Origin: Rhizobacter sp. SG703
GTDB taxonomy: Bacteria > Pseudomonadota > Gammaproteobacteria > Burkholderiales > Burkholderiaceae_C
DNA: 64,000 bases
Assembly (NCBI RefSeq): GCF_012275445.1
Contig: NZ_JAAZQK010000010.1
Span: 186,001 to 250,000, forward strand
Direction: 5' to 3'
Below, one piece after another: positions 1-64,000 of the stretch; position 1 is the first letter of the stretch; every line of letters begins with the position of its first letter. Under the pieces are notes generated by a model, which was given only the letters and a program-made list of their open reading frames with translations, ran no database searches and was not told the origin of the DNA. A program made the translations under genes and the position numbers.

Positions 1-797
1 GCGACACGCTGCGGCCGTACCTGAACTCGATGCTGATCGCGAGCCTGTCGACGCTGCCGGCGGTCGCGATCGGCTCGATGGCGGCGTACGCGCTGACGCG
101 CATCGTCTACCGGCCGAGCGTCGCGGCGGTGCTGCTGTTCGTCGCGAGCGTCGCCGCGGTGGTCGCGCTGGTGCTGTCGGCCGGGCTGTCGCTCGGCTGG
201 GCCCTGCCGCTCGGCGCGATGCTGTTCGTGCTCGGCTTGCGGCCGCTGCAGCGGCGCATCACCGCGCGCCTCGGCAACGACGACATCCTGTTCTGGATGA
301 TCTCGCAGCGCATCCTGCCGCCGGTGGTGTCGGCGATCCCGATCTACGTGATGTTCCAGCAGGTGCACCTGCTGGACACGCAGTTCGCGCTGATCGTGAC
401 CTACATGACCGCCAACCTGCCGATCGTCGTCTGGCTGATGGTCGACTTCTTCGACGGCATCCCGCGCGAGCTGGAAGAGAGCGCGGCGCTGGACGGCGCG
501 TCGCGCTTTCGCATCCTGTTCGACCTGATGCTGCCGCTGGCGCGGCCGGGGCTGGTCGCGACGACGCTGCTCGTGCTGATCCTGAGCTGGAACGAGTACC
601 TGCTCGCGCTGTTCCTGTCGACCGCGAACGCGCAGACCATGCCGCTGCTGGTGGCGGCGCAGAACGCGACGCGCGGGCCGCAGTGGTGGACGATGAGCGT
701 GCTGATCCTGCTGATGATCGTGCCGGTGGTCGTGATGACCTTGTTCCTGCAGAAGTTCATTGCCCGCGGCCTGCTGACCGGCGCGGTGAAAGGCTGA
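1..797 (+). CDS. Sugar-type ABC transporter permease (MalG-like), 5' end outside window
   Basis: Inner-membrane permease of a carbohydrate ABC importer. The frame is open from base 3 and reads DTLRPYLNSMLIA before the first ATG at 30, which matches the interior of MalG-type permeases, so the true start lies to the left. The EAA coupling loop is visible around 470-550 (EESAALDGASRF, then LPLARPG), as is the C-terminal SWNEYLLALFL segment. Unlike most MalG relatives, about 45 hydrophobic residues lie between AAYALTR and ISQRILPP, enough for two extra membrane passes; such variants may form a known subfamily. The gene ends 3 bp before the ATPase gene, so the two are co-transcribed. The substrate cannot be read from the sequence. 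Confidence 0.9.
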   Translation, partial: DTLRPYLNSMLIASLSTLPAVAIGSMAAYALTRIVYRPSVAAVLLFVASVAAVVALVLSAGLSLGWALPLGAMLFVLGLRPLQRRITARLGNDDILFWMISQRILPPVVSAIPIYVMFQQVHLLDTQFALIVTYMTANLPIVVWLMVDFFDGIPRELEESAALDGASRFRILFDLMLPLARPGLVATTLLVLILSWNEYLLALFLSTANAQTMPLLVAAQNATRGPQWWTMSVLILLMIVPVVVMTLFLQKFIARGLLTGAVKG

Positions 798-800
798 CCC

Positions 801-1898
<1,098 letters not shown>

Positions 1899-1902
1899 GC
1901 GT

Positions 1903-2550
1903 TCACAGCTGGCGCGACAGCAGCATCCGCAGCCCGGCGAAGCCGAAGAACAGCGCGATCGTGCCGTCGAACACGCGCCGGGTCGAGCGGTAGAGGCGGC
2001 GCGCGACGGCGGTCGAGAACAGCAGCGCGTAGCTGCCGAAGATCAGCACGCCCAGCAGGCCGCAGGCGGCGAACACGACCAGCGAATCGGTCGGCGACGC
2101 GTGCAGCGGCAGGCCCATCGAGATCGTCGACAGCCACACGAAGATCGCCTTCGGGTTCGTGATGTGCATCGCGATGCCCTTCAGGAACACCTGCCGCAGG
2201 CTACCGGTGCGGCCGGCCGCGCCGGCATCGACCGGGTCGTGCCGCGCCAGCGCCGAGCGACCGGCCTTGAACGCGAGCCACAGCAGGTAGAGCCCGCCGA
2301 TCGCCTTGACCACCGTCAGCGCACCGGACCACGCGGCCAGCAGAGATGCGAGGCCGAGCGCGGCGGTGAGCCCGAGCGTCCATGACGACAGCGTGATGCC
2401 GGCCGCCAGCGCGAACGCCGGCGCGCGACCGCCGTTCATCGCGGTGCCCATCAGCGCGACGATGCTCGGGCCGGGGCTCGCGCAGCCGATGAAGTAGGCG
2501 GTGCAGGCGACGACGAGGTTGGGGTTCGAGGTGAGGGTGTCGATCGGCAT
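1903..2550 (-). CDS. LysE/RhtB family amino-acid exporter
   Basis: Small inner-membrane exporter of 215 residues, the usual length for LysE/RhtB translocators, which export amino acids or their analogues. The N-terminal segment has the family motif SPGPS (GCASPGPSIVALMG), followed by about five hydrophobic stretches. The middle conserved block reads FLKGIAMHITNPKAIFVW, with the NPKA sequence diagnostic of this family. It lies 13 bp downstream of a small secreted-protein gene on the same strand. The specific substrate cannot be inferred. Confidence 0.9.
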   Translation of the reverse strand: MPIDTLTSNPNLVVACTAYFIGCASPGPSIVALMGTAMNGGRAPAFALAAGITLSSWTLGLTAALGLASLLAAWSGALTVVKAIGGLYLLWLAFKAGRSALARHDPVDAGAAGRTGSLRQVFLKGIAMHITNPKAIFVWLSTISMGLPLHASPTDSLVVFAACGLLGVLIFGSYALLFSTAVARRLYRSTRRVFDGTIALFFGFAGLRMLLSRQL

Positions 2551-2563
2551 GGGTTGACTTCGT

Positions 2564-2800
2564 TCAGCTGCGGATCATCGCGCCGATGCGATCGGCGCGG
2601 TCCTTGGTCAGGCTCTCCATGCTCAGCGTGACGCCGCTGTCGCAGGCGTCGTGGTCGCGTCGGATGTCATCGGCCGGGATGTGGGTCTGCCTGGCCATCT
2701 CGCGGACGACGGCCTCGTCCGGCGCCGCGGTGGCGGCGACGGTGGCGGCGAGCAGCAGTGCGGGAGCGAGCGGCTTGAGCAGGTGCGACGGAGGTTTCAT
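2564..2800 (-). CDS. Small secreted protein of unknown function (78 aa)
   Basis: I do not recognise this protein. The N-terminus is a clear signal peptide: MKPPSHLLKP, then a hydrophobic Ala/Leu core, with a likely cut after ATAA near residue 26. The mature part is about 52 residues, polar, with one cysteine (DACDSG), so it is probably periplasmic. The ATG at 2800 is chosen because it gives a textbook signal peptide; an upstream extension would be Arg-rich and lie antisense to nothing useful. It sits between the GNAT and LysE genes on the same strand with short gaps and probably shares their transcript. Confidence 0.6.
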   Translation of the reverse strand: MKPPSHLLKPLAPALLLAATVAATAAPDEAVVREMARQTHIPADDIRRDHDACDSGVTLSMESLTKDRADRIGAMIRS

Positions 2801-2820
2801 GGCGGTGAGGCGACAGGGGT

Positions 2821-3270
2821 TCAGGCGTTCTGAAGGCCGCCGCTCACGAAGGAGTAGCGGTGGATGTCGGTGCGCAGCTGCCAGCCCTGGTGCTCCCAGT
2901 ACGCCTGCGCGAGCGCGTTGGTGCGGAACACGTCGACGTGCGACTTCAGGATGCCGAGCTGTGCCAGCGCCGCGAGGCAGCGGTCGACCAGCGCGTTGGC
3001 GATCCCTTGCCGGCGATGCCCGGCGAGCACGACCAGGTGCTGCAGGTAGCCGCGCCGCCCGTCGTGCCCGCACATCAGGCAGCCGACCAGCCGTCCTTCC
3101 TTCTCGGCGACGAGGCTCAGGCCGGGATTGCGCGCGAGGTAGCGCGCCGTCGCGTCGCGCGAATCGGCATCGCGGAACGAGACACCCGGCGTGGCCTTCA
3201 TCAGCTCGATCACGGCGTCGTAGTCGGCGATCGTCATGGCCCGCAACGTGGCCTGGCGCAGCGCGCTCAC
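2821..3270 (-). CDS. GNAT-family N-acetyltransferase
   Basis: Single-domain acetyl-CoA-dependent acetyltransferase, 149 aa. The acetyl-CoA loop (motif A) is LVVLAGHRRQGIANALVDR, with RRQGIA as the pyrophosphate-binding turn. The C-terminal half contains AQAYWEHQGWQ, matching motif B (Y..xGF-like). I chose GTG at 3270 because it overlaps the stop of the preceding gene (GTGA) and keeps the first strand LRAMTIADYDAV complete; the ATG at 3237 would cut that strand. Coupling to the ADP-ribosylglycohydrolase suggests co-expression. The acceptor substrate is unknown. Confidence 0.88.
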   Translation of the reverse strand: MSALRQATLRAMTIADYDAVIELMKATPGVSFRDADSRDATARYLARNPGLSLVAEKEGRLVGCLMCGHDGRRGYLQHLVVLAGHRRQGIANALVDRCLAALAQLGILKSHVDVFRTNALAQAYWEHQGWQLRTDIHRYSFVSGGLQNA

Positions 3271-4049
3271 TTCGGCGCTTCCGGCATGAAGGCCTGCATG
3301 AAGCGCTTCGTCGTGGCGAGCAGCAAGCCGTCCAGCGTCCTCGTCACCGGTTGGGCGATGGCCGGCGGAACCCCGCCGTAGAAGGCCTCGGCGATGCCGC
3401 CGGTGATGCAGGCAATGGTGTCGCTGTCGCCGCCGATCGAGATCGCATTGCGGATCGCATCCTCGAAGTCGGTCGATTCCAGGAAGGCGATGATCGCCTC
3501 GGGCACCGTGCCCTGGCATGAGCTGTCGTAGCGGTAGACGAGCCGGATGTCGTCGAGCCGGCGCGACAGGTCGTAGCCGAACGTGGTCTCGACATAGCGC
3601 ATGACGTCGTCGCGGCTGCCGCCGGTGCGGGCGATGAAGATGCTGGCCGCGACGGCCTGCGCGCCCTTGATGCCTTCCGGATGGTCGTGCGTGACGCGGG
3701 TGTAGCGATCGGCCTGGGCCAGCACCTCGTCGAGGGTGTCGAACGCGAAGCCGACCGGGCTGATGCGCATCGCCGCGCCGTTGCCCCAGCTGTGGTACGG
3801 CGTCGGGTCGGGCGAGCGCGCCCACTGCTTGAACCGCCCGCCATAGCCGGCACGCGGGTAGCGGGCGGCGTAGGCCTTCAGCAGCGGCCCGTAGTCGACG
3901 CCGTCGAGGATGGCCTCGGCCAGCGCGACGGTCAGCACGGTGTCGTCAGTGAACGAACAGCGCGGGCTGAGGAGTTCGAACGCCTTGGTCTTGATGTTGT
4001 TCCACTCGTAGATCGAGCCGATCACGTCGCCAGCGATTGCTCCAAGCAT
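3267..4049 (-). CDS. ADP-ribosylglycohydrolase family protein
   Basis: Predicted Mg-dependent hydrolase (260 aa) that removes ADP-ribose from proteins or small molecules, of the DraG/ARH fold. Family signatures are intact: GDVIGSIYEW at the N-terminus, metal-binding FTDDT at 33-37, THDHPEGIKGA in the middle and GGDSDT at 206-211. The ATG at 4049 is preceded by a strong AAGGAGG ribosome-binding site, separated from the start by a run of C residues (eight consecutive G on the plus strand). It lies downstream of an XRE regulator and overlaps the GNAT gene. What is de-ADP-ribosylated cannot be seen; no DraT-like transferase is present in this window. Confidence 0.93.
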   Translation of the reverse strand: MLGAIAGDVIGSIYEWNNIKTKAFELLSPRCSFTDDTVLTVALAEAILDGVDYGPLLKAYAARYPRAGYGGRFKQWARSPDPTPYHSWGNGAAMRISPVGFAFDTLDEVLAQADRYTRVTHDHPEGIKGAQAVAASIFIARTGGSRDDVMRYVETTFGYDLSRRLDDIRLVYRYDSSCQGTVPEAIIAFLESTDFEDAIRNAISIGGDSDTIACITGGIAEAFYGGVPPAIAQPVTRTLDGLLLATTKRFMQAFMPEAPK

Positions 4050-4116
4050 GGGGGGGGCCTCCTTGGGGCCTACTCTACCGGCACGCCGCCGATCGATGCC
4101 GAGCGCACTCGCTCGT

Positions 4117-4359
4117 TCACTTCTTGCGCGCACCCATCGCCGGACGCATTTGGTCGAACAAGTCGAAGACCGTCATCCCCAACGCATTGGCGATGACTTC
4201 GATGGCATTGAGCGTCGGATTGGCGTGGCCGTTCTCGATCCGGCTCAGGTAGGTTTGATAGAACCCGCAGCGTTCGCCGAACTCGACCTGGCTCAGGCCC
4301 GCCTCGGTTCGCAGCGTCCGCACACACTCTCCGAATTGCTGGGACAGGCTCGGTTTCAC
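4117..4359 (-). CDS. XRE-family helix-turn-helix regulator
   Basis: Small DNA-binding protein made almost only of a Cro/C1-type HTH. The helix pair is visible in GLSQVEFGERCGFYQTYLSR, followed by IENGHANPTL and a C-terminal VFDLFDQM. With GTG at 4359 it is 80 aa. In-frame alternatives upstream are ATG 4410 and TTG 4470, but they would put a repeated 9-bp motif inside the gene, so the shorter form is preferred. No clear ribosome-binding site decides the matter. It precedes the ADP-ribosylglycohydrolase by 67 bp and may control that operon and itself. Confidence 0.8.
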   Translation of the reverse strand: MKPSLSQQFGECVRTLRTEAGLSQVEFGERCGFYQTYLSRIENGHANPTLNAIEVIANALGMTVFDLFDQMRPAMGARKK

Positions 4360-4373
4360 AGGCAGAACTGTCG

Positions 4374-4411
4374 GTGTTATGCCTTCATTCGCATAAACAC
4401 TAATTCGCATA
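4374..4411. promoter_or_regulatory. Candidate operator of the XRE regulator: direct and inverted repeats
   Basis: Two perfect copies of ATTCGCATA lie at 4387-4395 and 4403-4411, starting 16 bp apart (about one and a half helical turns). Overlapping them is an imperfect palindrome GTGTTATGC (4374-4382) and GCATAAACAC (4391-4400). The stretch is AT-rich compared with its surroundings and sits just upstream of the GTG start of the XRE gene. Such repeats are typical operator architecture for small HTH regulators. Binding is inference. Confidence 0.45.
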
Positions 4412-4454
4412 CAGCGCTTCGCTTGGCTGCACGGCGCAACGAAAGGCCGATGCC

Positions 4455-4613
4455 ATGTCCCTCGATTCAAGGCTGACTCGGCAGCCGATGACGGCCCGCC
4501 GCATCAGCCGCCTGCTCGCCCAGGTCATCGACATCACCGACGGCACGCGCCATCTGCTCGAACTCGCCGAGCAGGACGCCTGGCCGACTGTCGACGACCA
4601 GGCGCCGGTGCGA
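4455..4613 (+). pseudogene. Possible 5' fragment of a small protein gene, ending in a repeat
   Basis: A plausible gene start is seen here: AAAGG at 4442-4446, then ATG at 4455, then about 53 codons rich in helix-forming residues (TARRISRLLAQVIDITDG, then HLLELAEQDAWPTVDD). At 4610 the frame runs into a degenerate copy of the interspersed FDRLRANG-type repeat and loses any protein-like character; the frame stays open only because of the GC content. The fragment is vaguely like the start of short helical chaperones such as FliT, but that is a guess. The rest of 4614-4694 holds only repeat-derived sequence. This accounts for the roughly 335-bp gap between the XRE gene and the next minus-strand gene. 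Confidence 0.3.
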
Positions 4614-4672
4614 CAAGCTCAGTCCCTGCTCAGGGCGAACGGGGCGGGGCGAACGGGGCAGGCGGGTCAGGG
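4610..4672 (+). repeat. Degenerate interspersed repeat (GACAAGCTCAG / CAGGGCGAACGG type)
   Basis: The sequence GCGACAAGCTCAG is followed six bases later by CTCAGGGCGAACGG and then by a second GGGCGAACGGGGC copy. The same words form the compact repeat at 59972-60004. This looks like an internally expanded or damaged copy of that element. It lies in the non-coding gap between the XRE gene and the stop of the unknown protein at 4695. Confidence 0.6.
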
Positions 4673-4694
4673 CGCGCGATTGAGTCAGTTGGCT

Positions 4695-5624
4695 TCAAGC
4701 ATCCGCATACGCCCGCAGCACCATCTCCTCGTCCCCCCGGTCGCTGATCTCGATCAGCACCGTGTGCTGCAGCTCGACCACCGGGTGGTTCGCGCAGTGC
4801 TTGCAGAACCACAGCACCTCGCCCAGCGACTCGACCTCGTGCGAAGTCGTCACGACCTGCCCTTCGGGCGGGATCGGGCCGAAGCCGAACTGCTCCAGGT
4901 TGGCCATCGCGACCGCGTGGTCCCACAGGCTCGCATCCCGGCCCCAGGCCATCACGTGCAGGCAGCCGCTGTCGACCAGCCACTCGCTGACCGCGATCTG
5001 CCAGGTCACTGTCAGCTTGGCATCGATCATCACGACGGCGCGGAACGGCGCCAGCGCCGACAGGTCGGGCAGCCCGCCACCGGGGGTCACGTGCCGGTAC
5101 TGCGCCGGAGGCCCCTGCAGCGACGGCTCGCCCGCCAGTACGCGCAGCGTTTCGCGGATCGCCGCCAGCACGTCGAAGAAGCTGCCGTAGACATCTTCGT
5201 CGGCGTCGTAGCGTGCCTGGTTCTCGGCCAGGTACTCGACCGCCGGCAGCAGCTCGGGCATCAGCGGCACGATGGCCTCGGGCTCGTCCTCGAGCCGCCG
5301 CAGGATCAGGTTCAGGAACGCATCGGCCGCGGTCGACGCGTACAGCCCCTGGTTGATCTCGAAGATGCGAGGCGACACGACGAAGTCGCGGAACACCGGC
5401 AGGTAGAAGCGGAACGGCGCGGCCGGCATCGCGCCCAGGTCTTCGGCGCGCGACAGCACGTCGCTGTGCTCGAAGAGCGCCAGCGCCTGCTCGCGCGTCT
5501 TGTCGGCGAACTGCCGGTAGGCGTAGGCGATGTCGAGGTCGGCTGCGAAGTCACCCCATTCGGCAGCGTCCGGCGGCGTCGCGGCGATCGGCCCGTCCAC
5601 CCTAGCGCCGATGGCCTTCGTCAT
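4695..5624 (-). CDS. Conserved-looking protein of unknown function, overlaps proQ
   Basis: I do not recognise a named family with certainty. The 309-aa product is soluble, acidic and without a signal peptide. An N-terminal helical part (DIAYAYRQFADKTREQALAL) is followed after residue 200 by a second region with the pattern VVMIDAKLTVTWQIAVSEW, then CLHVMAWGRD and CKHCANHP, which resembles small bacterial DUF proteins (possibly DUF7684). The ATG at 5624 is chosen because upstream codons are Arg-rich and belong to the overlapping 3' end of proQ in another frame. The 23-bp overlap implies translational coupling to proQ. Confidence 0.75.
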   Translation of the reverse strand: MTKAIGARVDGPIAATPPDAAEWGDFAADLDIAYAYRQFADKTREQALALFEHSDVLSRAEDLGAMPAAPFRFYLPVFRDFVVSPRIFEINQGLYASTAADAFLNLILRRLEDEPEAIVPLMPELLPAVEYLAENQARYDADEDVYGSFFDVLAAIRETLRVLAGEPSLQGPPAQYRHVTPGGGLPDLSALAPFRAVVMIDAKLTVTWQIAVSEWLVDSGCLHVMAWGRDASLWDHAVAMANLEQFGFGPIPPEGQVVTTSHEVESLGEVLWFCKHCANHPVVELQHTVLIEISDRGDEEMVLRAYADA

Positions 5625-6423
5625 TGCGCGGGCCGCGTCCACGCGGACCTTGGGGTCGCTCTTGCGACGGACGTTCCGACGGGCGTTGCGACGCGCGTTG
5701 CGGCGGGCCGTCGCGGCGCGGGCCGGGCGGGCGGCCCTGCGGGCGCGCATCGGGCGGCGGGCGCCGCTGCTGGTCCTGCGCCGCTTCGGCACGGGCGATC
5801 TCCAGCAGCCCGTCCAGTTCTTCCTCGGCCACCTGCTTCAGCACGCAGAAATTGGCCCGCGTCAGCGTGGTGCGTTCGTAGTCGAACAACAGCCCGGCCC
5901 GGTTGCGCCGCTGCTGCTCTTCGAGCTCGCGGCGCGACTGCAGGCCGACGCCGCGTCGCGTCAGCTCGTCGATCGCGATCTGGCGGTGCTCGTCGCTGAT
6001 CTCGCCGCCGGGCTTGCCGTCGAGGTCGAAGCGCTGGCGGCCGCGTGCCACCGACAGCAGGTACGAGGTGCTGCCGGTGTAGCGGCGGAAGAACGCCGTC
6101 AGCACCTGCTTGCTGAACACGCCGGGGGCACGCGCTTCGATGTCGACGTGGGTGCGCAGCTTCAGCGGCTTCGGCGGGCCGTCGAACAGCGCCGGGAAGC
6201 GCTGGCGCAGCGCCTGCGCGCAGGCGGCAGGGCTCATGCCCGGGGCCTTGGCGGGTGCCGGTGCCTTGGCAGGCGCGTCGGCCGATGCGTCGGCAGGCGC
6301 TTCCACAGGCAACTCGGCGGACGCCTCGACGGGCGCGTCGGCCGCGGAGGTGGCTGCCACGGGGCTACCGTCGACAGGCGGCTGTGCCGACGGCGTGGCC
6401 GGGGAAGGGGGCGTTGAACTCAT
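5602..6423 (-). CDS. proQ: ProQ/FinO-family RNA chaperone
   Basis: RNA-binding protein (273 aa) that stabilises small RNAs and mRNA 3' ends. The FinO/ProQ fold spans about residues 65-150, with RQRFPALFDGPPKPLKLRTH, then VLTAFFRRYTGSTSYLLSVA and RFDLDGKPGGEIS, all diagnostic. The first 60 residues are an Ala/Pro-rich linker and the last 60 an Arg/Pro/Gln-rich tail (RPPGPRRDGPPQR), both probably disordered; the basic tail likely adds RNA affinity. ATG 6423 excludes an Arg-rich read-through. It lies 83 bp downstream of a SUV3-like RNA helicase on the same strand and overlaps the next gene. Confidence 0.92.
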   Translation of the reverse strand: MSSTPPSPATPSAQPPVDGSPVAATSAADAPVEASAELPVEAPADASADAPAKAPAPAKAPGMSPAACAQALRQRFPALFDGPPKPLKLRTHVDIEARAPGVFSKQVLTAFFRRYTGSTSYLLSVARGRQRFDLDGKPGGEISDEHRQIAIDELTRRGVGLQSRRELEEQQRRNRAGLLFDYERTTLTRANFCVLKQVAEEELDGLLEIARAEAAQDQQRRPPPDARPQGRPPGPRRDGPPQRASQRPSERPSQERPQGPRGRGPRNDEGHRR

Positions 6424-6506
6424 GGAGGAAGCGACAAGCGGGAAAGGAGGGGATTGTGACGCCGTGCGGCCAGGTCGGTGTGTCAGGGGGTGAGGGCGCC
6501 GGGCAC

Positions 6507-8723
6507 TCAGCGCCGCGCGCGGTGCCGCACCTGGGCCAGCGGCCGCTTGCCCTTCAGCTGCCGCTCGATGCCGTCGTTCAGCTGGCTGCGCAATGCCGTC
6601 ACCTCGTCGACCTTGCCGTACACGCCGGGGAAGCGCAGGTCCAGCCACAGCCACAGCGTGCACGAGCGCAGCGCCTGCTCCATGCGGTCGAGCCGGCTGT
6701 GGCCGTCGACGTCCTGCAGGAACCACGGCGAGCCGGCGCGGCCGGTCAGCGCATGGCTGCTGCTCCAGTCGAGGAACTCCTGCACCTGCGAGACGGTGCG
6801 GGTGTCGACCGGCGCCTGCGCGTAGATGAAGCGCTCCTTCAGCGTGAGCTTCGCGGCGCTGCGGTCGAGCTGCTCGGCCAGTTCGAGCATCTGCTCCAGC
6901 TCGGCCACCGCGAAGTGCGCGTTGTCGAGCTTCAGCTGCTCCATGAACACGCCCAGCACCTCGCGCAGCTGCGTCTTGCGCATCCGCGACGCGATGGTGT
7001 CCACATGCCAGCCGTTCGGCGCGACCGGCGCCTTGAAGTCGCGCGGCGCGCGCGGCGTGCGCGGCAGCCGCTCCTTCAGCATGCGCAGCGCCTGCGGCTC
7101 GGCCTCTTTCAGCACGCCGACGAAGCCCTCTTCATGCATGCCGAAGCGGCCGGCGCGGCCGCCGATCTGGTGCACCTCGGATTCATCGAGCGGCCGGTCG
7201 CCCTGGCCGTCGAACTTGCTCATCGTGCTGAACAGCACGCGGCGGATCGGCAGGTTCAGCCCCATGCCGATCGCGTCGGTGGCGACCAGCACATGCGATT
7301 CGCCCTGCGCAAAGCGCTCGGCCTCGCGCCGGCGCACCTCGGGCGGCAGCGCGCCGTAGATCACCGACACCGGGTGGCCGCCGGCGGCGATCTGGTCGCG
7401 CAGCGTCAGCACGTCGCGCCGGCTGAAGGCCACCACCGCATCGCCCTTCGTCAGCGCGCCGATCGGCACCGGCGCCTCGATCAGCTGCACATGCTGCTTG
7501 CGCTCGAAGTGCCGCACGCTGCAGCGTTCGCCGCACAGCCCGAGCAGGTTCTCGATCGCCGGCACCGCATAGGCCGAGCAGATGATGATCACCTCGCTGG
7601 CCGGCACCGCGACGATCGCCTGCGTCCACGCCCAGCCGCGGTACGGGTCGAAGATCATCTGGGCCTCGTCGATCACCGCGACGTCGACCACCTTGCTGGT
7701 GTTCACCATCTCGATGGTGCTGGACACCAGCCCGGCGCCTTCGGCCGGCACGTTCTCTTCGCCGGTCAGCAGCGAGCACGCGACCCCACGGCCGACCAGC
7801 CGGTCGCGGCCTTCCAGCGCCAGCAGCCGCAGCGGTGCGAGGTAGGCACCGTCGTGCGCGCGCGCCAGCTGCTCGAAGGCCGCGTAGGTCTTGCCGCTGT
7901 TCGGCGGGCCGACGTAGAGCGTCACGTTGCGCTGCAGCCGGCGCGCCTTCACGAAGGTGTCGGGGTAGCCCTGGAACGCGAGCTCGCTGTTCAGCCCGGC
8001 CAGCGTGTCGAGTTCGGCCACCTGGTGTTCCCAGCGCTCCTGCGCGCGCACGCAGGCGGCACGCAGGTCGGCCACCGGCTGCGGCGTCGCGCATTCGGCC
8101 AGCAGGCGCGGCAGAAGCATGTCGAGGTGGCGCGGGTTGTGCGCGCGACTGCGCTGCACCAGCGCCTCGAGCGCCGCTTGCACTTCGCCGGCGTGCGGCC
8201 AGGCCGCGATCGGCCCGAGCGCGGCCAGCAGCGCCGGCTTGTCGCCGTTGCGGAAGAAGGCCCACACCGGTTCCGACGCGATCGGGATCCGGAACATCAC
8301 CGGCACGCGCCAGTTCACGTCGGCCAGCTGCAACGGCTGGCTGATCAGGCGCGTCCAGCGGCCGCCTTCGCGGACGATGCCGAGTGCATCGAGCGCGGCG
8401 GTGCGGTCCAGCATCACGGTGCGCACCTCGGGGCCGTTGCCGACCTCGTCCAGGTGCTGCAGCGCCGCGTCGATCACGTCGGGCGCGATCCAGCGGCTCG
8501 GCCGGGCGCCGGCCACCGCCTTCTGCAGCAGCACGAGGCCGAGCTTGTCGAGGCGCTCGTCGAGCCCCGACGCGTGTTCGTCGAAATAGTCGGCGGGCTT
8601 GACGACCTGGGGCAGCGCGTAGGCGGCCTGGCGGATGCGGGCGAGCTGCTCGGGCGAGACGTGCGCGGGCACGCGCGCCGCATGGCGCGGGTTGGGAAGA
8701 TTCACGGTGGGGGAGGCACTCAC
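6507..8723 (-). CDS. SUV3-like DExH RNA helicase
   Basis: A 738-residue superfamily 2 helicase resembling the mitochondrial RNA helicase SUV3. Walker A is VGPPNSGKT at 271-279, motif II is DEAQ at 352-355, and motif VI is QIGGRAGR at 519-526. Between them are VLVATDAIGMGLNLPI and a SUV3-type C-terminal region (SSHALTGRAGSPW). About 265 residues precede the helicase core and are not recognised. The likely start is GTG 8723. Mitochondrial SUV3 unwinds RNA for degradation; bacterial homologues are less well known. Its position upstream of proQ suggests an RNA-turnover role, which is inference. It is divergent from serA across 116 bp. Confidence 0.9.
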   Translation of the reverse strand: MSASPTVNLPNPRHAARVPAHVSPEQLARIRQAAYALPQVVKPADYFDEHASGLDERLDKLGLVLLQKAVAGARPSRWIAPDVIDAALQHLDEVGNGPEVRTVMLDRTAALDALGIVREGGRWTRLISQPLQLADVNWRVPVMFRIPIASEPVWAFFRNGDKPALLAALGPIAAWPHAGEVQAALEALVQRSRAHNPRHLDMLLPRLLAECATPQPVADLRAACVRAQERWEHQVAELDTLAGLNSELAFQGYPDTFVKARRLQRNVTLYVGPPNSGKTYAAFEQLARAHDGAYLAPLRLLALEGRDRLVGRGVACSLLTGEENVPAEGAGLVSSTIEMVNTSKVVDVAVIDEAQMIFDPYRGWAWTQAIVAVPASEVIIICSAYAVPAIENLLGLCGERCSVRHFERKQHVQLIEAPVPIGALTKGDAVVAFSRRDVLTLRDQIAAGGHPVSVIYGALPPEVRRREAERFAQGESHVLVATDAIGMGLNLPIRRVLFSTMSKFDGQGDRPLDESEVHQIGGRAGRFGMHEEGFVGVLKEAEPQALRMLKERLPRTPRAPRDFKAPVAPNGWHVDTIASRMRKTQLREVLGVFMEQLKLDNAHFAVAELEQMLELAEQLDRSAAKLTLKERFIYAQAPVDTRTVSQVQEFLDWSSSHALTGRAGSPWFLQDVDGHSRLDRMEQALRSCTLWLWLDLRFPGVYGKVDEVTALRSQLNDGIERQLKGKRPLAQVRHRARR

Positions 8724-8839
8724 AAAGGCTGGGGTACGGCGGAAAAGCCCCGGAACTCTAACCGGTGTGCCCCGCAGGCCCGCCAGCGCGCATGCCCTTC
8801 CACCGCATGGGGCCGCTGCGGCTGTTCAACAATCGGCGC

Positions 8840-10072
8840 ATGAACCACCGACTCTCGGTCCCGAAGGACAAGCTCAAGTTCGTGCTGCTCGAAGGCATTC
8901 ACGCGTCGGCCGCCGACGTGTTGCGGCGCGACGGCTACTCGCAGGTCGTCACGTCGCCGAAGGCGCTCGCCGGCGACGCACTGCACGCGGCGATCGCCGA
9001 CGCGCACTTCCTCGGCATCCGCTCGCGCACCCAGCTGACGGCCGAGGTGCTGAAGGCCGCGCCGAAGCTCGCGGCCGTCGGCTGCTTCTGCATCGGCACC
9101 AACCAGGTCGACCTGCGCACGGCGATGGACCTGGGCGTGCCGGTCTTCAACGCGCCGTTCTCGAACACCCGCAGCGTGGCCGAGCTGGTGCTGGCCGAGA
9201 TCATCATGCTGATGCGCGGCATCCCGGCGAAGAACGCGATCCTGCACCGCAACGGCTGGACCAAGAGCGCCGAGAACTCGTTCGAGGTGCGCGGCAAGAC
9301 GCTCGGCATCGTCGGCTACGGCCACATCGGTACGCAGATCGGCGTGCTGGCCGAGCAGCTGGGCATGGCGGTTGTATTCCACGACGTCGAGGCCAAGCTG
9401 CCGCTCGGCAACGCACGTGCGCTGGACAGCCTCGACGAGCTGCTGGCCGCCTCCGACGTGGTCACGCTGCACCTGCCGGAGCTGCCGTCGACCAAGGGCC
9501 TGATCGGGCGCGCGCAGATCCGCGCGATGAAGCGCGGCGCGCACCTGATCAATGCGTCGCGCGGCACGGTGGTCGACATCGACGCGCTGGCCGAGGCGCT
9601 GAAAGACGGCCACCTGCTCGGCGCCGCGATCGACGTGTTCCCCGAGGAGCCGCAGGGCAACGACGCGCGCTTCGAATCGCCGCTGGTCGGCATGGACAAC
9701 GTGATCCTGACGCCGCACATCGGCGGCTCGACGCTGGAGGCGCAGGCCAACATCGGCAAGGAGGTCGCGGCCAAGCTGGTGCGGTACAGCAACAACGGAT
9801 CGACCACGTCGGCGGTCAATTTCCCCGAGGTCGCGCTGCCGGAGCACACCGGCCGCAGCCGGCTGCTGCACATCCACCGCAACGTGCCGGGCGTGATGGC
9901 GCGGGTGAACGAGCGGCTGTCGAAGGCCGGCATCAACGTCGCGGCGCAGTACCTGAGTACGCGCGACGAGGTCGGCTACGTCGTGATCGACGTCGACACC
10001 GCGGCGCCGGAGGCGGCGCTGGCCGACCTGGCGTCGCTGCCGGACACGATCCGGTCGCGGCTGTTGTATTGA
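8840..10072 (+). CDS. serA: D-3-phosphoglycerate dehydrogenase with ACT domain
   Basis: Catalyses the first step of serine synthesis, oxidation of 3-phosphoglycerate to 3-phosphohydroxypyruvate with NAD. With ATG 8840 the product is 410 aa, the same length as E. coli SerA. Visible are the Rossmann motif GIVGYGHIGTQIG, the arginine motif NASRGTVVDIDAL, the acid in PEEPQG and the catalytic histidine in TPHIGGST. The C-terminal ACT domain (NVPGVMARVNERLSKAGINV) binds serine for feedback inhibition. It converges on the SugE-type gene with 13 bp between stops. Confidence 0.96.
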   Translation: MNHRLSVPKDKLKFVLLEGIHASAADVLRRDGYSQVVTSPKALAGDALHAAIADAHFLGIRSRTQLTAEVLKAAPKLAAVGCFCIGTNQVDLRTAMDLGVPVFNAPFSNTRSVAELVLAEIIMLMRGIPAKNAILHRNGWTKSAENSFEVRGKTLGIVGYGHIGTQIGVLAEQLGMAVVFHDVEAKLPLGNARALDSLDELLAASDVVTLHLPELPSTKGLIGRAQIRAMKRGAHLINASRGTVVDIDALAEALKDGHLLGAAIDVFPEEPQGNDARFESPLVGMDNVILTPHIGGSTLEAQANIGKEVAAKLVRYSNNGSTTSAVNFPEVALPEHTGRSRLLHIHRNVPGVMARVNERLSKAGINVAAQYLSTRDEVGYVVIDVDTAAPEAALADLASLPDTIRSRLLY

Positions 10073-10085
10073 GCCCCGGCGCGGC

Positions 10086-10406
10086 TCAGGCCGGACTCGC
10101 GAGCTTCAGCCCGACGATGCCGGCCACGATCAGCGCCAGGCTCACGAGCCGTGCGGTGGAGGCCGGTTCGCCGAACAGCACGATGCCGAGGATCGCGGTG
10201 CCGACCGCGCCGACGCCGACCCACACCGCGTAGGCCGTGCCGACCGGCAGCGACTTCATCGCGTAGCCCAGCAGGCACACGCTGATGACCATCGCCGCGA
10301 TGGTGCCGACGCTCGGCCACAGACGCGTGAAGCCGTCGGTGTACTTCAGGCCGATCGCCCAGCCGATTTCGAACAGGCCGGCGGCCACCAGGATGATCCA
10401 GTTCAT
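10086..10406 (-). CDS. sugE: SMR-family exporter, SugE/Gdx guanidinium type
   Basis: Four-helix small multidrug resistance protein, 106 aa, acting as an antiparallel dimer in the inner membrane. The essential glutamate is in [16 protein letters not shown] near residue 13, and the SugE/Gdx signature [20 protein letters not shown] is present; these separate the guanidinium exporters from EmrE-type drug pumps. The upstream 112 bp show no riboswitch that I can identify. The downstream neighbour serA converges on it. Confidence 0.9.
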
Positions 10407-10518
10407 GCGAAGTCCTCGTCGGTGGGGAGCCCGGGTTGTACCAGCGTTGGCGTGTCCGTGACGGGCGATGTGCCGGAGGTGGTAAAACCTCGGCTCTTTC
10501 AACCCATTGGAGATTGGC

Positions 10519-10662
10519 ATGAGCGCCGACAAGGACCGCGGAATTCGCCGTGTGAAGCAAAAGCGTGCGAAGGACGCGAAGAAACAAGAGCGCCTGGTGC
10601 GTGAAGCGGCAGCCCAAGCGGCCACGGCCGCGAAGCCCGCCGGCAAGAAGGCGACCGCCTGA
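10519..10662 (+). CDS. Small basic Lys/Ala-rich protein (47 aa)
   Basis: A short open frame with a good ribosome-binding site (TTGGAG, eight bases before the ATG) and strong third-position G/C bias. The product begins [20 protein letters not shown] and continues as a charged helix, then ends in an Ala/Lys tail ([11 protein letters not shown]). It has no membrane segment. The composition suggests nucleic-acid or ribosome binding, but I do not recognise the family. It is transcribed alone, divergent from sugE and convergent with recX. Confidence 0.65.
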
Positions 10663-10721
10663 TCGCGTCCTGAACGGACCGGGGCGACGACGGCCGCGCA
10701 GGCTGACGACCGCTCGCCTGC

Positions 10722-11312
10722 TCAGGCGCCGTCGTCCACGTCGTCCGGTCCCCCGCCCCGGCCCTCACTCCGCACCACGCGGCGGATCACTTCGGCCGAG
10801 AAGCCGCGCTGCGCGAGAAAGCGCTGCTGCTTCGCGCGACCGGCCGGGTCGGTGGCTGCCGCGCCGAACTTGCGCCGCCACACCTCGTGGGCCCGTGCGA
10901 GTTCACTGTCCCGGAGTTTTGCCGCGGTGTCGGCATCGAGCGCGACACCGTGCTGCGCCAGTTCCTGGCGGATGCGCAGGTTGCCGTAGCGGCCCTCGCG
11001 CACATGGACCCGGCTTTCGACGAAGCGCTGCTCACTGAAGTAGCCCTTGTCCTGCAGCCAGGACAATACCTCGTCGACCTGCTGGTCGGCGTCGGCATCG
11101 GCATCGTCTTCGCCAACAGCGTCGGGCGATGCACGCTGAAGCAACGCAGGATCAAGCAGCGCAGGATCAAGCAGCGCAGCGCTCTCCGCGCCCTCGCGCT
11201 GCGTCTTCCGCAGGTGCTGCAGCAGCTTGCGCCGCAGTTCCTGGCGGCTGTGCTCGCGCTGCGACAGCAACTGCACGCCGCGCCCGCGCAGCGACAGCCG
11301 CTGCCGCATCAT
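10722..11312 (-). CDS. recX: Regulatory protein RecX
   Basis: Inhibitor and modulator of RecA filament growth, encoded directly downstream of recA as in many proteobacteria (34-bp gap). The family pattern is visible: [13 protein letters not shown] near the N-terminus, then [22 protein letters not shown] and RQELAQHGV, then RRKFG and a C-terminal [16 protein letters not shown]. The 196-aa length is longer than usual, owing to an inserted linker containing a duplicated LLDPA motif and an Asp/Ala-rich run ([12 protein letters not shown]). Confidence 0.93.
11146..11175. repeat. 15-bp tandem duplication inside recX
   Basis: The unit GCAGGATCAAGCAGC occurs twice in perfect tandem, with partial copies on both sides. 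Fifteen bases keep the frame and give the repeated amino acids LLDPA in RecX. It lies in the linker inserted between the N-terminal RecX helices and the conserved core, where extra length is likely tolerated. Confidence 0.9.
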
Positions 11313-11325
11313 CGACCCGCCGACG

Positions 11326-11346
11326 CCAGCCGCTTACACCAGCCGC

Positions 11347-11351
<5 letters not shown>
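11326..11351. repeat. 13-bp tandem duplication spanning the recA stop codon
   Basis: CCAGCCGCTTAC occurs at 11326-11337 and again at 11339-11350, one base apart. On the coding strand this duplicates the recA stop codon and the following bases in the recA-recX gap. The second copy adds length between the genes without disrupting either. Confidence 0.85.
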
Positions 11352-12474
<1,123 letters not shown>

Positions 12475-12512
12475 GGGGCGATCTCCTTGAGTTGCGCGGA
12501 TTATCGCAAAGG

Positions 12513-12528
12513 CTGGATGTTTGTACAG
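12513..12528 (-). promoter_or_regulatory. LexA (SOS) box of recA
   Basis: On the recA strand the site reads CTGTACAAACATCCAG, which fits CTGT-N8-ACAG with one mismatch in the second half-site. It is 38 bp upstream of the recA start, the usual place for an SOS operator. It is also about 75 bp upstream of the divergent response-regulator gene, though influence there is less likely. Confidence 0.8.
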
Positions 12529-12603
12529 TCTTTTCTGCCGGTCACGGACCCCTCCCTACAATCCCGGCAGCGGCCGAGTTCATGCGCCGCACTGGAGGCA
12601 GCC

Positions 12604-13275
12604 ATGCGGGTGTTGATCGCCGAAGACGACCAGGTGCTGGCCGACGGGCTGCTGCGTTCGCTGCGCAATGGCGGCTATGCGGTCGACCACGTGGCCAGCG
12701 GCACCGAGGCCGACGCCGCGCTGTCGGCCCACGAGTTCGACCTGCTGATCCTCGACCTCGGGCTGCCGAAGCTGCACGGGCTGGAGGTGCTGCGCAAGCT
12801 GCGCGCCCGCGGCTCGGCGGTGCCGGTGCTGATCCTGACCGCGGCCGACAGCGTCGAGCAGCGGGTGCAGGGCCTGGACCTCGGTGCCGACGACTACATG
12901 GCCAAGCCGTTCTCGCTGCAGGAGCTCGAAGCCCGCGTGCGCGCGCTGACGCGGCGCGGCCTGGGCACCGCGTCGAGCGTGATCCGGCACGGCCCGCTGA
13001 CCTTCGACGCGACCGGCCGCGTCGCCTACCTGAACGAGCAGATGGTCGAGCTGTCGGCGCGCGAGCTGAGCCTGCTCGAAGTGCTGCTGCAGCGGGCCGG
13101 CCGGCTGGTCAGCAAGGACCAGCTGGTCGAGCGCTTGTGCGAATGGGGCGAAGAGGTCAGCAACAACGCGATCGAGGTCTACATCCACCGGCTGCGCAAG
13201 AAGATCGAGCAGGGACCGGTGCGGATCGCGACGGTGCGCGGGCTCGGCTACTGCCTGGAAAAGATCGCGGCTTGA
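12604..13275 (+). CDS. OmpR-family response regulator
   Basis: Two-domain transcription factor of 223 aa. The receiver has the acidic pair in AEDDQ, phospho-acceptor Asp51 in LILDLGLP and the conserved lysine K101 in MAKPFS. The C-terminal winged helix includes LSARELSLLEVLLQRAGRLVSK and VEVYIHRLRKKI-like sequence, ending in TVRGLGYCLEK. This matches the QseB/PmrA/TctD group. GGAGG precedes the ATG. The cognate kinase follows, but after a 112-bp palindromic element rather than directly. Confidence 0.95.
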   Translation: MRVLIAEDDQVLADGLLRSLRNGGYAVDHVASGTEADAALSAHEFDLLILDLGLPKLHGLEVLRKLRARGSAVPVLILTAADSVEQRVQGLDLGADDYMAKPFSLQELEARVRALTRRGLGTASSVIRHGPLTFDATGRVAYLNEQMVELSARELSLLEVLLQRAGRLVSKDQLVERLCEWGEEVSNNAIEVYIHRLRKKIEQGPVRIATVRGLGYCLEKIAA

Positions 13276-13387
13276 ACTTGCGAGCACCCTTCCGCCGCGG
13301 TTCGGCGGGCCGAGCGCCGGGCCGCCCCAAGCCGGCCCGCGTCCCCGCGGGGGACCGCCTGGCGTACTCGCCGGGCGAGGGGTCGTC
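13276..13387. repeat. GC-rich palindromic intergenic element between response regulator and kinase
   Basis: The 112 bp are almost pure G and C and contain several dyads, including the palindrome GTCCCCGCGGGGGAC and CTCGCCGGGCGAG. It has no protein-like reading and no start signal of its own. The dyads would fold into strong hairpins in the mRNA, so it may be an inserted repeat that reduces kinase expression relative to the regulator. I recall similar elements between genes in related genomes; copy number here cannot be tested. Confidence 0.55.
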
Positions 13388-14992
13388 ATGAAGGAACAAC
13401 GCTCGCTGTTCGGCGAGATCCTCGACTGGATGCTCGCGCCGCTGCTGCTGCTCTGGCCGATGAGCGTCGTGCTGACCTGGCTGGTCGCGCAGGGCATCGC
13501 CAACAAGCCCTTCGACCGCCAGCTCGGCGAGATGGCGCGCGTGCTGTCGCAGCAGGTGACGGTGCAGGACGCCGGCGGCGGCACGCTGCCGTCGGCCAGC
13601 TTCGCGCTGCCGGCGAGCGCCGCCGAGCTGCTGCACACCGACGAGACCGACACGCTGTACTACCAGGTGCTCGGCCTGGACGGCCAGTACCTGAGCGGCG
13701 ACCGCGCGCTGCCGATGCCCAACGACGAAGAGCGCGCCGCGCCCGGCGTGGTGCGCTACCGCGACGACGAGATCAACCGCGAGCCGGTGCGCATCGCGTA
13801 CGTGCGGATCGGGCTGCCGGCGAGCGCCGCCGGTGCCGCGCCGGCCGGCGTCGAGCCGCCGATCGTGCAGGTGGCCGAGACGCTGGGCAAGCGCTCGCGG
13901 CTGGCCACCGAGATCATCAAGGGCGTGATGCTGCCGCAGTTCGTGATCCTGCCGCTGGCGGTGCTGCTGGTGTGGCTGGCGCTCGCGCGCGGCATCGCGC
14001 CGCTGAACGAGCTGCAGCAGCGCATCCGCCGCCGCGAGAGCCACGACCTGAGCCCGATCGACGAGCGCGACGCGCCGGAAGAGGTGTCGCCGCTGGTGCG
14101 CGCGATCAACGACCTGCTGGCCCGGCTGGACCGCAGCATCGGCGCGCAGAAGCACTTCCTCGCCGACGCCGCGCACCAGCTGAAGACGCCGCTCGCCGGG
14201 TTGCGCACGCAGGCCGAGCTGGCGCAGCGCGAGATCGACGCCGGCCAGCGCGATCCGCAGGCGCTGAAGAAGTCGCTGCAGCAGATCGCGCGCTCGAGCC
14301 AGCGCGCCGCGCGCATGGTCAACCAGCTGCTCGCGATGGCGCGCGCCGAGGACGCCTCGCAGGCGCTGCAGCGCCAGCCGGTCAACCTGGCGCGGCTGGC
14401 GGCCGAGGCGGTGCACGACTTCGTGCCGCGCGCGCTGGAGAAGCGCATCGACCTCGGCTACGAAGGCCCCGATACGGCGTATGCCGCGCGGCGCGGCGCG
14501 GCCGGGCTGTCGGTCTCCGGCCAGCCGGTGCTGCTGCGCGAGCTGATCCGCAACCTGGTCGACAACGCGCTGCAGTACACGCCCGAAGGCGGCACGGTCA
14601 CGGTGCGGGCGGTCGACGACCCGTTCGGCCAGGTGGTGGTGGTGCAGGTCGAGGACTCCGGCCCCGGCATCCCGGCCGGCGAGCGCGACAAGGTGTTCCA
14701 GCCGTTCTACCGCTCGCTGGGCACCAACGTCGACGGCTCCGGGCTCGGGCTCGCGATCGTGCGCGAGATCGCGCAGCAGCACGGCGCCGAGATCACGCTG
14801 GAAGACGCCAACCTGCGGCATCGCCCGGGGCTGAACGACCAGGGCGGCGCGGCATTCGGGCCCGGGGCGCGCTTCACGGTGCGCTTTCCTGTCGAACCCA
14901 CGGCCAGGCCCGCGGCCGGACCCACGACAGAGACGGGCCCGCTGACCGACGGAAACACCAGCGGAAACACGGACGAAGCCCATCCGACTTAG
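13388..14992 (+). CDS. Sensor histidine kinase (TctE/QseC type)
   Basis: Membrane sensor kinase of 534 aa, partner of the response regulator upstream. TM1 is about 16-35, a periplasmic sensing region runs to about 182, and TM2 is about 183-202. A HAMP-like linker follows, then the H-box FLADAAHQLKTPLAG with phospho-acceptor His263, N-box LIRNLVDNALQYTPEGG, and G-boxes DSGPGIPAGE and GSGLGLAIVREIA. The extracytoplasmic part with TDTLYYQVLGLDGQ resembles the 2CSK_N domain of TctE-like kinases, which sense carboxylates, but the ligand is not evident. The end is Thr/Gly-rich. Confidence 0.95.
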   Translation: MKEQRSLFGEILDWMLAPLLLLWPMSVVLTWLVAQGIANKPFDRQLGEMARVLSQQVTVQDAGGGTLPSASFALPASAAELLHTDETDTLYYQVLGLDGQYLSGDRALPMPNDEERAAPGVVRYRDDEINREPVRIAYVRIGLPASAAGAAPAGVEPPIVQVAETLGKRSRLATEIIKGVMLPQFVILPLAVLLVWLALARGIAPLNELQQRIRRRESHDLSPIDERDAPEEVSPLVRAINDLLARLDRSIGAQKHFLADAAHQLKTPLAGLRTQAELAQREIDAGQRDPQALKKSLQQIARSSQRAARMVNQLLAMARAEDASQALQRQPVNLARLAAEAVHDFVPRALEKRIDLGYEGPDTAYAARRGAAGLSVSGQPVLLRELIRNLVDNALQYTPEGGTVTVRAVDDPFGQVVVVQVEDSGPGIPAGERDKVFQPFYRSLGTNVDGSGLGLAIVREIAQQHGAEITLEDANLRHRPGLNDQGGAAFGPGARFTVRFPVEPTARPAAGPTTETGPLTDGNTSGNTDEAHPT

Positions 14993-15023
14993 ACTGCCCC
15001 GGGTTGACCCGAAGGCATTCCGA

Positions 15024-16082
15024 ATGGCAGTCCACGAAGCATCCGCCCCCACCCTGGGCCTCGACCTCGCGCTGCAGGGCGGCGGCTCGCACGGCGCCTT
15101 CACCTGGGGCGTGCTCGACCGGCTGCTCGAAGACGATGGCCTGCACTTCAGCGGCGTCTCCGGCACCAGCGCCGGCGCGCTGAATGCCGCGGTGATGGCC
15201 AGCGGCTACAGGAAGGGCGGGCGCGACGGCGCGCGCGAGGCGCTGACCGAGTTCTGGCGCGACGTCAGCCGCTCCGGCTCGATCTTCTCGCCGTTCTCGG
15301 CAAGCCAGACCCATTCGCTGGGCGACAACTTCAAGCTCGACAAGCTGCCCGGCTACCAGTGGATGAGCTCGTTCTTCCGCTCGTTCAGCCCCTACGAATT
15401 CAACCCGCTGAACCTGAACCCGCTGCGCGACGTGCTGCGCCGCCATGTCGACGAAGACGCGGTGCATGAGAGCGGGCTGCGGCTGTTCATCACCGCGACC
15501 AGCGTGACGACCGGCCAGGCCCGCGTGTTCACCGGCCGCGACATCACGGTCGACGTGCTGCTCGCGTCGGCCTGCCTGCCGTTCCTGTTCCAGGCGGTGC
15601 ACATCGACGGCGAGCCGTACTGGGACGGCGGGTACACCGGCAACCCGGCGATCTACCCGCTGATCTACCAGACCGCGGCACTCGACATCCTGCTGGTGCG
15701 CATCAACCCGCTGGTGCGCGAGGGCACGCCGACGCGCAGCGAGGAGATCATGGACCGGCTCAGCGAGATCACCTTCAACGCGAGCCTGATGTCGGAGATG
15801 CGCGCGATCTCGTTCGTCTCGCGGCTGGTGCGCGAAGGCAAGCTGGACCCGGGGCGCTACAAGGACCTGCGGCTGCACATGGTGGCCGACGACGACGGCC
15901 TCGGGCCCTATGGCGCGAACAGCAAGTTCAACACCGACCGCGCCTTCCTCGACGACCTGTTCGCGCTCGGCCGCGCCGCGGCGACGAACTGGCTGAAGAA
16001 GCACCGTGCCGACATCGGCGTGAAGTCGACGCTCGACGTCGACCGCGAGTTCCTGCGCGGCCCGAAGAAGCACAAGCCGTAG
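15024..16082 (+). CDS. Patatin-like phospholipase
   Basis: Lipid acyl hydrolase of 352 aa with a Ser/Asp dyad. The oxyanion loop LQGGGSHGAF is at 17-26, the nucleophile elbow GTSAG gives Ser49, and the catalytic aspartate is Asp201 in WDGGYTGNP. No signal peptide is seen, so it is cytoplasmic or delivered by another route. It starts 31 bp after the kinase gene and may share its transcript. The TAG stop lies in the first bases of a GTAG..CGGATGCC repeat. Confidence 0.94.
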   Translation: MAVHEASAPTLGLDLALQGGGSHGAFTWGVLDRLLEDDGLHFSGVSGTSAGALNAAVMASGYRKGGRDGAREALTEFWRDVSRSGSIFSPFSASQTHSLGDNFKLDKLPGYQWMSSFFRSFSPYEFNPLNLNPLRDVLRRHVDEDAVHESGLRLFITATSVTTGQARVFTGRDITVDVLLASACLPFLFQAVHIDGEPYWDGGYTGNPAIYPLIYQTAALDILLVRINPLVREGTPTRSEEIMDRLSEITFNASLMSEMRAISFVSRLVREGKLDPGRYKDLRLHMVADDDGLGPYGANSKFNTDRAFLDDLFALGRAAATNWLKKHRADIGVKSTLDVDREFLRGPKKHKP

Positions 16083-16144
16083 CGCGGATGCCCCCGCCGG
16101 GAATCGTCCTTCGCATCGACGGCCCCCCGGATCGGCATCCCGCC
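16079..16144. repeat. REP-like element starting at the patatin stop codon
   Basis: Begins GTAGCGCGGATGCCC, whose TAG is the stop codon of the lipase gene, and ends with CCCCCCGGATCGGCATCC. The two ends are roughly complementary (GGATGCC and GGCATCC), so the element can fold back. Related elements are at 17603-17660 and 62051-62101 in this window. Confidence 0.6.
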
Positions 16145-16211
16145 AACGCAAGCCGCGACAGACTGGGGCAACCGTTTGCGGCGATGATCGCGCTTTCGCG
16201 CCGCCCGCACC

Positions 16212-17606
16212 ATGCCCGCCACCCCGCCCATCGCCCCGCTGCACCGCCCGAGCCTGATCGCGCTGACCTGGCCGCTGCTGGCCGAGCTGGTGCTCGGGCT
16301 GCTGGTCGGCCTGACCGGCCTGTGGCTCGCGTCGAAGCAATCGGACACCGCGTCCGGCGCATTCGCGCTCGCGAACAACGTGCAGGCCTCGTTCTTCCTG
16401 CTGTTCCGCATCATCAGCATGGGCGTCAGCGTGGTGATCACGCAGAACCTGGGGGCCGGAAACCGGCTCGGGGCCGACCAGACCGCGCGCGCCGCGCTCG
16501 GCGCGAGCACCTGGCTCGGACTCGGCGCCGGGCTGGTAGTGGCCGCCTGCGCGAACCCGCTGCTCGCGCTGCTGAACGCGCCGGCCGACGTGCTGCCGAT
16601 CGCCGGGCCCTACCTGCGGGTGCTGGCCGTCGCGCTGGCGCTCGATGCGTTCAACGCCAGCATGTCGTCGGTGATGCGAGCCCACCTGCATGCGCGCGAC
16701 ACGCTGATGAACATGCTGGCGATGCACAGCCTGCACCTGCTGATCTGCACGCCGCTGATGACCGGTTTCGGTCCGGTGCCGGGGCTCGGGCTGCCGGGCT
16801 TCGCGCTCGCGATGGCGCTGAGCCGCGCGTTCGGCGTCGGCTTCCACCTGTGGCTGTGGCAGCGCCGGCTCGACCTGGTGCCGAGCGCGCGCGACTGGTG
16901 GGTGATGCGCTGGCGCCGCCTCGGGCCGGTGCTGCACATCGGGCTGCCGGGCGCGGCCGAGAACGTCGCCTACCGGCTCGCGCTGCTGGTGACGATCGCG
17001 CTGGTCGCGCGCATGGGCGCGGCCGAGCTCGCGATCCACAGCTACACGATGCAGATCATGTACTTCATCCTGGTGTCCGGTCTCGCGATCGGCTTCGCCA
17101 GCGAGATCCTGGTCGGCCACCTGATCGGTGCCGGGCAGCTGCATGCGGCGCACCGGCTGGTGCGCAAGAGCCTGCGCTGGGGGCTGGTGGTGTCGACCAG
17201 CCTCGCGCTGGTCGGCGCACTGACGGCACGCTGGACGATGCAGCTCTTCACGCACGACCCGCACATCATCCAGGCGGCGACGACGCTGCTGTGGATCACG
17301 GTGGTGCTGGAACCGGGGCGCACCTTCAACCTGGTGGTGATCAACGCGCTGCGCGCGACCGGCGACGCGAAGTTCCCGGTGATGGCCGGCGCGGCGTCGA
17401 TGGTGTTCGTGATGGCCGGCGGCGCATGGCTGCTGGGCGTCTACTTCGGGCTCGGGCTGGTCGGCGTGTGGATCGCGTACGCGGCCGACGAATGGCTGCG
17501 CGGGCTGACGATGGCCGCGCGCTGGTACCGGCACGGCTGGGTGCCGTCGGCACGCGCGACGCACCGGCGCGTGGTGCGCCAACGGCACGGCCTGACCGCC
17601 GCGTAG
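16212..17606 (+). CDS. MATE-family efflux transporter
   Basis: Twelve-helix inner-membrane antiporter of 464 aa, a normal length for the MATE (DinF/NorM) superfamily, which exports drugs or metabolites using Na+ or H+ gradients. The two-fold repeat can be recognised: LIALTWPLLAELVLGLLVGL with ITQNLGAGNRLGADQTAR in the first half, and VLHIGLPGAAENVAYRLALL with LVGHLIGAGQLHAAHRLV in the second. ATG 16212 gives an N-terminus directly before helix 1. The stop codon TAG is part of a repeat. Substrate is unknown. Confidence 0.94.
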   Translation: MPATPPIAPLHRPSLIALTWPLLAELVLGLLVGLTGLWLASKQSDTASGAFALANNVQASFFLLFRIISMGVSVVITQNLGAGNRLGADQTARAALGASTWLGLGAGLVVAACANPLLALLNAPADVLPIAGPYLRVLAVALALDAFNASMSSVMRAHLHARDTLMNMLAMHSLHLLICTPLMTGFGPVPGLGLPGFALAMALSRAFGVGFHLWLWQRRLDLVPSARDWWVMRWRRLGPVLHIGLPGAAENVAYRLALLVTIALVARMGAAELAIHSYTMQIMYFILVSGLAIGFASEILVGHLIGAGQLHAAHRLVRKSLRWGLVVSTSLALVGALTARWTMQLFTHDPHIIQAATTLLWITVVLEPGRTFNLVVINALRATGDAKFPVMAGAASMVFVMAGGAWLLGVYFGLGLVGVWIAYAADEWLRGLTMAARWYRHGWVPSARATHRRVVRQRHGLTAA

Positions 17607-17660
17607 GCCGGATGCCGATCCGGGTTCGGCGTCGGCCCGTCCCGGATCGGGGCGGCCCGG
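17603..17660. repeat. REP-like element starting at the MATE stop codon
   Basis: Begins GTAGGCCGGATGCCG, with TAG as the stop codon of the MATE gene, and continues GATCCGGG, so GGATGCCGATCCGGG is the reverse complement of the 3' core of the element at 16079. A second CCCGGATCGGGG follows. It lies between the convergent MATE and AraC genes and may act as a terminator. Confidence 0.55.
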
Positions 17661-17691
17661 CGCCCGGCCCGCTTGACGCCCGGCACGGAGC

Positions 17692-18591
17692 CTACCGCTG
17701 GACGGGCATGCAGAGTTCGCAGACCACGGACCCCTTGCTCGGCAGCGCCTGCTCCACCGGATAGACCTCGAAGAACGGCACGTCGCCGACCACCAGCCCC
17801 GAGGTCGGCAGCCAGTCGTTCAGCAGCTGCCGCCACGCCTGGTGCATCAGCGGACCCGGACCGTCATAAGCCAGGCAGGCGTGCAGCCCGCCGGCCACCC
17901 GCTTGCGCGACACCCGACCGCTGACCGGCTCGTGCCAGTTCGGCGGCAGCACCACGCAGGCATCGAAGCGGCAGCGCGACACCGGCGCGATGTCCGGATC
18001 GTCCAGCCCCATGCCCAGCCGCGGCTGCCCGGCCAGCCCGAGCGCCTCGATGTGCGGCGTGAAGGCGGCCCAGGCCGGCGACACCATCGTGTCGTAGCGG
18101 CCCTGCACCCGCCAGTACAGCACCTCGCGCTCGGGCAGCTGCTTCAGCACCACCGGGTAATGCGGGCCGATCGGTGCCGGCCGCGTGCGCACCATGCGCT
18201 GGCGGCGCTCCCACAACAGCTGCCCGCCGCGCCGCCAGGCGGTCGGCGTCATGCCGAAGTGCTGCTTGAACGCGCGCGAGAACGCCTCGCCCGATTCGAA
18301 ACCGACCGCGAACGCGATCGCCGTGATGCTGTCGCGCGGCGCATGGCGCAGCCGCCCACCGGCCACCTCGAGCCGGCGCCGGCGCACGAAGTCGAGCAGC
18401 GTCTCGCCGGTCCACGCGCGGAACACCCGGTGGAAATGGAAGGGCGAGAACGCCGCCACCTCGGCCAGCGTCTCCAGCCGCAGGTCGTCGGCCAGGTGCG
18501 CATCGATGTGGTCGAGCACGCGGTTCATGCGCCGCAGGTGCGCCTCGGGCGCGTCGGACGCATACGCGGAAGGCTGGCGTCGCGAGGTCAA
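17692..18591 (-). CDS. AraC-family regulator with GyrI-like effector domain
   Basis: The N-terminal third carries two AraC-type HTH motifs (TLAEVAAFSPFHFHRVFRAW and ITAIAFAVGFESGEAFSRAF, then FGMTPTAWRR). The C-terminal half is a GyrI/SOUL-like small-molecule-binding domain (EREVLYWRVQGRYD, ending PFFEVYPVEQ and CELCMPV). This order is that of the Rob/SoxS-related drug-responsive group. TTG 18591 is preferred because it overlaps the stop of the upstream gene (TTGA) and leaves the first helix complete; ATG 18528 is the alternative. It may regulate the neighbouring MATE pump or dehydrogenase, which is inference. Confidence 0.88.
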   Translation of the reverse strand: MTSRRQPSAYASDAPEAHLRRMNRVLDHIDAHLADDLRLETLAEVAAFSPFHFHRVFRAWTGETLLDFVRRRRLEVAGGRLRHAPRDSITAIAFAVGFESGEAFSRAFKQHFGMTPTAWRRGGQLLWERRQRMVRTRPAPIGPHYPVVLKQLPEREVLYWRVQGRYDTMVSPAWAAFTPHIEALGLAGQPRLGMGLDDPDIAPVSRCRFDACVVLPPNWHEPVSGRVSRKRVAGGLHACLAYDGPGPLMHQAWRQLLNDWLPTSGLVVGDVPFFEVYPVEQALPSKGSVVCELCMPVQR

Positions 18592-19511
18592 CGTGCTTGC
18601 CGCAGCAGTTCGTAGACGCTTGCGTCGTCGAGCCCCGCGAAGCCGCGCTCGCAGGCGCGCGCGAACACCGCGGCCGCCGCCTCGCCGAGCGCGGTGGCCG
18701 CGCCGGCCTGGCGCGCGACGCCCAGCGCCAGGTGGGTGTCCTTGTTCAGCAGCCGGGTGTGCGCGCGCGGCAGGTAGTCGCCGCGCAGCGCGCGGTGCAG
18801 CCGGTCGCTGCCGATCCAGCTCTGGCCACTCGACTGCTCGACGACCTGCAGCGTGCGCGCGACGTCCAGCCCCATGCGTTCGGCCAGCGCCAGCGCCTCG
18901 GCCGCACCGGCCAGGTTGATGCCGGCCAGCAGGTTGTTGACGAGCTTGGTGCGCGCACCGTCGCCCGGCCGCTCGCTGATGCGGAACACCCGCGACGACA
19001 GCGCGTCGATCAGCGCGCCGTGCCGCTCGATCGCGTCGCCCGGGCCGGCCAGCATCAGGCTCATGCTGCCGTCGCGGGCACGGTCGGGGCCGCCGGACAT
19101 CGGCGCGTCGATGCAGGCGATGCCGTGCCGGTGCAGGCCGGTGGCGAAGCGCTCGACATCGGCCGGCGCGATGGTCGGACACAGCAGCACGGTGCCGCCG
19201 CGCGCCAGCCCGCGCGCCGCGCCGTGCGGGCCGAACAGCACCGCCTCGGTCTGCACCGCATCGACGACCGCGACGATCAGCACGCTGCTCGTCGCGGCCA
19301 CGCCGGACGGTGTCGCGCAAGCCATCGCGCCGGAGCCGACCGCCAGCGCCTCGCAGCGGTCGTCGATGTCGTGCACCGCGACCTGCCAGCCGAGCGACAA
19401 CAGCCGCGCCGCGATCGCGCCGCCCATGTTGCCGACGCCGACGATGCCGACGCAGCGAGCGGGGCCCGGGTGGGAAGCGGAAACGGCGTCTGCGGGGTGC
19501 TGCAGGCTCAT
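18588..19511 (-). CDS. NAD(P)-dependent 3-hydroxyisobutyrate dehydrogenase family enzyme
   Basis: Beta-hydroxyacid dehydrogenase of 307 aa. The Rossmann motif is GIVGVGNMG near 22-30, the substrate motif is DAPMSGGP near 135-142 and the catalytic lysine is K189 in TKLVNNLLAG. Relatives include HIBADH, tartronate semialdehyde reductase and GLYR1-like enzymes; the exact substrate cannot be told. ATG 19511 is chosen because it precedes the Rossmann strand by a short linker and upstream codons are not protein-like. The AraC regulator overlaps its stop, so the pair is co-transcribed. Confidence 0.9.
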   Translation of the reverse strand: MSLQHPADAVSASHPGPARCVGIVGVGNMGGAIAARLLSLGWQVAVHDIDDRCEALAVGSGAMACATPSGVAATSSVLIVAVVDAVQTEAVLFGPHGAARGLARGGTVLLCPTIAPADVERFATGLHRHGIACIDAPMSGGPDRARDGSMSLMLAGPGDAIERHGALIDALSSRVFRISERPGDGARTKLVNNLLAGINLAGAAEALALAERMGLDVARTLQVVEQSSGQSWIGSDRLHRALRGDYLPRAHTRLLNKDTHLALGVARQAGAATALGEAAAAVFARACERGFAGLDDASVYELLRQAR

Positions 19512-19593
19512 GGGGGTCGTCCGGTGGTGGCGGCGAGGCGCAAGCTTAGCGTGCCGGCAGGGGTATCGCACCCACGCGCGCACCCGCGCGGCC

Positions 19594-20748
19594 TCAGCGC
19601 TGCATCAGCCGCCGGCTCTTCGAGATCGACATCAGGATGCCGAGCCCGAGCCCGAGCGTCAGCATCGCGGTGCCGCCATAGCTGATGAACGGCAGCGGCA
19701 CGCCCACCACCGGCAGGATGCCGCTGACCATGCCCATGTTGACGAACGCGTAGGTGAACCAGCTCAGCGTCACCGCGCCGGCCAGCAGCCGGGTGAACAC
19801 CGTCGGCGCATCGGCCGCGATGACCAGCCCGCGGAAGATCAGGAACGTGAAGCCGAGGATCAGCGACACGCAGCCGACCAGCCCGAACTCTTCGGAGAAG
19901 GCCGCGAAGATGAAGTCGGTGGTGCGCTCGGGGATGAACTCCAGGTGGGTCTGCGTGCCCTTCATGAAGCCCTTGCCCTCGATGCCGCCGGAGCCGATCG
20001 CGATCATCCCCTGGATGATGTGGAAGCCCTTGCCGAGCGGGTCGGTGGTCGGGTCGAGCAGCGTGCAGACGCGGTTCTTCTGGTAGTCGCGCAGCATCGG
20101 CCACACCACGTCGGGCTGGCAGATGCGGTCCTCGGACACCACCACCGCGGTGATCGCGGCGCCGCCGACCAGCAGCACCGGCACGATCAGCTTCCACGAC
20201 AGCCCGGCGAAGAAGATCACGTACAGGCCGGCCGACAGCACCAGGATCGCGGTGCCCAGGTCGGGCTGCTTGACGATCATGCCGACGGGCACCGCCAGCA
20301 GCCCGAGCGCGACGACGAAGTCGAGCACGCGCAGCTGGCCCTCGCGGCGCTGGAACCACCACGCGAGCATCAGCGGCATCGCGATCTTCATGATCTCGCT
20401 CGGCTGGATCACGATGCCGACGTTCAGCCAGCGCGTCGCCCCCTTCTTCGTGACGCCGATCACCGCGGTGGCGATCAGCAGCGCAACGCCGACGGTGTAC
20501 AGCGGCACCGCCAGCTGCATCAGCCGCTGCGGCGGCACCTGCGCGACGACGAACAGGATGATCAGCGCGAGGACCATGTTGCGGCCGTGGTCGACGAAGC
20601 GCGAGCCGTTGTCGAAGCCGGCCGAGTACATCGTCACCAGCCCGGCCGCGCCGAGCAGCAGCAGGCCGACCAACAGCGGCGCGTCGAAGCCGGTGAAGAC
20701 CGGCTTCAGCCGCTGCCAGACCGACGGCTTCTCGAAGACGACGCTCAT
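19594..20748 (-). CDS. rodA: Rod shape-determining protein RodA (SEDS glycosyltransferase)
   Basis: Peptidoglycan glycosyltransferase of the elongasome, 384 aa with about ten membrane helices. SEDS signatures include WLNVGIVIQPSEIMKIAMPL, KQPDLGTAILV and a C-terminal GVPLPFISYGGTAMLTLGLG. The large periplasmic loop holds DRICQPDVVWPMLRDYQ. It works with PBP2 encoded immediately upstream; its ATG overlaps the mrdA stop (ATGA), which implies coupled translation. It is the last gene of the mre operon. Confidence 0.97.
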   Translation of the reverse strand: MSVVFEKPSVWQRLKPVFTGFDAPLLVGLLLLGAAGLVTMYSAGFDNGSRFVDHGRNMVLALIILFVVAQVPPQRLMQLAVPLYTVGVALLIATAVIGVTKKGATRWLNVGIVIQPSEIMKIAMPLMLAWWFQRREGQLRVLDFVVALGLLAVPVGMIVKQPDLGTAILVLSAGLYVIFFAGLSWKLIVPVLLVGGAAITAVVVSEDRICQPDVVWPMLRDYQKNRVCTLLDPTTDPLGKGFHIIQGMIAIGSGGIEGKGFMKGTQTHLEFIPERTTDFIFAAFSEEFGLVGCVSLILGFTFLIFRGLVIAADAPTVFTRLLAGAVTLSWFTYAFVNMGMVSGILPVVGVPLPFISYGGTAMLTLGLGLGILMSISKSRRLMQR

Positions 20749-22835
20749 GGCGCGCGGCCGGCCGATCGGACGGCGGAGGCGGGTGCCGACGCGGCCGGCG
20801 GCGAGACCAGCAGCGACGGTGCCGATGCAGCCACCGGCACCACCAGCGCCGGCGGCACATCGGTGGGCGCGGCTGCCACGTTGTTGATCGACACGCCCGG
20901 CAGCGGCACGCCGGCGGCCGGCCGAGGCTTGCCGATGGGTGCGTAGGTCTGGCCGCCGCGCGTCGCGAGGATGTCTTCCTCGCTCGGGTACTGGCCTTCG
21001 AGCACGTAGTCGAACACCCGGCGCGCGATCGGCGCCGCGGCGCCGGCGCCGAAGCCGGCGTTCTCGACCACCAGCGCGATCGCGATGTGCGGCTCTTCGA
21101 GCGGCGCGAACGCGGTGAACAGCGCATGGTCGCGGTGCCGCTCGTCGAGCTTGCTGGCGTCGTACTTCTCGTTCTGCTTGATCTGGATCACCTGGGCCGT
21201 GCCGGTCTTGCCGCCGGAGCGGTACGGCGCGCCCTGGAACGCGCGCGCCGCCGTGCCCTCCTGCGTGACGCCGTACAGCGCCTGGTGGATCACCGCGACG
21301 TGGTCGGGATTCCACGGCAGCGGCTCCAGTGCGTCACCGCTCAGCGTCTGCTGGCTGCGCGTCTCGACGTTCTCGATCGCGCGCACCAGGTGCGGCTTGA
21401 AGCGCTTGCCGCCGGCCGCGAGCGTCGCCTCGGCCTGCGCGAGCTGCAGCATCGTGAAGGTGTTGTAGCCCTGGCCGATGCCCAGCGAGATGGTCTCGCC
21501 GGGGTACCACTTCTGCAATTCCTTGCGCTTGTAGCTGGTGCGCTTCCATTCGGTGGACGGCAGCGTGCCGCGCAGCTCGCCCTGCATGTCGATGCCGGTG
21601 ATCTGGCCGAGCCCGAGCGGCGCCATGAAGTCGTGGATCGCATCGACGCCCATGTCGTTGGCGAGGATGTAGTAGTAGGTGTCGCACGACTGCACGATCG
21701 AGCGGTACATGTCGACCACGCCGTGGCCGCCTTCCTTGTCGTCGCGGAACTTGTGGTTGCCGAACCAGAAGAAGCCGGGGTCGCTGATCGCCTGCTGCGG
21801 CGTGCGCTTGCCCAGCGTCAGCGCGGCCAGCGCCATCAGCGGCTTGTAGGTCGAGCCAGGCGGGTAGGCGCCGCGCAGCGCGCGGTTCAGCAGCGGCTTG
21901 TCCTCGGATTCGTTCAGCGCCTTCCAGTTCTCGGCGTCGATGCCGTCGACGAACAGGTTGGGATCGAAGTTGGGCTTGCTGACGAAGGCCAGCACCTCGC
22001 CGTTGCGCGGGTCGATCGCCACCAGCGCGCCGCGCCGGTCGCCGAACAGCTGCTCGACCAGCGCCTGCAGCCGGATGTCGATCGACAGCACCAGCGTGTT
22101 GCCGGGCGTCGCCGGGTTGCTCTTGAGCTGGCGCACCGCGCGGCCGCCGGCGCTGGTCTCGACCTCCTCGAAGCCGGTCGCGCCATGCAGCTGGGCCTCG
22201 TAGGCCTGCTCGATGCCGAGCTTGCCGATGTACTCGGTGCCGCGGTAGTTGGCGTCGTCTTCCGACTCCTCGATCTTTTCCTTCTCGGCCTGGTTGATGC
22301 GGCCGATGTAGCCGATCAGGTGGCTGCCGACCTCGCCGAGCGGGTAGTTGCGGAACAGCCGGGCCTTGATGTCGACGCCCGGGAAGCGGAAGCGCTGCGC
22401 GGTGAAGCGCGCCACTTCCTCGTCGGTCAGCTTGGTGCGGATCGGCAGCGATTCGAAGCTGCTCTTGGTTTCCTCCATCAGCCGCTTGAAGCGTTTGCGG
22501 TCGCGCGGCTGCACCTCGACCACCTCCGACAGCTGGTCGATCAGCGCATCGAGGTCGTCGACCTTGGTCGGCGTGATCTCCAGCGTGTAGGCCGAGTAGT
22601 TGTTGGCCAGCACGACGCCGTTGCGGTCGACGATCAGCCCGCGGTTGGGCACGATCGGCACGACCGCGATGCGGTTGTTCTCGGCCTGCGTCGAGAGTTC
22701 GTCGTGGCGCATCACCTGCAGCACGACGAGGCGGAACACCAGCAGCCCGAACGCGCACAGCACGAACAGCGCGGCCGCGAGCAGCCGGGTGCGAAACCGC
22801 CCCAGTTCCTGCTCGACGTTCTTCAACTCAGTCAT
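20745..22835 (-). CDS. mrdA: Penicillin-binding protein 2 (elongation transpeptidase)
   Basis: Peptidoglycan transpeptidase partner of RodA, 696 aa. One N-terminal membrane anchor (about 17-40) is followed by the pedestal domain and the transpeptidase domain: Ser328 in PPGSTYKPL (SxxK), SCD at 383-385, and KTG at 543-545 in SGGKTGTAQ. After about residue 640 there is an unusual 55-60-residue Ala/Pro/Val-rich tail that core PBP2 proteins lack. It sits 18 bp after mreD and overlaps rodA. Beta-lactams such as mecillinam target this class. Confidence 0.97.
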   Translation of the reverse strand: MTELKNVEQELGRFRTRLLAAALFVLCAFGLLVFRLVVLQVMRHDELSTQAENNRIAVVPIVPNRGLIVDRNGVVLANNYSAYTLEITPTKVDDLDALIDQLSEVVEVQPRDRKRFKRLMEETKSSFESLPIRTKLTDEEVARFTAQRFRFPGVDIKARLFRNYPLGEVGSHLIGYIGRINQAEKEKIEESEDDANYRGTEYIGKLGIEQAYEAQLHGATGFEEVETSAGGRAVRQLKSNPATPGNTLVLSIDIRLQALVEQLFGDRRGALVAIDPRNGEVLAFVSKPNFDPNLFVDGIDAENWKALNESEDKPLLNRALRGAYPPGSTYKPLMALAALTLGKRTPQQAISDPGFFWFGNHKFRDDKEGGHGVVDMYRSIVQSCDTYYYILANDMGVDAIHDFMAPLGLGQITGIDMQGELRGTLPSTEWKRTSYKRKELQKWYPGETISLGIGQGYNTFTMLQLAQAEATLAAGGKRFKPHLVRAIENVETRSQQTLSGDALEPLPWNPDHVAVIHQALYGVTQEGTAARAFQGAPYRSGGKTGTAQVIQIKQNEKYDASKLDERHRDHALFTAFAPLEEPHIAIALVVENAGFGAGAAAPIARRVFDYVLEGQYPSEEDILATRGGQTYAPIGKPRPAAGVPLPGVSINNVAAAPTDVPPALVVPVAASAPSLLVSPPAASAPASAVRSAGRAP

Positions 22836-22853
22836 GACGGGACCGCACGAGGA

Positions 22854-23372
22854 TCACAAGGGCCGGTTCTGGTCGGGATCCGGCGGCCGGCGCTGCGGCG
22901 CGAGCAGCACCCATGAGGCTACCGGCCACAGCAGGCTTTCGAACACCGGCGCGAGCATCAGTTCCCACCCCGGCAGCATGCCGCCCACCAACATTCTCAC
23001 GATCAGCGAGACCGCGTGCGCCGCGACGAACAGCGGCAGGATCTGCAGCGCCTGCTGCGGCAGCCCGAACCACAGCAGGCGCCGGTGGATCGTGATCGTG
23101 AAGAAGCTCAGCAGCGTGTAGGCCAGCGCATGCTGGCCCAGCACCGCGCTGTCGTGCACGTCCATCAGCAGCCCGAACATGAACGCGATGCCGACGCCGA
23201 TGCGCCGCGGCTGGTGCACGTTCCAGAACACCAGCGCGAGCGCCAGCAGGTCGGGGATGGCCGGCAGCCGGCCGAACGGCACCAGGTTGAACAGGAAGGC
23301 CAGCAGCAGCGAACCCCAGATGAACCAGGGGTTCGCCGGCAACAGCAGCTGGTCGGCGCCACGCGGCATCAT
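22854..23372 (-). CDS. mreD: Rod shape-determining membrane protein MreD
   Basis: Small polytopic inner-membrane protein of 172 aa linking the MreB cytoskeleton to the synthetic complex. It shows five to six hydrophobic segments; the order FLFNLVPF, DLLALALVFWNVHQPRR, FMFGLLMDVHDSAVLGQHAL is characteristic of MreD, with GLLMDV and GQHALAY conserved. Its ATG overlaps the mreC stop (ATGA). mrdA follows after 18 bp. Confidence 0.94.
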   Translation of the reverse strand: MMPRGADQLLLPANPWFIWGSLLLAFLFNLVPFGRLPAIPDLLALALVFWNVHQPRRIGVGIAFMFGLLMDVHDSAVLGQHALAYTLLSFFTITIHRRLLWFGLPQQALQILPLFVAAHAVSLIVRMLVGGMLPGWELMLAPVFESLLWPVASWVLLAPQRRPPDPDQNRPL

Positions 23373-24301
23373 CTGCGGGGTCCCTTTCGTCCGCTGGCGG
23401 CGCCGGGCTTGGCATTCGGATCGATCGCCGGCTCGGGCTTGGGCTGCATCTGCACCCCCAGCGGCTCCAGCACCAGCACATGGCGCACCGCGTCGGGTTG
23501 CGCGACCGGCGTCAGCGCGATGCGAGCGAAGCCGGTGTCGACGCGCCGGTCGACGCTGACCACCTTCGCGACCGGGATGCCCGACGGATAGACGCCGTCG
23601 ACGCCCGAGGTCGCGAGCACGTCGCCGACCTGCACGTCGGCATTGCCGGCCATGAAGCGCAGCTCCAGCCCGGCGCCGGTCGAGTTGCCGAAGGCGGCGC
23701 TGCGCACCTGGGTGCGCATGTTCAGCACCGGGATCGCGGCGTCCTTGTCGGTGAGCAGCGTGACCTCGGCGCTGTACGGGAAGGCCCGCGTCACCTGGCC
23801 GAGCACGCCGGCCTCGTTGATGACAGGCGACGCGACCGCGATGCCCTGCTGCGTGCCGCGGTCGATGATGACCTTGCGCGAATACGGATCGGGCGCGTCG
23901 TACAGCACCTCGGCCGTCTGCGAGCGCACCTTCAGGCCCGGCCGCAGATCGAGCAGCGCGCGCAGCCGCAGGTTCTCCTGCTCGAGCTGCTCGACGCGCG
24001 CCGAGCGGGCCGCCTGCTCGGCCAGTTCGCGGCGGGCACGGGCCTCGGCCGACAGCGCATCCTGCAGCCCCATCGCGTAGTCGCCGGCCGCGCTCACCGC
24101 GTCGACCGGCGCCCGCAGCGCCCGCTCGACCGGGTTCAGCACCGTCGCCAGCACCGCACGCACCGGCTGCGTCAGCTTGAAGCGGGTGTCGGCCACCATC
24201 AGGAACAGCGCGAGCGCCGAGAAGAACATCAGCCGCGTCAGCGCCGAGGGGCCCTGCCGGAAGAAGGGTGGCGGTGTCCGATCAAGGGTGCCGAGGGGCA
24301 T
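23369..24301 (-). CDS. mreC: Cell-shape protein MreC
   Basis: Periplasmic scaffold of the elongasome, 310 aa. One membrane helix near residues 22-40 is followed by a coiled coil (RRELAEQAARSARVEQLEQE) at about 90-115 and the two beta domains, with DRGTQQGIAVASPVINEAGVLGQV and TSGVDGVYPSGIPVAKV as family blocks. The last 35 residues are Pro/Lys/Arg-rich, an extension often seen in betaproteobacteria. It follows mreB across a 73-bp gap that contains a strong terminator. Confidence 0.95.
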   Translation of the reverse strand: MPLGTLDRTPPPFFRQGPSALTRLMFFSALALFLMVADTRFKLTQPVRAVLATVLNPVERALRAPVDAVSAAGDYAMGLQDALSAEARARRELAEQAARSARVEQLEQENLRLRALLDLRPGLKVRSQTAEVLYDAPDPYSRKVIIDRGTQQGIAVASPVINEAGVLGQVTRAFPYSAEVTLLTDKDAAIPVLNMRTQVRSAAFGNSTGAGLELRFMAGNADVQVGDVLATSGVDGVYPSGIPVAKVVSVDRRVDTGFARIALTPVAQPDAVRHVLVLEPLGVQMQPKPEPAIDPNAKPGAASGRKGPRR

Positions 24302-24324
24302 GTCTGTACGGCGAACTTGAAGTG

Positions 24325-24356
24325 AAAAAGCCGGCCGCGTCAGTGACGCGCCGGCC
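24325..24356 (-). terminator. Intrinsic terminator or attenuator between mreB and mreC
   Basis: On the minus strand a GCCGGCGCGTCA arm pairs with TGACGCGGCCGGC (one bulged base), leaving a tiny loop, and is followed at once by TTTTT. This is a textbook Rho-independent terminator. It should end most mreB transcripts and let only part continue into mreCD-mrdA-rodA, giving the excess of MreB over membrane partners that cells need. Confidence 0.8.
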
Positions 24357-24374
24357 GTGTGAGAAGGATCACGT

Positions 24375-25629
<1,255 letters not shown>

Positions 25630-25932
25630 ATGGCACTGGACTCCAAAGACGTGAGCCGCATCGCGAACCTCGCCCGCCTCGAACTGAGGCCCGCCGAAGA
25701 GGCGGCGATGCTGCAGCAACTGAACGGCTTCTTCTCGATCGTCGAACAGATGAGCGCGGTCGACACCAGCGGCATCGAGCCGCTGTACACGCCGCTGTCG
25801 GCGGTGCAGGAAGTGACGCTGCGCCTGCGCGACGACGTCGTCACCGAAACCGATCGCCGCGAGGCCAACCAGCGCAGCGCGCCGTCGGTCGAAGACGGCC
25901 TGTTCCTCGTGCCGAAGGTGATCGAGACATGA
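25630..25932 (+). CDS. gatC: Asp-tRNA(Asn)/Glu-tRNA(Gln) amidotransferase subunit C
   Basis: Small stabilising subunit (100 aa) of the GatCAB amidotransferase that converts Glu-tRNA(Gln) and Asp-tRNA(Asn) to their amides. The family patterns [14 protein letters not shown] and [12 protein letters not shown], and the ending [13 protein letters not shown] with VPKVIET, are all present. ATG 25630 gives the standard length. It overlaps gatA by four bases (ATGA), and gatA and gatB follow in order. Confidence 0.96.
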
Positions 25933-27413
25933 AGGACCTGCATCAACTGGGCGCGGCCGAGCTGTCGCGCGCGCTCGCCGCGCGCCAGGTCTCCAGCGTC
26001 GAAGCGACGACACAACTGCTTGCACGGGTTGCCGCGCACGAGCACCTGGGCGCCTTCCTGTGCGTCGACACCGAAGGCGCGCTGCGCCAGGCGGCGCAGG
26101 CCGATGCCCGCCGCGCCGCCGGCGAGACGGGTGCGCTGCTGGGCGTGCCGCTCGCGCACAAGGACATCTTCGTCACCGAGGCGCTGCCGACCACCGCCGG
26201 CTCGAAGATGCTGGCCGGCTACCGCAGCCCGTTCGACGCCACCGTGGTGACCCGGCTCGCCGCGGCCGGCACCGTGACGCTGGGCAAGCTGAACTGCGAC
26301 GAGTTCGCGATGGGCTCCAGCAACGAGAACTCGGCCTTCGGCCCGGTGAAGAACCCGTGGGATGCGGCGCGCGTGCCGGGTGGCTCGTCGGGCGGCTCGG
26401 CCACCGCGGTGGCGGCGCGGCTGGTCCCGGTGGCCACCGGCACCGACACCGGCGGCTCGATCCGGCAGCCGGCCAGCTTCACCGGCATCACCGGCATCAA
26501 GCCGACCTACGGCGTGTGCTCGCGCTACGGGATGATCGCGTTCGCGTCCAGCCTCGACCAGGCCGGCCCGTTCGGCCGCAGCGCCGAGGACTGCGCGCTG
26601 ATGCTGTCGGCGATGAGCGGCTTCGACGAACGCGACGCCACCAGCGCGCAGCGCCCGCCGCAGGACTACACCGCGGCACTCGGCACGGCGCGCCCCGGCG
26701 CCAGCGCCGCGCAGCCGCTGAAGGGCCTGCGCATCGGGCTGCCGGCCGAGTTCTTCCCGGCCGCGCTGGCCGCCGACGTCGACGGCGCGGTGCGGGCCGC
26801 GCTGGCCGAGCTGCAGAAGCTCGGCGCGACGCTGGTCGACGTGAGCCTGCCGCGCACCGAGCTGTCGATCCCGGTGTACTACATCATCGCGCCGGCCGAG
26901 GCCAGCTCGAACCTGAGCCGCTTCGACGGCGTGCGCTTCGGGCACCGCGCCGCCCGGTACACCGACCTGCTCGACATGTACAAGAAGAGCCGCGCCGAGG
27001 CCTTCGGCGCCGAGGTCAAGCGCCGCATCATGATCGGCACCTACGTGTTGAGCCACGGCTACTACGACGCCTACTACCTGCAGGCGCAGAAGCTGCGGCG
27101 CATGATCGCCGACGACTTCCAGCACTGCTTCACGCAGTGCGACGTGATCGCCGGCCCGGTCGCGCCGACGGTGGCCTGGAAGCTCGGCGACAAGAGCGAC
27201 GACCCGGTCGCGAACTACCTGGCCGACATCTTCACGCTGCCGGCCAGCCTGGCGGGGCTGCCGGGCATGAGCCTGCCGGCCGGCACCGGCGAAGGCGGCA
27301 TGCCGGTCGGCCTGCAGCTGATCGGCAACTACTTCCAGGAGGGCACGCTGTTGCACGCGGCCCATGCCTTCCAGCAGGCGACCGACTGGCACGCGAAAGC
27401 CCCCTCGATCTGA
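25929..27413 (+). CDS. gatA: Asp-tRNA(Asn)/Glu-tRNA(Gln) amidotransferase subunit A
   Basis: Amidase subunit, 494 aa, that releases ammonia from glutamine. The amidase-signature triad is visible: lysine in [10 protein letters not shown], cis-serine in [15 protein letters not shown] and nucleophile serine in [12 protein letters not shown]. Ammonia travels to GatB in the complex. The start overlaps gatC; gatB begins 2 bp after its stop. Confidence 0.98.
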
Positions 27414-27415
27414 CC

Positions 27416-28864
27416 ATGGCGACTCTTTCCAAACTGATCCGCGGCTACGAGGTCGTCATCGGCCTCGAGACGCACGCACAGCTGTCCACGCGCAGCAAGA
27501 TCTTCAGCGGCTCCAGCACGCAGTTCGGTGCCGCGCCCAACACGCAGGCCTCGCCGGTCGACCTGGCGCTGCCGGGCACGCTGCCGGTGATGAACCGCGG
27601 CGCGGTCGAGCGGGCGATCCGCTTCGGGCTCGCGGTCGGCGCGACGGTGGCGCCGCTGTCGATCTTCGCGCGCAAGAACTACTTCTACCCCGACCTGCCG
27701 AAGGGCTACCAGATCAGCCAGTACGAGACGCCGGTGGTGCAGGGCGGCTCGGTGGAGTTCTTCGTCGGCGACCTGAAGCACAAGGTGCAGCTGACGCGCG
27801 CGCACCTCGAGGAAGACGCCGGCAAGTCGCTGCACGAGGACTATGCCGGCCAGACCGGCATCGACCTGAACCGCGCCGGCACGCCGCTGCTGGAGATCGT
27901 CACCGAACCCGACATGCGCGCGAGCATCGAGGCGGTCGAGTACGCGAAGGCGCTGCATTCGCTGGTGGTCTGGCTCGACATCTGCGACGGCAACATGCAG
28001 GAAGGCAGCTTCCGCTGCGACGCGAACGTGTCGGTGCGCCGACCGGGGGCCGAGTACGGCACGCGCCGCGAGATCAAGAACCTGAACAGCTTCAAGTACC
28101 TGCAGCAGGCGATCGACTACGAGATCCAGTGGCAGATCGACCTGATCGAGGACGGCGGCACGGTGCAACAGGCCACCGTGCTGTTCAACCCCGATACCGG
28201 CGAGACGCGGGCGATGCGCACGAAGGAAGACGCGCACGACTACCGCTACTTCCCCGATCCCGATCTGCCGCCGCTCGCGATCGCGCCGGAATGGGTCGAG
28301 CAGGTGCGCGCCGCAATGCCGGAGCTGCCGCGCGTGATGGCCGAGCGCTTCCAGAAGGACTACGGGCTGCCGGCGTACGACGCGTCGATGATGACGCAGG
28401 GCAAGGCGGTCGGCGCGTTCTTCGAGGCGGCGGCGAAGGCCTGCGGCCAGCCGAAGCTGGTGGCGAACTGGCTGATGGGCGAGGTGTCGCGCCGGCTCAA
28501 TGCCGAAGAGAAGGACATCGCGGACAGCCCGGTGAGTGCTGCGACGCTGGCCGCGCTGATCGGCCGCATCGCCGACGGCACGCTGTCGAACAGCGGTGCG
28601 CGCCAGGTGTTCGACCAGCTGTGGACCGCCGGTGGCGAGATCGACGCGATCATCGATGCCAAGGGCCTGAAGCCGATGAGCGACAGCGGCGAGCTGGAGC
28701 GCATCCTCGACGAGGTGCTGGCGGCGAACCCGAAGTCTGTCGAAGAGTTTCGCGCCGGCAAGGACAAGGCGTTCAACGCGCTGGTCGGCCAGGCGATGAA
28801 GGCCACGAAGGGGAAGGCGAACCCGTCGCAGGTGAACGAGTTGCTGAAGAAGAAGCTCAGCTGA
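27416..28864 (+). CDS. gatB: Asp-tRNA(Asn)/Glu-tRNA(Gln) amidotransferase subunit B
   Basis: Kinase-amidase cradle subunit of 482 aa that phosphorylates and amidates the misacylated tRNA. Conserved motifs are [11 protein letters not shown] near the start, [42 protein letters not shown] and [18 protein letters not shown]. The C-terminal YqeY-like tail with [15 protein letters not shown] binds tRNA. It is the last gene of the gatCAB operon and ends before a GC-rich hairpin element. Confidence 0.98.
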
Positions 28865-28904
28865 TCGCAGTCGCCCCGGCCGAGAAGCGCGGCGCACGAC
28901 CAAG

Positions 28905-28982
28905 CAACGCCCCGGGGGAACCGGCTTTGCCGGACCCCTGGGGTGGCGCCCCTTGGGGGCAGGAGCGAAGCGACTGGGGGGC
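28905..28982. repeat. GC-rich hairpin repeat between gatB and the DUF4124 gene
   Basis: Two nested dyads are seen: CCCCGGGGGAACCGGC pairing with GCCGGACCCCTGGGG across a TTT loop, and CCCCTTGGGGGC next to it, followed by AGGAGCGAAGCGACTGGGGGG. I recall very similar intergenic elements in Rubrivivax/Leptothrix-type genomes. It lies between convergent genes and probably acts as a two-way terminator, though no U-tract follows. Confidence 0.6.
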
Positions 28983-29674
28983 TACTTCTTCCGGGGGGTG
29001 GGTGCCGACGCGGCCGGCAGGGCGCCCATCGACCCCGGTGACGCGCCGCCCCACAGCTTCTTCAGCCGTTCGAGCTCGACGTCGTAGAGGTTGTTGATGC
29101 GCACGATCTCGTCTTCCTGGTTCTGCACCAGCGACTTCTGCGCGGCCACCGCCGCGTCGTTCGCGTCGAGCTGCTGGCGCAGCTTGGCCGGCGGCTTCTT
29201 GCCCTTGTAGAACTCCTGCTCCTCGAGCAGCGGCTTGCGCTCGCGCTCGAGCTCGGCCAGGCGCCCCTGCGAGAACGCGACACCCTTGCGCACGTCGTCG
29301 AGCGCCGCCTCGCGCGCCTTCATGTGGGCGGCATAGTCGGGAAAGCGGGTCACCAGGTTGCGATCGCGCCGGATCGCATCCTGCTGCGCGACACGGTCGG
29401 CGGCAGCCTGCCGCTCCTTCGCCTCGGCCTCGGCGCGCTCGTCGGCCGTCATCGTCGGCGGCACGACCCGGCGCACCGACCCGTCGGTGTTGAGCTCGCG
29501 CTGCTCGCGGGTCGAGCATTCGACGATCGGACGGTCGGAGGTCAGGCGCCGGCCACTGCCGTCGACGCAGCTGTAGATGGCGGCGTGTGCCGAGGAACCG
29601 GCCGCGAGGCCTGCCAGCAGCGCCATGCAGCGCCAGGTTCGCATCGATCGATTCACCACAAACAGGCTCGTCAT
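28982..29674 (-). CDS. DUF4124-domain secreted coiled-coil protein
   Basis: Predicted periplasmic protein of 230 aa. A signal peptide is followed by the short DUF4124 pattern IYSCVDGSGRRLTSDRPIVEC, common in proteobacterial envelope proteins of unknown role. The rest is charged and helical, with coiled-coil stretches (AEAEAKERQAAADRVAQQ; LAELERERKPLLEEQEFY) and a Pro/Ala-rich end. The first ATG directly follows the pyrE stop (TAAATG); an internal ATG at 29644 gives a more typical signal peptide and may be the true start. It is co-transcribed with pyrE. Confidence 0.85.
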   Translation of the reverse strand: MTSLFVVNRSMRTWRCMALLAGLAAGSSAHAAIYSCVDGSGRRLTSDRPIVECSTREQRELNTDGSVRRVVPPTMTADERAEAEAKERQAAADRVAQQDAIRRDRNLVTRFPDYAAHMKAREAALDDVRKGVAFSQGRLAELERERKPLLEEQEFYKGKKPPAKLRQQLDANDAAVAAQKSLVQNQEDEIVRINNLYDVELERLKKLWGGASPGSMGALPAASAPTPRKK

Positions 29675-30346
29675 TTACACCCCGTAACGGTCCCGGTAGG
29701 CGACCACGCGCGCAAGGTGGCTGCGCAAGGCCGGATCGTCATCTGACTGAAGATACTGCAGCAAGTCGGCCAGCGTCGCAATGGCCAGCACCGGCATGCC
29801 GTACGCCGCTTCGAACTCCTCAACGGAGGAACGGGCGCTCAGGTTGTCATCGGGCCCCTTGCGTTCCATGCGGTCCATCGCGATCAGCACCGAAACCGGT
29901 TCCGCTCCGGCGGCGCGGATCATCTCGACCGATTCGCGCTTGGAGGCGCCGTCGGTGATCACGTCGTCGATGATGACGACGCGGCCCTTCAGCGGCGCGC
30001 CGACCATCAGGCCGCCTTCGCCGTGGTCCTTGGCTTCCTTGCGGTTGTGGCAGAACGGCACGTTGCGGCCCAGGCCGGCCAGCGCCACCGCCGTGGCCGA
30101 TGCGAGCGTGATGCCCTTGTAGGCCGGGCCGAACAGCATGTCGAATTCGATGCCCGACGCGAGCAGGCGGCGCGCATAGAATTCCGCCAGACGGCCCAGC
30201 TTGGCGCCGTCGTCGAACAGGCCGGAATTGAAGAAATAGGGCGACAGCCGCCCGGCCTTGGTCTTGAACTCCCCGAACCGCAACACGCCGGCTTCCACCG
30301 AGAAGCTGACGAAATCTTTGGCCAAGGTGTCAGCGGTGGGGCTCAT
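29675..30346 (-). CDS. pyrE: Orotate phosphoribosyltransferase
   Basis: Fifth step of pyrimidine synthesis: orotate plus PRPP gives OMP. The 223-aa product has the PRPP-binding motif VVIIDDVITDGAS, the lysine-rich loop CHNRKEAKDHGEGG and the N-terminal FKTKAGRLSPYFFNSG, all standard for PyrE. ATG 30346 lies only 12 bp from the divergent xth start, so its promoter must sit inside xth. The DUF4124 gene follows without a gap. Confidence 0.97.
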   Translation of the reverse strand: MSPTADTLAKDFVSFSVEAGVLRFGEFKTKAGRLSPYFFNSGLFDDGAKLGRLAEFYARRLLASGIEFDMLFGPAYKGITLASATAVALAGLGRNVPFCHNRKEAKDHGEGGLMVGAPLKGRVVIIDDVITDGASKRESVEMIRAAGAEPVSVLIAMDRMERKGPDDNLSARSSVEEFEAAYGMPVLAIATLADLLQYLQSDDDPALRSHLARVVAYRDRYGV

Positions 30347-30358
30347 CGGAGGTCTCTC

Positions 30359-31144
30359 GTGTTCCGTCTGGTGTCTTTGAATCTGAACGGCATCCGCTCG
30401 GCGGCCACGAAGGGGCTCCTGCCGTGGGCGGAAAGCATTGGCGCCGATTGTATGGGGGTGCAGGAGGTGAAGGCCCAGGCCGCCGACATCGCCGGCCGCT
30501 TCGAGCGGGTGCACGACATGCACGGCCATTTCCACTTCGCCGAGAAGAAGGGCTACTCCGGCGTCGGCGTGTACAGCCGCAAGACGCCGAGCGACGTGGT
30601 GGTCGGCTTCGGCTCGCCCGAGTTCGACGCCGAGGGCCGCTACGTCGAACTGCGCTTCGACACCCCGCAGCGCAAGCTCAGCATCATCAGCTGCTACTTC
30701 CCGAGCGGCTCCAGCGGCGAGGAGCGGCAGCTCGCGAAGTTCCGCTTCCTGGCGCTGATGACACCGTACCTGCAACAGCTGAAGGCCGAGCGCGAGTTCA
30801 TCCTGGTGGGCGACGTGAACATCGCGCACAAGGAGATCGACCTGAAGAACTGGCGCAGCAACCAGAAGAACAGCGGCTTCCTGCCGGAAGAGCGCGCCTG
30901 GATGACGCACACGCTGGACGAGCTCGGCCTGGTCGACGTGTTCCGCACGCTGAACCCGAAGCCCGAGCAGTACACCTGGTGGAGCAACCGCGGCCAGGCC
31001 TGGGCGAAGAACGTCGGCTGGCGGCTCGACTACCACCTGGCCACGCCGGCCTTGGCCGCGAAGGCGCTGCGCGAGCACATCTACCTCGAGCAGCGCTTCT
31101 CGGACCACGCGCCGCTGATCATCGATTACGACTTCACGATCTGA
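30359..31144 (+). CDS. xth: Exodeoxyribonuclease III (AP endonuclease family)
   Basis: DNA repair nuclease of 261 aa with exonuclease III fold. Catalytic motifs are LNLNGIRSA, the glutamate in GVQEVKAQ, GDVNIAHKEIDLKN with the DxN pair, and the terminal histidine in FSDHAPLIIDYDF. GTG 30359 is preceded by GGAGG at 30348-30352. Divergent from pyrE with 12 bp between start codons, so regulatory sequence must overlap coding sequence on both sides. Confidence 0.95.
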   Translation: MFRLVSLNLNGIRSAATKGLLPWAESIGADCMGVQEVKAQAADIAGRFERVHDMHGHFHFAEKKGYSGVGVYSRKTPSDVVVGFGSPEFDAEGRYVELRFDTPQRKLSIISCYFPSGSSGEERQLAKFRFLALMTPYLQQLKAEREFILVGDVNIAHKEIDLKNWRSNQKNSGFLPEERAWMTHTLDELGLVDVFRTLNPKPEQYTWWSNRGQAWAKNVGWRLDYHLATPALAAKALREHIYLEQRFSDHAPLIIDYDFTI

Positions 31145-31156
31145 CCCCCGGGCCGG

Positions 31157-31198
31157 AAGCGTCGAACAGCGCCGCCCGGGCCGCGTTGTTCGGCGCTT
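31157..31198. repeat. Imperfect inverted repeat downstream of xth
   Basis: AAGCGTCGAACAGCGC (31157-31172) pairs with GCGTTGTTCGGCGCTT (31183-31198) at 14 of 16 positions across a 10-bp loop. It begins 12 bp after the xth stop and may protect or end the transcript; there is no T-run. Further on, a TGAGCGCTCA palindrome lies about 50 bp before the next gene. Confidence 0.5.
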
Positions 31199-31284
31199 GG
31201 GACCGCCTCGGTCGGCTGAAAAATGAGCGCTCACCCGCCACCACGGGCAGGCCTTCATTCGAGACGCAGTACGAGGAGCTCCCC

Positions 31285-31953
31285 ATGATCAAGACGCTGG
31301 CCGCATCGGCCGCCCTGGCACTGGCCCTGGCCACCGCCGCCCACGCCGGCGAGGTCTACACCGGCATCGGCACGCACGGCGCGATGCTGGGCTACGCGCA
31401 GCCGGTCGCACCATCGGTGACGCTGCGCGCCGATGTGGCATCGCTCGGCTCGCACAGCACCACGAAGACCGAGGATGGCATCCACTACGACGCCGACCTG
31501 AAGCTCAGCCGTGGCGGCGTGTTCGCCGACTGGTTCTTCCGCGGCGGCTGGCGCCTGACCGGTGGCGTGACCTTCAATGCGATGAAGCTCGACCTGGTCG
31601 GCCGCCCGACCAACAACCAGATCACGATCGGCGACACCACCTACGCGACGCAGGACGGCGACCGTTTCGATGCGCAGGTGAAGTTCCCGAAGACGACGCC
31701 GTTCCTAGGCTTCGGCTACGGCCACCAGGGCAGCACCGAAGGCGCCTGGGGCTTCCACTTCGACGTCGGCGCGAGCATCGGCCGCGCGACCGTGAGCGCC
31801 GCGGCCAGCGGTCCGACCTTCAACGGCCTGAGTGCGACGGACCGCGCCACGCTGAACGCCAACGTCGACAAGGAAACGCAGGAGCTGCGCGACGGCGTCG
31901 GCAAGATCCGCGCGATCCCGCAGCTGAGCCTGGGCGTCAACTACCGCTTCTGA
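31285..31953 (+). CDS. Predicted outer-membrane beta-barrel protein
   Basis: A 222-aa exported protein. The signal peptide is MIKTLAASAALALALATAAHA with a cut before GEVYTG. The mature part alternates polar and hydrophobic residues in short strands (SVTLRADVASLG, GWRLTGGVTFNAMKLDLVG, WGFHFDVGASIGRATV) and ends in VNYRF with the terminal Phe recognised by the BAM machinery. It looks like an eight-strand barrel of the OmpW/OprF-like size class, but I do not recognise the subfamily. GAGGAG precedes the ATG. It is transcribed as a single gene. Confidence 0.8.
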   Translation: MIKTLAASAALALALATAAHAGEVYTGIGTHGAMLGYAQPVAPSVTLRADVASLGSHSTTKTEDGIHYDADLKLSRGGVFADWFFRGGWRLTGGVTFNAMKLDLVGRPTNNQITIGDTTYATQDGDRFDAQVKFPKTTPFLGFGYGHQGSTEGAWGFHFDVGASIGRATVSAAASGPTFNGLSATDRATLNANVDKETQELRDGVGKIRAIPQLSLGVNYRF

Positions 31954-31988
31954 CCGGGTGGCGGGCCGTGTCGGGCTAGCATCGCGGC

Positions 31989-32672
31989 ATGCAGCTCGAC
32001 ACCATCGAAACCGAAACCGGCCCGAATCCGACGGCCACCATCATCTTCCTGCACGGGCTGGGCGACAGCGGCAATGGCTTCGCACCGTTCGCGCACGAGC
32101 TCGACCTCGCGGCGGCCGGCCCGCTGCGCTTCATCTTTCCGCACGCACCGACGCGGCCGGTCACCGTCAACGGCGGCTACGTGATGCGCGCCTGGTACGA
32201 CATCCTCGCCGCCGACCTGGTGCGGCGCGAGGACGAGGCCGGCCTGCGCGAATCGCAGGCGCTGGTCGAGGCGCTGATCGCCCGCGAGCAGCAGCGCGGC
32301 ATCCCGGCGTCGCGCATCGTGCTCGGCGGCTTCTCGCAAGGCTGTGCGATGACGCTGCTGACCGGGCTGCGCCACCGCGAACGGCTGGCCGGCCTGGTCG
32401 GGCTGTCGGGCTACCTGCCGCTGGCGGCGCAGACCGCGGCCGAGCGCGATGCCGCGAACCACGGGCTGCCGATCTTCCTGGCGCACGGCCGGCAGGACCC
32501 GGTGGTGCCGATCGCCCGCGCGCTCGCCTCGCGCGACGCGCTGCTGGCGTTCGGGCACCCGGTCGAGTGGCACGAATACCCGATGCCGCATTCGGTGTCC
32601 GGCCCGGAGATCGCCGACCTGACGCGCTGGCTGACCGCGCTGCTCGGGCCGCGAAGCGGCCGAGGTGAATAA
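31989..32672 (+). CDS. Carboxylesterase/phospholipase of the alpha/beta-hydrolase fold
   Basis: Cytoplasmic esterase of 227 aa from the family of Pseudomonas carboxylesterase II and eukaryotic acyl-protein thioesterases. The triad is Ser116 in GGFSQGCA, Asp170 in HGRQDPVVP and His201 in YPMPHSVS. The oxyanion region is IIFLHGLGDSGNGF. It follows the outer-membrane protein gene by 35 bp and may be read from the same transcript. Natural substrate is unknown. Confidence 0.94.
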   Translation: MQLDTIETETGPNPTATIIFLHGLGDSGNGFAPFAHELDLAAAGPLRFIFPHAPTRPVTVNGGYVMRAWYDILAADLVRREDEAGLRESQALVEALIAREQQRGIPASRIVLGGFSQGCAMTLLTGLRHRERLAGLVGLSGYLPLAAQTAAERDAANHGLPIFLAHGRQDPVVPIARALASRDALLAFGHPVEWHEYPMPHSVSGPEIADLTRWLTALLGPRSGRGE

Positions 32673-32733
32673 ATCACAAGCCGGCCCGGCGGTTTTCACC
32701 ACCCGGCGAGACCTGACGCCCCTACGCTGTAAC

Positions 32734-32761
32734 AAGGTGCACAGCGGTGCTGCTGCACCTT
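32734..32761 (+). promoter_or_regulatory. Stem-loop just upstream of the LuxR-type regulator
   Basis: AAGGTGCA (32734-32741) and TGCACCTT (32754-32761) are perfect inverted repeats. Their inner CAGC and GCTG also pair, with one bulged C. The hairpin ends 7 bp before the AAGGA ribosome-binding site at 32769-32773. It may be an operator or an mRNA structure controlling translation. It is the reverse arrangement of an NtrC site, so I do not call it one. Confidence 0.45.
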
Positions 32762-32780
32762 CCATCAGAAGGACAGCGCC

Positions 32781-33500
32781 ATGTTGGATGAACTGCTCTC
32801 GCCCCCGGTCGACACCCACCCGACCGCCCACCTGAACCTGCGGGCCGCGCCCGCGGGGACCACCCACGTCACGCCGCCATACCCCGGACCGGAGCGCCGC
32901 CACGGCCCGTCCGCGATGAACCGCTGGCTGACGATGATGCTCGACGAGATGGACCACGGCCTGCTGCTGGTCGATGCGAACTGCGGCCTGCGCCATGCCA
33001 ACCAGCTCGGCTGGCAGTCGCTGCAGGCCGGCGACGGCCTGCGCGTCGTCAAGAACCAGGTGCTGCCGCGCCATGCGGAAGAACTGTCGGGCTTCCTCGG
33101 TGCGCTGCTCGGCGCCTGCAGCGGCCGGCGCCGCATGCTGAACCTGGGCAGCGCCGACGGCGCGATGCCGGTCGCCTTCGTGCCGATGTCCTCGCCCGAG
33201 GACGACGGCCTCGCGATGCTGGTGCTCGGCAAGCGTCACCGCTGCGAATCGCTGACGCTCGACTTCTTCGCCCGCACCCACGGCCTGACCGCGGCCGAGA
33301 CCAAGGTGCTGCGCGCGCTGTGCGACGGCCAGCGGCCGAAGGAAGTGGCGCGCGGCTTCAGCGTCGCGGTCTCGACGGTGCGCTCGCAGATCAGCAGCAT
33401 CCGCATCAAGACGCAGACCGCCAGCATCGGCGACCTGCTGAACCGCGTCGCGGTGCTGCCGCCGATCACGCCGGCGATGAAGACGGCGCTGTCGCACTGA
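32781..33500 (+). CDS. LuxR-type HTH transcriptional regulator
   Basis: A 239-aa regulator. The C-terminus is a LuxR-type HTH (GLTAAETKVLRALCDGQRPK, then EVARGFSVAVSTVRSQISSI). The N-terminal 150 residues contain a region like a degenerate PAS (LDEMDHGLLLVDANCGLRHAN), but no acylhomoserine-lactone or receiver domain. It is followed 87 bp later by a Crp/Fnr-type regulator, and the two may form one circuit. Target genes are not evident. Confidence 0.88.
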   Translation: MLDELLSPPVDTHPTAHLNLRAAPAGTTHVTPPYPGPERRHGPSAMNRWLTMMLDEMDHGLLLVDANCGLRHANQLGWQSLQAGDGLRVVKNQVLPRHAEELSGFLGALLGACSGRRRMLNLGSADGAMPVAFVPMSSPEDDGLAMLVLGKRHRCESLTLDFFARTHGLTAAETKVLRALCDGQRPKEVARGFSVAVSTVRSQISSIRIKTQTASIGDLLNRVAVLPPITPAMKTALSH

Positions 33501-33587
33501 GGTGTCACGGCCACGCCGGGGCGGCGTGCTAGATTCGACGGGTTCCCGGGCCGCCGCCCGGGCTGTCCCCTTCGCCGCCGCTTCTCC

Positions 33588-34235
33588 ATGGACGCCGCCA
33601 CCGGCCCAGCATCCGCTCCCGTGCTGTCCGAATCCCTGGGCCTGCTCTCGGCCCGGGGCGAACAACGCCGCTACCGCAAGGGCGTGCTGCTGATCCAGGA
33701 AGGCGATCACGGCGACACCTTGTTCATCCTGCTGTCGGGCCGCGTCAAGGCGTTCTCGATGGACGACCGCGACCGCGAGATCGTCTACGGCGTCTACGGC
33801 CCGGGCGAGTACCTCGGCGAGATGTCGCTCGACGGTGGGCCGCGCTCGGCCTCGATCATCACGCTCGAACCCACGGTCTGCTCGGTGGTCACGCGGCACA
33901 CGCTGCGCCAGCACATCGCCGAGCGGCCGGAGTTCGCATTCGAGCTGATCTCGCGCGTGATCCACCGCGCCCGCCTGGCGACGCACAGCGCGCGCAGCCT
34001 GGCGCTGCTCGACGTGTACGGCCGCGTCGCGCAGTTGCTGACCGACCTGGCAGTGACCGAGCCCGACGGCACGCGGGTGATCCGAGAACGGCTGACGCAC
34101 CAGGAGATCGCGAGCCGCGTCGGCTGCTCGCGCGAGATGGTCAGCCGCCTGCTGAAGGACCTGGATGCCGGCGGCCACATCGCCGTCAGCCGCACGCAGA
34201 TCGTGCTGAAGCGGCCGCTGCCGGCACGCTGGTGA
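33588..34235 (+). CDS. Crp/Fnr-family transcriptional regulator
   Basis: Cyclic-nucleotide-type sensor and winged helix, 215 aa. The beta-roll is recognisable (LIQEGDHGDTLFILLSGRVK; YGPGEYLGEMSLDGGPRSAS), and the C-terminal HTH reads RLTHQEIASRVGCSREMVSR. The phosphate-cassette Arg/Ser order (DGGPRSASI) is near the cAMP-binding pattern, and no Fnr-type cysteine cluster is present. It ends 3 bp from the stop of the convergent M48 protease gene. Confidence 0.93.
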   Translation: MDAATGPASAPVLSESLGLLSARGEQRRYRKGVLLIQEGDHGDTLFILLSGRVKAFSMDDRDREIVYGVYGPGEYLGEMSLDGGPRSASIITLEPTVCSVVTRHTLRQHIAERPEFAFELISRVIHRARLATHSARSLALLDVYGRVAQLLTDLAVTEPDGTRVIRERLTHQEIASRVGCSREMVSRLLKDLDAGGHIAVSRTQIVLKRPLPARW

Positions 34236-34238
34236 GCG

Positions 34239-35129
34239 TCAGGGCTTCTTGGCCGGCGGCTCGAAGCGCTGTGGCGGCTTGGCCGCCCTGGCGTACAACC
34301 CTTCGACCCGCGGCAGGTTCGCCTCGATGTCGCGGATCCGGGTCGGCCCGGACGGGTGGGTCGACAGGAACTGCGGCGGCGCGCCCTTGCTGGCCTGCGC
34401 CATCTTGTTCCACAGGCTGACACCGGCGCGCGGGTCGTAGCCGGCGCGCGCGGCCAACTCCATGCCGACCAGGTCGGCCTCGGATTCGTCCTCGCGGCCG
34501 AACTTCAGCGTCAGCAGCTGGCCGCCCATGTCAGCCACCGAGCGGCCGATGCTGCCCAGCCCGAGGATCGCGGCGCCGAGCCCGATCGCGCCCTGCGTCG
34601 CCATGTTCTTGCCCATGCGCTCGCGCGCGTGCTCGCGCAGCGCATGCGCGACCTCGTGGCCCATCACCATCGCGACCTCGTCGTCGGTCAGTTGCAGCTG
34701 TTCAAGAATGCCGGTGTAGAACGCGATCTTGCCGCCGGGCATGCAGAACGCATTGATCTGCTTCGAGCCGATCAGGTTGACCTCCCACTTCCAGCGGCTC
34801 GCGCGTTCGTTCCACTCCGAGCTGAACGGGATGATGCGCTGCGAAATGGCGCGCAGCCGCACCACCTGCGGGTGGCTGTCGGGGCCGAGCGCGCGCTGCT
34901 GCGCAGCCTGCTGCTTCATCTGCGCGTACTGCTGCGCGGCGGCCTGCTCGATCTGGTCGGCCGACACCAGCTTCGTGAAGCGCGACTCGCTGCCGACGTC
35001 GACGCCCTCGCGCGCCCAGGCCGGCATGGCGAGCGATGCGCCGGCGGCGGCCAGCGTCATCGCGAAGCGGCGCCGCGCATGGAAGGCGCAGCTGCAGGTG
35101 ATCAAGGGGAGGTCGGCGTCGTGGTTCAT
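34239..35129 (-). CDS. M48-family periplasmic zinc metalloprotease
   Basis: A 296-aa protease related to LoiP/BepA, quality-control proteases of the envelope. The N-terminus carries a twin-arginine-like motif (RRRFAMTLAAAGASL) and a possible cut after PAWA, so Tat export is possible. The zinc site is HEVAH at 158-162 and the third ligand lies in EDESEADLVG. A motif AHALREHARER follows the site. It is the last gene of the AmpG/anti-sigma/sigma run; a Pro/Lys tail ends the protein. Confidence 0.92.
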   Translation of the reverse strand: MNHDADLPLITCSCAFHARRRFAMTLAAAGASLAMPAWAREGVDVGSESRFTKLVSADQIEQAAAQQYAQMKQQAAQQRALGPDSHPQVVRLRAISQRIIPFSSEWNERASRWKWEVNLIGSKQINAFCMPGGKIAFYTGILEQLQLTDDEVAMVMGHEVAHALREHARERMGKNMATQGAIGLGAAILGLGSIGRSVADMGGQLLTLKFGREDESEADLVGMELAARAGYDPRAGVSLWNKMAQASKGAPPQFLSTHPSGPTRIRDIEANLPRVEGLYARAAKPPQRFEPPAKKP

Positions 35130-35168
35130 GGCAACTCAGATGGCAAATGGGAGGCCTGGTTCCGATGC

Positions 35169-36764
35169 TCAATCGTCGACCGGAATCGTTGTCGGATCGA
35201 CCTCGAGCGCCTGCACCGGCGCGCGCAGCCAGACGAGCATCAGCAGCGCCGGCAGCGCCAGCACCGTCGACAGCAGGAAGAAGCTCGGCCAGCCGATGGT
35301 CTCGGCGGTGACGCCGGCCACCGGCCCGACCCAGACGCGGCCGACCGACGCGAACGCGCTGAGCAGCGCGTACTGCGTCGCGGTGAAGCGCTGGTTGCAC
35401 AGGCTCATCAGGAACGCGACGAATGCGGTCGTTCCCATGCCGCCGGTGATGTTCTCCAGCGCGATCACCATCAGCAGCCCGCCGTCGACCGGCGTCGCCT
35501 GCTTCAGCCAGACCACCGTCCAGTCGAAGGCCGGGATCGTGACGCCCGGCAACAGCCCGTGGCCATGGCCGGCGAGCCACCAGAAGCCGAGGTTGCTCAG
35601 CATCTGCAGCACGCCGAACAGCAGCAGCGCGCGCCACAGGCCGAGCTTCAGCATCAGCGCGCCGCCGAGCAGCGCGCCGCCGATGGTCAGCCACAGCCCG
35701 ATCAGCTTGTTCGCGACACCGACCTCGGCCGGGCCGAACTGCATCGCCTTCAACAGGAACGGCGTCATCAGCGAGCCGGCGAACGCATCGCCCAGCTTGT
35801 AGAGCACGATGAACGCGAGGAAGGCGCCGGCGCCCGGCTGCACGAAGTAGCTGCGCAGCCCGCCGAGCAGCGTCTCGAAGCGCGCCGCGCGCGCCGCCCA
35901 CGCGGCCAGCGGCAGCGTGAACGCGATGCCCAGCAGCAGCGCGAGCAGCTCGGTCCAGCGCTGCTGCAGCGCGGCCGGCAGGCTGCTGCCGGCCCACCAG
36001 GGCGACAGCACGGCCGCGGCGATCGGCGGCCCGAAGCGCTCGCTCAGCACGAACCCCACCGCGACCGCGGCCAGCACCGCGGCGAAGCCGAACACGTCCT
36101 GGCGCGCCACCGACGACGGCCGCAGCGCCGCCGGCAGTCGCGGCAGCGCGACCGCCGACAGCACCGCCGCGCCGACCATCAGACCGGCCATCACGCGGTA
36201 GACCTCGGGCCAGGACCAGCCGCCGCCCTGTGTCGGATCGACCCAGATCAGCGCGATGCCGCCCGACAGGATCATCGCGAGCCGGTAGCCGAGCACGTAC
36301 AGCGACGAGCCGAGCCCGCGCTCGCGCGCCGGCAGCAGGTCGGTGCGGTAGGCGTCGACGACCACGTCTTGCGAGGCCGAGACGAACGCGACCAGCACCG
36401 CCAGCAGCGCGAAGCTGCGCGTCGCGCTGCCGGGCGAGGTGGAGCTCATCAGCAGCAGCGCACCGGCCAACGCGAGCTGCGTCAGCACCAGCCAGCCGCG
36501 GCGCCGGCCGAGCCACGGCAGCTCGAAGCGGTCCATCAACGGCGCCCACAGGAACTTGAAGGTGTAGGGCAGGCCGACCAGGCTCAGGAAGCCGATGGTC
36601 GCCATGTCGATGCCCTCGACGCTGAGCCAGGCCTGCATCGCCTGGCCGGTCAGCGCGAGCGGCAGCCCGGAGGCGAAGCCGAGCACGCTGACCACCAGCA
36701 ACCGGAAGGCGACGGCGGCCCGGGACGAGGGCAGCACAGGCTGCAGCGGAACGGAATCGGACAT
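35169..36764 (-). CDS. ampG: AmpG-like muropeptide permease (MFS)
   Basis: Major-facilitator permease of 531 aa that imports GlcNAc-anhydroMurNAc peptides for murein recycling. AmpG patterns are present: LGFASGLPLALTGQAMQAWLS near the N-terminus, TYKFLWAPLMDRFELPWLGRRRGW after helix 2, and SASQDVVVDAYRTDLL in helix 4. Fourteen helices are expected, as in AmpG. It sits 17 bp downstream of the anti-sigma gene and 39 bp upstream of the M48 protease. In many bacteria AmpG activity sets AmpC induction, but no ampC/ampR is in this window. Confidence 0.93.
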   Translation of the reverse strand: MSDSVPLQPVLPSSRAAVAFRLLVVSVLGFASGLPLALTGQAMQAWLSVEGIDMATIGFLSLVGLPYTFKFLWAPLMDRFELPWLGRRRGWLVLTQLALAGALLLMSSTSPGSATRSFALLAVLVAFVSASQDVVVDAYRTDLLPARERGLGSSLYVLGYRLAMILSGGIALIWVDPTQGGGWSWPEVYRVMAGLMVGAAVLSAVALPRLPAALRPSSVARQDVFGFAAVLAAVAVGFVLSERFGPPIAAAVLSPWWAGSSLPAALQQRWTELLALLLGIAFTLPLAAWAARAARFETLLGGLRSYFVQPGAGAFLAFIVLYKLGDAFAGSLMTPFLLKAMQFGPAEVGVANKLIGLWLTIGGALLGGALMLKLGLWRALLLFGVLQMLSNLGFWWLAGHGHGLLPGVTIPAFDWTVVWLKQATPVDGGLLMVIALENITGGMGTTAFVAFLMSLCNQRFTATQYALLSAFASVGRVWVGPVAGVTAETIGWPSFFLLSTVLALPALLMLVWLRAPVQALEVDPTTIPVDD

Positions 36765-36781
36765 CCGCCGATTCTATGGAC

Positions 36782-37654
36782 TCACTTTGGCGCGGAGGCC
36801 GCAGGCACGGGTTGCTGCCGGTAGATCGCCTCGGCCAGCGCCAGCAGCTGCTCGCGCGGCAGGCTGCCAGCCAGCGCGTAGCCGGTGCCGGCCTCGACCC
36901 AGTAGAAGAGGTTCACGTCGCCGTCGCGCTCGAAGCGGAACGCCGCCGGCGCGGCCTCGTCGGGCTTGCGCAGGTAGACGGTCACGCGGGCGGTGCCGCC
37001 GGCGGCCTGGTACATCAGTTGCGCACCGGGGCCGGCCCCAGGGCCGTCGGGCAGCAGCCGCCCGCCGACCAGCTCATAGCCCTGCTCGCGCAGGTCGAAC
37101 AGCTTGACCGGCACGTTCAGGCGCCGTGTCAGCCAGCGCGACAGATGTTCTTCCTGCGCGCGGGTCTCTTCGGCCGTCCTGCCGGCGACCGCGACCTCGA
37201 CCGGGTGGCGCTGCTCGGGCACGTAGACGCTGTGCGCCAGGGCGGCGCGCTGCACCCAGCCGCCGACCGGCGCCTGGGCCATGACCGGTCGGGCAGGCTG
37301 CACCCGCCACATCGCGCCGGCACCGATCAGCCCGCCGAGCGCGAACACCGCGAGCGCGGCGGCCCACTGGCCGCGGCCTTGCCACCACGGCGTCGCCGCG
37401 TCGGGCGCATGCTGCAGCACGAGCTGCTGAAGCCGGTCGGGCACCGGCTCGCTCGCCGTCGAGGCCAGCCGCGCGCGCAGCGCATCGCGGTCGGCGGCCC
37501 ACAGCCGCACGCGGGCCGCTTCTTCGGGGTTCGCTTGCAGCCAGGCCTCGACCTCGGCGCGGCGTTCGACCGGCAGCTCGCCGTCGAGCCACGCGCTCAG
37601 CGCGTCGTCGCGCTCGTCGGGGGTGGAGAAGGGAGGGGCAGCCATCATCGACAT
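36782..37654 (-). CDS. Anti-sigma factor
   Basis: Single-pass membrane protein of 290 aa. The N-terminal cytoplasmic part (DDALSAWLDGELPVERRAEVEAW) is typical of the anti-sigma domain that holds an ECF factor, without the HxxxCxxC zinc motif. A membrane segment lies at about 97-117 (AALAVFALGGLIGAGAMW). The periplasmic part is about 170 residues and unassigned. It follows the sigma gene by 19 bp and is followed by ampG after 17 bp. ATG at 37645 is an alternative start. Confidence 0.9.
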   Translation of the reverse strand: MSMMAAPPFSTPDERDDALSAWLDGELPVERRAEVEAWLQANPEEAARVRLWAADRDALRARLASTASEPVPDRLQQLVLQHAPDAATPWWQGRGQWAAALAVFALGGLIGAGAMWRVQPARPVMAQAPVGGWVQRAALAHSVYVPEQRHPVEVAVAGRTAEETRAQEEHLSRWLTRRLNVPVKLFDLREQGYELVGGRLLPDGPGAGPGAQLMYQAAGGTARVTVYLRKPDEAAPAAFRFERDGDVNLFYWVEAGTGYALAGSLPREQLLALAEAIYRQQPVPAASAPK

Positions 37655-37673
37655 CCAGTTCAGGGGGTCCCGT

Positions 37674-38207
37674 TCAGACCACGCGCCGCAGCGCCTGCAC
37701 CGCCGGCGCCGGTGCGTGGCCGTCGAGCAGCGCGCGCAGCGCGGCCCGCCCGCGCGAGATGCGCGACATCACGGTGCCGATCGGGATGCGCAGCACCTCG
37801 GCGCATTCGGCGTACGACAGCTCCTCGACCGACACCAGCAGCAGCGGCTCGCGCTGCTCGACCGGCAGCCGCCGCAGCGCGGCGACCAGGTCCATGCGCA
37901 GCCCGACATCGGCCCCGGGGTCGCTGCCGCGCAGGTCCTGTTCGACCTGCAGCTCGTGCGGGTCGACGATGGCCAGCCGCCCGCCGCGGCGCAGCGTGTC
38001 CATGTGGGCGTTGTGCGCGATGCTGATCACCCAGACCAGGATGTCGCGCTGCTGGTCGAACTGGTGCCAGTGCGACAGCGCGCGCTCCAGCGCGGTCTGC
38101 ACCAGGTCGTCGGCCGCCGCCGCATCGATCAGCAGCGAACGCGCATAGCGGCGCAGCCGCGGGATCGTGCCGAGGAGCTGCTGGCGGAAGCTGGCGGGGA
38201 CGCTCAC
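37674..38207 (-). CDS. ECF-type RNA polymerase sigma factor
   Basis: A 177-aa group 4 sigma factor. Region 2 contains LLIDAAAADDLVQTALERAL and AHNAHMDTLRRG; region 4 is YAECAEVLRIPIGTVMSRIS. The start is GTG 38207. The gene is directly upstream of its anti-sigma partner, and then of ampG and an M48 protease, suggesting the regulon responds to envelope or murein stress. The -10/-35 motif it reads cannot be named from the sequence alone. Confidence 0.94.
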   Translation of the reverse strand: MSVPASFRQQLLGTIPRLRRYARSLLIDAAAADDLVQTALERALSHWHQFDQQRDILVWVISIAHNAHMDTLRRGGRLAIVDPHELQVEQDLRGSDPGADVGLRMDLVAALRRLPVEQREPLLLVSVEELSYAECAEVLRIPIGTVMSRISRGRAALRALLDGHAPAPAVQALRRVV

Positions 38208-38244
38208 CTGATGTCTACGCGGGGCATGGCGCGGCTATTCCCGC

Positions 38245-38832
38245 TCAGCCCTGCCAGATCGCGGCTTCCGTCACGCCCAGCGCGCGGAAATCGTCCTCGC
38301 GCCGCTCCAGGTCGTTGACGCAGAAGAACTCGTCGAGTTGCGGCGGTGCCACCGAGGTGCCGGACAGCATCGAATGCACCTGGCCGCGGTGGTGCACCTG
38401 GTGCTGGTAAAGGTGGGCCAGCAGCCGGTGCAGCGGCTCGCGGTCGATGCGCCGCGTGCGCGGCACCGCAATCACCCGCTCGAGCAACGCGACATCGGCC
38501 AGCAGCGCGTGAGCGATCGCGAGCAGGCACTGGTCCATGCGCTGCTGGGCCGCGGCGAGTTCCGCGCAGGTCGCGCACGGCTCCTCGGGGTCGAAGAACG
38601 AGCGCGGCTCGGGGTGCGGCGCATCGCCGCGCAGGCTGCGCTCGATCGCGTCGAGGTAGTAGTCGTCGACCGTCAAGGTGTGGTTGAGCGTCGCGCGGAT
38701 CGACGGGAAGAAGCCGGTGCGCGGCGCGGTGAACTCATCTGGCGTCAAGCGCCCGCAGGCCTGCAGCAGCCGGTGGTTGGCCCAGGCGTTGTTGTGGGCG
38801 CTGGCGTACAGGTGGCGGGCGAGCGAGGTCAT
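38245..38832 (-). CDS. DinB-family protein
   Basis: Four-helix-bundle protein of the DinB/YfiT superfamily (195 aa), unrelated to the DNA polymerase of the same name. The three metal histidines fit His51 in ATLNHTLTVDDYY and the pair in YQHQVHHRGQ near 144-148. Such proteins include thiol transferases (bacillithiol, maleylpyruvate isomerase), but most have no known reaction. It lies between the M14 peptidase and sigma genes with gaps of 21 and 37 bp. Confidence 0.88.
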   Translation of the reverse strand: MTSLARHLYASAHNNAWANHRLLQACGRLTPDEFTAPRTGFFPSIRATLNHTLTVDDYYLDAIERSLRGDAPHPEPRSFFDPEEPCATCAELAAAQQRMDQCLLAIAHALLADVALLERVIAVPRTRRIDREPLHRLLAHLYQHQVHHRGQVHSMLSGTSVAPPQLDEFFCVNDLERREDDFRALGVTEAAIWQG

Positions 38833-38853
38833 GCGGCGGGCTCCGGTCCGGGA

Positions 38854-39705
38854 CTATCGATGTTCGCGCAGCGCCAGGCGCTCGTCCAGCCAGCGCAGCA
38901 GGTCGATCCACATCTGCCGCATCTCGGCGTCGGTCGGCGTGCGGATCGCGCTCGGCAGCTCGATCGTCACGACCGGCACGCCCTTGTGCACACCGCCATA
39001 GTGACCGAGCGAGCCGGGGAAGATGCCGACGCGGTCGAGGTAGAGGCGGCCGAGCCGCTGCGGCGGCACGCTCGGGCCGTCGAAGTCGAGCACGCCGTAG
39101 GGCGCGTGCACGGTGACGATCACGTCCGGCTTCCAGGCCTCGATCGTGTCGGTCACGAAGCGGCTCTCCGGCTCCGACAGCGGGCTCGGACCGGGCCAGC
39201 GGCGCGGGTCCTTCTTCGTGCGCTTCACCCAGTAGACCGGCGCGTCGCGGTCCCAGTGCGGCGTCGGGAAGTTGCGGTTCAGGTCGACGCCGTGCGCGTT
39301 GGTGCGCGTCGGCCGCGCCAGCAGCAGGCCGTCGGGATTCAGCACCGGCACGAAGCGCCAGTCCAGGCCGGCGCCGGTGTCGCCGGCCTGCGCGATCCAG
39401 TGGAAGGCGAGCGCGCTCGACGACAGCTCGTCGCCATGGATGCCACCCAGCACCAGCACGCGGCGCGGCGCCGGCGGCGGCTTGTCGTCGGGCAGCAGCA
39501 GCGGCTGCGGGGCCGGCACGTCGCGCAGGTACAGCGGCACGCCCTTCACCGACGCGGCGCCCGACGGCTTCAGCGCGGCGCGTTCGCACAGCGCGAGGCC
39601 CAGGTTCGGCAGGCGGCGCGCCAGCTCGGCGCACGGCCCGGCGGCCTGCGCCGCTGACGCGAACGCGACCAGCAGCGCCGCTGGAATCATCGAGAATCGT
39701 GTCAT
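38854..39705 (-). CDS. M14-family murein-peptide amidase-like zinc carboxypeptidase
   Basis: Secreted or periplasmic zinc peptidase of 283 aa with a signal peptide (MTRFSMIPAALLVAFASAAQA). Ligands His90 and Glu93 are in GGIHGDE and His200 in VTVHAPYG; the catalytic glutamate is Glu249 in VTIELPS, and the substrate arginine is in DLNRNFP. The pattern is close to MpaA, which trims D-gamma-glutamyl-diaminopimelate in murein peptides. MpaA itself is cytoplasmic, so export here would be a difference. It heads the minus-strand run ending with ampG and M48. Confidence 0.86.
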   Translation of the reverse strand: MTRFSMIPAALLVAFASAAQAAGPCAELARRLPNLGLALCERAALKPSGAASVKGVPLYLRDVPAPQPLLLPDDKPPPAPRRVLVLGGIHGDELSSSALAFHWIAQAGDTGAGLDWRFVPVLNPDGLLLARPTRTNAHGVDLNRNFPTPHWDRDAPVYWVKRTKKDPRRWPGPSPLSEPESRFVTDTIEAWKPDVIVTVHAPYGVLDFDGPSVPPQRLGRLYLDRVGIFPGSLGHYGGVHKGVPVVTIELPSAIRTPTDAEMRQMWIDLLRWLDERLALREHR

Positions 39706-39783
39706 GCTGCACGAGTGTAGAAGCTGCCGGACCCCCTCAAATGGGAGTTGGCGGCACCTGCTGTCGCCCTCCACAATTCCGGC

Positions 39784-40293
39784 ATGAATGCAATGCTGCG
39801 CCCCATGGCACCCAGTTTCTCGGCCCAGGAGTTCCGCGTTGCGCTCGGGATGTTCGCCACCGGCGTCACGATCGTCACCGCGCTCGACCTGCACGGCAAC
39901 CCGGTCGGCCTGACCGCCAATTCGTTCAATTCGGTGTCGCTGTCGCCGCCGCTGGTGCTGTGGAGCCTGTCGCGGCGCGCCGGGTCGATGCCGGCGTTCA
40001 CGCGCGGCTCGCACTACGCGATCAACATCCTCGCGGCCGACCAGCGCCCGCTGGCCGAGCGTTTCGCGTCGAAGGACATCGACCGCTTCGCCGGGCTGCG
40101 CTTTCGCGAAGGGGTCGGCGGCGCGCCGGTGCTCGAAGGGGTCGCGGCGGTGTTCGAATGCTTCAACCGCAGCCAGTACGAAGAGGGCGACCACGTGATC
40201 TTCGTCGGCGAGGTCGAGCGCTGCGAGCGGCGCGAGGGCGCGCAGCCGTTGATCTACCACGGCGGGCGTTATTTCACCGAGCTGCCCCTCTAG
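39784..40293 (+). CDS. Flavin reductase family protein (short-chain FMN-binding)
   Basis: A 169-aa NAD(P)H:flavin oxidoreductase, of the type that supplies reduced flavin to two-component monooxygenases. Family blocks are FATGVTIVTALD, GLTANSFNSVSLSPPLVLWSL and HYAINILAADQ. ATG 39784 begins MNAMLRPM; internal ATGs exist. It is divergent from the M14 gene across 78 bp and its TAG stop overlaps the TAG of the convergent ligase gene in a shared CTAG. No monooxygenase is seen nearby, so its partner is unknown. Confidence 0.92.
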   Translation: MNAMLRPMAPSFSAQEFRVALGMFATGVTIVTALDLHGNPVGLTANSFNSVSLSPPLVLWSLSRRAGSMPAFTRGSHYAINILAADQRPLAERFASKDIDRFAGLRFREGVGGAPVLEGVAAVFECFNRSQYEEGDHVIFVGEVERCERREGAQPLIYHGGRYFTELPL

Positions 40294-42305
40294 TCTGCGT
40301 TGCGTCGCCGCGCGAACTCGGCGAACCACGCGACGCTCGCTGCATTCGCCATCGCATCGAGCTTGAACACCTGATCGGCCGGCGTGCCCATCAGCAGCTT
40401 CTTGACCGGCAGCTCCATCTTCTTGCCCGACAGCGTGCGCGGGATCGCCTCGACCTGGAAGATCTCGTTCGGCACATGCCGCGCCGACAGCGCGCTGCGG
40501 ATCTCCTGCTTCAGCCGCGCGACCAGCGCAGCGTCGAGCAGCCGGCCTTCGCGCAGCACGACGAACAGCGGCATCCAGCTCTCGCGGCCCAGGTACTCCA
40601 GGTCGACGACCAGGCTGTCGAGCACCTCGGGCAGCGCCTCGACCGCCCGGTACAGCTCGGCCGTGCCCATGCGGATGCCGTGGCGGTTGATCGTCGCGTC
40701 GCTGCGGCCGTAGATCACCGCACCGCCGCGCGGCGTGATGCGCAGCCAGTCGCCATGGCGCCAGACACCGGGGTACATGTCGAAGTAGCTCTCGCGGTAG
40801 CGCCGCCCGTCCGCATCGCCCCAGAAGTACAGCGGCATCGACGGCATCGGCCGCGTGCACACCAGTTCGCCCACCTCGTCGACCAGCGCCTGGCCACGCC
40901 CGGTCGCCGGGTCGGGCTCGCTCCAGGCCTCGACCGCCGCGCCCAGGCAACGGCATTGCATCTCGCCCTCGACCACCGGCAGCGTCGGCAGCCCGGCCAC
41001 GAAGGCGCCGGCGAAGTCGGTGCCGCCCGACAGCGAGGTCAGCCACATCGGCCGGTCGTCGACGCGCGGCAGGTGCTGCGCCGCCCAGCGGTACACGTCG
41101 GCCGACAGCGGCGAGCCAGTGCTGCCGAGCGCGCGCAGACGCGCCAGTCCCGGCAGGCGCGCCGGCTCGACGCCGGCCTTCATGCAGCTGGCGAAGAACG
41201 CCGCGCCGGCGCCGAAGAAGGTGCTGCCCGAATCGGCGACGAAACGCCACAGCGTGCTCCAGTCCGGCTGCCCGCTGCGCCCGGACGGGCTGCCGTCGTA
41301 CAGGCAGATCGTCGTGCCGTTCAGCAGCCCGGCGATCTGGCAGTTCCACATGATCCAGCCGGTCGCGCTGTACCAGTGGAAGCGGTCGCCGCCGCCGGCG
41401 CTCGGGCCGAGGTCGTTGTGCAGCCCCATGAACTTCAGGTGCTCCAGCACGACGCCGCCGTGGCCGTGCACGATCGGCTTCGGCAGCCCGGTCGTGCCGC
41501 TCGAATAGACGATCCACAGCGGGTGGTCGAACGGCAGCGGGTCGGCCTGCAGCGGCGGGTCGTCGCACAGCAGCCCGTCGAAGTCGAGCCAACCGGCCGG
41601 CAGCGTACCGCCGAGGTTGCGCCACAGCAGCACCTGCTTCAGCGTCGGCAACTCGCCGACCAGCCCCTGCAGCAGCGCGAGCCGGTCGTGCGTGCTGCCG
41701 CCGTGCACATAGCCGTCGCAGCCGACCAGCAGCGTCGGCTCGATCTGGCGGAAGCGGTCGAGCACCGCGACCGGCCCCATGTCGGGCGAACAGACCGACC
41801 AGACCGCGCCGAGGCTCGCGGCCGCGAGGAAGGCCACCAGCGTCTGCGGCGTGTTCGGCATGAAGGCGCAGACGCGGTCGCCGCGCACCACGCCGAGCCG
41901 CCGGTAGTGCGCCGCCAGCGAGGCGACCTGCCGGCGCAGCTTCGGCCAGCTCCATTCGAGCAGGCTCGCACAGTCGCGCAGCCGCTCGTCCTGGAACACC
42001 ACCGCCGGGTGGCCGGCCGCATGGGCCGCATCGGCATGGCGGAACACCTGCTGCGCGTAGTTCAGCTGCGCGCCGTCGAACCAGCGCGCGCCGGGCATGC
42101 GCCCGTCGGCCAGCACCTGCGTGAACGGGGTCGGCGACTGCAGGCCGTAGAAGTCCCAGATCGAGCGCCAGAACGCATCGAGCTCGGTGACCGACCAGCG
42201 CCACAGCGCGTCGTAGCCGGCGTGCGTCGTCGCGTCGAAGCGCAGCCCGCGCTCGCGGGCCAGCCAGTCGGTGTAGTGCAGGATCTGCGGACGCGGGACA
42301 GCCAT
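40290..42305 (-). CDS. Acetoacetyl-CoA synthetase (AMP-forming)
   Basis: Cytosolic ligase of 671 aa that activates acetoacetate (or related short keto acids) with ATP and CoA. ATP-binding motif YSSGTTGLPKPIVHGHGG, aspartate-type motif YGRSDATINRHGIRMGTAE and the adenylating lysine in LSGKKMELPVKKLL are all visible. N-terminal blocks (FWRSIWDFYG; GARWFDGAQLNYAQ) match acetoacetate-CoA ligases. It is 8 bp downstream of a peptide-type binding-protein gene and is the last gene of that four-gene operon, an unusual partnership. Confidence 0.93.
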   Translation of the reverse strand: MAVPRPQILHYTDWLARERGLRFDATTHAGYDALWRWSVTELDAFWRSIWDFYGLQSPTPFTQVLADGRMPGARWFDGAQLNYAQQVFRHADAAHAAGHPAVVFQDERLRDCASLLEWSWPKLRRQVASLAAHYRRLGVVRGDRVCAFMPNTPQTLVAFLAAASLGAVWSVCSPDMGPVAVLDRFRQIEPTLLVGCDGYVHGGSTHDRLALLQGLVGELPTLKQVLLWRNLGGTLPAGWLDFDGLLCDDPPLQADPLPFDHPLWIVYSSGTTGLPKPIVHGHGGVVLEHLKFMGLHNDLGPSAGGGDRFHWYSATGWIMWNCQIAGLLNGTTICLYDGSPSGRSGQPDWSTLWRFVADSGSTFFGAGAAFFASCMKAGVEPARLPGLARLRALGSTGSPLSADVYRWAAQHLPRVDDRPMWLTSLSGGTDFAGAFVAGLPTLPVVEGEMQCRCLGAAVEAWSEPDPATGRGQALVDEVGELVCTRPMPSMPLYFWGDADGRRYRESYFDMYPGVWRHGDWLRITPRGGAVIYGRSDATINRHGIRMGTAELYRAVEALPEVLDSLVVDLEYLGRESWMPLFVVLREGRLLDAALVARLKQEIRSALSARHVPNEIFQVEAIPRTLSGKKMELPVKKLLMGTPADQVFKLDAMANAASVAWFAEFARRRNAD

Positions 42306-42313
42306 GGTCGACC

Positions 42314-44095
42314 TCACGAGATTCCGATTCCGATGTACTGCCAGGTGTCGCGCATGAACGGATGCCGCAGGTGCCCGATCACGCGCCGCTGCAGCACGTC
42401 GCTGACGACGGTGTGCACATGCGCCTTGTACGGCATGTACGCCACCAGCATGTTCTTCGCCTCGCGCATCAGCGCGGCACGCTCCGGCCCGTCGGGCAGC
42501 ACGTTCTGTCGCTCGAACAGCCGATCGTAGGCCGGCAGCGCGAAATGCGCGTCGTTCGATTCGTTCGCGTTCGGGCCATAGCCGATGCCGAGGAAGAAGC
42601 CGTCGTCGGGCGTGCCGGCCACCCAGCTGAAGCCCCACATCATCAGCTTGCCGGCGCGCCCCATCTTCAGCAGGTCGGGCCAGCTCGCGATGTCGAACTG
42701 GATGCGCAAGCCCACCGCCGTCATGCACTTGTGCCACAGTTCGTTGAACTGGCGCTGCCGCTGCTCCGGCCGCGACGCGAGCCGCAGCACCAGCGGCCGG
42801 CCGTCGGGCAGCTCGCGCCAGCCGTCGCCGTCGCGGTCGACGTACCCGTAGAGGTCGAGCAGCGCCATCGCGCGCGCAATGCTGGTCTCGCTCATCGTGC
42901 TGCGGTAGTCCTCCTCGTAGCCGGAGGTGAAGGGCGCGACCACCGACTGCGCCGGGATGCCCTGGCCGTGGCGCAACTCCTCCAGGTCCTGCCGGTTGTC
43001 GTAGGCCAGGCAGATCGCGCGGCGCAGCGCCACCTTCCCGGGGGCGTTGCCGCCGACCACCGGGTCGTCCATGTTGAAGTAGGTCACCGCCATGTCGGCC
43101 TTCGCGCTGCGCTGCAGCCGCACGCCGTGGCGCGCGAGGTGCGGCGCGATGCGGTTGCCCGGCGCGGCGATCGGCGTGAACTCCACCGGCAGCTCCAGCA
43201 CGTCGAGCGCGCCGTTGACGAACGCAAGCCAGCGCGGCTGCGACTCGGTGATCACGCTGACCTCGATGCGCTCGGCCAGCGGCAGGCGCCGGCCGGCCAG
43301 CTCGCGCGCGACCTGCTGCGCCTGCGCATCGTCGGGCGCCGGCTCGGCCTCGAAGTGCTGTACGCGGAAACGCGGGTTGCGCACCAGCTCGATGCGCGAC
43401 GCGCGGCGCCAGGCCGCCAGCATGAACGGGCCGGTGCCCACCGGGTGCGCGGCGATCTCGGCGCCGTAGTGGTCGACCACCTCGCGCGCGACCGCGCCGA
43501 CCAGCGCCCCCTGCGCGAACCAGTGGTGGAAGCGCGGGCTCGGCTCGGCCAGCCGGATGCGGAAGGTGTAGCGGTCGAGCGCGCGGATGCCGTCGACCTC
43601 GCGGTCGTAGTCGAACGGCTTGCCGCTGCGGCGGGCCTGCGCGCGCAGCTCGCTCAGGTCGCGCAGCTTCGCGTTCTCGAACACGTAGAGGTTCTCGCAG
43701 TTCAGCCGCGGGTCGTAGTAGCGCTTGACGCTGTAGACGTAGTCCTGCGCGACCAGCTCGCGCGGCGCGCCGCCGAAGACCGGGTCGTCGGCGAAGAAGA
43801 TGCCGGGACGCAGGCGGAACGTGAAGGTCCTGAAGTCGTCGCCGATCTCCGGCAGCGCCGCGGTGTTCGGGCGCAGCTTCACCGGGCGCGCGAGGTAGTC
43901 GTAGCGCAGCGGCGGCTCGAAGATCGCGGACGCCACCTGCGCCGAGTTGACGTCCGAGATCTGGCACGGGTCGAAGCCGGTCTCGGCAGCGTCGAAGGCC
44001 AGGCGCAGCGTGGTGTCGGCCGCGCCCGCGCTGCCCGGTGCCGTGCACGACAGCGCCGCCGACGCGGCGATCCAGGCGCGGCGGGTCAGCTCCAT
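42314..44095 (-). CDS. Periplasmic solute-binding protein, SBP_bac_5 family (copy 1)
   Basis: Binding protein of 593 aa in the peptide/nickel/opine class. Signal peptide MELTRRAWIAASAALSCTAP. Core motifs: TGFDPCQISDVNSAQVAS, then AHPVGTGPFMLAAWRR, then ALLDLYGYVDRDGDGWRELPDG; the DxDxDG piece is common in this family. It is one of three paralogues in a row; the other two are at 44115-45965 and 45962-47806. Nineteen bp separate it from the copy upstream. Substrate specificity is unclear. Confidence 0.93.
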   Translation of the reverse strand: MELTRRAWIAASAALSCTAPGSAGAADTTLRLAFDAAETGFDPCQISDVNSAQVASAIFEPPLRYDYLARPVKLRPNTAALPEIGDDFRTFTFRLRPGIFFADDPVFGGAPRELVAQDYVYSVKRYYDPRLNCENLYVFENAKLRDLSELRAQARRSGKPFDYDREVDGIRALDRYTFRIRLAEPSPRFHHWFAQGALVGAVAREVVDHYGAEIAAHPVGTGPFMLAAWRRASRIELVRNPRFRVQHFEAEPAPDDAQAQQVARELAGRRLPLAERIEVSVITESQPRWLAFVNGALDVLELPVEFTPIAAPGNRIAPHLARHGVRLQRSAKADMAVTYFNMDDPVVGGNAPGKVALRRAICLAYDNRQDLEELRHGQGIPAQSVVAPFTSGYEEDYRSTMSETSIARAMALLDLYGYVDRDGDGWRELPDGRPLVLRLASRPEQRQRQFNELWHKCMTAVGLRIQFDIASWPDLLKMGRAGKLMMWGFSWVAGTPDDGFFLGIGYGPNANESNDAHFALPAYDRLFERQNVLPDGPERAALMREAKNMLVAYMPYKAHVHTVVSDVLQRRVIGHLRHPFMRDTWQYIGIGIS

Positions 44096-44114
44096 GCCTG
44101 CCGCGCCGTGCCGC

Positions 44115-45965
44115 TCAATGCCCGACCCGGCGACTCTCGTCGATGTCGAGGTACTGCCAGAAACGGCTGACGAAGACCGGCCGCCGGTAGCCGATCACCC
44201 ACGGCTGCGCCAGGTCGGTGATGATGCGGTGCACGTTGTACTTGTGCGGCGCGAGCGCCGTCGCGATGCGGTTCGCCTCGTCGAGCAGCGCGAGCCGCTC
44301 GGGGCCGTCGCCGATGCGCTGCATGCGCTCGTAGATCGCGTCGAAGCGCTCGTTCTTGAAGCGCCCGAGGTTCTGGCCGCCCGATGCCGGGCCGTACAGC
44401 AGCTGCAGCGCGTCCTGCACATCGGGCGTCGACGCGGTGTAGCCGAGCTGCCACACCATCAGCTGCCCGGCGCGGGCCGCCTTCAGGTTCTCCGGCCACT
44501 GCGCGGGCTTGATCTCGATGCGCACGCCGATCGCATCCATGTTCTTCTTCCACAGCTCATCGAACTGGCGCGACAGGCTGTCGGGCAAGGTGGCATAGCG
44601 GATCAGCAGCGGGCTGCCGTCGGGCATCTCGCGCCAGCCGTCGCCGTTGCGGTCGACATAGCCGTACATGTCGAGCAGCGCCTTCGCGCGGCCGACGTCG
44701 TAGTCGCTGTTCTCGGTCTTGTAGTTCGGGTCGTAGCCGAAGGTGCCGGGCGCCACCATGGTCTGCGCCGGGATCGCCTGGCCGCGGCGCACGCCGTTGA
44801 TCTCGCGCTTGACGTCGGTGGCCAGCCGGATCGCGCGGCGCAGCGCGACCTTGTCGGCCGTGTAGCCGCCGACCGTCGGGTCTTCCATGTTGAAGTAATA
44901 GAGCGTGCGGTCAGGGTTGACGAAGCGCTCCATCTGGAGGCCGCGCTTCGCCAGGTTCGGCGCCAGCTTGCCGTTCGGCACCGCCTGGTTCGCAAACTCC
45001 AGCGGCACCGTGACGAGGTCGATCTCGCGGTTCAGGAAGGCCAGCCAGCGGGGCTGGCTCTCCTCGATGATCGCGATCTCGACGCGGTCGATCATCGGCA
45101 GGCGGCGGCCCTTGAAGCGCTGCAGCAGCGCCTGGCCTTCGGCATCGTCGGCATTCGGCTCGGCGTCGTAGAAGGCCTCGTGGAAGCCGGGGTTGCGCTC
45201 CAGCACGATCTGCGAGCTGCGCCGCCACGTGCCGAGCTTGAACGGCCCGGTGCCCACCGGGTGCTCCATCGTCTTGTCGCCGTACAGCTCGATGACCTCG
45301 CGCGCGACCGCGCCGTACAGGCTGCTGTCGGCCAGCGTGAACAGCAGCCGCGGGCGCGGGGTGTCCAGCTTGATCTGCAGCGTGTAGCGGTCGAGCGCCT
45401 TCAGGCCCTCGACCGGCTTGTCGTAGTCGAACGGCGCCTTCTTCGCGAGCGCCTGCTCGCGCAGCTCTTCCAGCCCGATGAAGCCCTGGTCCTTCATGTC
45501 GGAGTAGGCCGGGCTCTGGTTGGCCGGGTCGAAGAAGCGCTTGATCGAGAACACGAAATCCTGCGCGACCAGCTCGCGGCGCTGGCCCTTGAACGCCGGG
45601 TCGTCCTGGAAGTAGACGCCGGGGCGGATGCGGAAGGTGTAGGTCCGGAAGTCGTCCGACACCTCCGGCATCGCGGCCGCCGCCTCGGGCCGCAGCTTGA
45701 ACGGGCGGGCCAGGTAGTCGTAGCGGACCAGCGCCTCGAACAGGTGCGTCGTGACGTAGCGCGAGTACAGGTCGCTGATCTTCACCGGGTCGAAGCCGGT
45801 CTCGGCGGCGACGAAGGCCCAGCGGAAGGTCTTCGCGACCGGCGCGCCGGCGGCGGGCGACGACGCGGCCGGCTGCGCCTGGGCGCCGCCCGCGAGGGAC
45901 AGCAGCAGCGCGGCGCCGGCGGCGAGGAATCGGTGTCGTGGGGGCATCATGGAGCGGCAGGTCAT
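44115..45965 (-). CDS. Periplasmic solute-binding protein, SBP_bac_5 family (copy 2)
   Basis: Second of three tandem paralogous binding proteins, 616 aa with ATG 45965 or 611 aa with ATG 45950. The signal peptide is RHRFLAAGAALLLSLAGGAQA. Shared blocks with its neighbours include AETGFDPVKISDLYSRYV, FKGQRRELVAQDFVFSIKR, HPVGTGPFKLGTWRRSS and GYVDRNGDGWREMPDG. ATG 45965 overlaps the stop of copy 3 (ATGA), which suggests coupled translation; the internal start leaves a cleaner signal peptide. It probably feeds the permease encoded divergently. Confidence 0.93.
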   Translation of the reverse strand: MTCRSMMPPRHRFLAAGAALLLSLAGGAQAQPAASSPAAGAPVAKTFRWAFVAAETGFDPVKISDLYSRYVTTHLFEALVRYDYLARPFKLRPEAAAAMPEVSDDFRTYTFRIRPGVYFQDDPAFKGQRRELVAQDFVFSIKRFFDPANQSPAYSDMKDQGFIGLEELREQALAKKAPFDYDKPVEGLKALDRYTLQIKLDTPRPRLLFTLADSSLYGAVAREVIELYGDKTMEHPVGTGPFKLGTWRRSSQIVLERNPGFHEAFYDAEPNADDAEGQALLQRFKGRRLPMIDRVEIAIIEESQPRWLAFLNREIDLVTVPLEFANQAVPNGKLAPNLAKRGLQMERFVNPDRTLYYFNMEDPTVGGYTADKVALRRAIRLATDVKREINGVRRGQAIPAQTMVAPGTFGYDPNYKTENSDYDVGRAKALLDMYGYVDRNGDGWREMPDGSPLLIRYATLPDSLSRQFDELWKKNMDAIGVRIEIKPAQWPENLKAARAGQLMVWQLGYTASTPDVQDALQLLYGPASGGQNLGRFKNERFDAIYERMQRIGDGPERLALLDEANRIATALAPHKYNVHRIITDLAQPWVIGYRRPVFVSRFWQYLDIDESRRVGH

Positions 45966-47806
45966 GGCGAAGTGCGCGCGGCTTCGAGCGCGGTGTCGAT
46001 GTCGAGGAATTTCCAGAACTCGCGGATGAACGGATTGCGCCGGTAGCCGATCACCCACGGCTGCATCAGGTCGGTCGCGATGCGGTGCGCGCTGATCTTG
46101 TACGGCAGGTAGGCCACCATCAGCTTGCTCGCTTCGCGCAGCACCGCTTCGCGCTCCGGCCCGTCGGGCAGGCGGCCCTGCTTCTCGAACAGCAGGTTGA
46201 AGGCCGGCAGGTCGAAGCGCGAATGGTTGGCGCCACCCTTGTTGGGGCCGTAGGCGAGCGCGAGGAAGGTGTCGGCGTCCGGCGTCGTCGCGCTCCACGC
46301 CACGCCCCACATCATCAGCTTGCCCGCCCGCGAGGCCTTCAGGTTCTCCGGCCATTTCGCGGCCTTGAACACCATGCGGATGCCGACCGCGCGCATGCTC
46401 TTGTCCCACAGCTCGACGAGTTGCCGGCTCAGCTGGTCGGGCTGCGTCGCGTACTCGATGACGAGCGGGCTGCCGTCGGGCAACTCGCGCCAGCCGTCGC
46501 CGTCGCGGTCGACATACCCGTAGGTGTCCAGCAGCGCGCGCGCCCGGTCGGGGTCGTAGTCGCTCATCTCGGTCTTCACGGTCGGGTCGTAGCCGTACAC
46601 CGCCGGCGCGATCGCGGTCTGCGCCGGCACCGCCTGGTTCTTGCGCGCCAGCTGCAGCTCGGCCGGCGTGTTGTAGGCCAGCGAGATTGCCCGCCGCAGC
46701 GCGACCTTCTCGGGCGTGTAGCCGCCGACCACCGGGTTCTCGTGGTTGAAGAAGCCCGCGATCACCGCATCGACCAGCGGCGCCTGTTCCATCTGGATGC
46801 CGCGCTTCGCGAGGTTCGGCGCGAGCCGGTTGCGCGGGATCGCGATGCCCGAGAACTCGGCCGGCAGGCGGTCCAGGAAATCGTTCTGGCCGTTCAGGAA
46901 GCTCAGCCAGCGCGGCTGCGCCTCTTCGATGATCGAGATCTCGACGCGGTCGAGCATCGGGATGCGCTTGCCCTTCATCGAGCGGGCGATGGCCTGCGAG
47001 CGCGGATCGTCGGCCGGTGCTTCCTCGTCGTAGAACTGCTCGCGGTAGCCGGGGTTGCGCTCCAGCACGATCAGCGAACTGCGGCGCCAGTCGGCGAGCC
47101 GGAACGGCCCGGTGCCGACCGGGTGCGCCATGATCTTGTCGCCGTAGAACTCGACCGCCTCGCGCGCCACCGCGCCGAAGGCGCCGGCGTCGGTCAGGAT
47201 CTGCTGGTGGAAGCGCGGCGACGGCTCGGCCAGCTTGATCTGGAAGGTGTAGCGGTCGAGCGCGCGCAGGCCGTCGACCTCGCGGTCGTACGGGAACGGC
47301 TGCTTCGACGCCAGCACCTGCCGGCGCAGTTCCGACAGGCCGAGCAGCTTCGCGTTCTCCAGCAGGTACAGGTTCGGGCTTTTCCACTGCGGGTCGTAGT
47401 GGCGCTTCAGCGTGTAGACGTAGTCCTGCGCGACCAGCTCGCGGCGCTGGCCCTTGAAGGCCGGGTCGTCCTGGAAGTAGGTGCCGGGCTTCAGGCGGAA
47501 CGTGAAGGTCTTGAAGTCGGCCGAGATCTCGGGCATCGCCGCCGCGGTGTTCGGCTTCATGCGGATCGGGCGCGCGAGGAAGTCGAAGGTCAGCGGCGTC
47601 TCGAAGATGCCGGCGGTGACGGTGCGCGAATAGAGGTCGCTGAGCTGCACCGGGTCGAAGCCGGTTTCGGCGACCGGGAAGGCATAGCGCAGCACCTTCA
47701 GCGGGGCCGCAGGCTGGGCGGCAGGCGCCGGCCCGGCAAGCGCCGGCAGCGCGGCCGCCATCAGCACGAGGAAGGCGAGCAGCCCGGCTGCACCGCGTCG
47801 GATCAT
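45962..47806 (-). CDS. Periplasmic solute-binding protein, SBP_bac_5 family (copy 3, first in operon)
   Basis: First gene of the operon, 614 aa. ATG 47806 has AGGAG 11 bp upstream and a good signal peptide (MIRRGAAGLLAFLVLMAAAL). Family blocks: AETGFDPVQLSDLYSRTV, FKGQRRELVAQDYVYTLKR, HPVGTGPFRLADWRRSS, GYVDRDGDGWRELPDG. The length (about 600) and the divergent double-ATPase system fit the YejA-like class. Longer read-through to 47983 is not protein-like. The 305-bp region upstream separates it from the permease genes. Confidence 0.94.
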   Translation of the reverse strand: MIRRGAAGLLAFLVLMAAALPALAGPAPAAQPAAPLKVLRYAFPVAETGFDPVQLSDLYSRTVTAGIFETPLTFDFLARPIRMKPNTAAAMPEISADFKTFTFRLKPGTYFQDDPAFKGQRRELVAQDYVYTLKRHYDPQWKSPNLYLLENAKLLGLSELRRQVLASKQPFPYDREVDGLRALDRYTFQIKLAEPSPRFHQQILTDAGAFGAVAREAVEFYGDKIMAHPVGTGPFRLADWRRSSLIVLERNPGYREQFYDEEAPADDPRSQAIARSMKGKRIPMLDRVEISIIEEAQPRWLSFLNGQNDFLDRLPAEFSGIAIPRNRLAPNLAKRGIQMEQAPLVDAVIAGFFNHENPVVGGYTPEKVALRRAISLAYNTPAELQLARKNQAVPAQTAIAPAVYGYDPTVKTEMSDYDPDRARALLDTYGYVDRDGDGWRELPDGSPLVIEYATQPDQLSRQLVELWDKSMRAVGIRMVFKAAKWPENLKASRAGKLMMWGVAWSATTPDADTFLALAYGPNKGGANHSRFDLPAFNLLFEKQGRLPDGPEREAVLREASKLMVAYLPYKISAHRIATDLMQPWVIGYRRNPFIREFWKFLDIDTALEAARTSP

Positions 47807-48111
47807 GGTCACGAACTCCTGGTGGGAGGGCACGCTGCCGGCGCTCGTGGCGCGGCGGCATGCCGAAGGCGCGAAGTCTAGGGCCTGCCCGGGGCGCTCG
47901 GCCTCCGGGCTTGCCCCGGCCCGTGCGCGGGAACTTTCGGGACCGGCATGCAAGTTGCGTGCGCTGCCGGTTCCTGAGGGCAAACGTGGGGCGGGGGCTG
48001 TCGGGCCGGGCCTTAGACTCGCGCCTGCCCAGATTCCGGCAACCGCGCCTCCCGACCCGGGCCGGCGGGGCGTGCCGGTCCTCTTTCTCGACCCGAGACG
48101 CTCACGACGAT
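47807..48111. promoter_or_regulatory. Divergent control region of the ABC cluster, with candidate sigma-54 promoter
   Basis: This 305-bp gap between copy 3 and the first permease gene contains no gene. At 47943-47958 the plus strand reads CCGGCATGCAAGTTGC: GG and GC are ten bases apart, as a -24/-12 sigma-54 promoter demands. It shares GGCATG.AAG.TGC with the better candidate at 55698-55713. The transcript would start near 47970 and carry a leader of about 140 bases before the permease ATG. No convincing sigma-70 promoter was noticed. Confidence 0.4.
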
Positions 48112-49050
48112 ATGGCGGCCTACCTGATACGGCGCCTGTGGCAAATGATCCCGACCTTGATCGGGGTGGTGCTGCTGGTGTTCTTCCTCTTCAAGTACTT
48201 CGGCGGCGACCCGGCCGAAATCCTCGGCGGCCTGAACGCCACCCCGCAGCAGATCGACGCGATCCGCGAGCAGCTCGGGCTGAACAAGCCGGTGTGGCAG
48301 CAGCTGCTGATCTACTTCCGCAGCATCGCGACGCTGGACTGGGGCCACAGCTGGGCCACCCAGGAAGCGGTGAGCAGCATCTTCGCGACCCGCGCGCCGG
48401 CCACGCTGACGGTGATGCTGCCGATCCTCGCGCTCGACACGCTGCTCGCGCTGCCGATCGCGATGTGGGTGGCCTACCGCCGCGGCTCGCTGGCCGACCG
48501 CAGCATCATGGTGATCTCGACCGTCGCGCTGTCGATCTCGTTCCTGGTCTACATCATCGTCGGCCAGTACGTGTTCGGCTTCCAGCTCGGCTGGTTCCCG
48601 GTGCAGGGCTGGAGCGACAGCACCTGGACCAACCTCGCGGTCTTCGTGCCGCTGCCGGTGCTGCTGGCGCTGCTGGTGGGCCTGGCGCCGCAGACGCGGC
48701 TGTACCGCACCTTCTTCCTCGACGAGCTCGGCCACGACTACGTGCGCACCGCGCGCGCGAAGGGCATGACCGAGCGCACGGTGCTGTTCAAGCACGTGCT
48801 GCGCAACGCGATGATCCCGATCGTCACCAACATCGCGCTGGCGCTGCCCGGCGTGTTCGTCGGCTCGTTCCTGATCGAGGTGTTCTTCTCGATCCCGGGG
48901 CTTGGCCGCGAGATCATCCTCGCGGTGAACCGCAGCGACTACCCGGTGATCCAGGCGGTCACCGTCTACCTGGCGATGCTGACGATGCTGGTGAACCTGG
49001 GTGCGGACATCCTCTACAAGCTGATCGACCCGCGGGTGGTCCTCAAATGA
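48112..49050 (+). CDS. Peptide-type ABC transporter permease (OppB/YejB-like)
   Basis: Inner-membrane permease of 312 aa with six helices. The first helix and OppB signature are MAAYLIRRLWQMIPTLIGV. The EAA loop reads YVRTARAKGMTERTVLFKHV, followed by NAMIPIVTNIALALPGVF. It forms the channel with the next permease, whose ATG overlaps its stop (ATGA). The ATG at 48112 is chosen because upstream codons are not protein-like. Partner binding proteins are encoded divergently. Confidence 0.95.
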   Translation: MAAYLIRRLWQMIPTLIGVVLLVFFLFKYFGGDPAEILGGLNATPQQIDAIREQLGLNKPVWQQLLIYFRSIATLDWGHSWATQEAVSSIFATRAPATLTVMLPILALDTLLALPIAMWVAYRRGSLADRSIMVISTVALSISFLVYIIVGQYVFGFQLGWFPVQGWSDSTWTNLAVFVPLPVLLALLVGLAPQTRLYRTFFLDELGHDYVRTARAKGMTERTVLFKHVLRNAMIPIVTNIALALPGVFVGSFLIEVFFSIPGLGREIILAVNRSDYPVIQAVTVYLAMLTMLVNLGADILYKLIDPRVVLK

Positions 49051-50093
49051 GCGCCGTGCTTTCTCCTGCAGCAGTGCCTGCGCGGCAATCCTTGGGCGTC
49101 TGGCACGCCGCGTGGAAGCGGCTGCGCGCCGACCGCGTCGGCATGGTGGCGATGGTGGTGGTGGCCGCGTTCGCGCTGCTGGTGCTGCTGGGTTCGGTCG
49201 GCCTGCTGGCGCGCGGCTGGCAGAAGGAGGTCGGCGTGCCGAACGCACCGCCGACGTTCATGGGCCCGGCCCCGGCCGCCGAGCAGAGCGCGATTCCGGT
49301 GCCGAAGGGCCCGAACGTCGACCTGTCGGCGGTGGACCCGCTGGCGCCGCGCTACAAGGAATGGGACGAGCGCGCCGCCAAGTTCAAGACCGAGGACAGC
49401 GTGAAGCGCGAGACGCTGCCGTTCGGCGGCGACCGCATCGGGCGCGACGTGCTGACCAAGGCGCTGAAGGGCACGCAGACCTCGGTGTTCGTCGGGTTGC
49501 TGGCGGCCATCGCGGCCAGCGTGATCGGCACGCTGCTCGGCGCGCTGGCCGGCTTCTTCGGCGGCAGGGTCGGCGACTTCCTCGAGTGGCTGTACAGCGT
49601 GTTCACGTCGATCCCCGACATCCTGCTGATCCTGTCGTTCGCGGTGATCTTCGGGCGCGGCATTTCCAGCGTGGCGATCATCCTCGCGCTGGTCGGCTGG
49701 ACCGGCATGTACCGCCAGGTGCGCGCCGAGTTCCTGAAGCATTCGGTGCGCGAGTACGTGCGCTCGGCCGAGGCGATCGGTGCATCGGCGGCGTCGCGCA
49801 TGTTCCGCCACATCCTGCCGAACATCAGCCACGTGATCCTGGTGCGCATGTCGCTGCTGGTGGTCGGCTTCATCAAGTTCGAGGTGATCCTGTCGTACCT
49901 CGGTCTCGGCGTCGGCGTCGACGACGTGTCGTGGGGCACGATGCTGGCCGAGGCGCAGAGCGAGCTGATCCTCGGCTACTGGTGGCAGCTGGTGGCGGCG
50001 ACCGCGTTCATGGCGGTGTTCGTGACGGCGTTCTCGCTGTTTGCCGATGCGCTGCGCGATGCGCTGGATCCGAAGCTGCGGGGACTGGAATGA
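49047..50093 (+). CDS. Peptide-type ABC transporter permease (OppC/YejE-like)
   Basis: Second channel subunit, 348 aa. After TM1 (MVAMVVVAAFALLVLLGSVG) there is a periplasmic loop of about 90 residues (GPNVDLSAVDPLAPRYKEWD) before GGDRIGRDVLTKALKGTQTS, longer than in most OppC proteins but like YejE. The EAA loop is YVRSAEAIGASAASRMFRHI with LPNISHVILV. It overlaps both neighbours by four bases and so is tightly coupled within the operon. Confidence 0.95.
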   Translation: MSAVLSPAAVPARQSLGVWHAAWKRLRADRVGMVAMVVVAAFALLVLLGSVGLLARGWQKEVGVPNAPPTFMGPAPAAEQSAIPVPKGPNVDLSAVDPLAPRYKEWDERAAKFKTEDSVKRETLPFGGDRIGRDVLTKALKGTQTSVFVGLLAAIAASVIGTLLGALAGFFGGRVGDFLEWLYSVFTSIPDILLILSFAVIFGRGISSVAIILALVGWTGMYRQVRAEFLKHSVREYVRSAEAIGASAASRMFRHILPNISHVILVRMSLLVVGFIKFEVILSYLGLGVGVDDVSWGTMLAEAQSELILGYWWQLVAATAFMAVFVTAFSLFADALRDALDPKLRGLE

Positions 50094-51814
50094 GCTTGTT
50101 GACGATCAAGGACCTGCGCGTGTCGTTCCGCGTGGGCAACGACGGGGGCGTGGTGCAGCGCACGCAGGCGGTGGGCCGCGACATCGACGGAAAGCCGGTC
50201 GGCGTCAGCTTCGACGTGCCGGAGAACACCACGGTGGCGCTGGTCGGCGAATCGGGCTCGGGCAAGAGCGTGACCGCGATGTCGATCCTGAACCTGCTGC
50301 CGAGCAATGCCGAGCGGCAGGGTGCGATCAGCTTCCAGGGCCGCGACCTGCTGGCCGCGACGCTGCCCGAGCTGCAGGCGCTGCGCGGCAAGGACATCGC
50401 CTGCGTGTTCCAGGACCCGATGAGCTCGCTGAACCCGGTGTTCACCGTCGGGCAGCAGATGGTGGAACCGCTGGTGCGCCACCTGGGCATGACGCGCAGG
50501 CAGGCGCTGGCGCGCGCCGAGGCCTTGCTGGTCGAGGTGGGGCTGCCGGAGCCGAAGCGGCGGCTCAGTGCGTACCCGCACGAGCTGTCGGGCGGGCAGC
50601 AGCAGCGCGTGATGATCGCGATGGCGCTGTCATGCGAGCCGAAGCTCTTGATCGCCGACGAGCCGACGACCGCGCTCGACGTGACCATCCAGCGGCAGAT
50701 CCTGGAGCTGCTCGCGAAGCTGAAGACGCAGCACCGCATGAGCATGCTGTTCATCACGCACGACCTGGGCGTGGTCGGCGAGATTGCCGACCAGGTGGTG
50801 GTGATGCGCCAGGGCACGGTGCGCGAGCACGGCCCGGTGGCGCAGATCTTCAGCGCGCCGCACGACGCGTACACGAAGGCGCTGCTGGCCTGCCGTCCGA
50901 CGCTGGACCAGCGCGGCGCGCGGCTGATGGTGATCGACGACCACATCGCCGGGCGCGCGGCGGCCGCACCGCCGGCACCGAAGGATGCGCTGGCGCCGAT
51001 CGTGATCGACGCCAGCAACCTGACGAAGAGCTTCTGGCTGCGCAGCGGCGTGTTCGGCCGCAAGGAATTCCGCGCGGTGAAGGGTGCGAGCTTCACGCTG
51101 CGGCGCGGGCACACGCTGGGCGTGGTCGGCGAATCCGGCTCGGGCAAGACCACGATGGGGCTGACGCTGCTGCGCCTGCACGAGGTGAACGGCGGGCCGG
51201 TCGGCGGCAAGGTGATGTTCGACGGCCAGGACCTGCTGGCGCTGAGCCGGCGCGAGCTGCTGCCGATGCGCCGGCGCATCCAGGTGGTGTTCCAGAACCC
51301 GTATGCGTCGCTGAACCCGCGCTTCACGATCGGCCAGACGCTGACCGAGCCGATGGCGATCCACGGCATCGGCGGCGACACCGCGGCGCGCGAGCAGCGG
51401 GCGCGGGCGCTGCTGACGAAGGTGGGGCTGGACGACAGCGCGATGCACAAGTACCCGCACGAGTTCTCGGGCGGGCAGCGTCAGCGCGTCGCGATCGCGC
51501 GCTGCCTGACGCTGGACCCGGAGGTGCTGGTGCTCGACGAGGCGGTGAGTGCACTCGACGTGTCGGTGCAGGCGCAGGTGCTGAACCTGCTGAAGGACCT
51601 GCAGGACGAGCTGGGGCTGGCCTACATCTTCATCAGCCACGACCTGGCGGTGGTGCGCTTCATGGCCGACGAGGTGCTGGTGATGAAGGACGGCGAGGTG
51701 GTCGAGCAGGCGAGCGTCGCGCAGATATTGGAGCAGCCGCAGCAGGAGTACACGAAGCGCTTGCTGGGGGCGATTCCGCGGGGGTATCGGGAGGGCGCCG
51801 CGCTGCAGGGCTGA
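50090..51814 (+). CDS. Fused double ATP-binding subunit of peptide-type ABC importer
   Basis: Two complete nucleotide-binding domains in one 574-aa protein (OppD plus OppF order, as in YejF). Domain 1 has Walker A GESGSGKSV, signature LSGGQQQR and Walker B LLIADEP; domain 2 has GESGSGKTT, signature FSGGQRQR and Walker B VLVLDEA, with SYPHELSGG-type flanks in each. A linker near 285-310 is Ala/Pro-rich. The TGA stop lies at the beginning of a TGAGCTTGTCCTT fragment of the interspersed repeat. Confidence 0.96.
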   Translation: MSLLTIKDLRVSFRVGNDGGVVQRTQAVGRDIDGKPVGVSFDVPENTTVALVGESGSGKSVTAMSILNLLPSNAERQGAISFQGRDLLAATLPELQALRGKDIACVFQDPMSSLNPVFTVGQQMVEPLVRHLGMTRRQALARAEALLVEVGLPEPKRRLSAYPHELSGGQQQRVMIAMALSCEPKLLIADEPTTALDVTIQRQILELLAKLKTQHRMSMLFITHDLGVVGEIADQVVVMRQGTVREHGPVAQIFSAPHDAYTKALLACRPTLDQRGARLMVIDDHIAGRAAAAPPAPKDALAPIVIDASNLTKSFWLRSGVFGRKEFRAVKGASFTLRRGHTLGVVGESGSGKTTMGLTLLRLHEVNGGPVGGKVMFDGQDLLALSRRELLPMRRRIQVVFQNPYASLNPRFTIGQTLTEPMAIHGIGGDTAAREQRARALLTKVGLDDSAMHKYPHEFSGGQRQRVAIARCLTLDPEVLVLDEAVSALDVSVQAQVLNLLKDLQDELGLAYIFISHDLAVVRFMADEVLVMKDGEVVEQASVAQILEQPQQEYTKRLLGAIPRGYREGAALQG

Positions 51815-51824
51815 GCTTGTCCTT
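51812..51824. repeat. Fragment of the interspersed repeat at the ATPase stop codon
   Basis: TGAGCTTGTCCTT shares its last twelve bases (GAGCTTGTCCTT) with the start of the repeat at 59972-60004. Its first three bases are the stop codon of the double ATPase gene. It is too short to be certain, but it fits the pattern that repeats here have supplied stop codons. Confidence 0.4.
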
Positions 51825-51838
51825 GCACGCCGCAAGCT

Positions 51839-53680
51839 TCATCGCCCTTCCAGCGCGGCCTCCCGCCGCTTCACCCGCGCCAGCGGCAAGCCCACCCGCA
51901 CCCGCGTCCCGCGGCCCGGCTCGCTCTCGACGTGCATCGCCGCGCCCATGCGCTGCAGCAATTGCTGCGTGATCACCAGGCCGAGTCCGCTGCCCGGCAC
52001 CTGCGAGTTCTCCGCGCCCAATCGGTTGAACGGCTGGTACAACTGCGCGAGCTTGCCGGCTTCGATGCCGACGCCGTCGTCATGCACCGTCACCACCGCC
52101 TGCGTGCCGTCCTTCTCGCACTGCACCCAGGCCCGGCCGCCCGCGCGGTTGTACTTGACCGCGTTCGACAGCAGGTTCGTGAACACCTGCTCCAGCCGCC
52201 GTGGGTCGGCGTGCACCGCGAGCGCCTGCACGCCGTCGATCGACAGCGTGACGCGCATCGACGACGCGAGCGGCTCCACCTGCCGCAGGCTCGCGCCGAG
52301 CACCGCCGCGAGCGGGATGTCGCGGCTCGACAACGCGAGCGCGCCGTCCTCGATGCTGGTCAGGTCGAGCAGCTCGTTGATCAGCTCCAGCAGGTGCTGG
52401 CCGCTGTCGAGCACATGCTGCAGCCTCTCGGCCTGCCGCCGCGTCAGCGGTTCGCGGCCATCGGTCTGCAGCAGCTGCGCGAAGCCCAGCACCGCGTTCA
52501 GCGGCGTGCGCAGCTCATGGCTGACGCGTGACAGGAACTGCGTCTTGGCCTGGTTCGCGCGTTCGGCGGCCTGCTTGTCCAGGCGGAGCTGCTCGGCCTC
52601 GACGTCGTCGCTCACATCCCACAGCAGGCCGACCACGCGTCGGCCGCTGGCCTGTTCGCGACGCCGCGCATTCATCTCGAGGTGGCGCACGCTGCCGTCG
52701 GGCAGCCGCACGCGGTAGCGCAACGCGACCAGTTCGTCGGCCTGCGCCGCCCGTGCCAGCGCGGCGCGCAACGCCGGCACATCCTCGGGGTCGATCCGTT
52801 CGCCCGACAGCTGTGCACCGTCGCGCGGGCCCGACGCGTCGGCCAGCCCGTGGTGCGCCGCCGCGCGCGCATCGAGCTGCACCCGGTCGTGGTCGACGTC
52901 CCAGTCGAAGACGCCGATGTGCGCGCCCTCGGCCGCCGTCGCGAGCCGCTCGTTGCTCTCGCGCAGCGCCTGCTCGGCGCGCCGCTGGGCCTGGTGCATG
53001 CGCATCGTCAGCCACACGCCGACGCCGGCCAGCAAAGCGCCGAGCACCAGCGTCGCGGTGGTCACCAGCCGCCGCGTGATGCGCGATGCCTCGCCCAGCG
53101 AGTCCGAGAAGCGCATGCCGAGTTCGGTCAGCCGCTCGCTCAGCGGCGCGATCCGCCCCACCAGCAGGCGCAGCTCCGGCGAGTCGGTGTCGCCGGCCTG
53201 GAGGCGAGCATGCACGTTGCGCCCCAGCGCGCTCAGCTCGTCGATCTGCGCATCGCCTTCGACCCAGGTGCGGATCGCGTCCGCCATGAAGCCGACGTGG
53301 CGGAAACGGCGGTACAGGCGGGCCATCGCGTCGATGTCGTCGGGATGGTTGCCGCCCTGCAGGAAGCCCCGACGCACCACCGCCATGTCGGGCACCGGCT
53401 TGTCGAGTTCGAGCCGCGCGAGCCGGTCGCCCTGCGACACCGCGAGCGCCGCCAGGTGGCGCTGGTAGTCGGCCTCGGCGTGCGATTCGGTGTAGCGGAA
53501 CAGGTGGTAGATCGCGTCCTTCTGGCCCTTCGACCAGTGGCTCTCGCCGCCGACATAGGCACGGGCGGCCGACAGCGTGTCGGCGCTGAAGGCGCTCAGC
53601 CCGGCCAGCAGCGCGACCACGACCAGCCACAGGCTGACCACCAGCCAGCGAATGCGCGATCCGTCGTCGGGCCTGGCCAT
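51839..53680 (-). CDS. Membrane sensor histidine kinase with PAS-like domain
   Basis: A 613-aa kinase. TM1 about 12-31, a periplasmic helical sensor to about 205, TM2 about 205-227, a PAS-like domain about 240-360, then HisKA with His388 (FLSRVSHELRTPLNAV) and the ATPase domain (VFTNLLSNAVKYNRAGG, DDGVGIEAGK, GSGLGLVITQQLL). No receiver domain and no response regulator next to it, so it is an orphan. ATG 53680 has GAGAGGAA upstream. It is divergent from the TetR gene. Kinase core is close to that of the hybrid kinase at the right edge. Confidence 0.93.
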   Translation of the reverse strand: MARPDDGSRIRWLVVSLWLVVVALLAGLSAFSADTLSAARAYVGGESHWSKGQKDAIYHLFRYTESHAEADYQRHLAALAVSQGDRLARLELDKPVPDMAVVRRGFLQGGNHPDDIDAMARLYRRFRHVGFMADAIRTWVEGDAQIDELSALGRNVHARLQAGDTDSPELRLLVGRIAPLSERLTELGMRFSDSLGEASRITRRLVTTATLVLGALLAGVGVWLTMRMHQAQRRAEQALRESNERLATAAEGAHIGVFDWDVDHDRVQLDARAAAHHGLADASGPRDGAQLSGERIDPEDVPALRAALARAAQADELVALRYRVRLPDGSVRHLEMNARRREQASGRRVVGLLWDVSDDVEAEQLRLDKQAAERANQAKTQFLSRVSHELRTPLNAVLGFAQLLQTDGREPLTRRQAERLQHVLDSGQHLLELINELLDLTSIEDGALALSSRDIPLAAVLGASLRQVEPLASSMRVTLSIDGVQALAVHADPRRLEQVFTNLLSNAVKYNRAGGRAWVQCEKDGTQAVVTVHDDGVGIEAGKLAQLYQPFNRLGAENSQVPGSGLGLVITQQLLQRMGAAMHVESEPGRGTRVRVGLPLARVKRREAALEGR

Positions 53681-53773
53681 CGATCGGTTCCTCTCCCTCG
53701 GTCGGTGCCTCATCGCCTCGGCGTGCACCGCCACGCGGTGTACCACGGCCTCGCAACACCTGTCGACGGGGAC

Positions 53774-53801
53774 TTGACACTTCGCACGACCGTGCTAAAT
53801 T
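53774..53801 (+). promoter_or_regulatory. TetR-gene promoter containing a 22-bp palindromic operator
   Basis: A perfect -35 hexamer TTGACA (53774-53779) is followed 16 bp later by TAAATT (53796-53801). Between them is a palindrome with arms like ACTTCGCACG and CGTGCTAAAT (53779-53800) that matches the operator at 54454-54475 in 18 of 22 positions. The expected transcription start falls at about 53808, the ATG itself, so the mRNA may be leaderless. Autorepression by the TetR protein is inferred. Confidence 0.65.
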
Positions 53802-53807
53802 TGCGCA

Positions 53808-54410
53808 ATGGAAACCAAGACGGAGCGCAGCGGGTTGACCCTCGCGGCCATCCTCGACACCGCGCTCGGCATGGCCGCCTCCGACGGGCTCGACAGCCTG
53901 ACGATCGGCGAGGTCGCCAAGCGCCTCGGGCTGTCGAAGAGCGGCGTGTTCTCGCGCGTCGGTTCGCGCGAGGCGCTGCAGATCGCGGTGATCGACGAAT
54001 ACGACCGCCGCTTCCTGCAAGACGTCTTCGTGCCGGCAATGCGCGAGCCGCGCGGCCTGCCGCGCCTGAACGCGATCATGCGGCTGTGGCTGCAGCGTGC
54101 CCGCGATGTCGAGATCCGCACCGGCTGCCTGTACTGCGCCGGCGCCTTCGAGTTCGACGACCGCCAAGGCCCGCTGCGCGACCTGCTGCTCGACCACGTG
54201 ATGCGCTGGCGCAGTGCGCTCAAGCGCACCGTGATCCAGGCCATCGACGCCCGCCACCTGCGCGCCGACACCGACGTCGACCAGCTCGTCTTCGAGATGG
54301 ACGGGCTGTTCGTCGCGCTGATGCGCGAAGCCCGCTTCCTGCGCGATCCGCGCGCCGCCGACCGCTGCTGGTCGGCGTACGAACGCATCATCCGTTCCCT
54401 GCAGGCCTGA
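53808..54410 (+). CDS. TetR-family transcriptional regulator
   Basis: A 200-aa one-component repressor. The N-terminal HTH is LTIGEVAKRLGLSKSGVFSR followed by VGSREALQIAVID; the ligand-binding part includes RTGCLYCAGAFEFDDR, similar to a TetR subgroup with a conserved GCL..GA.EF motif. ATG 53808 has no ribosome-binding site. Palindromes before this gene and before the next small ORF suggest that it controls itself and the 38-aa peptide/hydrolase pair. Confidence 0.92.
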   Translation: METKTERSGLTLAAILDTALGMAASDGLDSLTIGEVAKRLGLSKSGVFSRVGSREALQIAVIDEYDRRFLQDVFVPAMREPRGLPRLNAIMRLWLQRARDVEIRTGCLYCAGAFEFDDRQGPLRDLLLDHVMRWRSALKRTVIQAIDARHLRADTDVDQLVFEMDGLFVALMREARFLRDPRAADRCWSAYERIIRSLQA

Positions 54411-54453
54411 CATGCCCGCCTCTGCCACCACGTTCGCCCCGTCTCGTCGACAC

Positions 54454-54475
54454 ATTTCGCACGCACGTGCGAAAT
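54454..54475. promoter_or_regulatory. Second TetR operator, upstream of the 38-aa peptide gene
   Basis: The arms ATTTCGCACG and CGTGCGAAAT are perfect inverted repeats around a central CA. A TCGACA (54447-54452) stands where the -35 lies in the first site. The palindrome ends 14 bp before the peptide ATG. Close match to the site at 53779-53800 is direct evidence of a shared DNA-binding protein; the adjacent TetR is the obvious candidate. Confidence 0.7.
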
Positions 54476-54488
54476 CAAGGAGATTGCC

Positions 54489-54605
54489 ATGCTGATGCTT
54501 GTCCTGTCCGCCCTGGTCGTCGCCGTGCTGCTGCGCGGCGCGCTGTCGTTGTGGCGCGTGGTTGCCGCGGTGCCGCGCAGCAACGCCGATTTCGGCTGCT
54601 TCTGA
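54489..54605 (+). CDS. Small membrane peptide (38 aa) between TetR and hydrolase
   Basis: Start MLMLVLSALVVAVLLRGALS, then LWRVVAAVPRSNADFGCF. A strong AAGGAGA lies at 54477-54483 and the ATG is 54489; the stop overlaps the next gene (TGATG). One hydrophobic helix (1-15) and a polar C-terminus ending DFGCF indicate a single-pass inner-membrane peptide. I do not recognise it. Both the ribosome-binding site and the operon overlap argue that it is translated. Confidence 0.65.
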   Translation: MLMLVLSALVVAVLLRGALSLWRVVAAVPRSNADFGCF

Positions 54606-55492
54606 TGAGCACGCCCAACCCGGCCACCGCCTTCTACGCCGCCAGCCGCAGCGCCCGCTGGCTCGGCAGTGCGCTGCGCGGTCTGCAGTCGCTGTCGCCC
54701 GGGCTCGGCACGCGGCTCGCGCTGCGGCTGTTCTTCACGCCGCTGCCGTTGAAGCTCGCAGCGCGGCGGCGGGCCGTGCCGGCCGGCTGGCAGCTGTCGC
54801 ACTGGCCGTTCGAGCACGGCACGGTGGCGGTGTACCGCCGGGCCGACCTGCCCGCCCGTCCTGGCGAAGAGCGGCCCACCGTGCTGCTGGTGCACGGCTG
54901 GGCCGGCGACGCCTTGCAGATGCAGCCGCTCGGCGACGCGCTGGCGGCGGCCGGCTTCGCGCCGGTGCTGCTGGATTTCCCGGCGCACGGCCGCAGCGCC
55001 GCGTGGCGTTCGACGCTGCCGCAGTTCGCACGCGCGCTGTGGGCGGCGTCGGCCCGGCTCGGCCCGCTGCACGCGGTGGTCGCGCATTCGCTCGGCGCGC
55101 TGGCGGCCAGCCACGCCGCCGCCAGCGGCCTGCCGGTGAAACGGCTGGCGCTGGTCGCGCCGTCGCCGCCGCCGGGGCTCTTCCTGGACTGGTTCAGCGG
55201 CAGCTTCGGCTTGGGCGCCGGACTGGCCGGGCGCATGCGCACCGCGATCGAGCGCCGCGAGGGCGTGCCGTTGCAGCAGTTCGAGCCGGCTTGGCTGGGC
55301 GCGCGGCTGGACCAGCCGACACTGCTGCTGCACGACGAGGGCGACCGCGTCGCCCCACTGGCCGGCAGCCAGGCGTTGCAGCAGGCCCTGCCCGACGCCC
55401 GGCTGGCGACGACCCGCGGCCTGGGCCATCGGCGGGTGCTGTCGGATGCTGAAAGCATCGCGGCCGTCGTCGAGCACGTGCGTGCCAAATAG
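54605..55492 (+). CDS. Alpha/beta-fold hydrolase
   Basis: A 295-aa serine hydrolase. The nucleophile is Ser162 in VAHSLGALAASHA, with the oxyanion strand VLLVHGWAGDALQM, aspartate in HDEGDRVAPLAG and histidine in RGLGHRRVLSD. About 90 residues precede the fold and include hydrophobic and basic stretches (FFTPLPLKLAARRR), so membrane association is possible. ATG 54605 overlaps the peptide stop by one base. The TetR-controlled context suggests a role in lipid or ester metabolism; substrate unknown. Confidence 0.9.
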   Translation: MSTPNPATAFYAASRSARWLGSALRGLQSLSPGLGTRLALRLFFTPLPLKLAARRRAVPAGWQLSHWPFEHGTVAVYRRADLPARPGEERPTVLLVHGWAGDALQMQPLGDALAAAGFAPVLLDFPAHGRSAAWRSTLPQFARALWAASARLGPLHAVVAHSLGALAASHAAASGLPVKRLALVAPSPPPGLFLDWFSGSFGLGAGLAGRMRTAIERREGVPLQQFEPAWLGARLDQPTLLLHDEGDRVAPLAGSQALQQALPDARLATTRGLGHRRVLSDAESIAAVVEHVRAK

Positions 55493-55697
55493 ACGAGTGG
55501 TGCGCAACGGCCCCTGAGCGGTCGTTGCCGAGCCCTGTAACCGTGGTTGGAAACCGCCGTTGAAATAAGTGCGGCCGATCGACAAATCCGGTCAAGTCTG
55601 TAACGGCGACCTTACCGTCTGGCCACAATTCGGCTGGCGCAGCGTTCGTCGCGCGGCATTTTTGGTCCGAAGGCGCGTCGCAAGACCCGAAACCGGG
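55493..55697. other. Non-coding stretch between the hydrolase and the sigma-54 promoter
   Basis: No gene is seen here. GCAACGGCC and GGTCGTTGC (55504-55528) form a hairpin just after the hydrolase stop and may end its transcript, without a T-run. The rest is less GC-rich than the genes around, with TGTAACCG, GAAATAAG and CTGTAACGGCG words, and could hold activator sites for the promoter at 55698, but I cannot name a match to NtrC or similar consensus. Confidence 0.4.
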
Positions 55698-55713
55698 TTG
55701 GCATGGAAGCTGC
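55698..55713 (+). promoter_or_regulatory. Candidate sigma-54 (-24/-12) promoter
   Basis: The sequence TTGGCATGGAAGCTGC has the invariant GG and GC ten bases apart, matching YTGGCACG-N4-TTGC at all but two positions. A transcript would start near 55725. It precedes two small ORFs and a strong terminator, and the core is nearly the same as the candidate at 47943-47958. Expression would need RpoN and an enhancer-binding protein. Confidence 0.55.
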
Positions 55714-55794
55714 GCTTGAGTGCGCACAGACTGCCAGTCCGGTGACTCTCCCGCTACACGCCGGCAGCAGCTCCAACACAAGGACGTCGTTGCC

Positions 55795-56031
55795 ATGCCG
55801 CTGTTCCATCGTCGTACACCTTCATCCCGCCGGGCCCGCCCGGCGACCCCGAGCTGCCGCGGTGGCGCCTCGTCGCTGCTGCGCCTGGCCCAGCCGGCGG
55901 CCGGTCACGGCGGCGGCAACGTGCGGCACTGGCTGGCACGCGCGGCCAACGTGCTGTCGCCGGCCGCGGCCGAGATGGTCACCGTGCGCCCGAGCGAATT
56001 CGCCCCCAGCCAGTGGCTGGTCGGTCACTGA
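55795..56031 (+). CDS. Small ORF of unknown function (78 aa), sigma-54 unit
   Basis: Not a family I recognise. AAGGA lies 11 bp before the ATG at 55795. The first 20 codons are Arg/Pro/Ser-rich; then the frame becomes strongly G/C-biased at third positions and reads LLRLAQPAAGHGGGN, RHWLARAANVLSPAAAEM and MVTVRPSEFAPSQWLVGH to the end. It could also start at an internal codon. It is followed 12 bp later by a second small ORF and then a terminator, so the transcription unit is well defined even if the coding status is not. Confidence 0.4.
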   Translation: MPLFHRRTPSSRRARPATPSCRGGASSLLRLAQPAAGHGGGNVRHWLARAANVLSPAAAEMVTVRPSEFAPSQWLVGH

Positions 56032-56043
56032 AGGGGGCTGGCC

Positions 56044-56220
56044 ATGGCTCCGCGCACCGAACACCTGATGGTCCGCCCGACGACGACGCCGAGCGTGACG
56101 CGCATCACACCGCAGGCCGGCAACAGCACCGACCGCTCGTTCAAGGTCCTGCAGTCCAGAAGCGCTCCGGCGCAGCTGTCGTTGTTTCCGCCGCCCGGCA
56201 GCGTCCGCGCCGCGCGTTGA
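56044..56220 (+). CDS. Small ORF of unknown function (58 aa), sigma-54 unit
   Basis: Not recognised. AGGGGG precedes ATG 56044 by 7 bp. The peptide begins MAPRTEHLMVRPTTTPSVTR and ends SLFPPPGSVRAAR; it is basic, Thr/Pro/Ser-rich and has no membrane segment. Most third codon positions are G or C, like real genes of this genome. Both small ORFs contain an MV..RP motif. The stop is 24 bp upstream of a strong terminator. Confidence 0.45.
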   Translation: MAPRTEHLMVRPTTTPSVTRITPQAGNSTDRSFKVLQSRSAPAQLSLFPPPGSVRAAR

Positions 56221-56244
56221 TTTCTCGACGTATGTGACGTCCAA

Positions 56245-56313
56245 GGGGGAACGGGCAAGCCGGGGTGGATGAGAGCGAGCCCCCGGCACCTGTCCCGTTT
56301 CCCCTCTTTTTTT
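56245..56313 (+). terminator. Strong intrinsic terminator of the small-ORF unit
   Basis: The arm GGGGGAACGGG with CCGGGG pairs with CCCCGG and CCCGTTTCCCC across a 15-base loop, and is followed at once by CTCTTTTTTT. The stem is long and GC-rich with few mismatches, typical of a Rho-independent terminator. It separates the small ORFs from the nucleobase permease, which must have its own promoter in 56314-56454. Confidence 0.85.
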
Positions 56314-56454
56314 CACATTCGTCCCGCGTTCCTCCGCCACCCGGGCGGTGCCGACCATCGGTGCCGGCCCGGGTGACTCGCTTCTGCCGCGCTCCTACAC
56401 TGCGTCGCGCACCGCCCCGGGTGCGCATGACCAGAAGAACCGAGGAGCCAAGCG

Positions 56455-57738
56455 ATGTCCCTTCCCACCTGGCGCGTCAGAAGTGCCCAACCCGGCGTGG
56501 TCGTCGCGCCCGATGAGCGCCTGCCCTGGCCGCAGACCTTCGCGATGGGCGTGCAGCACGTGATCGCGATGTTCGGCGCCACCGTGCTGGCGCCGCTGCT
56601 GATGGGGTTCGACCCGAACGTCGCGATCCTGATGAGCGGCATCGGCACGCTGATCTTCTTCGTCGTCGTCGGCGGCAAGGTGCCGAGCTACCTCGGCTCG
56701 AGCTTCGCCTTCATCGGCGTCGTGATCGCCGCCAGCGGCTACGGCGGCCATGGGCCGAATGCCCACCTCGGCGCGGCGCTCGGCGGCATCGTCGCCTGCG
56801 GCGCCGTCGTGCTGCTGATCGGGCTGGCGGTGACGGCCGCCGGCACCGCGTGGATCGAATCGCTGATGCCGCCGGTCGTCACCGGCGCGGTGGTCGCGGT
56901 GATCGGCCTGAACCTGGCCGGCGTGCCGATCAAGAACATGGCGCCGACGCCGTTCGACGCCTGGATGCAGGCCGTCACGTTCCTGAGCGTCGGGCTGGTC
57001 GCGGTGTACACGCGCGGCATGACGCAGCGCCTGCTGATCCTGGTCGGCCTGCTGGTCGCGAGCGTCGTCTACGCGCTGCTGGCCAACGGCCTCGGGCTGG
57101 GCAAGCCGCTCGACCTGTCGGGCGTCGCCGCGGCCGCCTGGTTCGGGCTGCCCGGCTTCGCGGCGCCGGTGTTCCAGGCCGACGCGATGCTGCTGATCGC
57201 GCCGGTCGCGGTGATCCTGGCGGCCGAGAACCTCGGCCACCTGAAGGCGGTCGGCGCGATGACCGGCAAGCCGCTCGACGCGCTGATGGGCCGCGCCTTC
57301 ATCGGCGACGGCCTCGCGACGATGGTCAGCGGCGCGAGCGGCGGCACCGGCGTGACGACCTATGCCGAGAACATCGGCGTGATGGCCGCGACCAGGATCT
57401 ACTCCACCGCGATGTTCGTGGTGGCCGCGTTGATCGCGATCGTGCTCGGCTTCAGCCCGAAGTTCGGCGCGCTGATCCAGGCCATCCCGCTGGCGGTGAT
57501 GGGTGGCGTCAGCATCGTGGTGTTCGGGCTGATCGCGGTGGCCGGCGCCAAGATCTGGGTCGACAACCGGGTCGACTTCGGCGACAACACCAACTTGATC
57601 GTCGCCGCGGTCACGCTGATCCTCGGCACCGGCGACTACACGCTGAGGTTCGGCGGCCTGACGCTCGGCGGCATCGGCACCGCGACCTTCGGCGCGATCG
57701 CGCTGCACGCGCTGCTGCGGCGCCGGCCCGGCCGTTGA
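56455..57738 (+). CDS. Nucleobase:cation symporter-2 (uracil/xanthine permease family)
   Basis: Inner-membrane proton symporter of 427 aa with 14 expected helices. Motifs of the UraA/RutG branch are LPWPQTFAMGVQHVIAMFGAT at the N-terminus, PSYLGSSFAFIG near helix 3, and ILAAENLGHLKAV with GGTGVTTYAENIGVMAAT in the middle. The substrate is likely uracil or a related pyrimidine rather than xanthine, based on the UraA-type pattern. GAGGAG precedes the ATG. No rut genes are adjacent. Confidence 0.93.
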   Translation: MSLPTWRVRSAQPGVVVAPDERLPWPQTFAMGVQHVIAMFGATVLAPLLMGFDPNVAILMSGIGTLIFFVVVGGKVPSYLGSSFAFIGVVIAASGYGGHGPNAHLGAALGGIVACGAVVLLIGLAVTAAGTAWIESLMPPVVTGAVVAVIGLNLAGVPIKNMAPTPFDAWMQAVTFLSVGLVAVYTRGMTQRLLILVGLLVASVVYALLANGLGLGKPLDLSGVAAAAWFGLPGFAAPVFQADAMLLIAPVAVILAAENLGHLKAVGAMTGKPLDALMGRAFIGDGLATMVSGASGGTGVTTYAENIGVMAATRIYSTAMFVVAALIAIVLGFSPKFGALIQAIPLAVMGGVSIVVFGLIAVAGAKIWVDNRVDFGDNTNLIVAAVTLILGTGDYTLRFGGLTLGGIGTATFGAIALHALLRRRPGR

Positions 57739-57849
57739 GCGGCCGGCGCGCCCGTCGGTGCATGCGACGATGGTGCGCGGCCAGTCGGCGTGAGATGCTG
57801 CCGCAGCGGTCGTGCCTCAGGTCCGCCCCTTGCTGGTCGATATCCACCG

Positions 57850-59946
57850 ATGCGTCCGATTTCGCGTGTTCCCGCGGCACTTCCTGTGCGCCCCACTCGC
57901 CCAAGCCTGCGCCTGAGCTGGGTGCTGCTGGCCGCATTGGCGTGCGGCGGCGTACGCGCCGCGCCGGCCTCGGGAGCGGCCTCCGCATCGCCGTCGATGG
58001 CCGCATCGGCCGCCGCATCCGACACCGGCGTGGCCGCCGAGCTGGCCGATTTCGAATCGACCGGCCGCGCCCATCCATCCGACACCGCGGCCGCGCTGCG
58101 CACGCGCGTCGGCACGCTCGCGGCCGGCAGCGCCGACTGGATCGACGCGTTGACGCTGCAGGGCCTGATGCACACCGAGGCGTCGGAGTTCGAGGCCGCG
58201 TCCGATTGCGCCCGCCGGTTGCGCGAGCAGTCGACGCCCGCCACCGAGGCCGCGGCGCGGCTGATCCAGGCCAGCATGATGCTGAAAAGCGGTGATGCGC
58301 GCGAGGCCGACAAGCTGCTGACCGCCGCCGCCGCGCAGTTGCCCGCGGCGACACCGGCCACCAGCCGGCTGCGCTTCCTGGCCGCGCATTCGAAGGCCCT
58401 GCAGCGCGCCGGCAAGCTCGACGACGCGGTGCGGCTGCACCTGCGGGAGATCGACCTCGCCGACCACCTCGGCATCGCCTGGCGCCGTGCCGAGGCCCGC
58501 ACGCGTGCCGCCTACTCGCTCTACAAGGCGCAGCAGCCGGAGCGGGCGCGCAGCACCAATGCCGAGGCGCTGGCGATCGCGACCGCAGCCGACGACAAGA
58601 TCTCGCTGGCCCGGGTGCACAACATCCAGGGCATCCTGCTCGACGGACCGGGCGAGGTCGCGGCCGAGCTGCATTCGATGCAGTCGGCGATCAACTACGC
58701 CCACGAGGCCGGCGCCAAGCTCGACGAAGCGCTGCTGCTGGCCAACATGTCGGACTTCTTCCTGCAGCGCGGCGACTATCGCACCGCACTGCGCCGCGCG
58801 CAGGAGGCGCTGCCGCTGACGCGCGAGGTGCGCGACACCAGCAGCGAGATCATCGCGCTGTGGAACATGGGGCTGGCCCACATCGGGCTGGGCGAGGTGG
58901 CCGAAGGCAAGCGGCACGTCGGGCTCGCGCTGTCGATGGCCGAGCACCGCGGCGACGCGCCGCTGGTGTCCGACGTGCTGCTGGAGTTCGGCACCGCGCT
59001 CGAGAAGGCCGGCGACGCGGCCGGCGCGGTGCAGGCGCTGCACCGGCACCGCTCGATCGCCGACAAGCTGGTGCAGCGCGACCAGCAGAAGGCCATCCTC
59101 GAGCTGCAGGAGCAGTTCGACAGCGACCGCCGCACCCGCGCGCTCGCGCTGCTGAACAGCGACAACGCGATCAAGGGCTCGCAGCTGCAGCGCCGCGACC
59201 TGCAACAGCGGCTGTGGTGGCTGCTGGCGGCGACCTTCGTGCTGTCGTTCGCGGTGGTGCTGCTGATGATGCGCCGCGTGCGCCGCACCAACCAGGCGCT
59301 GGCGCACAGCAACGCGCAGCTGAAGGTGCAGAGCGAGCGCGACCCGCTCACCGGCCTGGCGAACCGGCGCTATTTCCAGGCGGCGATGAAGCGGATGTCG
59401 GTCGACGGCCAGCTGGCCGGCACGGTGTACCTGCTCGACATCGACCACTTCAAGCGCATCAACGACGAGCACGGCCATGCGGCCGGCGATGCGGTGCTGG
59501 TCGCGATGGCGCAGCGGCTGGCCGATGCGCTGCGCGAGCCCGACCTGGTGGTGCGCTGGGGCGGCGAGGAGTTCCTGGTGGTGGTGCAGTCGCTGTCGCG
59601 CGAGCAGGTCGACGCACTGGCCCAGCGGCTGCTCGACGCGGTCGCGCAGGCGCCGGTCGCGTGGCAGGGCCGCGAGATCGCGGTCACCGGCTCGATCGGC
59701 TATGCGAGTTTCCCGATCGAGCCGACCGGGCTGGCGGTCGCGTGGGAGCCGGCGATCAACCTGGTCGATACCGCCCTCTACCTGGCGAAGGCGCACGGCC
59801 GCAACCGGGCCTATGGCGTCGGGCTGATGCATGCGCAGACGGTGCAGGGGCTGCAGGCGATCGCCGCGTCGCTGGAGTCCGCCTGGCGCGACGGGCAGGT
59901 CACGCTGACGCTGCTGCGCGGGCCGGTGCGCGAGGGCCGCGCATGA
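57850..59946 (+). CDS. Diguanylate cyclase with periplasmic TPR-like sensor (copy 1)
   Basis: A 698-aa membrane protein that makes cyclic di-GMP. A signal peptide or anchor (LRLSWVLLAALACGGVRAAP) is followed by about 400 residues of helical TPR-type repeats, a coiled linker (KAILELQEQFDSDRRTRAL), a TM segment near 455-475 and a GGDEF domain with intact GGEEF near residue 570. The RxxD feedback site (REPD) stands five residues upstream. Start ATG 57850. Its stop overlaps the start of copy 2 (ATGA); the two are paralogues. Confidence 0.94.
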   Translation: MRPISRVPAALPVRPTRPSLRLSWVLLAALACGGVRAAPASGAASASPSMAASAAASDTGVAAELADFESTGRAHPSDTAAALRTRVGTLAAGSADWIDALTLQGLMHTEASEFEAASDCARRLREQSTPATEAAARLIQASMMLKSGDAREADKLLTAAAAQLPAATPATSRLRFLAAHSKALQRAGKLDDAVRLHLREIDLADHLGIAWRRAEARTRAAYSLYKAQQPERARSTNAEALAIATAADDKISLARVHNIQGILLDGPGEVAAELHSMQSAINYAHEAGAKLDEALLLANMSDFFLQRGDYRTALRRAQEALPLTREVRDTSSEIIALWNMGLAHIGLGEVAEGKRHVGLALSMAEHRGDAPLVSDVLLEFGTALEKAGDAAGAVQALHRHRSIADKLVQRDQQKAILELQEQFDSDRRTRALALLNSDNAIKGSQLQRRDLQQRLWWLLAATFVLSFAVVLLMMRRVRRTNQALAHSNAQLKVQSERDPLTGLANRRYFQAAMKRMSVDGQLAGTVYLLDIDHFKRINDEHGHAAGDAVLVAMAQRLADALREPDLVVRWGGEEFLVVVQSLSREQVDALAQRLLDAVAQAPVAWQGREIAVTGSIGYASFPIEPTGLAVAWEPAINLVDTALYLAKAHGRNRAYGVGLMHAQTVQGLQAIAASLESAWRDGQVTLTLLRGPVREGRA

Positions 59947-62054
59947 GGGCGTTGCGCGATTCGTCCGGACCGAGCTTGTCCTTCGACAGGCTCAGGGCGA
60001 ACGGTGTGTTGCTGCTGCTCGCAGCAACCTGCGCCGGCCCGGCCGCCGCCGGCGTCATCGAGCAATCGGACCGCCTGGTGCGCCAGGGCTACGACCGCCC
60101 GGAGCCGGCGCTGCAGGCGCTGCTGCAGCTGCAGCGCGAGCAGGAGGCGCTGACGCCGCGGCCGGCGCAGACGGTGCGCCGGCTGCAGCTCGCGCGCGCG
60201 ATCGTGCTGGCGCAGAACGGCCGCGTCGCCGAAGCCGGCATGCTGGCCGAAGAGTTGCGCACCGGCACGGCGGGCAGCGAACCCGACGAGGCCGACGGCA
60301 CCGCGCGGGCCAACCTGGTGCGCGCGCTGGTGGCCGAGAACGACGGCCAGCTCGACGTGGCGGCCGCGCTCGCGCAGGCCGCGGTGCCGGTGCTGCAGCA
60401 AGGCTGCCCGGGGCCGGACGGCGCGCCATCGACGACCTCGGCCGATTGCGACTACCGCGCCGCGTGGCGCGCGCTGCAGGTGATCGAGCGCCATGCGCAA
60501 AGCCGCGCGCTGTGGGCCGAGGGCGCGCGCCACCTGCGCATCGCCGCGCAACTGGCAGAGGCGCAGCACGACAGCTACCGCCAGGCGCTGGTGCTGGGCC
60601 TGCTGGCGCTCGACATCGCGCGCCAGGGCGACATGCCCGGCGCGATGCGCACGCTGCAACAGGCACAGCGCGTCGCGGCCCCGCTCGACGACCCGGACGT
60701 CCAGGTGCGGCTGCGGCTGCACGAAGCCCGGCTGGCCGACATGCGCGGCGAGCACCAGCAGTCGCTGCGGCTGGCCGAAGACGCCTTGCCGATCGCCCGC
60801 AAGGCCGATTCGCCGCGCCTCGAATCGTTGCTGAACGCCAACCTCAGCGACCTGTACGCGCGGCAGAACCGCCCGGCCGACGCGCTGCGCGCCGCCGAGG
60901 CCGCGCTGCCGGTGGTGCGCCGCCACGGCGACCAGCGTGCCGAGCGGGTGCTGATCAACAACGCCGGTCTCGCGAAGATCGGCCTCGGCCGCATCGCCGA
61001 AGGCAAGCTCGACCTGGCGCGCCTGGCCGAGCTGTGGCAGCGCAGCGGCGCGCCGGGCAGCGAAGCGCAGTCGCTGCGCGAGTTCGGCGAGGCGCTGGCG
61101 GCGGCCGGCGATGCGCGCGGCGCGCTGGAGCTGTTCCACCGCGAACGCAAGCTCAGCGCCGAAGTGATGAAGGCCAACCGCGCCGCGGCGCTGAAGGACG
61201 TGCAGCAGCGCTACGACACCGAGAGCAAGCAGCGCGAGATCGAGCTGGTGAGCCGCGACAACGCGCTGAAGACCGCTGCGCTCGCGAACCGCGAACTGCA
61301 GCAGCGGGTGTGGGCGCTGATGGCGGCGGTGATGGCGCTGTCGGTCGGCGTCGCGGCGCTGCTGTACCTGCGGGTGCGCGAGATCAACCGCCGGCTGCAG
61401 GCGAGCCACGCCAACCTGCGGCTGCAGAGCGAACGCGATCCGCTGACCGGGTTGTCCAACCGCCGCCAGTTCCAGGCCGCGATGGCGCGCGGCGGCGAGC
61501 GGGGCGTCGAAGGCGCGCTGCTGCTGGTCGACATCGACCACTTCAAGCATGTGAACGACGGCCATGGGCATTCGGTGGGCGATGCGGTGCTGGTCGAGGT
61601 CGCGCGGCGGCTGGCCGGCTGCGTGCGCGAGAACGACCTGGTGGTGCGCTGGGGCGGCGAGGAGTTCCTGATCCTCGCGCCCGCGGTCAGCGCCGAGCAG
61701 GCCGAGCAGCTGGCCGCGCGCGTGCTGGAGCAGATCGGCCGCGAGCCGGTCGACAGCGGCACCGGTGGCGGCAGCGAAGACGTGTTGCGCGTCACCGCAT
61801 CGATCGGCTACGCGCGTTTCCCGCTGCCGCCCGACGACCTGCCGGTGCCGTGGGAGCAGGCGGTCAACCTGGCCGACATGGCGCTCTACACCGCGAAGGG
61901 CCAGGGCCGCAACCGCGCGATCGGCGTGATCGGCGCGCAGCTGCGCTCGGCCGACGAACTGAAGGCGATCGAGAACGACTTCGACAGCGCGTGGCGCGAC
62001 GGCCGCGTGCGCCTGCACGAGCAGCCCGGCCCGCAACCCGACCTCTTTTCGTAG
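59943..62054 (+). CDS. Diguanylate cyclase with periplasmic TPR-like sensor (copy 2)
   Basis: Paralogue of the preceding gene with the same layout, 703 aa: N-terminal export signal, TPR-type repeats, TM segment near 455-475 and GGEEF near residue 570, with RxxD as RENDLVVRWGGEEF. The export signal is odd: an interspersed repeat lies within it, so the N-terminus reads PSLSFDRLRANGVLLLLAAT. ATG 59943 overlaps the previous stop. The TAG stop is the first TAG of a REP-like element. Confidence 0.93.
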   Translation: MRALRDSSGPSLSFDRLRANGVLLLLAATCAGPAAAGVIEQSDRLVRQGYDRPEPALQALLQLQREQEALTPRPAQTVRRLQLARAIVLAQNGRVAEAGMLAEELRTGTAGSEPDEADGTARANLVRALVAENDGQLDVAAALAQAAVPVLQQGCPGPDGAPSTTSADCDYRAAWRALQVIERHAQSRALWAEGARHLRIAAQLAEAQHDSYRQALVLGLLALDIARQGDMPGAMRTLQQAQRVAAPLDDPDVQVRLRLHEARLADMRGEHQQSLRLAEDALPIARKADSPRLESLLNANLSDLYARQNRPADALRAAEAALPVVRRHGDQRAERVLINNAGLAKIGLGRIAEGKLDLARLAELWQRSGAPGSEAQSLREFGEALAAAGDARGALELFHRERKLSAEVMKANRAAALKDVQQRYDTESKQREIELVSRDNALKTAALANRELQQRVWALMAAVMALSVGVAALLYLRVREINRRLQASHANLRLQSERDPLTGLSNRRQFQAAMARGGERGVEGALLLVDIDHFKHVNDGHGHSVGDAVLVEVARRLAGCVRENDLVVRWGGEEFLILAPAVSAEQAEQLAARVLEQIGREPVDSGTGGGSEDVLRVTASIGYARFPLPPDDLPVPWEQAVNLADMALYTAKGQGRNRAIGVIGAQLRSADELKAIENDFDSAWRDGRVRLHEQPGPQPDLFS
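59972..60004. repeat. Interspersed FDRLRANG-type repeat inside the signal sequence of cyclase copy 2
   Basis: The repeat has GAGCTTGTCCTT, then CGACAGGCTC pairing with the first part, then AGGGCGAACGG. Translated in this frame it gives the SFDRLRANG peptide. I know this from many betaproteobacterial and other genomes, where it lies scattered between genes and is read as FDRLR(A/T)NG when it falls in a frame. Related pieces are at 4610-4672 and 51812-51824. Confidence 0.8.
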
Positions 62055-62101
62055 CCCGGATGCCCAACGGGATCAGTGGAATCCCCCCGGATTGGCATCG
62101 G
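62051..62101. repeat. REP-like element starting at the cyclase copy 2 stop codon
   Basis: Begins GTAGCCCGGATGCCC, with TAG as the stop of the cyclase gene, and ends CCCCCCGGATTGGCATC, closely matching the ends of the element at 16079-16144. Its 3' part overlaps the end of the convergent hybrid kinase gene, whose last codons (NPGGFH) are therefore partly encoded by the repeat. Confidence 0.65.
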
Positions 62102-64000
62102 CGCCACGTTGCTCGTCCAGGCAGCGCAGCAACTGCGCCACGTTGACCGGCTTCGTCAGGTAGCCGATGAAGCCGGCCGCGCGCGCCGCCTCGGCCTGTT
62201 CCGGCGTCGCATCGGCCGACAACGCGATGCGCGGGCAGCCGAGCGCCGCATCGAGCTGGCGCGACACCTCGACGCCGCTCATGTCGCCCAGGTGCATGTC
62301 GAGCAGCAGCAGGTCGGGCCGGTGCTGCAGCCCCATCTCGACCGCCTGGCGCCCGTTGGCGGCCACCAGCAGCCGGCAGTCGGGCCGCATCTTCATCACC
62401 TGGCGCACCAGTTCGACGTTCATCGGGTTGTCTTCGGCATACAGCACCGTGTACGGCGCGGCCGGCGTCGCGGCGTCGACCGGGTCGGCCGGCATGAAGC
62501 CAGGCCCGGCGCCGCCGTCCACCGTGGCCACCGGCACCCACGGCAGGCTCGCGGTGAAGACGCTGCCGACGCCCGGCTCGCTCTCGACCGACAGCCGGCC
62601 GTTCATCAGCTGCACCAGGCGCTGCGTGATCACCAGGCCGATGCCGGTGCCCTCGACCCCGCTGCGCTCGGCGCCGAGCCGGTTGAACGGCTCGAACAGG
62701 TGCGCCGCCTGCGCGGCGGTGAGCCCCACGCCGGTGTCGCGCACCTGCAGGTGCACCAGGCCGACGCCCTCGTCGGCCGGCCAGCGCAGCACCACCTGGC
62801 CGCCGCGGCGGTTGTACTTGATCGCGTTGCTCAGCAGGTTGACCAGCACTTGGCGCAGCCGCAGGTGGTCGGCCAGCACGCAGGTGCGCGGGTCGGCCGA
62901 ATGCGGCGCGGCGCGGTCGATCAGCAGCTGCACGCCGGCCTCGGCTGCGGCCGGCGCGACCATCGCGAGCGCCTCGTCGACGACCCGGCGCAGCACCACG
63001 CTGCCCGACAGCAACGCGACGCCGCCGCTCTCGATGCGCGACAGGTCGAGCACGTCGTTGATCATCGCGAGCAGGTGCGTGCCGGCCTGCGTGATGTGCC
63101 GCACCCGCGCCTGCTGCGCGGCATTCAGCGGCTGCTGGGTATCGAGCTCGAGCAGCTGCGCGAAGCCGAGCACCGCATTCAGCGGCGTGCGCAGCTCGTG
63201 GCTCATGCGCGACAGGAACTCGGTCTTCGCGGCGTTCGCGCGCTGCGCCGATTCGGCCGCCAGCACCGCTTCCTCGACCCGCTTGCGCTCGGTGATGTCG
63301 ATCATCAGCCCGCGCAGCAGCCGGCGGCCGCCCTCGGGACGGAACACCGTGACCCAGCTGCTCATCCAGCGCACGCTGCGGTCGGCCGCGTAGAAGCGGT
63401 ACTCGATCGCACTGACCGAGCCGGTGAGCTGCGAATCGGCCACCTCGCGCAGCGCGCGGTCGCGGTCGTCCGGGTGCAGGTGCAGCGCCCAGAAGCGCGG
63501 CTGCATCCAGTCGGCCAGCGGGTAGCCCAGGAGCTGCTTGGCCTTGTCGCTGACGAAGGTGAAGCTCTCGGTGCGCGGGTCGCCTTCCCAGAAGATGCCG
63601 TCGACCGAGTTCAGCAGGTCGACGAAGCGCTGGCGGCTCGCGCGCAGTTCGGACTCGGCCTGCTTGCGCTCGGTGATGTCCTGCACCACGCCGATCAGGT
63701 AGTCGGGATGGCCGTCGGGCTTGCGCACCAGCGTCACGTTGAGGGTCGCCCAGACGACGCGGCCGTCGGCATGCAGGTAGCGCTTGTCGGCCCGGTAGCG
63801 CGGGATCTCGCCGGCGAGCAGCTGGCGGCGACGGCGGCGCTCGCCGGCCAGGTCCTCGGGGTGCGTGACGTCTTCGGTGCTGAGCGCGAGCAGCTCGGCG
63901 CGGCTGCGCCCGAGCATGTCGCACAGCTGCTGGTTCAGGAACAGCGGGAAGCCGTCGAGCCCGATCTGCACGATGCCGGCGCCGGCCATCTCGAGCACCG
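62073..64000 (-). CDS. Hybrid sensor histidine kinase, PAS-PAS-HisKA-HATPase-REC, 5' end outside window
   Basis: At least 642 aa; the frame is open to the right edge (the first visible residues VLEMAGAGIVQIG are inside a PAS domain), so the start is beyond the window. Two PAS/PAC units end in VVQDITERKQAE and MIDITERKRVEE. HisKA has FLSRMSHELRTPLNAV; the ATPase domain has LVNLLSNAIKYNRRGG, DTGVGL and GTGIGLVITQRLV. The C-terminal receiver has LYAEDNPMNVELV, phospho-Asp in LLLLDMHLGDMSG and lysine in YLTKPVN. No membrane segment is seen in the available part. The last codons overlap a REP-like element. Confidence 0.94.
   Translation of the reverse strand, partial: VLEMAGAGIVQIGLDGFPLFLNQQLCDMLGRSRAELLALSTEDVTHPEDLAGERRRRRQLLAGEIPRYRADKRYLHADGRVVWATLNVTLVRKPDGHPDYLIGVVQDITERKQAESELRASRQRFVDLLNSVDGIFWEGDPRTESFTFVSDKAKQLLGYPLADWMQPRFWALHLHPDDRDRALREVADSQLTGSVSAIEYRFYAADRSVRWMSSWVTVFRPEGGRRLLRGLMIDITERKRVEEAVLAAESAQRANAAKTEFLSRMSHELRTPLNAVLGFAQLLELDTQQPLNAAQQARVRHITQAGTHLLAMINDVLDLSRIESGGVALLSGSVVLRRVVDEALAMVAPAAAEAGVQLLIDRAAPHSADPRTCVLADHLRLRQVLVNLLSNAIKYNRRGGQVVLRWPADEGVGLVHLQVRDTGVGLTAAQAAHLFEPFNRLGAERSGVEGTGIGLVITQRLVQLMNGRLSVESEPGVGSVFTASLPWVPVATVDGGAGPGFMPADPVDAATPAAPYTVLYAEDNPMNVELVRQVMKMRPDCRLLVAANGRQAVEMGLQHRPDLLLLDMHLGDMSGVEVSRQLDAALGCPRIALSADATPEQAEAARAAGFIGYLTKPVNVAQLLRCLDEQRGADANPGGFH

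Follow-up and report, generated by a model that had tools for sequence, protein, structure and literature searches.

We found that a short stretch of the window (the whole 64,000-nucleotide stretch of DNA analyzed here), which an earlier note had read from its letters as a self-contained sigma-54 unit with two small proteins of no known family, is conserved in related genomes; comparison of loci shows it to be a predicted sigma-54 operon that is nearly always single-copy and has recurring chromosomal surroundings. The 0.73-kb unit is flanked by genes for an alpha/beta hydrolase and a xanthine/uracil permease (neighbors assigned with Pfam; the permease, rightly placed downstream by the earlier note, is of the PF00860 type), and its parts, all on the forward strand, follow one another in the order upstream element, -24/-12 promoter, ORF1, ORF2, and terminator hairpin. 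The earlier note had proposed that its reading would fall if neither the frames nor the promoter were conserved in relatives; in fact, conservation holds for both frames and the promoter, and for the terminator as well. Since for the most part purifying selection acts on both ORFs, and the hairpin shows covariation, the unit is, on comparative grounds, an operon for proteins whose RNA end is conserved. We somewhat favor the view that it would encode a sigma-54-controlled pair of micropeptides, binding the sliding clamp and acting together, that may modulate replication or repair.

The unit ranges over the Rhizobacter-Piscinibacter-Methylibium group. By DNA search, it is carried by the window's own genome and 9 of the 10 other genomes of the genus, the tenth (G005) being 87% complete. 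An ORF1 profile matched 39 of 399 family genomes in 17 of 141 genera, although the weakest of these matches (E near 1e-3; e.g., G162, G345, and G406) lack a hairpin match and may be due to chance. The hairpin covariance model matched 47 of 399 family genomes in 16 genera, with one copy per genome except for two copies in each of two fragmented genomes; the match in G034 (E 4.5e-4) is probably due to chance, since a scripted hairpin search found no hairpin in that genome. The ORF2 profile matched 30 of 359 family genomes in 14 genera, five of which (G112, G123, G202, G235, and G252, from five genera) have weak scores and no match to ORF1 or the hairpin model. Among 330 Burkholderiales genomes, scanned with filters that lose weak matches, the hairpin model found only the known family members G000 and G125. 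When genomes of named species were searched by pattern, 46 contigs matched, from Rhizobacter, Piscinibacter, Methylibium, Sphaerotilus, Leptothrix, Rivibacter, Albitalea, and Ideonella, together with one MAG labeled Rhodoferax, one MAG labeled Myxococcales, and contigs labeled Burkholderiales, Betaproteobacteria, or Pseudomonadota. Removal of duplicates left 63 distinct loci, 61 of them with enough upstream sequence; in these 61, the promoter was present in 50, and regular expressions written after seeing the families found the ORF1 core in 47, the ORF2 motif in 49, ORF1 with the motif in 46, and promoter, ORF1, and motif together in 44. In one locus (L036 of G027), ORF1 and the hairpin were found and ORF2 was not.

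The surroundings vary in part. Some loci have a permease gene 3′ of the unit, and others have one for a Bug-type binding protein. In many loci, what precedes the unit appears to be the end (PRGY) of the ATPase gene of an oligopeptide ABC transporter; in the window, a frame with a similar end (49112-51814) is separated from the unit by about 4 kb that contain kinase, TetR, and hydrolase genes. Two consecutive TPR-GGDEF genes of the diguanylate cyclase type lie 3′ of the permease at 57790-62054, the GGDEF assignment being backed by Pfam for the first and judged from the translation only for the second. We rejected a mobile element as an explanation for the unit, as ORF1 has no plasmid or phage match and the neighbors recur.

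The promoter, TTGGCATGGAAGCTGC at 55698..55713, is an exact match to TTGGCAYGNNNNYTGC and the only match in the window at up to one mismatch. Because 1.8 matches would be expected there by chance at that stringency, the promoter is unconvincing in the window alone, where the match proves little. Conservation shows that the unit lies beyond chance: 50 of 61 distinct loci have TGGCAY-N6-TGC at 250-760 nt from the hairpin on its 5′ side, as compared with 0/55 in downstream stretches and 1/61 on the reverse strand, and the -24/-12 promoter called by the earlier note is thus borne out. Transcription would be expected to start near 55724.

Upstream of the promoter lies a conserved 36-bp element, (T/C)GAC-N7-GTC(A/G)-N4-TGTAAC-N7-TTAC, which reads CGAC-N7-GTCA-N4-TGTAAC-N7-TTAC in the window (55580..55615; pattern and weight matrix). 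When scored with a weight matrix fitted on the same loci, 35 of 46 loci exceeded 9.0, the maximum of the shuffled controls, and the remaining 11 scored no better than shuffles; a strict text pattern for the first 25 bases was found in 30 of 61 loci. The last 25 bases (up to one mismatch) occur exactly once in 10 of 11 genomes of the genus, at the unit, and are absent from the genus genome that lacks the unit, while a looser pattern of element plus promoter gave one further AT-rich site each in G007 and G005. Since the element is confined to the unit within the genus at the stringency used, no regulon can be read from it. Its distances from the promoter fall near -57, -79/80, -89/92, -99/102, -108/112, and -122 (mostly 79-122 bp). 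The 22 genus-distance points, which are related within a genus, are helically phased (R 0.74; Rayleigh p ~5e-6), and with the distances reduced to 7 classes the phasing loses its significance (p 0.25). The element is probably an enhancer-binding-protein site, binding being read here from the DNA letters.

Sigma-54 serves nitrogen, surface, and motility genes under the control of activators, and the earlier note had suggested a nitrogen response. The NtrC site consensus is GCACC-N5-GGTGC; at up to two mismatches, no such site occurs between 55380 and 55864, and the upstream element does not appear to resemble one. The suggestion was therefore dropped, there being no NtrC-type site upstream of the promoter. 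Over the whole window, the same pattern at the same stringency was observed 139 times as compared to 107 expected, probably owing to GC-rich coding composition. PrsR was likewise rejected as the activator, because its model scores below the cut-off in the window's own genome: in 104 of 399 family genomes the model scores at or above this cut-off, the window's genome and four listed genus relatives are far below it, and other unit-bearing genomes are mixed. The PEP-CTERM genes of the PrsK-PrsR system likewise have a -24/-12 promoter with a conserved upstream element, at a mean of 63 nt (32-92), according to the excerpt of PMC1569441; in contrast to those genes, ORF1 and ORF2 match no PEP-CTERM model.

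The two small ORFs of the earlier note (78 and 58 aa), each with a ribosome-binding site, proved to be genuine conserved frames. ORF1 (55795..56031; 78 aa) follows the Shine-Dalgarno sequence AAGGA at 55780-55784, which together with a conserved spacer forms AAGGACGTCGTTGCC (55780..55794); AGGAYGTCGTTG is retained in several genera. Several genera also preserve the leader AGGAYGTCGTTGCC before ORF1, and not just its Shine-Dalgarno letters. ORF1 belongs to a nameless family with the core CRGGASSLLRLAQP and a WLxRAA helix, and its dN/dS is 0.05-0.54 (NG86, 17 pairs). The core, GG-x-SS-x-LRL, is invariant in 37 sequences, which were chosen by a regular expression for that core, and is also found in most of 44 loci recovered by profile. 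AlphaFold models ORF1 as two short helices (pLDDT 65). Neither of the window's proteins matched Pfam, NCBIfam, or PADLOC, and ORF1 had no match in a PDB sequence search or on plasmids or phages; one of the 37 ORF1 members touched Pfam PF17845 (E 0.086), which we judged to be chance. The MV..RP motif that the earlier note saw as shared by the two proteins is indeed present in the letters of both; it is not conserved in relatives, and we take it to be a chance likeness.

ORF2 (56044..56220; 58 aa), with the ribosome-binding site AAGGGGG immediately 5′ of its ATG, was compared in 17 pairs (NG86): 13 gave dN/dS values of 0.17-0.65, two nearly identical pairs gave 0, and two wide within-genus pairs gave 0.85-0.89. 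Its C-terminal core is VLQxxRAPAQLSLFPPPG. In an alignment of 30 sequences, Q44 is invariant (partly by construction, since these were picked by regular expression) and V35, L36, Q37, P42, L45, L47, and F48 are nearly so. AlphaFold gives an extended model without secondary structure (pLDDT 66), as would be expected of a docking peptide. One of the 30 members matched a PHROG (E 0.058), and a PDB sequence search gave weak adaptin matches only (6 sequences; E 0.017-0.12); both were judged to be chance.

What sets ORF2 apart is QLSLF (56173-56187), the canonical sliding-clamp-binding pentapeptide, which sits in the C-terminal third of the protein, in a stretch that is extended, and so presumably accessible and flexible, in the AlphaFold model. 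The consensus for clamp binding is Q-phi-x-[L/M]-[F/L] or Q-phi-x-[L/M]-x-[F/L] (excerpt of PMC13254535), and peptides with QLSLF and QLSLPL are measured clamp binders (excerpt of PMC12309361). QL[SD]LF occurs three times in 121,563 aa (245 long frames), all three within the unit, for a motif that is only five residues long, was noticed after the fact, and is selected for by our later regular expressions. A sample free of such expressions comes from an ORF2 profile for which only genus sequences were used. It recovered 33 loci (32 genomes): QLSLF occurs in 21, QLCLF in 4, QRSLF in 2, and QLSLY, QLSLW, QLSLL, QLSFF, QLCFF, and QRALPL once each, so that the Q is present in 33/33. Six-residue forms in further genera (QLELPF, QLELQF, QLELDF, QLCLPF, QLTLPW, and QLSFQF) were found by regular expression, before the hairpin and behind a recognizable VL-type lead, and the motif thus alternates between a five- and a six-residue form from genus to genus. 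A looser motif expression found it before the hairpin in 49 of 61 loci, as compared with 0/61 on the reverse strand, 0/52 in downstream stretches, and a mean of 0.65/61 in shuffles without the lead. The published consensus is fitted strictly by 37 of the 49; the other 12 depart from it by R at position 2, W or Y at the end, or F at position 4 (e.g., QRSLF, QLTLPW, QLSLY, and QLSFQF). Taken together, these patterns suggest that ORF2 probably binds the sliding clamp.

That ORF1 and ORF2 may work together is suggested by three loci (L109, L110, and L139, on draft or metagenome contigs) in which a GGASSLLRL-type ORF1 core and a QLSLF clamp motif lie in one protein of 62-77 aa; L108, of the genus to which L109 and L110 belong, has two separate frames. 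Because of this fusion, we take both parts to serve one task. The contig of L139 comes from a MAG labeled Myxococcales and has Burkholderiales-type sequence at the locus, probably a binning error. From these features we infer that ORF2 binds the clamp, that it acts together with ORF1, and that replication or repair is thereby modulated. One could envision an enhancer-binding protein at 55580-55615 activating sigma-54 RNA polymerase, upon which two small and largely unfolded proteins would be made; ORF2 would insert its C-terminal motif, QLSLF or, in other genera, QLxLxF, into the hydrophobic cleft of DnaN, and the GGASSLLRL helix of ORF1 would bring in a second partner. By competing for the clamp with polymerases or repair factors, or by recruiting something to it, the pair could slow or redirect replication or repair under one specific signal. 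In its fullest form, in which a dedicated enhancer-binding protein and sigma-54 drive a bipartite micropeptide that ties the clamp to a second partner as a replication brake or detour, with the 3′ hairpin RNA as a second output, we offer this scheme only tentatively.

The hairpin at 56231..56313, defined by covariance model, covariation, and fold energy, is a conserved intrinsic terminator. It folds at -40.3 kcal/mol (z -2.96; 1 of 200 shuffles was as good), in keeping with the strong terminator reported by the earlier note, and was missed by a general terminator-pattern scan, probably owing to its interrupted stem and large loop. Across loci, 98% of cells are paired in the 13 outer pairs and 84% in the 5 inner pairs; changes on both sides occur in 8 of 18 pairs (0/500 shuffles; 13/500 for pair types), and sliding the partner strand lowers the covariation signal. 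The loop, GAGAGCGAG at 56271-56279, is nearly invariant. Rfam 15 gave no match at gathering score, and the only sub-threshold matches were three on the other strand (E 0.39-0.89). Two pairings that might have involved the RNA were rejected. Long-range pairing of the ORF1 Shine-Dalgarno sequence with a 3′ GACGTCC exceeds 0.8 in only 5 of 17 loci and is thus no general mechanism, the 17 being those of 26 folded loci with a GGAYGYC leader, among which some matches may not be the true leader; complementarity of the loop inside the transcript amounts to 7-mers in 4 of 26 loci only.

In Sphaerotilus and Leptothrix, the hairpin is kept, both ORFs are absent, and the sigma-54 promoter is mostly missing; the hairpin occupies a comparable position there, an ABC-transporter end lying upstream of it in several of these loci. 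Since the hairpin is retained there without the ORFs, it may have a role of its own or may simply be an inherited terminator. Five loci of a Sphaerotilus/Leptothrix-type genus (L103-L107) have small signal-peptide-like or membrane-type proteins (MKFRWSEWLTAAALIFAFSAFAGAD...) in place of ORF1 and ORF2, and in L103 apparently two signal-peptide-like proteins stand in tandem upstream of the hairpin.

The same observations raise the question of whether the RNA is the product that matters, the hairpin or a 3′-end fragment regulating through its conserved purine loop and the ORFs being secondary. Persistence of the hairpin where the ORFs are absent, the near invariance of the loop letters, and the covariation would all agree with this, but a conserved intrinsic terminator by itself accounts for the stem, both ORFs are under protein-level selection, no Rfam family is matched, and the pairing of GACGTCC with the ORF1 Shine-Dalgarno sequence is inconsistent from locus to locus. 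We therefore consider an RNA of this kind unlikely; a purely non-coding RNA is contradicted by the dN/dS of the ORFs. Of the structured RNA that the earlier note had allowed for instead of proteins, what holds is the covarying 3′ hairpin, and what does not is the alternative to the ORFs, selected as these are at the protein level. ORF2 could also be a leader peptide, or an arrest peptide of translation, through which a sensed metabolite governs the terminator or the downstream permease. The RAP-type letters before its motif loosely resemble known arrest motifs, its end lies 8-117 nt before the hairpin across loci, and a permease follows the unit in part of them. Yet it is Q, L, L, and F that are best kept while R-A-P varies between genera, ORF2 and the terminator do not overlap, and the downstream gene is not constant (permease versus Bug-type binding protein), making such a leader very improbable.

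Other alternatives accept that ORF2 is a working protein and differ in what it does. QLSLF might dock on a partner other than DnaN, with the pair acting in a different process; although ORF1, being without a recognizable fold or family, would be compatible with this, the alternation of penta- and hexapeptides is specific to the clamp motif, and we regard a different partner as doubtful, if less so than an RNA product. Alternatively, ORF2 could be a SocB-like clamp poison, that is, a growth-stopping clamp inhibitor, with ORF1 as its antidote or degradation adaptor in a regulated toxin-antitoxin-like pair. The arrangement would suit such a pair: two small genes lie side by side, and the second has a clamp motif, as does the toxin SocB (excerpt of PMC9690074). 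Against it, both parts lie in one chain in L109, L110, and L139, the unit is nearly always single-copy with recurring chromosomal neighbors, and ORF1 is without a match on plasmids or phages. An activator-dependent promoter is also untypical of toxin-antitoxin pairs, and altogether we find the poison quite unlikely. The reading that we somewhat favor thus remains that of two clamp-directed micropeptides acting together.

We found no published description of the unit in the open-access literature, as searched by titles and abstract openings, where it could appear under other terms. Well-known proteins with a clamp-binding motif are enzymes or AAA+ proteins. Bacterial beta-clamp-binding proteins such as polymerases and Hda have the same five- or six-residue motif in a flexible terminal segment (excerpts of PMC12309361 and PMC13254535), whereas ORF2 is a peptide of ~41-67 aa with no predicted fold, encoded in a putative sigma-54 operon. 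SocB of the Caulobacter SocB/SocA system is likewise described as a non-enzymatic clamp binder (excerpt of PMC9690074), as is predicted for ORF2; compared by description, the unit differs in that its partner is fused in some genomes and its expression looks activator-dependent. As for transcripts, the S17 sRNA of Bordetella is likewise a short Burkholderiales transcript with a conserved 3′ part and a small ORF, but, by its description, the conserved part of S17 lies near a C/U-rich loop and its promoter is of the sigma-A type (excerpt of PMC11722255). The present transcript differs from both of the next examples in carrying two conserved ORFs. These are the sigma-54-driven regulatory RNAs CrcZ and NrsZ, which, as in the unit, are short sigma-54 transcripts with a strong terminator.

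The sliding clamp is a drug target, and natural peptides that have evolved to occupy its cleft, if ORF2 is one, would be informative for such work. For the organisms themselves, the preferred reading, if true, would mean that a sigma-54 unit with two tiny proteins as its sole products, one of them clamp-tagged, links an outside signal directly to the replication machinery, and that an on-demand control of DNA replication or repair has gone unrecognized.
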